Source of the DNA: Vineibacter terrae | GTDB taxonomy: Bacteria; Pseudomonadota; Alphaproteobacteria; Reyranellales; Reyranellaceae | DNA length: 36,174 bases | Direction of reading: 5' to 3' | Assembly (NCBI RefSeq): GCF_008039615.1 | Contig: NZ_VDUZ01000075.1 | Location: forward strand, 1-36,174 | Translations under genes and position numbers: made by a program | Notes under the pieces: model-generated | Database searches by the model: none | The model's input: the letters and a program-made list of their open reading frames with translations, nothing else | What the model was told of the DNA's origin: nothing | Part shown: positions 1 to 36,174 of the stretch, in pieces | How the letters are laid out: every line of letters starts with the position of its first letter | How positions within the stretch are numbered: position 1 is the first letter of the stretch

Positions 1-1
1 C

Positions 2-49
2 ACGCGCGCTCATGATGCGCGCGTGGACGCGCGCGGTCCGAAGCCATGA
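2..49 (+). CDS. Possible 3' end of an upstream gene (partial)
   Basis: From the window edge one forward frame stays open for 15 codons and ends in a TGA that overlaps the exporter start as ATGA (46-49). Such overlaps are typical of translationally coupled genes. DHA2 exporters are often preceded by a HlyD/EmrA-type membrane fusion protein, so that is the natural guess for the missing gene. The visible tail (ending GPKP) is too short to assign to any family. The frame could also be open by chance in this GC-rich DNA. Confidence 0.3.
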   Translation, partial: TRAHDARVDARGPKP

Positions 50-1560
50 CTGCCGCGATCGCCCAGCCCGCGCCGGGGCGGCATTATCGGCTGCTGATCA
101 CCGGCACGATGATGCTGGCGACCTTGCTGCACGTCATCGATGCCACGATCGCCAATGTCGCGCTGCCGCATATGCAGGGCACGCTGGTGGCGACGCAGGA
201 CCAGATTTCCTGGGTGCTGACGTCCTACATCGTCAGCTCGGCGATCATGACGCCGCTCGCCGGCTGGCTGGCGGATCGCCTGGGGCGCCGCCGCCTGCTG
301 ATCATCGCGGTGGTCGGCTTCACCATCACGTCGATGCTGTGCGGCGCCGCCGCGAGCCTGGAGCAGATGGTGCTGTTCCGCGCCGTGCAGGGCGCGTTCG
401 GCGCCACCCTGGTGCCGTTGTCGCAGGCGATCCTGCTCGACTCCTATCCGCCGGAGGAGCACGGCTTCGTCATGTCGATCTGGGGCGTGGCGGTCATGGT
501 CGGGCCGATCATGGGGCCGACGCTGGGCGGCTGGCTGACCGAGGAGTTCTCCTGGCGCTGGGTGTTCTACATCAACCTGCCGGTCGGCTTGCTGTGCCTG
601 GGCGGCATCGTGGCGCTGATCCATGATCATGGGCCCAGCCGGCGGCGACCGTTCGACCTCATGGGCTTCGCGCTGCTGGGGATCTCGCTGGGCTCGGCCC
701 AGCTCATGCTCGACCGCGGCGAGCTGGCCGACTGGTTCCATTCGACCGAGATCGTGATCGAGGCGGTCATCGCCGGCGTGGCGCTGGTGATGTTCCTGAT
801 CCACGCCACCACGACCAATCACCCGTTTCTCGACCTGCGCCTGTTCGAGGACCGCAACGTCTCCGTCGGCCTGCTGTTCGCCGGGCTTGCCGGCCTGATC
901 CTGATCGCCACCGCGGCGCTCATGCCGCCGTTCCTGCAGAACCTGCGCGGCTATCCGGTGATCACCGTGGGCATCATGCTGGCGCCGCGCGGCATCGGCA
1001 TGATGATCGCCATGCTGATCTTCGCCCGCATCGCCGGCCGTTTCGATGCGCGCCTGATCGTCGCCGCGGGGTTCGGCATCACCGCATACTCGATCTGGCT
1101 GATGACGCAGTTCAACTTCGACATCGATGCCTGGGCGGTGGTGTGGAGCGGGGCGCTGCAGGGCTTCGGCCTGGGCTTCGTCTGGCCGCCGCTCAGCACC
1201 ATCATGTTCGCCAGCCTGCATCCCAGCCAGCGCACCGACGTCGCCTCGCTCAACGCGCTGGCGCGCAACCTCGGCGGCAGCGTCGGGATTGCGGCGCTGG
1301 TGGCGATCCTGTCGCAGAACACGCAGGTCGCACGCGCCGACCTGGCGCCGTCGATTTCCACGCTCAACCCCACCTGGATGGCCGTCGTCGGCAGCGGCGG
1401 ACAGAGCGCCACGACGCTCGCCCTGTGGGATGTCGAGCTGACGCGCCAGGCGTCGATGATCGCGTACCTCAACGACTTCCAGCTCATGATGTTCGTCGTG
1501 CTGGCCTCGATCCCGCTGCTGGTCCTGCTCAAGCCGGCGCCTGTTGCGGCGCGGCGGTAG
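46..1560 (+). CDS. MFS multidrug exporter, DHA2 (EmrB/QacA) family
   Basis: A 504-residue inner-membrane protein of the 14-helix drug:H+ antiporter class, the usual length for EmrB-like proteins. Visible signatures are the DHA2 motif DATIANVALP (residues 32-41), motif A GWLADRLGRRRL (73-84) between helices 2 and 3, and the antiporter motif C region with repeated glycine/proline (GVAVMVGPIMGPTLGG, 147-162). Long hydrophobic segments continue to the C-terminus. It probably exports lipophilic toxicants with proton import; the substrate cannot be read from sequence. The ATG at 46 overlaps an upstream stop and has no strong Shine-Dalgarno, which fits coupling to an upstream fusion-protein gene outside the window. 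Confidence 0.92.
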   Translation: MTAAIAQPAPGRHYRLLITGTMMLATLLHVIDATIANVALPHMQGTLVATQDQISWVLTSYIVSSAIMTPLAGWLADRLGRRRLLIIAVVGFTITSMLCGAAASLEQMVLFRAVQGAFGATLVPLSQAILLDSYPPEEHGFVMSIWGVAVMVGPIMGPTLGGWLTEEFSWRWVFYINLPVGLLCLGGIVALIHDHGPSRRRPFDLMGFALLGISLGSAQLMLDRGELADWFHSTEIVIEAVIAGVALVMFLIHATTTNHPFLDLRLFEDRNVSVGLLFAGLAGLILIATAALMPPFLQNLRGYPVITVGIMLAPRGIGMMIAMLIFARIAGRFDARLIVAAGFGITAYSIWLMTQFNFDIDAWAVVWSGALQGFGLGFVWPPLSTIMFASLHPSQRTDVASLNALARNLGGSVGIAALVAILSQNTQVARADLAPSISTLNPTWMAVVGSGGQSATTLALWDVELTRQASMIAYLNDFQLMMFVVLASIPLLVLLKPAPVAARR

Positions 1561-1570
1561 GGACGAACGT

Positions 1571-1728
1571 CCTCCCCAACGAAGTTGGGGAGGTGCCCCG
1601 AAGGGGCGGAGGGGAGCCGACGTGGTCTTGGTAGCTGAGACCACGACGGCTCCCCATCCCCGACATATCGACGCGAAGCGTCGATATGTCGTATTCGGCC
1701 ACCTTCCCCACGCTGCGCGTGGGGAAGG
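1571..1728. repeat. Array of five consecutive hairpins (composite REP-like element)
   Basis: Five palindromes lie almost back to back. They are 1571-1593 (10-bp stem, GAA loop), 1595-1607 (5-bp stem, GAA loop), 1611-1655 (18-bp stem with one mismatch, 9-nt loop), 1661-1691 (14-bp perfect stem, GAA loop) and 1702-1728 (12-bp perfect stem, TGC loop). The array starts 10 bases after the exporter stop and ends 46 bases before the TrmJ-like start. The first hairpin could act as a terminator, although no T-run follows. This architecture resembles dispersed intergenic repeats of alphaproteobacteria. Confidence 0.85.
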
Positions 1729-1774
1729 GATGAGTACTCGCACCGAGCGCTTCCCCCGTGTAGAACGCCGCCCC

Positions 1775-2536
1775 ATGGGACGGGCAAACAAGAGCGATAT
1801 TCCTGACGCGCCGGCGCCGGCGGTCGTGCTGGTGCGGCCGCAGCTGGGCGAGAACATCGGCATGGCGGCGCGCGCCATGCTGAACTGTGGGCTCGGCGAG
1901 CTGCGTCTGGTGGCGCCGCGTGACGGCTGGCCCAACCCGGCGGCGCAGCGTGCGTCCTCGGGGGCCGATTCGGTGCTGGAGTCGGCCCGCGTGTTCGAGT
2001 CGGTTGCCGATGCGGTGGGCGACATGACGCGCGTTATCGCGACCACGGCGCGCGCCCGCGAGCTGACGCAGCGCGTCGTCAACCCGCGGCGCGCCGCGGA
2101 GGAGCTGCGCCAATGGATCGCGGCCGGCGAGCGCGGCGCGGTGCTGTTCGGGCCCGAGCGCACCGGCCTGCAGAACGACGACCTGGTCCATGCCGACACC
2201 GTGCTGTCGATCCCGCTCAATCCACATTTCTCGTCGCTGAACATGGCCCAGGCCGTCCTGCTGGTGGCCTACGAGTGGTCGCAGGCCGGCGCGGTGCCGG
2301 ACGAGACGCTGGTGACCAACACGGCCCGGCCCGCCACCAAGGCGGAGCTCACCAACCTGTTCCTGCATCTGGAGCGCGAGCTCGACGAAAGCGGCTTCCT
2401 GCGCGTGCCCGAGAAGCGGCCCGACATGGTGCGCAACATCCGCGCCATGCTGCAGCGGGCCCGGCCGACCGAGCAGGAGGTGAACACCTTCCACGGCATC
2501 ATCGCCTATCTCGCCACAAAGAGGCGCCGGGGCTGA
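1775..2536 (+). CDS. trmJ: RNA methyltransferase, TrmJ-like (SPOUT/SpoU class)
   Basis: A 253-residue SPOUT-fold RNA 2'-O-methyltransferase. The N-terminal SpoU signature VRPQLGENIGMAARAM lies at about residues 20-35. The SAM-knot motifs follow: LFGPERTGLQNDDL near 124-137 and NPHFSSLNMAQAVLL from about 149. Proteins of this layout (TrmJ, E. coli about 246 residues) methylate the ribose of nucleotide 32 in several tRNAs. I chose the ATG at 1775 because the frame upstream runs through a repeat array and adds unconserved residues; the SD before this ATG is weak. A close paralogue acting on another RNA is possible, so the subfamily is less certain than the fold. Confidence 0.88.
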   Translation: MGRANKSDIPDAPAPAVVLVRPQLGENIGMAARAMLNCGLGELRLVAPRDGWPNPAAQRASSGADSVLESARVFESVADAVGDMTRVIATTARARELTQRVVNPRRAAEELRQWIAAGERGAVLFGPERTGLQNDDLVHADTVLSIPLNPHFSSLNMAQAVLLVAYEWSQAGAVPDETLVTNTARPATKAELTNLFLHLERELDESGFLRVPEKRPDMVRNIRAMLQRARPTEQEVNTFHGIIAYLATKRRRG

Positions 2537-2597
2537 CAGGTCCTGCCCTGCACTACTGACCTCAAGAATCTTCGCAAGCCGCGGTGATTTTTGTAGC

Positions 2598-2650
2598 CTT
2601 CATGGTGAGCACAGGTGAATGCGAAGCATTCACCTGTGCTCACCATGAAG
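2598..2650. repeat. Perfect 25-bp inverted repeat with GAA loop (CTTCATGGT family, nested form)
   Basis: The arms at 2598-2622 and 2626-2650 are exact reverse complements, separated only by GAA. The outer ends read CTTCATGGT...ACCATGAAG, shared with repeats at 5535-5669 and 27807-27890. The centre holds GTGAATGC/GCATTCAC, which is absent from the simple copy at 27808. It lies in the 311-base gap between trmJ and the secreted-protein gene; I see nothing else convincing in that gap. Confidence 0.9.
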
Positions 2651-2847
2651 CACCCCTCCGCCATTTGGTTGCGGCCAACGGCTGCGCTGTGTGGCTGTCA
2701 TCGGTGCTGATAGTTACGCCAATCTCACCACGTTACCAACTCCCCCTACTTAGCCGTCCGTCTGTTCCGCGCTAACGTGCACGCGATCCCCATCTGCTTG
2801 GGGGAGTGAACAGAGAGGCCCCACACGGGTCCACGGGAGGTGACGTC

Positions 2848-3522
2848 ATGCGCAAGTTCCAGATCGCCATGCCTATGATCGCGCTTGCGACGATGGTCGT
2901 GGCCGGCGAGGCGGTGGCACAGCAGCAGCCGCCGCAATTCCCCAACATGAGCTTCTTCATCACCAGCACCGGCGGTCCCAAGGGCGCCGACTATGGCGGG
3001 CTCACGGGCGCCGACGCCCATTGCCAGGCCCTGGCGGAGAAGGCCGGCGCCGGCGCCAAGACATGGCGCGCCTATCTCAGCGCCCAGGCCACGGGCGGGG
3101 CCACGGCGGTGAACGCGCGCGACCGCATCGGCAAGGGGCCATGGCTCAACGCCGCCGGCGTGCGCATCGCCACCGACGTCGCCGACCTGCATTCGGCGCA
3201 CAACCGTATCGACACGGAGAACGGCCTGGCCGAGAACGGGCGGCGCATCCCCAGCCGGCTGTTCGTCGTCAACCAGCATGACATCCTGACAGGCTCGCTC
3301 GAGGACGGCACGGCGCCGCCGCCGGACAAGGACATGACCTGCGGCAACTGGACCAAGAGCGGCGAGGGCGCAGCCATGGTGGGCCACCATGACCGCATGG
3401 GCCTGCGCGATGACGCGCCCTCGAAGTCGTGGAACGCCTCCCACCCCTCGCGGGGCTGCAGCGCTGACGCTCTGAAGAGCTCCGGCGGCGCCGGACTGCT
3501 GTACTGCTTCGCCGCGAACTAG
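2848..3522 (+). CDS. Small secreted protein, C-type-lectin-like region suspected
   Basis: A 224-residue exported protein. The first 24 residues form a signal peptide (MRKF, a hydrophobic core, then AVA before Q25). The mature part begins with FFITSTGGPKGADYGGLTGADAHCQ, a pattern I associate with uncharacterised periplasmic or outer proteins sometimes annotated as lectins or DUF1554-like. Cysteines near both ends (C59 and three in the last third) could form disulfides. Start choice: ATG 2848 has GGGAGG seven bases upstream, whereas the frame open from 2806 lacks one. No catalytic motif is visible. Function unknown; a sugar- or ligand-binding role is only a guess. Confidence 0.75.
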   Translation: MRKFQIAMPMIALATMVVAGEAVAQQQPPQFPNMSFFITSTGGPKGADYGGLTGADAHCQALAEKAGAGAKTWRAYLSAQATGGATAVNARDRIGKGPWLNAAGVRIATDVADLHSAHNRIDTENGLAENGRRIPSRLFVVNQHDILTGSLEDGTAPPPDKDMTCGNWTKSGEGAAMVGHHDRMGLRDDAPSKSWNASHPSRGCSADALKSSGGAGLLYCFAAN

Positions 3523-3551
3523 TCCCCGGAATCACTGGTTGGTGGCACACC

Positions 3552-3655
3552 TGTCATCCCGAGCGCCCCTTCGACAGGCTCAGGAGAGGGATCTCCTGCG
3601 AATGGCGCACCGTGCGCTCTGCCGCAGGAGATCCCTCGCTGCGCTTGGGATGACA
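3552..3655. repeat. Palindromic dispersed repeat (TCATCCCGAG family, copy 1)
   Basis: An imperfect inverted repeat bounded by TGTCATCCC and GGGATGACA, with inner arms GGGATCTCCTGCG and CGCAGGAGATCCC. The same unit recurs at 7055-7159, 16236-16355 and 18010-18097. One arm carries the variant CCCCTTCGACAGGCTCAG and the other CTGCGCTTG, so the arms were assembled from two versions. It occupies a third of the 322-base gap before the lyase gene. The remainder holds no gene that I can support. Confidence 0.88.
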
Positions 3656-3844
3656 ATCGTGACTCACTTTCCACGGGAAGCGGGTACTGGGTGGTAAAGC
3701 GCATATGCCGGCTCGGTCGGTCAGCGCCGGTATCGCCCAACGCAGGGACCGCATGGCTGGCCTGTAAAGCAGGGCCCCCCTGTCGACCCTGCCATCAATG
3801 CATAATCTCGGGGCTGAAGTTCATTCGGTCACGAGAGGGGCAAC

Positions 3845-5503
3845 ATGAGCGAAGTCGATGGCGCTACCCTGATCGCGAGGAGCCTCAAGCAGCAGGGCAT
3901 CGATCACCTGTTCGGGGTCGTCGGGTTTCCGATCACCGCGATCGCCGTGGCCGCGCAGAAGGAAGGCATCGCCTATCTCGGCATGCGCAACGAGCAGAGC
4001 GCCGCGTACGCGGCGGGGGCCTACGGCTATCTCACCGGCCGCCCCGGCGCCTGCATCGTGGTTACCGGGCCAGGCGTGGTGCACGGTCTGGCGGGTCTCG
4101 CCAATGCCCAGCAGAATTGCTGGCCCATGATCCTGATCGGTGGCGCCTCGGAGACCTACCGCGGCGGCATGGGCGCGTTCCAGGAAGAGCGGCAGGTGCT
4201 GATCGCCTCGCCGTTCTGCAAGTTCGCGCACGGCATCGAGAGCGTGCACCGCATCCCCTACTATGTCGAGATGGCGACCCGGCACGCGATCTATGGCCGC
4301 CCCGGCGCCACCTATCTCGACATGCCCGACGACATCATCAGGGGCACATGCGATCTCGACAAGGTCGTCGAGGTCGGGCGCGCGCCCGACCCGCCGCGCA
4401 TGGTCGCGCCTGGTGAGAACGTCGAGGCGGCGCTGAACCTGCTCGAGCGGGCCCAGCGGCCGCTCGTTCTCCTCGGCAAGGGCATGGCGTGGTCGCGCGC
4501 CGAGGACGACGTCCGCGCCTTCATCGAGCGCACGCAGCTGCCGTTCGTGCGCTCGCCGATGGGCAAGGGCGTGATGCCGGACGATCATCCGCTGTCGGCC
4601 GGGGCGGCACGCACGCTGGCGCTGCAGCAGGCCGACGTCATCTTCCTGATGGGCGCGCGGCTGAACTGGATCTTCCACTTCGGCCAGGCGCCGCGCTATG
4701 CGAAGGATGTCAAGGTCATCCAGCTCGACATCGCGCCCGAGGAGATCGGCCACAACAAGGCAACGGAAGTGGCGCTGGTCGGTGACGGCAAGGCCATCGT
4801 CGGGCAGCTCAACAGGGCGCTGGTCGACCGGCAGTGGTTCCATCCCAAGGACTCGCCGTGGCGGCAGGCGATCGCCAAGAAGACGGCCGACAATGCCGCG
4901 CAGATCCGGCCGCAGATCGACGACGATCGGGCGCCGGCCGGCTATTACCGCGCCCTGCGCGATGTCGCCGCCTGGATGCCGCGGGACGCGATCCTGAGCG
5001 CCGAGGGGGCCGGCACCATGGATATCGGCCTCACGCAATTGCCGAGCTTCAACGCCCGTTCCTGCCTCAACGCCGGCACGTACGGCACGATGGGTGTCGG
5101 CCTCGGCCAGGCCATCGCCGCCTGTGTGGCGCATCCCGACCGGCCGGTCATCCACCTCTCCGGCGATTCGGCGATCGGCTTTTCCGGCATGGAGATGGAG
5201 ACGCTGGTCCGCTACAACCTTCCGGCCAAGATCGTCGTCCTGAACAATGGCGGCATCGGCCCCGGCATGCCGGAGATCCCGCAAGACCCGATGTTCAACC
5301 TGCAGCCCAACGCGCTGATCTACGGCGCCCGCTATGATCGGGTGATGGAGGCCTTCGGCGGCAAGGGCTTCTTCGTGCAGGACCCGAAGGACCTGCGCGG
5401 CGCGCTGGACGAGGCGATGAGCTTCCGCGGCCCCGCCCTGGTCAACGTCGTGATCTCGCAGGGCTCCGCCCGCAAGCAGCAGGAGTTCGCCTGGCATAGC
5501 TGA
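3845..5503 (+). CDS. ThDP-dependent 2-hydroxyacyl-CoA lyase / oxalyl-CoA decarboxylase homologue
   Basis: A 552-residue thiamine-diphosphate enzyme of the HACL/OXC family, full length. The cofactor-activating glutamate sits in RNEQ (E50). The diphosphate/Mg motif begins GDSAIGFSGME (440-450) and ends with NN at 467-468. GTMGVGLG is at 414-421. Several stretches, including MGAFQE (109-114) and the C-terminal RKQQEFAW, match human HACL1 more closely than Oxalobacter OXC, as I recall those sequences. HACL cleaves 2-hydroxyacyl-CoA to an aldehyde plus formyl-CoA; OXC decarboxylates oxalyl-CoA. Oddity: the tyrosine of NNGGIY (OXC Tyr483) is glycine here (G472). The next gene is a formyl-CoA-transferase-like enzyme, supporting a shared pathway. 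The start has GAGAGGGG six bases upstream. Confidence 0.88.
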   Translation: MSEVDGATLIARSLKQQGIDHLFGVVGFPITAIAVAAQKEGIAYLGMRNEQSAAYAAGAYGYLTGRPGACIVVTGPGVVHGLAGLANAQQNCWPMILIGGASETYRGGMGAFQEERQVLIASPFCKFAHGIESVHRIPYYVEMATRHAIYGRPGATYLDMPDDIIRGTCDLDKVVEVGRAPDPPRMVAPGENVEAALNLLERAQRPLVLLGKGMAWSRAEDDVRAFIERTQLPFVRSPMGKGVMPDDHPLSAGAARTLALQQADVIFLMGARLNWIFHFGQAPRYAKDVKVIQLDIAPEEIGHNKATEVALVGDGKAIVGQLNRALVDRQWFHPKDSPWRQAIAKKTADNAAQIRPQIDDDRAPAGYYRALRDVAAWMPRDAILSAEGAGTMDIGLTQLPSFNARSCLNAGTYGTMGVGLGQAIAACVAHPDRPVIHLSGDSAIGFSGMEMETLVRYNLPAKIVVLNNGGIGPGMPEIPQDPMFNLQPNALIYGARYDRVMEAFGGKGFFVQDPKDLRGALDEAMSFRGPALVNVVISQGSARKQQEFAWHS

Positions 5504-5534
5504 TGGAGTGAGGGCCCATAGAAGATGTGGAAAA

Positions 5535-5669
5535 GCGCTTCATGGTGAGCGCAGGTGAATGCCCCGCATTCACCGGGTCGAACCATGAAGCGCCGCACCA
5601 GCGCCCGTGCGAGGCCTTCATGGTTCGACTCAGTGAATGCGAAGCATTCACCTTGCTCACCATGAAGGC
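5535..5669. repeat. Two diverged CTTCATGGT-family palindromes in tandem
   Basis: The first copy runs from GCGCTTCATGGT (5535-5546) to ACCATGAAGCGC (5582-5593). The second runs from GCCTTCATGGT (5613-5623) to ACCATGAAGGC (5659-5669). Each encloses a GTGAATGC/GCATTCAC core, but one half-arm ends in the GTCGAACC form and the other in the GTGAGC form, so each is a mosaic of the two arms of the simple repeat. They fill most of the 230-base gap between the lyase and CoA-transferase genes. A long frame open through them is an artefact of the repeat. Confidence 0.85.
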
Positions 5670-5733
5670 AGCAAGGAGTGACTCATCAAAGGGCCGCGCA
5701 TTCCCGGCGCGGCCTCCTATGGGAGTGATCGCC

Positions 5734-6978
5734 ATGCAGGAGCGGGTAGTGCAGCCAGAGGTCACGACCGGGATCCAGCCGGCGCTCAAGGGGATCAAGG
5801 TGCTCGACCTCACCCAGTTCGAGGCGGGACCGTCCTGCACCGAGGCGCTGGCCTGGCTTGGCGCCGACGTCGTCAAGGTGGAGGAGCCTCATCGCGGCGA
5901 GCCGGGGCGCTGGGGATTCAGCGATCGCCCCGATGCCGATTCGCACTATTTCATCTACTACAACCTCAACAAGCGCAGCGTTACCTGCAACCTCAAGAGC
6001 GACGGGGGCAAGGCGCTGCTCAGGCGGATGATCGGCAAGGCCGATGTCCTGATCGAGAACATGGCGCCGGGCACCTTCGCACGCCTCGGCTTCGACTATC
6101 CGCGGTTGAGCGCGCTCAATCCGCGATTGATCTTCGCCCAGGTGAAGGGCTTCGCCCCGGAGAGCGAGCACGCGAACTATCTGTCCTTCGACATGATCGC
6201 CCAGGCGATGGGCGGCACGATGGGGGTGAACGGCCATCCCGATGCGCCACCGGTGCGGCCGGGCCCGACCATCGGCGATACCGGCACCGGCATGCTTTGC
6301 GCCATGGGCATCGTCGCCGCGCTCTACCAGCGCATGACGACCGGCCGCGGCCAGCACATCCAGATCGCCATGCGCGACGCGATGCTGAACTACTGCCGCA
6401 CGCCGATGAGCCGCCAGGCCATGCGGACCGACCAGCTGCCGCGCGGTGGCAACGCGGTGCCCGGGACCGCGCCGGGCGGCCTCTACCCATGCGCGCCAGG
6501 CGGACTCAACGACTGGTGCTACATCTTCGCGTCGCGCGGCAACGAGGAGCATTGGCGGCGACTGGTGAAGGCGATCGGTCGCGAGGATCTGCTCGCCGAC
6601 CCGCGCATGGTTGACGGCGCCACCCGTTTCGAGCACAGCGAGGCCGTGGATGCAGCCATCACCGAATGGACATCGAAGCGCAGCAAGCATGAGGTGACCC
6701 GGATCATCGCTGGCGCCGGTGTTCCTTGCGGCGCCGTGCTCACCACGCTCGAGCTGATGCACGACCCGGATCTGCATGCGCGCGGGATGATGCAGAAGAT
6801 CGAGCATCCGGTGCGCGGGGCAGTCACCGTGCCGGGGTGGCCGCTGCGGATGTCGGACAGCAACGTCCCGCTGAAATGCGCGCCGCTTCTCGGCGCGGAT
6901 TGCGAGGCGATCTATGGCGAGTGGCTCGGCTGCTCGCCCGAAGAGGTCAGGGACATGCGGCAAGGCAAGGTGATCTGA
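5734..6978 (+). CDS. Class III (CaiB/BaiF) CoA transferase, formyl-CoA transferase-like
   Basis: A 414-residue family III CoA transferase. Hallmarks shared with Oxalobacter FRC are LDLTQFEAGPSCTEALAWLGADVVKVE (starting at residue 24), NLNKRSV (77-83), the catalytic aspartate in IGDTGTGM (D182, equivalent to FRC Asp169) and PRGGN (236-240). FRC's mobile GGGGQ loop is not kept; this protein reads AVPGTAPGG there. The enzyme moves CoA between a carboxylate and an acyl-CoA through a glutamyl/aspartyl-CoA intermediate. Beside a HACL/OXC-type lyase it probably recycles CoA from formyl-CoA onto the lyase's acid substrate. Start: GGGAG at 5721-5725 favours ATG 5734 over in-frame ATG 5719. Confidence 0.88.
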   Translation: MQERVVQPEVTTGIQPALKGIKVLDLTQFEAGPSCTEALAWLGADVVKVEEPHRGEPGRWGFSDRPDADSHYFIYYNLNKRSVTCNLKSDGGKALLRRMIGKADVLIENMAPGTFARLGFDYPRLSALNPRLIFAQVKGFAPESEHANYLSFDMIAQAMGGTMGVNGHPDAPPVRPGPTIGDTGTGMLCAMGIVAALYQRMTTGRGQHIQIAMRDAMLNYCRTPMSRQAMRTDQLPRGGNAVPGTAPGGLYPCAPGGLNDWCYIFASRGNEEHWRRLVKAIGREDLLADPRMVDGATRFEHSEAVDAAITEWTSKRSKHEVTRIIAGAGVPCGAVLTTLELMHDPDLHARGMMQKIEHPVRGAVTVPGWPLRMSDSNVPLKCAPLLGADCEAIYGEWLGCSPEEVRDMRQGKVI

Positions 6979-7031
6979 GGCGTGGCGCCGCAGCCCCACC
7001 CTTCGAGGTTACCCCTCGCCCCGCTGCCGCC

Positions 7032-7182
7032 AGGGCATTCGCATATGCCCCTATCGTCATCCCGAGCGTAGCGAGGGATCTCCCGCGAATTGCGCACCGT
7101 GCGCCCTGCCGCAGGAGATCCCTCTCCTGAGCCTGTCGAAGGGGGCGCTCGGGATGACGGCGAGGTCATATGCGAATGCCCT
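7032..7182. repeat. TCATCCCGAG-family palindrome (copy 2) enclosed by an outer inverted repeat
   Basis: The core 7055-7159 matches the repeat at 3552-3655. It is flanked by a perfect outer inverted pair, AGGGCATTCGCATATG at 7032-7047 and its reverse complement at 7167-7182. A further CATATGCGAATC piece follows at about 7221. The block lies between the convergent CoA-transferase and Bug-receptor genes (gap 6979-7310) and could end transcription from both sides. No gene is supported in the gap. Confidence 0.85.
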
Positions 7183-7310
7183 GCCGCTGCCGCGGGGCGA
7201 GGAGACGGCGCCGGTGCTCCCATATGCGAATCCCCCGCCTGCGGGGGGAGAAGGGAAGGTTCCCCGGGCAGCCCCGCGCTCCGCGGGGCGAGGCCGCTGC
7301 GCGCCGGGCG

Positions 7311-8318
7311 TCAATCCACCTTCGCGCCCGACGCTCTGATCACCGGCGCCAACCGCTTCTCGTCCATGGCGCGGTAGGCCTCGGTGTCGGCGCGGCTCAT
7401 CCACGTCCGCGTTGCGCCCTGCTTGTCGAAGGCTTCCTTCACGGCGTTGCTCTCCAGCGCCTTCTTGGTCAGCGCCGATAGCCGCTCGACCATCGCGGGT
7501 GGCACGCCTGCGGGGGCGCAGACGCCGCCCCACGAGGTGATCTCGAAGCCGGGCAGAAGCTCGGCCATCGTCGGCAGGTCAGGGACGGCCGGATGGCGTT
7601 CCTTCGACGTGACCGCGAGGCCTTTCACCTTGCCGCCGCGCATCAGTGCCAGCGGCCCGGGGATATTGTCGAACATCATGTCGACCTGGCCTGCCAGCAG
7701 GTCCTGATGGGCGGGCGCGCTGCCGCGATAGGGCACATGCAGCAGGTTGACTTTGGCAAGCTGCTTGAAGATCTCGCCGCTGAGGTGTGGGCTGGTGCCT
7801 GAGCCCGAGGATGCGAAGGAATATTTGCCAGGGTTGGCCCGCACGACCTCGATCAGCTCGGCCAGCGTCTTGGCCGGAAAGTCGAGCCGCGTCATCAGCA
7901 GGTTCGGTACCGACCACAGCATGGCAATCCCGGTGAAGTCCTTGGCGGCGTCGAAGGGCAGCCGGGCGTAGAGCGTCGGCGCGATCGCGTGCGCGGCGAT
8001 GGTGTAGAGGCCGATCGTGTAGCCGTCGGGCGCCGACTTGGCGATGGCCTCGGCGCCGACATTGCCGCCCGAGCCGCTCTTGTTGTCGACGATGAACTGC
8101 TGGCCGGTCAGCTCCGACAGCTCATGGCAGACGATGCGCGAGAGCGTGTCCGTCGGTCCGCCGGGCGGAAACACCACGATGTAGCGCACCGCCTTGGTCG
8201 GCCAGTCGTTGGCGGCGCGGGCAACGCCGGATGCGAGCATGGGCGCGGCGAGCGCGCCGCCGGCCAGCGCGAGCGCGCGGCGGCGCTGCAAGGCGCGTGG
8301 ACTACGAACTCTGGTCAT
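7311..8318 (-). CDS. Bug/TctC-family periplasmic solute-binding protein (orphan)
   Basis: A 335-residue tripartite-tricarboxylate-transporter-type receptor. An arginine-rich leader (QRRRALALAGG, cleavage near VARA-A) suggests Tat or Sec export. The mature part shows the family's FPPGGPTDTLSR anion-binding loop, the SGSGGNVGAEAIAKSAPDGYT block and YSFASSGSGTSPHLSGE. These receptors bind carboxylates in the periplasm. No TctA/TctB membrane genes are in the window, as is usual for orphan Bug proteins. It converges on the CoA-transferase gene, so a role in supplying that pathway's acid is possible but unproven. The start at 8318 has GGGAGG eight bases upstream. Confidence 0.92.
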   Translation of the reverse strand: MTRVRSPRALQRRRALALAGGALAAPMLASGVARAANDWPTKAVRYIVVFPPGGPTDTLSRIVCHELSELTGQQFIVDNKSGSGGNVGAEAIAKSAPDGYTIGLYTIAAHAIAPTLYARLPFDAAKDFTGIAMLWSVPNLLMTRLDFPAKTLAELIEVVRANPGKYSFASSGSGTSPHLSGEIFKQLAKVNLLHVPYRGSAPAHQDLLAGQVDMMFDNIPGPLALMRGGKVKGLAVTSKERHPAVPDLPTMAELLPGFEITSWGGVCAPAGVPPAMVERLSALTKKALESNAVKEAFDKQGATRTWMSRADTEAYRAMDEKRLAPVIRASGAKVD

Positions 8319-9017
8319 TTGAGCATCCTCCCAGTGATCTTTTGTTGATCCCTGAGTGCCGCATGGCGGGAACAACTTCAAGGGGCGGAAGTCGAGCGCT
8401 CCGTGGTCGAAAGACAACCGTGGAAGAAGCTGGTACCGGCTATCGATGAAAAGTGAGTCGCTGCCGTCCTGGCACTATTCAGTTCTCATTTCGGAAAAAT
8501 TTATTGTACTCCGTAGGAGAATATGATATAGGCTGACATGAGGACTGCGGACGTGTCACTGGTAAAAGGCTTGGTTTGGCAACTGGTTTTCCAGGTTCGG
8601 GCATGCAGCGTGCCCTGAGTTCAATGGCAGCCTTGATGTCGCCCTGGGTGCGGCCGTAGAGCGTCGGCCGGCGCCGTTCCGGCGCGTGCACGCATCGAAA
8701 AGCGCGAGGTCGGTTTCTGCCGGTTTCTGCCGGTATCTGTCGGTTTCTGTCAGTTTCTGTCAGTTTCTGTCAGATCGACCAGCATACCCCAAGTGCTTGC
8801 AAGCACAGGTAAAAGGAGTTTCTGTCATTTCTGTCAGCGATCCTCGCGACTCCGACGCATCTCCCCCGATTGCGCATTCTCCCGCCACTGGATGCCGGGG
8901 GGCGCCGGCATCAGCTGCATGGTCCATCTCCGCAATGCGTGGGGATTGCCGCGGCAGGCGGTGGTGGCATGTCGGCCTGCGCATGCCCGCGCGGTGAGGG
9001 TGCCTGACGGGTCAGCC
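8319..9017. other. Gene-poor interval with an AT-rich patch
   Basis: About 700 bases between the divergent Bug-receptor and hrpB genes. About 8476-8540 is strikingly AT-rich for this genome (for example GGAAAAATTTATTG). A 10-bp tandem array follows at 8711-8770. A 70-codon reverse frame (8479-8691) spans the AT-rich part, but I recognise nothing in it and it has no clear ribosome site, so I do not call it a gene. Promoters for both flanking genes should lie here; I cannot identify them confidently. The composition suggests acquired or decayed DNA. Confidence 0.6.
8711..8770. repeat. Six-copy 10-bp tandem repeat
   Basis: Six consecutive units of consensus CGGTTTCTGT run without spacing. The first two end in C, the third has TATCTG, and the last two start CA. 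Two looser copies (AGTTTCTGTC, ATTTCTGTCAG) recur at about 8818-8837. A 10-bp period is close to one helical turn, so all units face the same side of the DNA. The array lies about 250 bases upstream of hrpB. Confidence 0.9.
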
Positions 9018-11519
9018 ATGGAAACCTTGCCCATCGAAGACGCCCTGCCGGCGTTGCGGCAGGCGCTGGCCGCGCGCACCGAGGCGGTGCTGGTGGCGCC
9101 GCCCGGCGCCGGCAAGACGACGCGCGTGCCCCTGGCGCTGCTGGACGAGCCTTGGCTCGCCGGGCGCAAGATCGTGATGCAGGAGCCGCGCCGCATCGCG
9201 GCCCGCGCCGCGGCGCGGCGCATGGCCCAGACACTGGCGCAGCCGGTCGGCGAGACCGTCGGCTACCGCGTGCGCCTGGACAGCCGCGTCGGCCCGCGCA
9301 CGCGCATCGAGGTCGTGACCGACGGCCTGTTCCTGCGCCGGCTGCAGGCCGATCCCACGCTCGACGGCGTCGGCTGCGTGATCTTCGACGAGCTGCACGA
9401 GCGCGGCCTGGAGACCGACCTGTCGCTGGCGCTGGTGCGCGAGGCGCAGCTTGCCCTGCGCGACGACCTGCGGATCGTGGCCATGTCGGCGACGCTCGAC
9501 GGTGCCGCCGTCGCGAAGGTGCTGGGCGGCGCGCCGGTGATCGAGAGCGCCGGCCGCATGTTTCCGGTCCGGACGCGCTACCTGGATCGCGATCCGGAGG
9601 GGCGCATCGAGGACACGACGGCGTCGGCGGTGCGCCGCGCCCTGGCGGACGAGGCGGGCAGCGCGCTGGTGTTCCTGCCTGGCGTGGGCGAGATCCGCCG
9701 CGTCGAGGAGCGCCTGCGCGCGGGGCTGCCGGCCGACACCGACCTGGTGCCGCTTTTCGGCGATCTTTCCGCAGCGGAGCAGGACCGCGCCATACGCCCG
9801 GCGGCCGCCGGACGGCGCAAGGTGGTGCTGGCCACTTCCATCGCCGAGACCAGCCTCACCATCGACGGCGTGCGCCTGGTGATCGATTCAGGCTGGATGC
9901 GGGTGCCGCGCTTCTCGCCGCGCAGCGGCATGGCCCGGCTGGAGACGGTGCGCGTGACGCAGGCGGCGGCCGAGCAGCGGCGTGGGCGTGCCGGCCGGCT
10001 CGCGCCCGGCATCTGCTATCGCCTGTGGAGTGAGGCCACGCAGCGCGGCCTGCGCCCGCACGGCACGCCGGAGATCCTCGATGCCGATTTGGCGCCGCTG
10101 GCGCTGGAGCTGGCGGCGTGGGGCGCGCGCGATGCCATGACCCTGCCCTGGTTGACGCCGCCGCCGGCGGCGTCACTGTCGACCGCCCGGGACTTGCTGG
10201 TCGATCTCGGCGCGCTCGATTCAGGCGGCGCCGTCACCGCCCATGGTCGTGCCATGTCGGCGCTTGGCCTGCATCCGCGTCTGGCGCATATGCTGCTGCG
10301 CGGCCGCGATGAAGGGCAGGGGCCGCTGGCCTGCCTGGTGGCATCCCTGATCAGCGAGCGTGACCTGCTGCGCTTCGCACCCGGGCAGCGCGATCCCGAT
10401 CTGCGCCACCGCGTCGACGTGCTTCTCAACGAGACCCGGCCGGTGGCTGGCGCCACGATCGATCGCGGCACGCTGGCGGCGGTGCGCCAGGGCGCGCGTG
10501 ACCTGCAGCGGCGGCTGGGTGTGCGCGATGAGGATGCGCCTGACAGCCGCGCCACCGGCCGGCTGGTGGCCATGGCCTATCCCGATCGCATCGCGCGTCG
10601 GCGCGCCGGCGGCGGCAACCGCTATGTGCTGAGCGGCGGACGGGGTGCCGCCGTGCCGGACGGCGACCCGCTGGCGGCGGAGGAATGGCTGGCGATCGCC
10701 GACCTGGATGAAGGGGCGCAGGATGCGCGCATCTTCCTGGCCGCGCCGCTGGCGCTGGCCGATATCGAGGCGCTGTTTGCCGAACGTCTGGTCGCGCGCG
10801 ACGTGCTGCGCTGGGATGCGCGCGAGCAGGCCGTCGTGGCGCGCCGCCAGCGGCGCCTGGGCACGCTGGTGCTGCAGGACCAGCCGCTGCCGGATGCCGA
10901 TCCGGATGCCGTGCGCGCCGCGATGCTGGATGGCATCCGTGCCATGGGCCTCGACAGCCTGCCCTGGACGGATGGCCTGCGGGCATGGCGGCAGCGTGTG
11001 CTGTTCCTGCGCCGGCACCTTGGCGACGCCTGGCCGGACCTGTCGGATGCCGTGCTGCTCGAGTCGCTGCCGGCATGGCTGGGGCCTTACCTCGACGGCG
11101 TGTCGCGCCGTACGCATCTGGATCGCGTCGACCTTGGCTCGGCCTTGCGCGGCCAGCTCGACTGGAACCAGGGCCAGGCGCTCGACGCGATGGCGCCCAC
11201 GCACGTCGCCGTGCCCAGCGGCTCGCGCGTGCCGATCGACTACGGCAACGTCGAGGAGCCGGTGCTGGCGGTGCGGCTGCAGGAGATGTTCGGCCTGGCC
11301 CAGACGCCGCGCATTGCCGGCGGCAAGGTGCCGCTTCTGATCCACCTGCTGTCGCCGGCGCGGCGGCCGGTGCAGGTGACACGCGATCTCGCCAGCTTCT
11401 GGGCCACCGGCTATCGCGCCGTGAAGGCCGAGCTCAAGGGCCGCTACCCGCGCCACTACTGGCCCGATGACCCGCTGGTGGCCGAGCCCACCGCCCGCGT
11501 CCGGCCGCGGCCGAAATAG
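9018..11519 (+). CDS. hrpB: ATP-dependent helicase HrpB
   Basis: An 833-residue DEAH-box helicase, matching HrpB in length (about 810-830) and layout. Walker A is APPGAGKTT (about 27-35), motif II is DELHER (124-129), motif III is SAT (157-159), and motif VI is QRRGRAGR after TSIAETSLTIDG. The long helicase-associated and HrpB C-terminal regions follow, ending near the conserved RYPRHYWPDDP. HrpB is presumed to remodel RNA or RNA-protein complexes, but its bacterial role is poorly defined. ATG 9018 is the start giving a standard N-terminus (METLPIEDALPALRQAL); upstream codons in the same frame run through the repeat region. The SD is weak. Confidence 0.94.
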   Translation: METLPIEDALPALRQALAARTEAVLVAPPGAGKTTRVPLALLDEPWLAGRKIVMQEPRRIAARAAARRMAQTLAQPVGETVGYRVRLDSRVGPRTRIEVVTDGLFLRRLQADPTLDGVGCVIFDELHERGLETDLSLALVREAQLALRDDLRIVAMSATLDGAAVAKVLGGAPVIESAGRMFPVRTRYLDRDPEGRIEDTTASAVRRALADEAGSALVFLPGVGEIRRVEERLRAGLPADTDLVPLFGDLSAAEQDRAIRPAAAGRRKVVLATSIAETSLTIDGVRLVIDSGWMRVPRFSPRSGMARLETVRVTQAAAEQRRGRAGRLAPGICYRLWSEATQRGLRPHGTPEILDADLAPLALELAAWGARDAMTLPWLTPPPAASLSTARDLLVDLGALDSGGAVTAHGRAMSALGLHPRLAHMLLRGRDEGQGPLACLVASLISERDLLRFAPGQRDPDLRHRVDVLLNETRPVAGATIDRGTLAAVRQGARDLQRRLGVRDEDAPDSRATGRLVAMAYPDRIARRRAGGGNRYVLSGGRGAAVPDGDPLAAEEWLAIADLDEGAQDARIFLAAPLALADIEALFAERLVARDVLRWDAREQAVVARRQRRLGTLVLQDQPLPDADPDAVRAAMLDGIRAMGLDSLPWTDGLRAWRQRVLFLRRHLGDAWPDLSDAVLLESLPAWLGPYLDGVSRRTHLDRVDLGSALRGQLDWNQGQALDAMAPTHVAVPSGSRVPIDYGNVEEPVLAVRLQEMFGLAQTPRIAGGKVPLLIHLLSPARRPVQVTRDLASFWATGYRAVKAELKGRYPRHYWPDDPLVAEPTARVRPRPK

Positions 11520-11541
11520 TCGGAATCCAAGGTGCCTCATG

Positions 11542-11620
11542 GTCGGGCCGCGGCGCTCCAGCGCCGCTCATGGGTCCGGCGCCGCGCGCCGGATGCGGCG
11601 CTGGAGCGCCGCGGCCCGAC
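11542..11620. repeat. Large palindrome with 26-bp perfect arms (GTCGGGCC family, copy 1)
   Basis: The arms 11542-11567 and 11595-11620 are perfect reverse complements beginning GTCGGGCCGCGGCGCTCC. An inner hairpin (TCCGGCGC/GCGCCGGA, 11575-11593) sits in the loop. The element lies in the 120-base gap between the convergent hrpB and DUF1194 genes, where it may act as a bidirectional terminator. A related copy is at 34502-34596. Confidence 0.9.
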
Positions 11621-11639
11621 CACGCAGTCAGCTCCAGCC

Positions 11640-12563
11640 CTACTGCTGGAACCGCCGCTGCCAGAACTCGCGGGAGCGGCGCTCGCCGATGTCGCAGCCG
11701 AGCTCGTAGGGCCGCTTGCCGGGAGCCGGCATCGAGCCTTCCAGGGCCTGCGCCACCTGCCGCTCGCCGGTGACGCCCAGGCGCCGTTCCGGCACGTCGC
11801 TGGCGCGGGTCCTGCCGTTGGGCGTGATGCCGGCGATCTCCTGCATCAGCTTCTTGCGGACGGCGTCGTCGAAATTCTGGAAGCTGTTGGCCACGACGAG
11901 GAACGAGCGCGGCCCGCCGATGACGCAGCCTTCGTAGTAGCGGTCGAGGTCCGGGTCGGGCGGAAAGCCGTACTTGTTGGGCCGGCCGTTCATGATCGGC
12001 AGGCCGTTGATGGTGATCTTCTGCGTCAGCGCGTCATCGCGCGCCTGCGTGACCAGGCCGCCGTCGTTGTTGGCGCCGTCGCCCGAGATATCCAGCACCT
12101 TGCGCTCGGCGCTGTAGGGATTGCGCTCGAACAGCGGGACGGCATAGCGGATCGCGCCGCTGATCGACGTGCGGGTCAGGATCGTGATCGGCGCCTTGGC
12201 CAGGCGGTCGGCGAAGGCCTCGATCGCCGCCTCGCTGTCGAGCAGGGTCCAGTCGACCAGAAGCTGCTGGCGCCAGGCGTCGGACCATTCGAAATAGGCC
12301 ACGGCGATGCGGCCGCTGTAGCCGCCGAGGATCGCTTTCTTGATCAGCGGATCGGTGAAGGCGCGCACATAGCCCTGGCGCTGCAGCTCGGCTTCGTCGG
12401 GGTCGATGCTGCCGGAGACGTCGACCGCCAGGACCAGCGCCAGGTCGACCTCCTTGGTGTCCTGGGCCGCCGCCGGCATGGCGCACAGGCCCAGCAGCAC
12501 ACAGCCACGCCACATGACGCGGCGCCATCCGACATGATCCGAGCGCAGGCGATTGACGACCAT
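11640..12563 (-). CDS. DUF1194 domain protein (exported von Willebrand factor A-like)
   Basis: A 307-residue protein with an N-terminal hydrophobic export signal (MWRGCVLLGLCAMPAAA, about 17-33). A VWA-like domain follows: the metal-ion motif DVSGS at residues 48-52, a threonine in TRTSISGAI and an aspartate in DISGDGANNDGG. This is the DUF1194 family, periplasmic or membrane-linked proteins of unknown role common in alphaproteobacteria. VWA domains usually mediate metal-dependent protein binding. I chose ATG 12563 because GGAGG lies seven bases upstream. The frame is open to 12602, and ATG 12515 would also keep the signal peptide. It diverges from the acyl-CoA dehydrogenase gene. Confidence 0.87.
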   Translation of the reverse strand: MVVNRLRSDHVGWRRVMWRGCVLLGLCAMPAAAQDTKEVDLALVLAVDVSGSIDPDEAELQRQGYVRAFTDPLIKKAILGGYSGRIAVAYFEWSDAWRQQLLVDWTLLDSEAAIEAFADRLAKAPITILTRTSISGAIRYAVPLFERNPYSAERKVLDISGDGANNDGGLVTQARDDALTQKITINGLPIMNGRPNKYGFPPDPDLDRYYEGCVIGGPRSFLVVANSFQNFDDAVRKKLMQEIAGITPNGRTRASDVPERRLGVTGERQVAQALEGSMPAPGKRPYELGCDIGERRSREFWQRRFQQ

Positions 12564-12705
12564 GGGCCGGCCTCCAGGTGCCGCATCGACAGGCGAAAGC
12601 ATATCTGCCCATCACGGGCTGTCCAGCGCGCGACACGCTCGACAGCCATGAGCTGCTATTCATATTCTGTGCCGATCATATGATGGTCACCAGGAAGGAA
12701 CCGCC

Positions 12706-13914
12706 ATGGACCTCTCTCTCGGCTCCGAAGATCGCGCCTTTCAGGACGAGGTGCGTGCCTTCCTGCGCGACAACCTGACTTCGGACCTGCGGCAGGCCGG
12801 CGCCCGCACCGGCGGCGCCTTCGCCGAGGTCGAGGCCGGGTTCCGTTGGCATCGCATCCTGGCGCGGCGGGGCTGGTCGGCCACCACCTGGCCGACGGAG
12901 CATGGCGGCCCGGGCTGGAGCGCGACCCAGCGCTACATCTTCGCGCGCGAATGCACCGCCGTCGACGCGCCGCGCGTGTTCAACATGGGCGTGCGCATGG
13001 TCGGGCCGGTGGTCATGAAGTTCGGCACGCCTGAGCAGAAAGCCAAGTACCTGCCCGGCATCGCGTCCGGCGACATCGTCTTCTGCCAGGGCTACTCCGA
13101 GCCCGGGTCGGGCTCCGACCTCGCGTCGCTGAAGACCAGGGCCGACTCCGACGGCGACGACTACGTGATCAACGGCAGCAAGATCTGGACCACGTTCGCG
13201 CAGCACGCCAACCACATGTTCTGCCTCGTGCGCACGGCGCAGGACACCAAGCCGCAGGAAGGCATCACCTTCCTGCTGATCGACAGCATGCAGACGCCCG
13301 GTCTGACCGTGCAGCCGATCATCACGCTGGCCGGCGACCACGAGGTCAACCAGGTGTTCTTCGACAATGTGCGGGTACCCAAGGCCAACCGCATCGGGCC
13401 GGAGAATGCCGGCTGGACCGTGGCCAAGTACCTGCTCGAGTTCGAGCGCGGCGGCGATGCCTACACGCCCAACCTCTACGCCCGGCTCGAGGACGTGCGG
13501 CGCATCGCGCGCGAGGAGCGGGCCGATGACAGCGGCCGCCTGATCGACACGCCGGACTTCGCCGAGCGGCTGGCGCTGGCCGAGATCGAGATCCAGGCGC
13601 TCGAGATGATCGAGCTGCAGGTGCTGAGCGACCTCAGCCGCGGGCGCAATCCCGGCGCCGTGTCGTCGGCGATGAAGATCCGCGGCTCGGAGACCCTGCA
13701 GAAGCTCGACGGCCTGGGTGTCGAGGCCCTGGCGTACTACGCCACGCCGTTCGAGCCCGACGCGCGCTCGCTGGGCTGGAACGAGCCGACGGTGACGCCT
13801 GACCACGGCATCACCGCCATGCCGCTCTATCTCAACAACCGGGCCTCGACGATCTACGCCGGCTCCAACGAGATCCAGCGCAACATCATCGCCAAGGCAA
13901 TGCTGGGGCTGTGA
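12706..13914 (+). CDS. Acyl-CoA dehydrogenase family protein
   Basis: A 402-residue FAD-dependent acyl-CoA dehydrogenase of full family length. The N-terminal helical domain is followed by the flavin/substrate loop SEPGSGSDLASLKT (131-144), the central beta domain (VINGSKIWTTFAQHANH) and the C-terminal IYAGSNEIQRNIIAKAML. These enzymes make a 2,3-double bond in acyl-CoA esters and pass electrons to ETF. The glutamate that serves as base in medium-chain enzymes (IYEG) is alanine here (A385), so the base must come from elsewhere, as in isovaleryl/long-chain types. The specific substrate is unknown. GGAAGGA precedes the ATG, and the stop overlaps the next gene. Confidence 0.92.
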   Translation: MDLSLGSEDRAFQDEVRAFLRDNLTSDLRQAGARTGGAFAEVEAGFRWHRILARRGWSATTWPTEHGGPGWSATQRYIFARECTAVDAPRVFNMGVRMVGPVVMKFGTPEQKAKYLPGIASGDIVFCQGYSEPGSGSDLASLKTRADSDGDDYVINGSKIWTTFAQHANHMFCLVRTAQDTKPQEGITFLLIDSMQTPGLTVQPIITLAGDHEVNQVFFDNVRVPKANRIGPENAGWTVAKYLLEFERGGDAYTPNLYARLEDVRRIAREERADDSGRLIDTPDFAERLALAEIEIQALEMIELQVLSDLSRGRNPGAVSSAMKIRGSETLQKLDGLGVEALAYYATPFEPDARSLGWNEPTVTPDHGITAMPLYLNNRASTIYAGSNEIQRNIIAKAMLGL

Positions 13915-14927
13915 CGGCGATGGCGGACGGCCGCTACGACCTCTACGGCGCGAACCCGTCGCCGTACTCGATGAAGATGCGCGCCGTGCTGCGCTATCGG
14001 CGCCTGCCGTTCGCATGGCACGCCGGGCCCGGCGCGCGCGACATCGCGATCGCGGCGGGCCTGCCGCCGGTGATCCCGGTGCTGCGCTTCCCCGACGGCA
14101 CGCTGCTCAACGATTCGACGCCGCTGATCGAGGCGCTCGAACAGCGGCATCCGGCCGAGCGCTCGCTGATCCCGGACGATCCGGGGCAGGCGTTCCTGGC
14201 CTTCCTCATCGAGGACATGGCCGACGAGTGGCTGACCAAGGCGATGTACCATTATCGTTGGTGGTACGAGCCCGATCGCGCCTTCGCTGCCGTGTGGGTC
14301 ATCGGCGACCGCATGATCGGCCGGCCGCCGGGCGAGGTCGAGCGGGCCGGCCGGGCCTTCATCGAGCGGCAGGTCGGGCGCATGGCGCTGGTCGGCGCCA
14401 CCGCCGAGAACCGCCCGACGATCGAGAAGAGCTACCTGCGTGTCCTCGATGCGCTGGAGGCTGGCCTGCCCGCGCAGCCGTTCCTGTTCGGCAGCCGGCC
14501 GTCGCTGGCCGATTTCGGCCTGTTCGGCCAGCTCAGCACCCTCAGCGTCGATCCGACGCCGGCGTCCATCCTGCGCGAGCGTGCGCCGCACGTGCTGACC
14601 TGGCTGCTGCGGCTCGACGACAGTTCGGGCGTCGATGGCGACTGGAGCGCCGCCGATGCGCCGCTGCCGGCGATGGTGCGCGCGCTGCTGCAGCTGTGCG
14701 GCGACACCTACCTGCCGTTCCTGGCCGCCAACACGCGCGCCATCGCCGACGGGCAGGACGTCGTATCGGTCGAGCTGCGCGGACGCCCGTACACGCAGGC
14801 GCCGTTCCGCTACCAGGCGAAATGCTACGATGCGCTGCGTCACCGCTTCGCCAAGCTGCCGCCGCCGCACCGGCAGGCGATCGTGCCGGTGCTCGAGGAG
14901 GCAGGGTGCCTGGGCTACCTGGCGTGA
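13911..14927 (+). CDS. Glutathione S-transferase family protein
   Basis: A protein of about 335 residues with an N-terminal thioredoxin-like GST domain (YDLYGANPSPYSMKMRAVLRYRRL, a Ser/Tyr site near S14-Y16 from the ATG) and an all-helical C-terminal domain with the PFLFGSRPSLADFGLFGQL signature. It is longer than classical GSTs (about 210) because of an extended C-terminal region. Its GTG start (13911) overlaps the acyl-CoA dehydrogenase stop as GTGA, implying coupled translation; the in-frame ATG 13920 is an alternative. Coupling suggests a role with the dehydrogenase's substrate, perhaps handling a reactive enoyl or aromatic intermediate. The actual reaction is unknown. Its stop lies six bases from the convergent oxidoreductase stop. 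Confidence 0.88.
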   Translation: MTAMADGRYDLYGANPSPYSMKMRAVLRYRRLPFAWHAGPGARDIAIAAGLPPVIPVLRFPDGTLLNDSTPLIEALEQRHPAERSLIPDDPGQAFLAFLIEDMADEWLTKAMYHYRWWYEPDRAFAAVWVIGDRMIGRPPGEVERAGRAFIERQVGRMALVGATAENRPTIEKSYLRVLDALEAGLPAQPFLFGSRPSLADFGLFGQLSTLSVDPTPASILRERAPHVLTWLLRLDDSSGVDGDWSAADAPLPAMVRALLQLCGDTYLPFLAANTRAIADGQDVVSVELRGRPYTQAPFRYQAKCYDALRHRFAKLPPPHRQAIVPVLEEAGCLGYLA

Positions 14928-14933
14928 GGGCGC

Positions 14934-15932
14934 TCAGAACGTCAGCATGATCTTGCCGACATGATCGGCGCGCTCGAGCTCGGCATGGGCGGCGGCGGCG
15001 TTGGCCATGGGGAAGGTCTTGAAGATCACCGGCTTGATCACGCCCTTGTCGAGCAGGGGCCAGACCTTCTGGCGCAGGCCAGCCGCCATGCGGCCCTTGT
15101 TGGCGATGCTTTGCGGCCGCATGGTCGAGCCGGTGATGGTGAGCCGGTTCATCATCACGAAGGCGGCGTTGATGGTGGCGGTGGCGCCGCCCTGCACGGC
15201 GATGACCACCAGCCGCCCTTCCGGCTTCAGGAGCTGCAGGTTCTTGGGGATGTAGTCGCCGGCCACCATGTCGAGCACGACGTCGACGCCGGCACCGTCG
15301 GTCAGGCGCTTCACCTCGGCAGCCCAGTCATTGTCCTTGTAGAGGACGGCGTAGTCGGCGCCGAGCTTGCTCACCGCGGCGGCCTTCTCGGCGTTGCGCA
15401 CGGTGGTGAGCACCGTGGCGCCCAGCGCCTTGGCGAGCAGGATGGCGGTGGTGCCGATGCCGCTGGCGCCGCCATGGATCAGCACGCTCTCGCCGGCCGC
15501 GAGCCGGCCGCGCTCGAAGAGATTGTGCCAAACGGTGAAGTAGGTCTCCGGCACCGCAGCCGCCTGCACCATGTCGAAGCCGGCCGGCACCGGCAGGCAT
15601 TGCGGCGCCGGCACGCGGCAATACTCGGCATAGGCGCCGCCCGGCGTCAGGGCGCAGACCGCGTCGCCCACCGACCAGCCGCTGACATCGGCGCCCAGGG
15701 CGGCGATGGTGCCGGCGCATTCCAGGCCGGGCAGGTCGGACGCGCCGGGCGGCGGCGGATAGGTGCCGGCGCGCTGCGCGAGGTCCGGCCGGTTGACGCC
15801 GGCAGCCGCGACCTTGATCAGGACCTCGCCTGCCTGGGGCGCCGGCACCGGACGCGTCGCCGGCTTCAGCACATCGGGTCCGCCGGGCTGGCTGATCTCG
15901 ATGCAGGTCATGGTAGGGGGCAGGGCGCTCAT
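14934..15932 (-). CDS. NAD(P)H-dependent quinone oxidoreductase, PIG3/zeta-crystallin type
   Basis: A 332-residue zinc-free medium-chain dehydrogenase/reductase. The N-terminal GroES-like domain contains AAGVNRPDLAQRAGTYPPPPGASDLPGLECAG. The Rossmann NADP site is HGGASGIGTTAILLAKALGATV. The C-terminus carries ELERADHVGKIMLTF, typical of the PIG3 subgroup. It likely reduces quinones or enones with NADPH in the cytoplasm. I chose ATG 15932, which has GGAGAG seven bases upstream; the frame extends further but through the divergent DUF1192 promoter region. Adjacency to a DUF1192 gene is a common alphaproteobacterial arrangement. Confidence 0.92.
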   Translation of the reverse strand: MSALPPTMTCIEISQPGGPDVLKPATRPVPAPQAGEVLIKVAAAGVNRPDLAQRAGTYPPPPGASDLPGLECAGTIAALGADVSGWSVGDAVCALTPGGAYAEYCRVPAPQCLPVPAGFDMVQAAAVPETYFTVWHNLFERGRLAAGESVLIHGGASGIGTTAILLAKALGATVLTTVRNAEKAAAVSKLGADYAVLYKDNDWAAEVKRLTDGAGVDVVLDMVAGDYIPKNLQLLKPEGRLVVIAVQGGATATINAAFVMMNRLTITGSTMRPQSIANKGRMAAGLRQKVWPLLDKGVIKPVIFKTFPMANAAAAHAELERADHVGKIMLTF

Positions 15933-16035
15933 TGCGACTCTCCGCACGGGTTTCGGTGGCGATGGACGCCTGCTATAGCCCGGAGCCGGGCGGACCGTCC
16001 ATCGGCCCGCCGGGCGATCCTGCCGGAGGAAGGCC

Positions 16036-16224
16036 ATGGCGCGCGATGATGATGAGCTTGAGCCCCGCACGAAGAAGCCGCAGCTGAGGAATCTCGATCC
16101 CATGTCGGTCGACGAGCTGCGCGGCTACATCGCCGAGATGAAGGCTGAGATCGCGCGTGTCGAGGAGAAGATCAAGGCCAAGCAGGCCCATGCCGCCGCG
16201 GCGCAGCAGTTCTTCAAGCGCTGA
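16036..16224 (+). CDS. DUF1192 domain protein
   Basis: A 62-residue small cytoplasmic protein with an acidic N-terminus (MARDDDELEPRTKKP), then NLDPMSVDELRGYIAEMKAEIARVEEKIKAKQ, predicted to form one amphipathic helix or short coiled coil (residues 22-50). This is the DUF1192 family, largely confined to alphaproteobacteria and of unknown function. GGAGGAAGG sits just before the ATG. It diverges from the quinone oxidoreductase across a 103-base promoter gap. Confidence 0.9.
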   Translation: MARDDDELEPRTKKPQLRNLDPMSVDELRGYIAEMKAEIARVEEKIKAKQAHAAAAQQFFKR

Positions 16225-16235
16225 ACATTTCGTGC

Positions 16236-16355
16236 TGTCATCCCGAGCGCCCCTTCGACAGGCTCAGGCGAGGGATCTCCCGCGACCGGACGCATGGTGC
16301 GTCGTACGCAGGAGATCCCTCGCCTGAGCCTGTCGAAGGGGCGCTCGGGATGACA
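16236..16355. repeat. TCATCCCGAG-family palindrome (copy 3)
   Basis: Bounded by TGTCATCCCGAGCGCC and its complement ending GGGATGACA. Here both arms carry the longer CCCCTTCGACAGGCTCAG version, so this copy is the most symmetric long form. It lies between DUF1192 and bdhA, 33 bases before the bdhA start. Confidence 0.9.
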
Positions 16356-16388
16356 ATGTTGATTGTCCGACCAGGAGGTTAAGCCCCC

Positions 16389-17174
16389 ATGATCCTTGCC
16401 AACAAGACGGCCATCGTCACCGGCTCGACCAGCGGCATCGGGCTGGGCGTCGCCCGCGCGCTGGCGGCCGAAGGCGCCAATGTGATGCTCAACGGCTTCG
16501 GCGATGCCGCGGCGATCGAGCAGATCCGCAAGGACATCGCCGCCACGGGGCCGGGCAAGGCCGCCTACCATCCCGCCGACATGAGCAAGCCGGCGGAGAT
16601 CGCCGACCTTGTGGCCAGGACCGCCGCCACCCTGGGCTCGGTCGACGTGGTGGTGAACAACGCCGGCATCCAGCACGTGGCGCCGGTCGAGGACTTCCCG
16701 GTCGAGCGCTGGGACGCCATCATCGCCATCAACCTGTCGAGCAGCTTCCACACCATCCGCGCCGCGCTGCCCCTGATGAAGAAGGCCGGCTGGGGCCGCA
16801 TCATCAACATCGCGTCCACCCACGGGCTGGTGGCGTCGGGCCACAAGACGGCCTATGTCGCGGCCAAGCATGGCGTGCTGGGCCTGACCAAGGCGGTGGC
16901 GATCGAATGCGCCAACACCGGGGTCACGTGCAACGCCATCTGCCCGGGCTGGGTGCTGACGCCGCTGGTGCAGAAGCAGATCGAGGCCCGCGCCGCCGAG
17001 CAGAAGATCAGCGTCGAGCAGGCCCGCAACACACTGCTGGGCGAGAAGCAGCCGCAGCTGCAGTTCACGACGCCCGAGCAGCTTGCGGCGCTGGCCGTCT
17101 TCCTGTGCTCGCCGGCGGCCGCCAACATGCAAGGCTCCCAGCTCGTCAGCGACGGCGGCTGGACGGCGCAGTGA
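16389..17174 (+). CDS. bdhA: 3-hydroxybutyrate dehydrogenase (SDR family)
   Basis: A 261-residue classical short-chain dehydrogenase. The cofactor motif TGSTSGIG is at residues 11-18, NNAG at 90-93, and the catalytic Ser143-Tyr156-Lys160 set lies in INIASTHGLVASGHKTAYVAAKHG. The C-terminal QFTTPEQLAALAVFLCSPAAANMQGSQLVSDGGWTAQ matches bacterial D-3-hydroxybutyrate dehydrogenases. The enzyme interconverts 3-hydroxybutyrate and acetoacetate with NAD, linking poly-hydroxybutyrate turnover to central metabolism. AGGAGG lies upstream of the ATG with a slightly long spacer. A related SDR specificity cannot be excluded, but the match is strong. Confidence 0.9.
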   Translation: MILANKTAIVTGSTSGIGLGVARALAAEGANVMLNGFGDAAAIEQIRKDIAATGPGKAAYHPADMSKPAEIADLVARTAATLGSVDVVVNNAGIQHVAPVEDFPVERWDAIIAINLSSSFHTIRAALPLMKKAGWGRIINIASTHGLVASGHKTAYVAAKHGVLGLTKAVAIECANTGVTCNAICPGWVLTPLVQKQIEARAAEQKISVEQARNTLLGEKQPQLQFTTPEQLAALAVFLCSPAAANMQGSQLVSDGGWTAQ

Positions 17175-17267
17175 GCCGCCGCAGATTCCCCAAAGATTGA
17201 CGGAACATGCCGCCGTTGGGACTTAATTGAAGGACAGATGATGGTGGTCTCTGTCAGGGAGGAAGTC

Positions 17268-17999
17268 ATGTCCCGTCTCTCGGGCAAGCAGTGGGTGATG
17301 GTCGCGGCGCTGGCCGGCGCGGCACTGGGAGCGGGGGAGGCGGTGGCACGCGATTTCTACGACCTGCCGCCGGGGCCGTACCGGCAGGAGTGCCGCAACG
17401 AGCGCGTCGAGGGTGGCTACCTGCTGCGGGCGACCTGCCCCAAGCGCGACGGCGCGTTGCGTGAATCGTCGCTCGATCTGCGCACCTGCCCGCGCGGCGC
17501 GATCGTCTACAACGACGGCGCCTACCTGAAGTGCAACAGCAGCGGCGGCGGCTCCAACACCGGCTACGGCAAGGACCGCTACGGCTATTCACTGCCGCCA
17601 GGCCCGTACCGGTATGATTGCCGCAACGAGCGCGTCGAGGGCGGCTATCTGCTGCGGGCGACCTGCCCGAAGCGCGACGGCGCGCTGCGCGAATCGTCTC
17701 TGGATCTGCGCACCTGCCCGCGCGGGACGCCGGTCTACAATGACGGCGCCTACCTGAAATGCGGCACCCCGCCGGGCAACAGCGACGGCTGGCGCGATCG
17801 CGAAGCGCGCGGCCGCTACGATCTGCCGGGCGGACCCTATCGGCGCGAATGCCGCAACGAGCGCGTCGTCAACGGCTATCTGCTGATGGCGACATGCCCC
17901 AAGAACGACGGCCAGATGCGCGACGCGTCGATCGACCTGCGCACCTGCCCGCGCGGCTCGCTGATCTACAACGAAGGCGCCTACCTGCGCTGCCGGTAG
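17268..17999 (+). CDS. Secreted protein with three CVNH (cyanovirin-N-like) modules
   Basis: A 243-residue exported protein: signal peptide of about 28 residues (cleavage near AVA-R), then three tandem modules at 31-89, 107-165 and 184-242. Each reads roughly PPGPYR-x-x-CRNERV-x-GYLL-A-TCPK-DG...SSLDLRTCPRG...YN-GAYL-C, the pattern of a cyanovirin-N homology half-repeat. Every module has four cysteines (for example C42, C57, C74, C89), twelve in total. Short Gly/Ser/charged linkers join them. CVNH proteins are often glycan-binding lectins, so a cell-surface or secreted lectin role is plausible. Modules 1 and 2 are nearly identical even in DNA. Start ATG 17268 has GGGAGGAAG upstream. Confidence 0.82.
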   Translation: MSRLSGKQWVMVAALAGAALGAGEAVARDFYDLPPGPYRQECRNERVEGGYLLRATCPKRDGALRESSLDLRTCPRGAIVYNDGAYLKCNSSGGGSNTGYGKDRYGYSLPPGPYRYDCRNERVEGGYLLRATCPKRDGALRESSLDLRTCPRGTPVYNDGAYLKCGTPPGNSDGWRDREARGRYDLPGGPYRRECRNERVVNGYLLMATCPKNDGQMRDASIDLRTCPRGSLIYNEGAYLRCR

Positions 18000-18009
18000 G
18001 CAGGCGAGC

Positions 18010-18097
18010 CGTCATCCCGAGCGCAGCGAGGGATCTCCTGCGGCAAGGCGCACAATGCGTCATTCGCGGGAGATCCCTCGCTGCGCTCGGGATGACG
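18010..18097. repeat. TCATCCCGAG-family palindrome (copy 4, short symmetric form)
   Basis: The arms 18010-18042 and about 18065-18097 pair almost perfectly (CGTCATCCCGAGCGCAGC... and complement), both with the short CGCAGCGAG variant. It begins 10 bases after the CVNH gene stop and lies between two convergent genes, so it may serve as a terminator for both. Confidence 0.9.
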
Positions 18098-18130
18098 GAA
18101 AGGGCGGCAGCGTGGATGGCGGCCCTGGTT

Positions 18131-18724
18131 CTACGACCCCGACCGGGGCCGCATCTCGATCTCGATCACGTCCAGCCGTGCGGTGTCGGCGGCGGCGCGG
18201 GTCTGCGCCGTCAGCAGCAGGTGGATCGGCAGCCGGCTGCCGCCGTCCGCCGCCATGCCCTCGGCCATCAGCGCGCGGTCGGTGCTGAAGCGCACGGTGC
18301 GGATGCCGCCCTTGCCGGGCTGGATCTGGTCGGTGAGGTCGAACAGATGCGCATCGCCGCCGATATCGACCATCAGGAACACGCGTCCGCCCTCGCTGCG
18401 GTTGGCATAGACCGTCAGGTCGACATCGAAGCCGGTCAGCACGCGGCCATGCGGCACCGCATAGGGCTGATAGGGCGCCGCCGTCAGCGTTTGCGAGCGG
18501 CCGGCCTGGCCTGCGGTGACCGCGGCGCGGAGGTTGGTGGTCGAGCACACCAGCCCCAGCGCCTTGGGCGTGCAGATCAGGCGCGTCACCGGCGGTCCGG
18601 GCATGCCGCCGGTCGCGGCCGCATCGTCGGCCGCCGGCCGGTCATCGCTGGCCAGGGCAGGCAGCGCCCAGCCGGCGGCGGCGATCAGCGCGAGTCGGAG
18701 TCCGAGTCTCGTGAGAAGGCGCAT
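18131..18724 (-). CDS. Uncharacterised exported protein
   Basis: A 197-residue protein with a clear signal peptide (MRLLTRLGLRLALIAAAGWALPALA, then S). The mature part has two cysteines (LICTPKALGLVCSTTNL) and a region rich in beta-strand-type residues (VLTGFDVDLTVYANRSEGGRVFLMVDIGGDAHLFDL). I recognise no domain. Start ATG 18724 has GGAGG upstream with an eight-base spacer; the frame is open to 18778 but lacks a site there. It diverges from metY and converges on the CVNH gene. A periplasmic location is likely; function unknown. Confidence 0.75.
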   Translation of the reverse strand: MRLLTRLGLRLALIAAAGWALPALASDDRPAADDAAATGGMPGPPVTRLICTPKALGLVCSTTNLRAAVTAGQAGRSQTLTAAPYQPYAVPHGRVLTGFDVDLTVYANRSEGGRVFLMVDIGGDAHLFDLTDQIQPGKGGIRTVRFSTDRALMAEGMAADGGSRLPIHLLLTAQTRAAADTARLDVIEIEMRPRSGS

Positions 18725-18882
18725 GAGGGGTCCCTCCGGTTCTTCTTCGCCTGAAGCGGGTCCGGCGGTCCGTCTCATGCGGACCTTGCCGCCGCCTTTG
18801 TGATTGCGCGTCCGCCGCCCTCGTCTAGTCTCGCACCCGGCGGTCGGGACGCGGTTCCGTTCCCGGAATGCGGAGCAGTATA

Positions 18883-20178
18883 ATGCCGGATGCGAAATTC
18901 CTGAAGTTTGACACGCTGGCGCTGCATGCCGGCCAGCAGCCCGATCCGGTGACCGGCGCCCGCGCGGTGCCGATCTACCAGACCACCAGCTTCGTGTTCC
19001 GCGATGTCGAGCATGCCGCCAGCCTGTTCAACCTCGAGGTCGGCGGCCACATCTACTCGCGCATCTCCAACCCGACCGTGGCGGTGCTGGAGGAGCGCGT
19101 TGCGGCACTGGAGAAGGGCACCGGCGCGCTGGCGGTGGCCAGCGGCCAGGCCGCGCTGCATATCGCCATCGCGACGCTGATGGGGCAGGGCGGCCATATC
19201 GTGGCCTCCTCGTCGCTCTATGGCGGCAGCCGCAATATGCTGGGTCTCACCCTGCCGCGCTTCGGCATCACGACGACGTTCGTCGACCCGCGCGATCTTG
19301 ACGGCATGCGCAAGGCGATCCGGCCGGAAACGCGCCTGGTGTTCGGCGAGACGATCGGCAATCCCGGCGGCGAGGTGCTCGACCTGCCGGCAGCGGCGCA
19401 GATCGCGCACGCTTCAGGCGTGCCGCTGATGATCGACAACACCTTCGCGTCGCCCTACCTGTGCAATCCGCTGGAGCACGGGGCCGACATCGTCATGCAT
19501 TCGGCCACCAAGTTCATCGGCGGCCATGGCCTGGCGATCGCCGGCGTGCTGGTCGAGGCCGGCCGCTTCGATTGGCGCGCATCGGGGAAGTTCCCGACGC
19601 TGACCGAGCCCTATGCCGGCTATCACGGCGTCGATTTCGCAGCCGAGTTCGGGCCGCACGCCTTCATCATGCGCGCCCGCGCCGAGGGCTTGCGCGATTT
19701 CGGCCCGGCGCTGTCGCCGCAGAACGCGTTCTACCTGCTGCAGGGGCTGGAGACGCTGCCGCTGCGCATGCGCCAGCACGTCGCCAACGCGCGCAAGGTG
19801 GCCGAGTTCCTCGTCGCCAACCCGGCCGTCGAACGCGTGCTCTATCCCGATCTGCCCGGCCATCCCGACCACGCGCTGGCGAGCACGCTGCTGCCGCGCG
19901 GCAGCGGCGCGATCTTCGCCTTCGATCTCAAGGGCGGCCGCGAGGCCGGCAAGCGCTTCATCGAGCGCCTGCGCGTGTTCTCCCACCTGGCCAATGTCGG
20001 CGATGCCAAGTCGCTGGTGATCCACCCGGCTTCGACCACGCATGCGCAGCTCACGGCCGCGCAGCTCGCGGCCACCGGCATCGGCGAAGGCATGGTGCGC
20101 CTGTCGGTGGGCCTGGAGGATGTCGAGGACCTGATCGACGATTTGTCGCCGGCGCTGCGCGCCGCGCTCAAGGGCTGA
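18883..20178 (+). CDS. metY: O-acetylhomoserine sulfhydrylase-type enzyme (Cys/Met metabolism PLP family)
   Basis: A 431-residue type I-fold PLP enzyme. The cofactor lysine is in [11 protein letters not shown] (K210). Other family blocks are [61 protein letters not shown] and the C-terminal [21 protein letters not shown], characteristic of MetY rather than MetB. It forms homocysteine from O-acetylhomoserine and sulfide. Start: ATG 18883 has GGAG seven bases upstream, better than ATG 18868. A hairpin follows the stop at 20183-20203. O-succinylhomoserine use by a related enzyme is possible. Confidence 0.9.
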
Positions 20179-20182
20179 ATAT

Positions 20183-20203
20183 CCTTCCCCCTCCGGGGGA
20201 AGG
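20183..20203 (+). terminator. 9-bp GC-rich hairpin after metY
   Basis: CCTTCCCCC and GGGGGAAGG flank a three-base loop, starting four bases after the metY stop. No T-run follows, so intrinsic termination is uncertain. The same core recurs with longer arms at 30425-30459, suggesting a repeat family. Confidence 0.5.
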
Positions 20204-20244
20204 GATCGTGAGATCATCACCATCAAACACGCCGGAGCCGTGCA

Positions 20245-21039
20245 ATGACCACCACGTTGACAGTCGATGGCCATGAGGTGTTCGCCACCACTGGCGGCGT
20301 CCCGTTCGATCCGGCGAGGCCGGTCGTCGTGTTCCTGCATGGCGCCGGCTTCGACCGCACGACATGGCGGCTGCAGACCCGCTGGTTCGCCAACCATGGC
20401 CGTTCGGTGCTGGCCGTCGACCTGCCGGGGCATGGCCGGTCGGGCGGCCCGCCGCTTGCCGGCATCCCCGCCCTAGCCGATTGGACGATCCGGCTGCTCG
20501 ACGCCGCCGGCCTGCGCCAGGCGGCGCTGGTCGGCCATTCGATGGGCGGCCTGGTGGCGCTCGATGCGGCCGGGCGCTATCCCGATCGCGTGCGGGCGCT
20601 GGGCCTGTGCGGCATCGCCGGCGAGATGCCCGTGCACCCCGAGATGCTGGAGTCCGCCAAGGCAGGCACGGCCAAGGTCCGCGAGCTGATGACGTTCTGG
20701 GGGCTGGGCAAGGCGCACCAGGTCGGCGGCATGGTCAGCCCCGGCCTGTGGCTGACGCGCGAATCGCTGGCGGTGCTCGACAAGGCGGCGCCCGGCGTCA
20801 TCCACAGCGATCTGGCTGCCTGCAACAGTTACAAGGATGCCCCCGCCCGGGCGGCGCAGGTGACGTGCCCCGCGGCCTTCGTGTGCGGCGATATCGATCA
20901 GATGACGCCGGCCGCCAAGTGCAAGCCGCTGGCCGCCGCCGTCGCCGGCAGCCGCATGACGCTGCTGAAGGACTGCGGCCACTTCATGATGGTCGAGTGT
21001 CCGGATGAGACCCTCGACGCCCTGAAGGCCGTCGCCTGA
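20245..21039 (+). CDS. Alpha/beta hydrolase
   Basis: A 264-residue cytoplasmic alpha/beta hydrolase. The oxyanion motif is HGAG (32-35), the nucleophile elbow GHSMGG (S99), the acid lies in CGDIDQMTP and the base histidine in CGHFMMVE. A cap domain sits between the elbow and the acid. The substrate is not evident; ester, lactone or C-C hydrolases share this layout. GGAG lies seven bases before the ATG. It follows metY by 66 bases in the same direction. Confidence 0.88.
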   Translation: MTTTLTVDGHEVFATTGGVPFDPARPVVVFLHGAGFDRTTWRLQTRWFANHGRSVLAVDLPGHGRSGGPPLAGIPALADWTIRLLDAAGLRQAALVGHSMGGLVALDAAGRYPDRVRALGLCGIAGEMPVHPEMLESAKAGTAKVRELMTFWGLGKAHQVGGMVSPGLWLTRESLAVLDKAAPGVIHSDLAACNSYKDAPARAAQVTCPAAFVCGDIDQMTPAAKCKPLAAAVAGSRMTLLKDCGHFMMVECPDETLDALKAVA

Positions 21040-21273
21040 CGTTGCGCTGCGGCCGCGCCTGGAGCCGCCGCGACGGCCGGCCCGCCGGTTTCGGCAGGCG
21101 GCCGGCACCCGTGGAGGTCGCCGGTTTCGGCAAACCCGCTACGCCGTGACAGCCCGGCCCGAGGACTGGCGGCGATTTGTCAGACAGACCCCCATATATC
21201 GCGGGTGGCGGCCGGTATTTTGCCGAAGACGGCCGGCACGACGCTTGGCAGCGTCTGTGGAAAAAGCGTAGAA

Positions 21274-21302
21274 CCGGGCCGGCCTGCAAAAGGCCGACCC
21301 GG
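21274..21302 (+). promoter_or_regulatory. Leader hairpin upstream of the DAHP synthase gene
   Basis: Arms of 12 bases (CCGGGCCGGCCT / AGGCCGACCCGG, one mismatch) enclose a GCAAA loop and end about 30 bases before the start. A smaller ACGCT/AGCGT hairpin lies at 21241-21254. The 293-base gap 21040-21332 otherwise shows no gene. A role in expression of the aromatic-pathway entry enzyme is possible, but no T-run or convincing leader peptide is present. Confidence 0.4.
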
Positions 21303-21332
21303 TGCTCGGGCGACAGGATGAAGGGAAGTGTC

Positions 21333-22775
21333 ATGGACGGTACCCACGGTGCGTCGCAACGCAAGCCGACCGAAACCCGGCCGGGGGGCGTGGCGTCGTT
21401 TGCCTGGTCGCCGGACTCCTGGCGCAACCTTCCCGCCCAGCAGATGCCGGTCTACGAGGACCAGGCCGCCCTCGAGGCGGCCGAGGCCCGGCTGCGGCGC
21501 TATCCGCCGCTGGTCTTCGCGGGCGAGGCGCGCCGGCTGAAGACGGCGCTGGCGCGGGTCGCGGAGGGCCACGCCTTCCTGCTGCAGGGCGGCGACTGCG
21601 CCGAGAGCTTCGCCGATTTCACGGCCAACAACATCCGCGACATGTTCCGGGTGCTGCTGCAGATGGCGGTGGTCCTGACCTACGGCGCCGGCATGCCGGT
21701 GGTGAAGGTCGGCCGCATCGCCGGCCAGTTCGCCAAGCCGCGCTCGTCCAACACCGAGGTGATCGGCGGCGTCGAGCTGCCGAGCTATCGCGGCGACAAC
21801 GTCAACGGCTTCGAGTTCACGCCCGAGGCGCGCCGGCCCGACCCCGAGCGCATGGTGCAGGCCTACAACCAGTCGGCGGCGACCTTGAACCTGCTGCGCG
21901 CCTTCGCCCAGGGCGGCTATGCCGACCTGCACGAGGTGCACCGCTGGAACCTCGACTTCGTCGCCACGTCGCCGGCGGCGGCGCGTTATGCCGACCTCGC
22001 CAGCCGGCTGGACGAGACGCTGACCTTCATGGCGGCCTGCGGCCTGACCTCGGCCACCACGCCCCAGATCGCGGAGACCGATTTCTTCACCAGCCACGAG
22101 GCGCTGCTGCTGCCCTTCGAGCAGGCGCTGACCCGCGTCGATTCGACCAGCGGCGACTGGTACGACTGCAGCGCCCACATGCTGTGGATCGGCGAGCGCA
22201 CGCGGCAGCCGGACGGTGGCCATGTCGAATTCCTGCGCGGCGTGAAGAACCCGCTGGGCTTCAAGGCCGGGCCTGACATGTCGGCCGACGACCTGATGCG
22301 CCTGCTCGACGCGCTCAACCCGAAGAACGAGGCTGGCCGCATCACGATCATCACCCGCATGGGTGCCGATACGCTGGCGGCCAAGCTGCCGGCGCTGCTG
22401 CGCGCGGTCCATCGCGAGGGCCGCAAGGTCGTGTGGTCGTGCGATCCCATGCACGGCAACACGGTGAAGGCGGCCAACGGGCTGAAGACCCGTTACTTCG
22501 ATGCGATCCTGCGCGAGGTGCGGGCGTTCTTCGAGGCCCATCGCGCGGAGGGCACTCACCCCGGCGGCGTGCATTTCGAGCTCACCGGCCAGGAGGTCAC
22601 CGAGTGCGTGGGCGGCGCGGTCGACATCACGGTCGACGGGCTGACGGCGCGCTACGAGACGCAGTGCGATCCGCGGCTCAACGCCAGCCAGGCGCTGGAG
22701 CTGGCGTTCCTGCTGGCCGAAGGCCTGAAGAGCGAGCGCATCGCGCGCGAGCGCAGCAGCTCGCCGGCGAAGTGA
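21333..22775 (+). CDS. 3-deoxy-7-phosphoheptulonate (DAHP) synthase, class II
   Basis: A 480-residue class II (plant/Mycobacterium-type) DAHP synthase catalysing the first shikimate-pathway step, PEP plus erythrose 4-phosphate to DAHP. Family hallmarks are W-S-P-D-S-W-R near the N-terminus, [48 protein letters not shown] with its metal-site histidine and [18 protein letters not shown]. Full length. I chose ATG 21333, with GGGAAG five bases upstream; ATG 21318 is in frame and possible. The next gene begins 43 bases downstream. Typically feedback-regulated by aromatic amino acids, but this cannot be read here. Confidence 0.94.
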
Positions 22776-22818
22776 CGCGCGGCCGCGCCTGATCGTCATC
22801 TCAGGGGAGGAGGGCTCG

Positions 22819-23961
22819 ATGCATCCGGCGAATCCGGACGTTTCGCGCTACACCGATCACTACTTCAATCGCACGAAGGGTGTGATCGGCAAGTTCGGCG
22901 ACTGCATCGTCACTTATGCCATCTTCATGCGGCGGCCGGTGGTGTGCGCGCCGCGGCTGGCGCTGGACTGGCTGCAGGAGCTCACCACGGCACGCGGCGC
23001 CAAGGTCCAGGTCGACCTGCGCTACCCCGAAGGCAAATGGGTCGGCGCCGGCGAGCCGATCATGTACATCACCGGCTCGTTCTACCACCTGGTCGACCTC
23101 GAGACGATCTTCCTGCAGAAGCTCGGACCGGCCTGCGTCGCCGCCTACAACGCCTACACCATGTGCGCCGAGATGCCCAGGACGGCGTTCCTGGCCATGG
23201 ATGCACGCCACTGCGCCGGCGCCGAGATGGCGGAGATGATGGCCTATGCCGCGTCGGTGGGCTCGGCGCGCGCCAAGCGCAAGCTGAACGCGGTGGGCTT
23301 CATCGGCAATGCCACCCATTCGACGGCGCATTTCTTCGGCCGCGACCAGGGCATGGGCACGATGCCGCACGCCCTGATCGGCTATGCCGGCTCGACCCTG
23401 CGGGCTGCCGAGATGTACCACGAGACATTCCCCGGCGAGCCGATGACCGTGCTGGTCGACTACTTCGCCAGGGAGGTGTCGGACTCGCTGGCCGTTGCCC
23501 GGCGCTTCCCCGAGCTGGTGGCGGCCGGCCAGCTCTCGGTGCGCCTCGACACCACCGGCGGCCGTTATGTCGAGGGGCTCGACCCGCAGGCGTCCTATGC
23601 CGTGATGGAGCGGCATGCGCCCGACTCGATCCGAGGCTATCGCACCGAGGACGAGCTGCGCCATCTGGTCGGCACCGGCGTCTCGGCGGCGGCGTTGTTC
23701 CATGTCCGCGAGCAGCTCGATGCTGCCGGCTTCAACAAGGTGCGGATCGTGGCCTCGTCCGGCTTCGGCCCCGCCAAGTGCCGGGTCATGGCTGAAGCCG
23801 GCGCTCCGATCGACGTCGTCGGCTCGGGCTCGTTCCTGCCGTCGAACTGGAGCGAGACCTACGCCACGGCCGATATCGTGGAGTATGATGGCGTGCCGCG
23901 GGTCAAGGTCGGCCGCGAGTTCCTGCATCGCAACCGCACGGTCAAGACCCCGGCTTTGTAA
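22819..23961 (+). CDS. Nicotinate phosphoribosyltransferase family protein
   Basis: A 380-residue type II phosphoribosyltransferase, compact like the archaeal/Gram-positive nicotinate enzymes. Visible motifs are YTDHYFNRT near the N-terminus, GNATHSTAHFFGRDQGMGTMPHAL (active-site GTMPHAL at 180-186), RLDTTGGRYVEG, and the phosphate-binding VGSGSFLPS. It would make nicotinate mononucleotide from nicotinate and PRPP, the Preiss-Handler entry to NAD. NadE for the last step is 3 kb downstream. GGGGAGGAGGG precedes the ATG. It may form an operon with the DAHP synthase gene and the small genes that follow. Confidence 0.85.
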   Translation: MHPANPDVSRYTDHYFNRTKGVIGKFGDCIVTYAIFMRRPVVCAPRLALDWLQELTTARGAKVQVDLRYPEGKWVGAGEPIMYITGSFYHLVDLETIFLQKLGPACVAAYNAYTMCAEMPRTAFLAMDARHCAGAEMAEMMAYAASVGSARAKRKLNAVGFIGNATHSTAHFFGRDQGMGTMPHALIGYAGSTLRAAEMYHETFPGEPMTVLVDYFAREVSDSLAVARRFPELVAAGQLSVRLDTTGGRYVEGLDPQASYAVMERHAPDSIRGYRTEDELRHLVGTGVSAAALFHVREQLDAAGFNKVRIVASSGFGPAKCRVMAEAGAPIDVVGSGSFLPSNWSETYATADIVEYDGVPRVKVGREFLHRNRTVKTPAL

Positions 23962-24008
23962 GCACCGTAGTCCCTGTTCCCGGATGCATCTGCGATGGGA
24001 GGGCCGTC

Positions 24009-24296
24009 ATGAAGTATGTTCTGCTCGGCACGCTCAGCGTCGACTGGGCCGGCAAACAGACCGAGCGCACCGCCAAGGCGCGTGCCAAGCTCGAGAAGCT
24101 GGGCATCAAGCTCGAATCGATCCACTACACGCAGGGGCCGTACGACTTCGTCGATGTCGTCGACGCGCCCGACGCGGAGGTCATGCTGGCGTTTTCCGTC
24201 TGGTATGCCGCCCAGGGGCTGGGGCGCATCCAGAGCCTGCCGGCGTTCGACTCTCAGACTTTCGAGAGCGCGGTGCGCCAGGCGTCGACCGGGTAG
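24009..24296 (+). CDS. GYD-domain small protein
   Basis: A 95-residue protein of the GYD family, named after the G-x-Y-D core, here TQGPYDFVDVVDAPDAEVMLAFSVW (from about residue 41). The fold is a small alpha/beta ferredoxin-like dimer; function unknown. Related proteins occur beside oxidative or degradation genes. GGGAGGG lies upstream of the ATG with a five-base spacer. It is 47 bases from the preceding gene and probably co-transcribed. Confidence 0.87.
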   Translation: MKYVLLGTLSVDWAGKQTERTAKARAKLEKLGIKLESIHYTQGPYDFVDVVDAPDAEVMLAFSVWYAAQGLGRIQSLPAFDSQTFESAVRQASTG

Positions 24297-24363
24297 CCGG
24301 CCGACGCAGCTCGCTCGCCATGGCAAAGTCAGCGACGTGAACACCCGCCAGGGAGGCACGACC

Positions 24364-24711
24364 ATGCAGGCCGTGAAGGACGCCAGCCATCTCTACGAAG
24401 TCGAGCGCCGGGCACGCCATGCCGAGCGGCCGGGCTTTCGCATCAGCGAGCTGCAGATCAGCCCGACGCAGAAGGTGCCGTGGCACTACCACACCCACAT
24501 CGCCGATACCTTCTATGTGCTGGAGGGTCGGATCCGGGTCTTCCTGCAGGACCCCAAGGAGGACGTGCGGCTGGGCCCCGGCGAGACCTGCACCGCCCGC
24601 CCGGGACGGCCGCACCTCGTCGTCAATGACGGCGATCGCTCGGCCACCTTCCTGGTCCTGCAGGGTGTGGGCGACTACGACTTCGTGCCGCTGGTGCCGG
24701 CGGGCCGCTGA
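24364..24711 (+). CDS. Cupin domain protein
   Basis: A 115-residue single-domain cupin. The first cupin motif gives metal ligands in WHYHTHIADTFYVLEG (H41/H43/H45, E54). The second motif is GRPHLVVNDG (H84). It probably binds a divalent metal in a small beta-barrel and could be an enzyme or a ligand sensor. The ATG at 24364 has GGGAGG nine bases upstream. The frame is open far upstream in the shadow of the GYD gene, which I ignore. Confidence 0.88.
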   Translation: MQAVKDASHLYEVERRARHAERPGFRISELQISPTQKVPWHYHTHIADTFYVLEGRIRVFLQDPKEDVRLGPGETCTARPGRPHLVVNDGDRSATFLVLQGVGDYDFVPLVPAGR

Positions 24712-24880
24712 CGCAAGCGGTCACGTGACGGGATGGGCGCTGGCCTGCAGCCGGCGTATCTTGGACTCGCGCCAGGCCGCCGGCGCGGTTTCACGATTGC
24801 GTGCGAGACATGTCGGCCATGCACCCTGCCGGCCGGGCATGGTAGTCCTCGCGGGTCGATTTTTCCGACGGGAGGGGATG

Positions 24881-25954
24881 ATGGTCATCGTGCTCGGTCA
24901 ATCGGGTGAGCATGCCGTCGCGCCGGCCGAAGGCCTGTGGCTTACGGCCGCCGATGCGCAGCGTGTCACGGGCTGGACGCCCAAGCCGGAAGGCATGTGC
25001 TGCGACGATTCCTGCGTGCCACTGCCGGCCGGCGCCACGCGTCCGGGCCATGTCGATGTCGCTGCCTTCTGGCAGTTTCTGGGCAACCCCGTGCTGCACG
25101 ACGATGCCGGCGAGACCTGGGTGTTGGGCGTCGGCGCCGAGGCCCGCAACACGCAGCTGGCGGGCCTGGAAGCGCCGGACTTCACGCTGCCCGACCTCGA
25201 CGGCGTGCCGCACACGCTCTCGGCGCTGCGCGGCCGCAAGGTGTTCCTGACCACCTGGGCCAGCTGGTGAGGCTGCCGTCTCGACTTGCCCGTGTGGCAG
25301 TTACTGTATGACGAGCTGAAGGACCGCAGCTTCATGGTCGTGGCCGTGGCCGAGGACAGCCGCGGCACGGAGCAGGCGCGCCAATGGATCGAGCAGGCGA
25401 AGACCGCCTACTGGTGCCTGATCGACGCCGACCATTGCGTCGCCGACCTCTACGGCATGGTCAATGTGCCGCAGGCGGTATGGATCGATGAGGCCGGCCG
25501 CGTCGTGCGTCCCGCCGAGACGGCGGGATCGACCGACCATTTCCGCCGCATGGACCTGGCGACGCGCACCATGGCGCCCGAGGATCAGGCGGCACGGCTG
25601 GCGGCGCGCACCGCCTATCTCGGGGCGGTCAAGGACTGGGTGCTGACAGGCAGGCATGCGTTGGCCACGGACGATGCCCGTCGCAAGCAGCCGCGGATCA
25701 CGACGGAAATCGCGCAGGCCCATGCCCATTTCCGGCTCGGCACATGGCTGCGGGCGCATGGCAAGCCGGAGGAGGCCGACCGCCACCTGGCCGAGGCCAG
25801 CCGGCTCCATCCCGACTCGTGGAACATGTGGCGGCAGGCCGCCGATCTCGACGCTGTCGGCAAGGCCGGCGGTCCGGAGTTCTGGGCCCGGGTCAAGGCG
25901 TTGGGTGATCGGCCTTACTACCCGCCACCCGACCTGCCGGGGTTCGGACGCTAG
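24881..25954 (+). CDS. Redoxin (AhpC/TSA-TlpA-like) with in-frame UGA, candidate selenoprotein
   Basis: The coding frame runs from ATG 24881 (GGGAGGGG just upstream; ATG 24878 is also possible) to TAG 25954, with one TGA at 25268-25270. Read as selenocysteine it gives 357 residues with Sec130. Layout: an N-terminal region with CCDDSC (C40, C41, C45); a redoxin domain opening APDFTLPDLDG; the active site WASW-U-GC-R; PVWQLLYDELKDRSFMVVAVAEDS; VPQAVWIDEAG; then a helical, TPR-like tail (HLAEASRLHPDSWNMWRQAADL). Cysteine homologues, as I recall them, read WASWCGCR, so TGA replaces exactly the redox cysteine. A SECIS-like hairpin follows at 25283-25302. The alternative is a nonsense pseudogene, but the 228 downstream codons show no decay. 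Function: thiol or peroxide redox chemistry, inferred. Confidence 0.82.
25283..25302 (+). promoter_or_regulatory. Candidate bacterial SECIS hairpin
   Basis: Starting 13 nt after the UGA, G-A-C pairs with G-U-U (one G.U), one U of 25286-25287 bulges, and UGCC pairs with GGCA around a five-base loop CGUGU (25291-25295). The loop starts 21 nt after the UGA, and its second and third bases are GU. In E. coli fdhF, SelB recognises a bulged U and a loop GU in a near-identical UUGC/GCA hairpin. The match in layout is seen; function is inference. Confidence 0.65.
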
Positions 25955-26012
25955 ACCAGCATCGGATCGTTCACCATGGCAGCCATGCAGGCGAGCGCAG
26001 GCCTTGATAACT

Positions 26013-26035
26013 CTTATGCTCAATATTAGCATAAG
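26013..26035. promoter_or_regulatory. AT-rich 8-bp palindrome upstream of nadE
   Basis: CTTATGCT and AGCATAAG flank CAATATT, about 90 bases before the nadE start. The AT-richness stands out in this genome and fits a repressor operator or a promoter element. I cannot name a regulator. It could also end transcription of the redoxin gene, whose stop is about 60 bases upstream, but no T-run follows. Confidence 0.45.
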
Positions 26036-26126
26036 TAGGTGACATCCTGGTCAATGGTGGCGCGCGGCAGGCCGGTGTATAGCGGCGCGCCATTGTTGCC
26101 GGGCGCTGAGCCTGTAGAGTGAACGG

Positions 26127-27785
26127 ATGACCGACTCGCTGACCATCGCCATCGCCCAGCTCAACCCGACCGTGGGCGACATCGCCGGCAATGTCGCCAA
26201 GGTGCGGACCGCGCGCGCCGAGGCCGCGAAGCTGGGCGCCGACGCCGTGATCTTTTCCGAGCTGGTCCTGTCGGGCTATCCGCCCGAGGACCTGGTGCTC
26301 AAGCCGGCCTTCCAGCGCCGCCTGCACGAGGCCGTGGAGCAGCTGCGTGCCGACACCGCCGACGGTGGCCCGGCCTTGTTCGTCACCACGCCCTGGCGCG
26401 AGGGCGACAGGCTGCACAATGCCGTCCTGCTGCTCGATCGCGGCGAGATCGCTGGCAAGCGCTTCAAGGTCGACCTGCCGAACTACGGCGTGTTCGACGA
26501 GAAGCGCGTGTTCGCACCCGGTCCGATGCCTGGTCCGCTGATCTTCCGCAATGTGCGCATCGGCGTGCCGATCTGCGAGGATATCTGGACTCCTGATGTC
26601 GTCGAATGCATCACCGAGACCGGCGGCGAGCTGATCCTGGTGCCCAACGGCTCGCCCTACGAGGTCGACAAGACCGAGCGGCGCGTGCAGCTGGGTGTGG
26701 CCCGTGTCGTCGAGAGCGGCCTGCCGCTCTGCTACGTCAACCAGGTCGGCGGCCAGGATGAGCTGATCTTCGACGGGGCGTCCTTCGTGATTGGCAGCGA
26801 TCGCGCCTTGCGGGTCGCGTTGCCCAGCTTCCGCGAAGCCGTTGCCGCGACCCATTGGCGCCGCACGGCTGAGGGCAAGTGGGACTGCACGCCGGGCTCG
26901 GTGGCGCCGGCCCTGTCGCGCCTGGAGTCGATCTACCAGGCGATGGTGCTGGGCCTGCGCGATTATGTGAACAAGAACCGTTTCCCGGGCGTCATCATCG
27001 GGCTTTCGGGTGGCATCGATTCGGCGCTGACGGCAGCGGTGGCGGTCGACGCGCTGGGCGCGGACCGGGTGCGCACGGTGATGATGCCGTCGCCCTACAC
27101 CAGCCGCGACAGTTTCGAGGATGCCGCGCAATGCGCCGAGGCGATGGGCATCCGCTACGACATCGTGTCGATCGAGCCGGCGATGAAGGCCTTCAACGAC
27201 ATGCTGCGGCCGGTGTTCGGCAATCGTGCCGCCGACACGACGGAAGAGAACATCCAGGCCCGCGCCCGCGGCATCACCCTGATGGCGCTTTCCAACAAGT
27301 TCGGCCACATGGTGGTGACGACCGGCAACAAGTCGGAGATGGCGGTCGGCTATTCGACGCTCTACGGCGACATGTGCGGCGGCTACAACGCGCTGAAGGA
27401 CGTCTACAAGACGACGGTCTTCGAGCTCAGCCACTGGCGCAATGGGCAGCATCCGGACGGCGCCATGGGACCGGCCGGCTGCGTCATTCCGGAGCGCATC
27501 ATCACCAAGCCGCCGTCGGCCGAGCTCAAGCCCGACCAGAGGGACCAGGACACGCTGCCGCCCTACGACGTGCTCGACAAGATCCTCGAAGGCCTGATCG
27601 AGCGCGACCTTGCCACCGAGGAGCTGGTCGCCGAGGGCTACGATGCGCCCACGGTGCAGCGGGTCTGGCGCATGCTGGAGATGGCTGAATACAAGCGCCG
27701 CCAGGCGCCGCCCGGCGTCAAGATCACCGGCCGCACCATCTCGCGCGATCGCCGCTACCCGATCACCAATGCGTTTCGCGGGTGA
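26127..27785 (+). CDS. nadE: Glutamine-dependent NAD+ synthetase
   Basis: A 552-residue two-domain enzyme. The N-terminal nitrilase-type amidase has the Glu-Lys-Cys triad: E45 in FSELVLSGYPPEDL, K114 in the stretch before LPNYGVFDEKR, and C150 in GVPICEDIW. The C-terminal NAD synthetase carries the ATP PP-loop SGGIDSA (294-300), then VTTGNKSEMAVGYSTLYGDMCGG and KPPSAELKPDQRDQDTLPPYDVLD. It converts deamido-NAD to NAD using ammonia from glutamine. The nicotinate phosphoribosyltransferase upstream supplies the same pathway. The ATG at 26127 has only a weak SD (GAGTGAACGG). Confidence 0.96.
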   Translation: MTDSLTIAIAQLNPTVGDIAGNVAKVRTARAEAAKLGADAVIFSELVLSGYPPEDLVLKPAFQRRLHEAVEQLRADTADGGPALFVTTPWREGDRLHNAVLLLDRGEIAGKRFKVDLPNYGVFDEKRVFAPGPMPGPLIFRNVRIGVPICEDIWTPDVVECITETGGELILVPNGSPYEVDKTERRVQLGVARVVESGLPLCYVNQVGGQDELIFDGASFVIGSDRALRVALPSFREAVAATHWRRTAEGKWDCTPGSVAPALSRLESIYQAMVLGLRDYVNKNRFPGVIIGLSGGIDSALTAAVAVDALGADRVRTVMMPSPYTSRDSFEDAAQCAEAMGIRYDIVSIEPAMKAFNDMLRPVFGNRAADTTEENIQARARGITLMALSNKFGHMVVTTGNKSEMAVGYSTLYGDMCGGYNALKDVYKTTVFELSHWRNGQHPDGAMGPAGCVIPERIITKPPSAELKPDQRDQDTLPPYDVLDKILEGLIERDLATEELVAEGYDAPTVQRVWRMLEMAEYKRRQAPPGVKITGRTISRDRRYPITNAFRG

Positions 27786-27806
27786 ATCGGGTGGCGAAGC
27801 AAGTAT

Positions 27807-27890
27807 GCTTCATGGTGAGCTTGTCGAACCATGAAGCGTTCGCACGGTCGGTCGTGGAGCCTTCATGGTTCGACAAGCTCACCATGAAGG
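27807..27890. repeat. Inverted pair of 29-bp CTTCATGGT repeats (simple form)
   Basis: A 29-bp unit at 27808-27836 is repeated exactly in reverse complement at 27861-27889, with a 24-base spacer. Each unit is itself palindromic at its ends (CTTCATGGT / ACCATGAAG). The pair fills the gap between convergent nadE and Bug genes and could fold into one long hairpin acting as a terminator on both strands. Confidence 0.92.
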
Positions 27891-27908
27891 CTTCTTGCAT
27901 CCGTAGGT

Positions 27909-28892
27909 TCACTCGATCCTTGTACCCGTCGCCTTGATGACCGGCGCCCATTTCGCGATCTCGTCGGTGACGAACTTCGCAGCGCTCGCGGGCGTCGAGT
28001 CGGTGTAGGGCACGGCGGCGATCTGCTCCAGCCCCTTGATCAGGGCTGCGTCGGCCATGATCTTGGCGTAGGCCGCGTGCAGTGTGTCGATCACGGGCTG
28101 CGGCGTGCCCGCCGGCGCCATGATGATGTTGAACGTGTAGGCCTCGTATCCCGGCAGGCCGGCCTCGATGATGGTCGGGATGTCGGGCGCGATGGCGGCG
28201 CGCTTGGCGTGCGCGAAGCCGAGGATGCGCAGCTTGCCGGTGCGATGGTGCTGCAGCGTGGTGCTCACGGTCTCGAACATCCAGGCGACATTGCCGGCCA
28301 GCGTGTCCTGCAGCGCCGGGTTCGAGCCGCGGTAGGGCACGTGCTCGACCTGCAGGCCGCCGGCCATGGTCTTCAGCATCTCGCCGGCGAAATGCGTGAT
28401 GCCGCCGGTGCCCGACGATCCGTAGGAATACTTGCCGGGGTTCTTCTTCATCAGGTCGATCAGGCCGGGCAGCGTGTCCGGCATCGACGGATGCGTGACC
28501 AGCACCAGCGGGTTGACGCAGATCAGCGCCACGGGGGCAAAGTCCTTGACCGGGTCGTAGGGCAGCTTGACGAAGGTCGAGGGATTCGTCGCATGCGTCG
28601 AGGACGTGGCGAACAGCAGCGTGTAGCCGTCGGGCTTGGCCTTGGCGACTTCGGTGCTGCCGATCGAGCCGGCGGCGCCGGCCTTGTTGTCGGCCACGAC
28701 CTGCTGGCCGATCACCGGCGTCAGCTTCTCCGCCACCATGCGGCCGATGATGTCGGTCGGCCCGGCCGGTGGAAACGGGATCACCAGCCGCACCGGCCGG
28801 TCCGGGTACTTGGCCTGGGCGCGGCCGGCCGCCGGTGCCGTCAATGTCGTTGCGAAGCCGGCCATCAGGCCCAGGACGTCGCGGCGTTGCAT
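27909..28892 (-). CDS. Bug/TctC-family periplasmic solute-binding protein (orphan, second copy)
   Basis: A 327-residue receptor with a twin-arginine-like leader ([27 protein letters not shown]). Family blocks are [49 protein letters not shown] and [18 protein letters not shown]. It probably captures a carboxylate in the periplasm. It is only distantly similar to the copy at 7311-8318. No transporter membrane subunits are nearby. A G-rich SD (GGGGGGAA) precedes the ATG. It diverges from gltX. Confidence 0.93.
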
Positions 28893-29034
28893 GTCGGGTT
28901 CCCCCCTGTCGTTGTGTTGCAGGGAGGTTAGGCATGCTCCCGGCGTGCGGCAAGCTAGCCGATGCCGGGCGCCCTTGCCTCATCGGGGTGAAACGGGCAT
29001 CAAGACGCCCCTGCCCGCATTCGTCAGTGACGCC

Positions 29035-30378
29035 GTGAGCTTGCCCCCTATCGTCCGCTTCGCGCCCAGCCCCACCGGACGGCTGCACGTCGGCAATGTG
29101 CGCACGGCGCTGTTCAACTGGCTGTTCGCGCGCCGGCATGGCGGCAGCTTCGTGCTGCGGCTTGATGATACCGACCGCGAGCGGTCGACCGAGACCTTCG
29201 CCCAGGCGATCCAGGACGACCTGCGTTGGCTGGGAATGGACTGGGACCGGCTGGAGCGGCAGTCGCTGCGCTTCGCCGCCTACGACGGCGCCCGCGACCG
29301 GCTGATCGCGGGGCGCCGTCTCTATCCCTGCTATGAGACGCCGGAGGAGCTGGAGTTCCGGCGCAAGCGCCTGCTGGCGCAGGGTCGGCCGCCGGTCTAC
29401 GACCGCGCCGCGCTGCGGCTCTCGGATGCCGATCGGGCGCGGCTGGAGGCGGAAGGCCGCAAGCCGCACTGGCGGTTCATGCTCGAGCCCGGCGATGTGC
29501 GCTGGGACGACCTGGCCCGCGGCGCGCAGCATATTGACGAATCGAGCCAGAGCGATCCGGTGCTGATCCGTGCCGACGGCACGTACCTCTACACGCTGCC
29601 GTCGGTCGTCGACGACATCGATTTCAACATCACGCATGTGATCCGGGGCGAGGATCACGTCACCAACACGGGTACGCAGATCCAGCTTTTCCGGGCTTTG
29701 GGTGCCGAGCCGCCGGTCTTCGCCCACCTGCCGCTGTTGTTGGGTGCCGACGGCAGGAGCCTCAGCAAGCGGCTGGGCTCGCTGTCGCTGGCCGACCTGC
29801 GGGCACAGGGGATCGAGCCGCTCGCGGTCTGGGCGCTGCTGGCGCGTCTGGGCACCGCCGATCCTGTCGAGCCCGTGGACAGCCTGCAGCCGCTGGTCGA
29901 TGGCGTCGATTTCGCGCGTGTCGGGCGGGCGCCGGCGCGCTTCGCCGAGGATGAGCTGCGGACGTTGAGCCAGCGCACGGTGCATGGCCTGCCGTTCGCC
30001 GTGGCGCGGCCGCGCCTGGACGATGCGGCAGCCAGCCTGGGGGAGGCGTTCTGGATGGCGGTGCGCGGCAACCTCGCGCAGGTGGCGGATGCCGCCGGCT
30101 GGGTGCCGGTGGTGCAGGGGCCACTGCAGCCCATGGTCGAGGGTCCCGGCTTCCTGGCTCAGGCAGCCGAAGTGCTGCCGCCCGATCCATGGGGCGACGC
30201 CACATGGAAGGCCTGGACGGCGGCATTGGCGGCCCGCTCGGGCCGCAAGGGGCGGGCGCTGTTCCATCCGCTGCGTCTGGCGCTCACGGCGCGCGAGCAG
30301 GGGCCTGAAATGGCGAGGCTCCTGCCGCTGATCGGTCGCGACCGCGTCCTGGCGCGCCTGCGGGGCGAGACCGCTTAG
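29035..30378 (+). CDS. gltX: Glutamate--tRNA ligase
   Basis: A 447-residue class I aminoacyl-tRNA synthetase. The HIGH-type motif is [11 protein letters not shown] (11-21), followed by [27 protein letters not shown] and the KMSKS-type SLSKR (K245). The C-terminal anticodon-binding domain is of normal length. It charges tRNA-Glu; in bacteria lacking GlnRS it may also misacylate tRNA-Gln for later amidation. Start: the conserved N-terminus begins at [10 protein letters not shown], so GTG 29035 (or TTG 29041) is the best choice, with a poor SD. Any upstream extension would overlap the divergent Bug gene. Confidence 0.94.
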
Positions 30379-30424
30379 GAGCGGTTCTCCTGCATCTCTT
30401 GCCTTGCTGCGCTCCGAGCATGTG

Positions 30425-30459
30425 AACCTGTCCTTCCCCCTTCGGGGGAAGGACAGGTT
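30425..30459 (+). terminator. 16-bp perfect hairpin downstream of gltX
   Basis: Arms 30425-30440 and 30444-30459 are exact reverse complements (AACCTGTCCTTCCCCC and complement) around a TTC loop, 46 bases after the gltX stop. A very stable structure; only TTT follows at its end, so it may terminate or protect the gltX message. It shares its core with the hairpin at 20183-20203. Confidence 0.6.
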
Positions 30460-30492
30460 TGGAAGGGTCGGGACAATCGTGGCAATAAGCTC

Positions 30493-30521
30493 CTGTCATT
30501 GTGCGGGGCGGGTGCTATAAG
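30493..30521 (+). promoter_or_regulatory. Likely sigma70-type promoter for cysS
   Basis: CTGTCA (30493-30498, four of six matches to TTGACA) and TATAAG (30516-30521, five of six to TATAAT) are spaced exactly 17 bases. It lies after the gltX hairpin and about 130 bases before the cysS start, leaving a leader of about 125 nt. Confidence 0.5.
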
Positions 30522-30652
30522 GTGTCCCCATGATCGCTATGGTCTTCCACTCCCGGCGCTCGCCTGCGGCCAGCGCGCGATGTATGTGAGTCGCCGGCCG
30601 CTCGTGGCCGATCGATCACGCATGCCATCGTCTTTCCGGGAGTGAGGGGGCC

Positions 30653-32032
<1,380 letters not shown>

Positions 32033-32073
32033 TCTCGACTCTGTTCCCGCGCCGATACGCCGGGCAGCGTCTC

Positions 32074-33036
32074 ATGACGGACGTGATCTCGCGACTCGGA
32101 GTGCGATGTCTTGGCCTGAAGCTTATGACCGCGGCGCTGGTTGCGGCCATCGCTGGCCTCACGACCACGCTGCACCGGGCGCTGGCGCAGGTCGGCGCGC
32201 CGGTGGCATGTCCGGGCGTGTCCGATCTGCTGCGCATCGCGCCCAGCCAGGACGTGCACCTGGATGTCCTCTCCTACAGGGTGGGCGCGCTCACGCAGCG
32301 GCTGCATCTGTGCAGCAAGAGGATCGGCGATGACTGGTTCGACCCGGCGGAGGAAGGCCGGCGGCGGGCGATGGGCCTGATGTTCGAGTGGGTCGGCGCA
32401 TTCGGCTGCGCGCTGACAGAATATGCCTCGGCGCCGTCGGTTCTGGGGCGGCCGCTTGGCGGGCCGCGTGCCAGCTACCTGCGCGAAGCGGCCCAGCTCG
32501 AAGCCCTCAAAGATTCCTACGAAGCCGAGGCCGACCTGCGGGAGTCGACGCCGCTGGATCATTTCCGCGCCGTGCAGCTGCTGGCGAAGATCCAGTCGCG
32601 ATGGAACAAATCGACCGACGCTGATCGAGCCGAGCTCGTCGCGCGCGAGGCCGGTGGTGATCCCAATGCGGCGATCGCGCTTGCGACGCTTGCGCTCACC
32701 GCCGATGCGGGGCCGGCCGACATCGGGCTGGCCCTCGCGCTGCTGCGGAAGGCAACGCAGCTCGGCAGTGTCCAGGCGCCGCTGATGGGCGCGCAGTACG
32801 CGGCGATGGCATCGCGCAGCGCCGATGCCGCCGGCGGCAGCAACCGATACAGGCAGCTCGAGCGGGACTTCCTGGCCACGGCTGCGTATCGCGGCAGCGC
32901 GGACGCCATGGCACAGATGCTGCCGCTGCTGCTGCGCAGCGGCAACGCCGACGACGCAACAGCCTATGTGTTCTGGGTCACGCAGCAGCGTGGCATCATG
33001 CGCGATATGCACGAGATCAGGAGCGCCTGCCTGTGA
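32074..33036 (+). CDS. Uncharacterised exported protein, helical repeat-like
   Basis: A 320-residue protein with an N-terminal hydrophobic segment (LMTAALVAAIAGLTTTLHRALA, about 17-38) that may be a signal peptide with an extended N-region; ATG 32125 would give a more normal one. The middle and C-terminal parts are alanine/leucine-rich helices with Sel1/TPR-like spacing (GDPNAAIALATLALTADAGPADIGLALALLRKATQLGSVQAPL). Cysteines lie in PVACPG, LHLCSK and FGCAL. I do not recognise the family. Its stop overlaps the next gene's GTG start, so the two are probably translated together. It follows cysS by 41 bases. Confidence 0.72.
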   Translation: MTDVISRLGVRCLGLKLMTAALVAAIAGLTTTLHRALAQVGAPVACPGVSDLLRIAPSQDVHLDVLSYRVGALTQRLHLCSKRIGDDWFDPAEEGRRRAMGLMFEWVGAFGCALTEYASAPSVLGRPLGGPRASYLREAAQLEALKDSYEAEADLRESTPLDHFRAVQLLAKIQSRWNKSTDADRAELVAREAGGDPNAAIALATLALTADAGPADIGLALALLRKATQLGSVQAPLMGAQYAAMASRSADAAGGSNRYRQLERDFLATAAYRGSADAMAQMLPLLLRSGNADDATAYVFWVTQQRGIMRDMHEIRSACL

Positions 33037-33695
33037 CGGGTCGTGAGGTGCGGCGCCGGGATCCGGCCATCACACGGGCCTATCATCTCGCCGAGACCGA
33101 CAACTGGTCGTCGATCCAGGCGCACGGCCTGTTGAGCGCGCAGGCGCTGCTGCAGCTCGCCGGCAGCACGCAGGCCGACCGCGATCGCGTCACGCGCCAT
33201 CGCGCGGCGCGGACCGTGCTGTCGAACGGCATCGTGGTGCGCGACCAGGGACCGATGCCGCCGGCTGCCCTGCAGCGGTGCCTGCGCGGCATGACGCCGG
33301 TCCAATGGTACGCCCTGTTGAACACCAAGGTGTTCTTCTGGATCGACGTCGAGCGCCTGAACCGTCACCTGCATGCCTGTCGGCGTCATCCGCAGATCGT
33401 CATGGTGCTCGATGCCGGCCGCCTGCTGGAACGGCACGCCGTGCGTGCGGCTGTCTCGCCGTTCAACACCGGCAATGCCCGCCGCCGTCCGGCGCCGCGG
33501 GGGCGCGAGACGTTCGTCCCCTACGCGACGTGGCTGGAGTCGGGTTGGCTGCATGAGACGTCGGGGCTGGGGACGTCGGCGCGTGCGCGCAGCCATCCGC
33601 CGGCCGAGCTGACCGTCGACCGCGCCGTGCCCGATGCCATGGACTTCGTGATCGACGTTCGCTTCCCCGGCAAGGGTGAAAGCGTCGATGCCTGA
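33033..33695 (+). CDS. Uncharacterised protein with a DarT-like N-terminal motif (DUF7002-like)
   Basis: A 220-residue protein, GTG start overlapping the preceding stop as GTGA. The N-terminal AYHLAETDNWSSIQAHGLLSAQALL (from residue 16) resembles the NAD-site opening of ADP-ribosyltransferases of the DarT/RNA 2'-phosphotransferase type (H-x-T/A...N-x-x-I-x-x-x-GL). It continues with QWYALLNTKVFFWIDVERLNRHL and SPFNTGNARRRPAPRG. I believe homologues are annotated as DUF7002, but the enzymatic assignment is inference. No signal peptide, so cytoplasmic. Its partner is an exported protein of unknown function. The stop abuts the convergent hydrolase stop with no gap. Confidence 0.72.
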   Translation: MTGREVRRRDPAITRAYHLAETDNWSSIQAHGLLSAQALLQLAGSTQADRDRVTRHRAARTVLSNGIVVRDQGPMPPAALQRCLRGMTPVQWYALLNTKVFFWIDVERLNRHLHACRRHPQIVMVLDAGRLLERHAVRAAVSPFNTGNARRRPAPRGRETFVPYATWLESGWLHETSGLGTSARARSHPPAELTVDRAVPDAMDFVIDVRFPGKGESVDA

Positions 33696-34481
33696 CTATT
33701 TCTGGGCGAGGAACATCTCGATCGCGGCCGCGACGGCTTGCGGCTGGTCGAGATAGGCGAGGTGGCCGGCGCCGGCGATGGTCTGGACCTGGCCCTGCCC
33801 CTTGATGCTCGCCGCGATCGTGTGCGCGTAGCTCGTCGGCATGATCGGGTCATTGTCGCCCCACAGGACCAAGGTCGGCGCCTCGATCAGGGGCAGCCGC
33901 TTGGCGAGCTGGGTGTTGCCCAGCGGCCAGAGCGCGCGTGCCGCCGCCTCGCTGGCGCGGGTCATCTCGATCGGCCACTCGATCGAGTTGGCGCCCTCGG
34001 GGATCGCGACCAGCTGCCTCCAGTTGTCCGGCTCGGCGCACATCAGCCCGGCGACGTTGTCGGCGCGCTGCGCCCAGGGATCGGTGGCGGGATCCTTCTC
34101 GTCGAACAGCCCGAACGGGGCCATCAGCACCAGGCGCTTCACCAGGCCGGGGAAGATCGCCGCCATGTCGGCGGCAAAGGCGCCGCCCACTGAGCTGCCG
34201 ACGAGATCGGCACCGGCAAGGTCCGCCCGCTGCAGGAGCTGCCGGACCGCGATCACCCAGTCGAGGTGGTTGTCGAGCACGGTGTGGCCGGTGGCGCCGG
34301 GGAAGCCCGGCAGCGACGGCACGATCACGGTCCGCTTTTCGGCAAGCTTGTCCAGAAAGGGGACCCAGCGCGGCAGGCCGCCGAAGCCGGCGAGGAAGCC
34401 CAGCTTCGGGCCGTTGCCCTTGCGCCACACGCGACAGGGAAAGCCGTTGACGTCGACCGTCAGCGTCTGCGGTTCGTTCAC
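33696..34481 (-). CDS. Alpha/beta hydrolase
   Basis: A 261-residue alpha/beta hydrolase. The nucleophile elbow is GSSVGG, the acid lies in LWGDNDPIMP and the base histidine in GAGHLAYLD. Substrate unknown. I chose GTG 34481 because GGAG lies six bases upstream and the open frame above it (to GTG 34511) runs into a palindromic repeat. It lies downstream of, and in the same direction as, the LLM flavin oxidoreductase. Such pairs often act in sequence (oxygenation, then hydrolysis), but the repeat between them may separate transcription. Confidence 0.87.
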   Translation of the reverse strand: MNEPQTLTVDVNGFPCRVWRKGNGPKLGFLAGFGGLPRWVPFLDKLAEKRTVIVPSLPGFPGATGHTVLDNHLDWVIAVRQLLQRADLAGADLVGSSVGGAFAADMAAIFPGLVKRLVLMAPFGLFDEKDPATDPWAQRADNVAGLMCAEPDNWRQLVAIPEGANSIEWPIEMTRASEAAARALWPLGNTQLAKRLPLIEAPTLVLWGDNDPIMPTSYAHTIAASIKGQGQVQTIAGAGHLAYLDQPQAVAAAIEMFLAQK

Positions 34482-34501
34482 GAGATACTCCAGGTTGTCC
34501 G

Positions 34502-34596
34502 GTCGGGCCACGCCGCTCCAGCGGCGCTCATACCGACAGCGCGCGATCCGTATGCCGGCCGGCTGATGATGCGCCGCTGGAGCGGCGCGGCCCGAC
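34502..34596. repeat. Large palindrome with 26-bp arms (GTCGGGCC family, copy 2)
   Basis: Arms 34502-34527 and 34571-34596 pair with a single mismatch (GTCGGGCC-A/G-CGCCGCTCCAG type). The arms are variants of those at 11542-11620, with compensating changes that keep the stem. The loop is 43 bases. The element lies between the LLM oxidoreductase stop and the hydrolase start. Confidence 0.9.
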
Positions 34597-34610
34597 CGAC
34601 GACGATGCCG

Positions 34611-35885
34611 TCACTCCGCCGCGAGCCGCGGCTGGAAAGCGGGCACCGCGGCGCGCTGGCCGCGGTCCATCGGCTTGGGCCACCAGCGGTCCTCCCATTC
34701 GGAAAACAGATCCTTCACGCGCGGCATCACCTTCTCGGCGAACAGCCGCGTGTTGTGCTGGGTGACCTGCTTGCTCATGTTGCCGTATTGCAGCAGCAGC
34801 ATCAGGTGGCCGACATTGAGCGTGGTGGCGACGTGGCGGATCTGCTCGACCACCTCGTCGGGCGAGCCGATGATCACGTAGCCATCATCGACGATCTCTT
34901 TCATCGTGCGGGCGCGGTATTTCTTCTTGTCGGCGCCAGCACCGGCGGCGTTCGCCGCCTGCGCCACCATGCCCTGGATGCCGGCCCGCTGCGTCGCCTC
35001 GGTGGTGTAGCCCGGCGGCATGGCGAAGCGCGCATCGACATGCAGGCAGCGGCCATAGAAATATTCGGCCGGCTCGGTGTAGAGCTCGAGCGCCTGCTCG
35101 CGGCTCTCGGCAACGCCGACGAATTGCAGGAAGCCGGCGCGGTAGGGATTGCGGTCCTTGCCCAGCTTCTCCATCTCGCGCCAGAAGCCCTGCATCGTCG
35201 AGAGGCCGGCTTTGTAGCCGTAGTACGACAGGTAGCAGTAGACGTAGTCCATCTCGGCGCACCAGCGCCAGGTCTCGACCGAGCCGCCGCCCGGGATCCA
35301 GATCGGTGGATGCGGATCATTCTGGATCGGCCGCGGCCAGATGTTGACGTAGCGCTGCTGGTTGAAGCGGCCCGAGAACGCAAACGTGTCCTTCTCGGTC
35401 CACGCCTTCTTCACCAGGTCGTGCGCTTCGTAGTAGCGCTCGCGCAGCAGGCTGGGATTCTGGCCATAGGCGAAGCAGGTGTCCATGGGCGAGCCGACGG
35501 GGAAGCCGGCGATCAGCCGGCCGCCCGAGATGCAGTCGATCATCGCGAATTCTTCCGCCACGCGGGTCGGCGGGTTGTAGAGCGCCAGGCTGTTGCCCAT
35601 GACGCAGAGCGCGGTGTCGGTGGTGCGCCGGGCCAGCGACGAGGCGATCAGGTTGGGCGAGGGCATCAGCCCGTAGCCGTTGGAGTGGTGCTCGTTGACG
35701 CAGATCGCATCGAAGCCGCATTCGGCTGCGAACTCGAGCTCGTCCATGAAGTCGTTGTACATGTGGTGCGCGCGCCGCGGATCGAACAGCGACGAATGGA
35801 TGTCGACCCACACCGACGGGTGCTTCGTATTGAAGTCGTCCGGCAGCTCCGTGTAGGGCATCAGGTGAAACCACATCAGCTTCAT
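34611..35885 (-). CDS. LLM-class (luciferase-like) flavin-dependent oxidoreductase
   Basis: A 424-residue bacterial luciferase-fold protein using F420 or FMN. Typical blocks are FAAECGFDAICVNEHHSNGYGLMPSPNLIASSLARRT, ISGGRLIAGFPVGSPMDTCFAYGQNP, PPIWIPGGGSVETWRW and IIGSPDEVVEQIR. It likely carries out flavin-dependent monooxygenation of an organic substrate in the cytoplasm; the substrate is unknown. ATG 35885 has AGGAGA seven bases upstream, and the frame above it is unconserved. A hydrolase follows in the same direction. Confidence 0.92.
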   Translation of the reverse strand: MKLMWFHLMPYTELPDDFNTKHPSVWVDIHSSLFDPRRAHHMYNDFMDELEFAAECGFDAICVNEHHSNGYGLMPSPNLIASSLARRTTDTALCVMGNSLALYNPPTRVAEEFAMIDCISGGRLIAGFPVGSPMDTCFAYGQNPSLLRERYYEAHDLVKKAWTEKDTFAFSGRFNQQRYVNIWPRPIQNDPHPPIWIPGGGSVETWRWCAEMDYVYCYLSYYGYKAGLSTMQGFWREMEKLGKDRNPYRAGFLQFVGVAESREQALELYTEPAEYFYGRCLHVDARFAMPPGYTTEATQRAGIQGMVAQAANAAGAGADKKKYRARTMKEIVDDGYVIIGSPDEVVEQIRHVATTLNVGHLMLLLQYGNMSKQVTQHNTRLFAEKVMPRVKDLFSEWEDRWWPKPMDRGQRAAVPAFQPRLAAE

Positions 35886-36086
35886 GGCCGGATCTCCTGT
35901 GGCGCGGTGGCGGTGCGCGCTTGGTGTGAATGGTCGTTCATATCGAAGGGTGCGTCGGCTGGACGGCGAAGGCAATGCCGCAGGCGCAAGGCCGACTTGC
36001 ACATACGCGGCCACGGCTGGCGGGCACGTGGAATGAGCCGCGTCGCTTAGACCGAAGTTACCCCTGACAGAGTCAGGTAAGTATTT

Positions 36087-36174
36087 GGCTTTGTTGAAAA
36101 AAGCGGCGATTTTGCGTCCAGTATGTAGGCATGTAAATGGTGTTTTTGAGTAGCAATTATGGATATATTGTGCT
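36087..36174. mobile_element. Probable left end of an IS5/IS903-type insertion sequence (cut by window edge)
   Basis: GGCTTTGTTGAAAAAAGC at 36087-36104 differs at two of 18 positions from the IS903 terminal repeat as I know it. From here to the window end the DNA is clearly AT-rich, unlike everything to the left. No transposase is visible within the remaining 70 bases. The preceding 200 bases (35886-36086) hold the oxidoreductase promoter region and a small CCTGAC/GTCAGG palindrome. Confidence 0.5.

Follow-up and report, generated by a model that had tools for sequence, protein, structure and literature searches.

A UGA-containing, ResA-like redoxin gene of Vineibacter terrae very probably belongs to an already described kind of UGC-motif selenoprotein

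The gene, its reading frame and its domains

The window analyzed here is the whole stretch of 36,174 nucleotides of Vineibacter terrae DNA (contig NZ_VDUZ01000075.1). Its forward strand carries a gene with a thioredoxin-type domain, whose frame is broken only by a TGA at codon 130. The features discussed below, with the evidence for each, are:

24881 to 25954, + strand: probable selenoprotein gene, 357 residues with selenocysteine (Sec) at 130, then a TAG stop
24998 to 25015, + strand: N-terminal Cys40-Cys45 pair, CX4C, within KPEGMCCDDSCVP (nearly invariant among relatives)
25163 to 25507, + strand: AhpC-TSA/ResA-like thioredoxin-type domain, residues 95-209 (PF00578 and solved-structure matches)
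25268 to 25270, + strand: UGA, very probably read as Sec130, first residue of a U-G-C motif with Cys132 as partner (recurrence in relatives)
25286 to 25300, + strand: candidate bacterial SECIS apical hairpin, stem UUGCC/GGCAG, loop CGUGU (synonymous freeze and pair counts)
25718 to 25849, + strand: TPR-like C-terminal helices, residues about 280-323 (TPR_14, 21.1 bits, below the cut-off of 23.5)

We infer that the gene starts at the ATG at 24881, which has GGAGG a few bases 5' of it; the ATG at 24878 is an alternative. The site itself reads WASW-TGA-GCRLDLPVW, and 3' of it the frame runs on for 227 sense codons and the TAG, in agreement with a first-pass annotation of this DNA, which had described a single frame with 228 codons (stop included) beyond the TGA. 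The same frame is also open upstream, back to 24419 (24419-25270, + strand; 154 codons before the start without a stop), and this stretch overlaps, out of frame, a gene that looks by eye like a cupin; the upstream opening is probably an effect of high GC content.

With the TGA read through, PF00578 (AhpC-TSA) matches as one whole domain at 63.8 bits (cut-off 26). The part before the TGA gives on its own a Redoxin/AhpC-TSA match below the Pfam cut-off, and the part after it scores 30.2 bits for AhpC-TSA against the cut-off of 26. Solved structures matching the thioredoxin-type domain include ResA, TlpA and related proteins (E down to 1.4e-14). The redoxin domain proposed in the first-pass annotation is thus confirmed and its TPR-like tail is matched only below cut-off, whereas the proposed CCDDSC region does not hold as a unit: the conserved element is CX4C, with C40 and C45 both among the positions conserved in at least 90% of 29 aligned rows, and residue 41 is mostly Arg in the same alignment.

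The flanks offer no common context, in that no conserved operon was found within up to 3 kb on either side of 11 loci (L085-L095). Genes for NAPRT, the cupin-like protein and NadE are all kept only in the same-genus locus L085, and L090 retains NAPRT together with DAHP synthase.

Recurrence of the TGA and selection around it

We read the site in relatives with a motif script that permitted any letter at the position in question. Among 102 loci, which include places fetched twice, it returned 100 motif matches (90 of them distinct), and the codon was TGA in 100 of 100. The two loci without a script match are L082, which by eye reads YASW-TGA-GC and brings the sites read to 101, and L058, a weak homologue only (E 2.9e-9). 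A separate search of 101 related genomes, the genome of the window included, gave 67 matches with E no higher than 1e-50, of which 66 span residue 130 and all 66 carry the TGA in frame; the remaining match (G017:C124) starts past the site. Relatives with the TGA reach down to 36% identity. They include an 83% identical gene on a contig of Reyranella sp. CPCC 100927 and genes in metagenome-assembled genomes labelled Rhodopila, Caenispirillum and others. UGC redoxins occur in every one of the 61 genomes sampled from the window's own taxonomic family and are scattered in the class; the match in G049 is L056 alone, which is 43% identical and belongs to another subfamily.

A lone TGA in one genome would look just the same if an ordinary redoxin gene had suffered a nonsense mutation (leaving a pseudogene) or if a base had been called wrongly. 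The same TGA is nevertheless present in every other relative read, in separate genomes, and a sequencing error is very unlikely because the codon recurs in these independent genomes. A TGA that stands at the same column in all relatives read goes well beyond chance, in line with the first-pass annotation, which had argued against a random hit on this codon. Recurrence at the same column led us to reject a pseudogene or sequencing error, which we regard as exceedingly improbable. The refuting outcome named in that annotation, TGC at this site in close strains, did not occur: related species carry TGA and not TGC.

Selection on the sequence bears on the same question. Six same-genus gene pairs gave dN/dS values of 0.10-0.18 after the TGA and 0.12-0.26 over the 100 codons that precede it. 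These values show that the C-terminal part is translated and subject to selection, which also speaks against a decayed or misread gene. At the synonymous level, codons +6 to +8 are nearly frozen across 89 distinct genes: Leu is encoded by TTG or CTG only (87/87), Pro by CCC (78/79) and Val by GTG (88/89), with pairwise identities of 0.73-0.98 against the 0.31-0.40 expected from codon usage. Skewed codon choice is also seen outside the hairpin (Pro at -20 is CCG in 59/60 and Ser at +30 is AGC in 65/69), because many of the 89 rows belong to one genus, and for this same reason we picked 28 representatives over lineages for the structural analysis below.

Several genomes carry two UGC proteins, as seen at L055 (G011:C16), L057 (G032:C111), L061/L084 (G151) and L062/L082 (G183). 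In G151 and G183 these are one WAPYUGC protein and one protein of another subfamily, with TGA at every site.

Cysteine forms of the family were sought in four kinds of sample and were not found in any of them (class, phylum, contigs and plasmids). When the family alignment was run against a class sample of 385 genomes, with at most five candidates scored per genome, 25 matches scored at least 234 bits, all with the in-frame TGA, followed by a gap down to matches of 77 bits and lower. We opened eight of the lower-scoring loci; seven contained a motif, in each case an ordinary CxxC, and one contained none. With an E limit of 1e-25, a phylum sample of 398 genomes yielded two matches, each with TGA (the genome of the window and one other of its family). 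A scan of contigs that detects close relatives only, and whose patterns leave out the U-G-C site, returned 11 loci, each of them with TGA, and among the 89 plasmid records with a match none covered 80% of the query. Given the limits of these searches, the absence of Cys forms holds for these samples only. One plasmid locus (L127, Streptomyces sp. NBC_00536 plasmid NZ_CP107820.1, 14922-15396) is an unannotated, decayed remnant that resembles the C-terminal part of the family and lacks the active site; it hints that UGC redoxins once reached Actinomycetota.

Selenocysteine genes and a candidate SECIS hairpin

The genome contains the full set of genes for selenocysteine insertion that the first-pass annotation had proposed to look for (selA, selB, selC and selD). 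The tRNA-Sec gene (selC) scores 75.3 bits against a gathering cut-off of 47 and has the anticodon TCA according to ARAGORN. It adjoins selB, which is over its cut-off, and selA (574.9 bits, cut-off 267.9) and FdhE lie directly upstream of this pair. The selD gene is likewise over cut-off, about 10 kb from the other sel genes. The Rfam tRNA-Sec model also picks up tRNA-Ser genes, and a second match just above cut-off (47.7 bits) was set aside as tRNA-Ser on the ARAGORN result (three loci run). One further feature lies outside the window:

G000 contig C5, L126:10436-12667, - strand: SelD with an N-terminal pyridine nucleotide-disulfide oxidoreductase domain (TIGR03169 431.5 bits, selD 266.9 bits)

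This fused SelD was considered as a Sec form and rejected, its frame being without an in-frame TGA.

Across the class sample, the UGC redoxin family is present in 22 of 385 genomes (E up to 1e-30) and selB in 55 (E up to 1e-60; 54 over cut-off). All 22 family-positive genomes have selB, against 55/385 overall, although the sampled genomes are mutually related. Among 14 well-known control genomes, selB is over cut-off in two and the NCBIfam model NF041054 (see below) in none.

Two other ways of reading the codon were considered. If the TGA were a real stop, or were read through at a low level, the main product would end at Trp129, and suppression that inserts Trp or Cys, or else an internal start, would supply the remainder; a TTG at 25286 does open an ORF of 222 residues, and the hairpin described below is weak in bare RNA. 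The family's presence nevertheless tracks selB, neither TAA nor TAG occurs at any of the 101 sites read, and a thioredoxin-type domain severed at its active site would not be expected to function; we consider this reading very unlikely. Among the 14 likely genes picked in the window, TGA is the usual stop (10 of 14), which contradicts a change of code throughout the organism with UGA as a sense codon; selC with its TCA anticodon accounts for the site, and a code change is left with a vanishingly small probability.

Downstream of the UGA, the conserved codons coincide with a candidate SECIS hairpin with stem pairs at +16-20/+26-30 and a UGA-to-loop distance of 20 nt. The 28 representatives retain some kinship (L059 and L090 are both in G004, L061 and L084 both in G151, L067 and L080 share genus g85, and L030 and L055 share genus g5). 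All five stem pairs are kept in 26 of them, against a mean of 10.0 and a maximum of 17 in 500 synonymous-codon shuffles. The outer pair is U-G in 12, C-G in 13 and U-A in one; in two representatives G faces A and the pair is broken. L083 and L084 keep four of the five pairs. The loop is CGUGU in 27 representatives and AGUUU in one.

A published bacterial SECIS model, as given in the accessible part of its source, specifies a loop of 3-9 nt with G in the first two loop positions, a stem of 4-16 bp, 16-37 nt from UGA to loop and a minimum free energy no higher than -7.5 kcal/mol (PMC13188914). The stem defined by conservation fits this model in its loop (CGUGU), G position, 5-bp stem and 20-nt spacing. 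As to energy, the 23-nt segment from the window folds at -6.0 kcal/mol against the limit of -7.5, with three inner pairs only and the outer ones shifted, and longer stretches fold below -7.5 kcal/mol, but as other structures. None of the three minimum-energy folds computed for bare RNA of the window contains the hairpin, and these folds show no unusual stability (z of -0.05, 0.75 and -1.38). In the window gene, the hairpin has a pair probability of 0.01 when +1..+60 is folded and of 0.94 with +10..+45 (the first nine bases omitted), and this probability varies widely over the 30 genes tried. The case for the hairpin as a putative SECIS therefore rests on conservation, not on energy. No Rfam model matched in the window at gathering thresholds, which we do not count against a SECIS because these elements vary greatly.

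Proposed activity and relation to known proteins

Taken together, the conserved TGA, the conserved coding sequence downstream, the constrained hairpin and the complete set of Sec genes support the selenocysteine reading put forward in the first-pass annotation, and the TGA at 25268-25270 is real and very probably a Sec codon. We put at roughly 95% the probability that this is a gene for a thioredoxin-type oxidoreductase, probably located in the cytoplasm, and that SelB and tRNA-Sec, aided by the hairpin just downstream, decode its UGA as Sec, the attacking residue of a U-G-C center. As predicted from sequence, the protein would act as a thiol/selenol oxidoreductase or peroxidase. Sec130 would attack a disulfide or peroxide and then form a selenenylsulfide with Cys132, the counterpart of the second Cys of the ResA CxxC with one intervening residue removed; this bond would be re-reduced, perhaps by way of the conserved Cys40/Cys45 pair.

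The best NCBIfam match is NF041054.1, 'ResA-like WAxxUGC motif-containing protein' (WAxxUGC_long), over profile positions 9-352 of 354 (E 8.9e-88). Its motif, WAxx-UGA-GC, is present here as WASW-TGA-GC. All 29 aligned relatives match this model with E of at most 1e-10; ResA is the other model to match all 29 (best E 5.1e-22). Because the score, with Sec entered as Cys, is 294.9 bits and the cut-off is 300, the protein falls 5 bits short and is not filed as a formal equivalog, whereas its same-genus orthologue in G003 (81% identical) passes at 309.7 bits. In the class sample, 6 of 385 genomes pass. The top scorers have WAPYUGC (L061, 493.6 bits; L062, 485.9 bits) where the window protein has WASWUGC. 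In the tree, the WAPYUGC group (L056, L061 and L062) and a third group (L083 and L084) stand apart with 100/100 support each, in a topology in which 16 of 26 inner branches are below 80. The window protein is thus an edge or sister member, placed at the margin of the wider UGC-containing kind. Ordinary gene calling would truncate such genes at the UGA, and this one additionally falls just below the cut-off for naming.

The first-pass annotation had known of no description of this redoxin type as a selenoprotein. That claim to novelty does not survive, because NF041054 and published UGC-containing Prx-like and TlpA entries describe the kind; the window protein is not a new kind of selenoprotein and adds to one already described. 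The available portions of three sources contain such entries: a 2008 survey by Zhang and Gladyshev has a 'Prx-like (UGC-containing)' selenoprotein family with pfam00578, its UGC group comprising 46 Sec sequences in 15 samples (PMC2398784); a 2022 review lists a 'UGC-containing Prx-like protein' (PMC9312934); and a 2026 review lists a 'UGC-containing TlpA disulfide reductase family protein' (PMC13188914). These proteins share with ours the U-G-C motif and a pfam00578 or TlpA-group domain. That the published groups are of the window protein's kind rests on these descriptions of motif and domain, the tested link being the one to NCBIfam. A search of literature holding few subscription papers returned no paper on WAxxUGC, NF041054 or the selenoprotein UGC motif; the titles and abstract openings of work on selenoproteins and Reyranella contained nothing bearing on a UGC redoxin; and PMC5029168 makes no mention of UGC, TlpA, redoxin or thiol-disulfide.

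The available part of the 2008 survey also counts 855 Cys homologues of its UGC group (PMC2398784), against none found in our samples of the window protein's family. It may be that Cys forms exist outside these samples, or that the survey counted more loosely. The lack of Cys forms is the one point here that may go beyond current knowledge: a tentative and rather doubtful extension is that the family is effectively Sec-only, an oxidoreductase with a UxC center and a second, conserved CX4C center that does not tolerate Cys in place of Sec, so that divergent subfamilies retain both Sec and a 15-nt hairpin of almost unchanged sequence to 36% identity. With no Cys forms in our samples and its UxC geometry, the family is a reasonable subject for the question of why some enzymes need selenium.

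Compared with ResA and TlpA, the window protein has in common a thioredoxin-type domain (near residues 92-212, matched by a ResA at E 1e-13) and an invariant N-x-P, which we take to be the cis-Pro loop. Aligned to ResA-type chains, U130 falls on the first active-site Cys, as the first-pass annotation had placed it, and C132 on the second; the CxxC of ResA and TlpA is thus replaced by U-G-C, with one residue deleted. The window protein differs from them further in having an N-terminal CX4C region and a TPR-like tail, and in showing, by eye, neither a signal peptide nor a membrane anchor.
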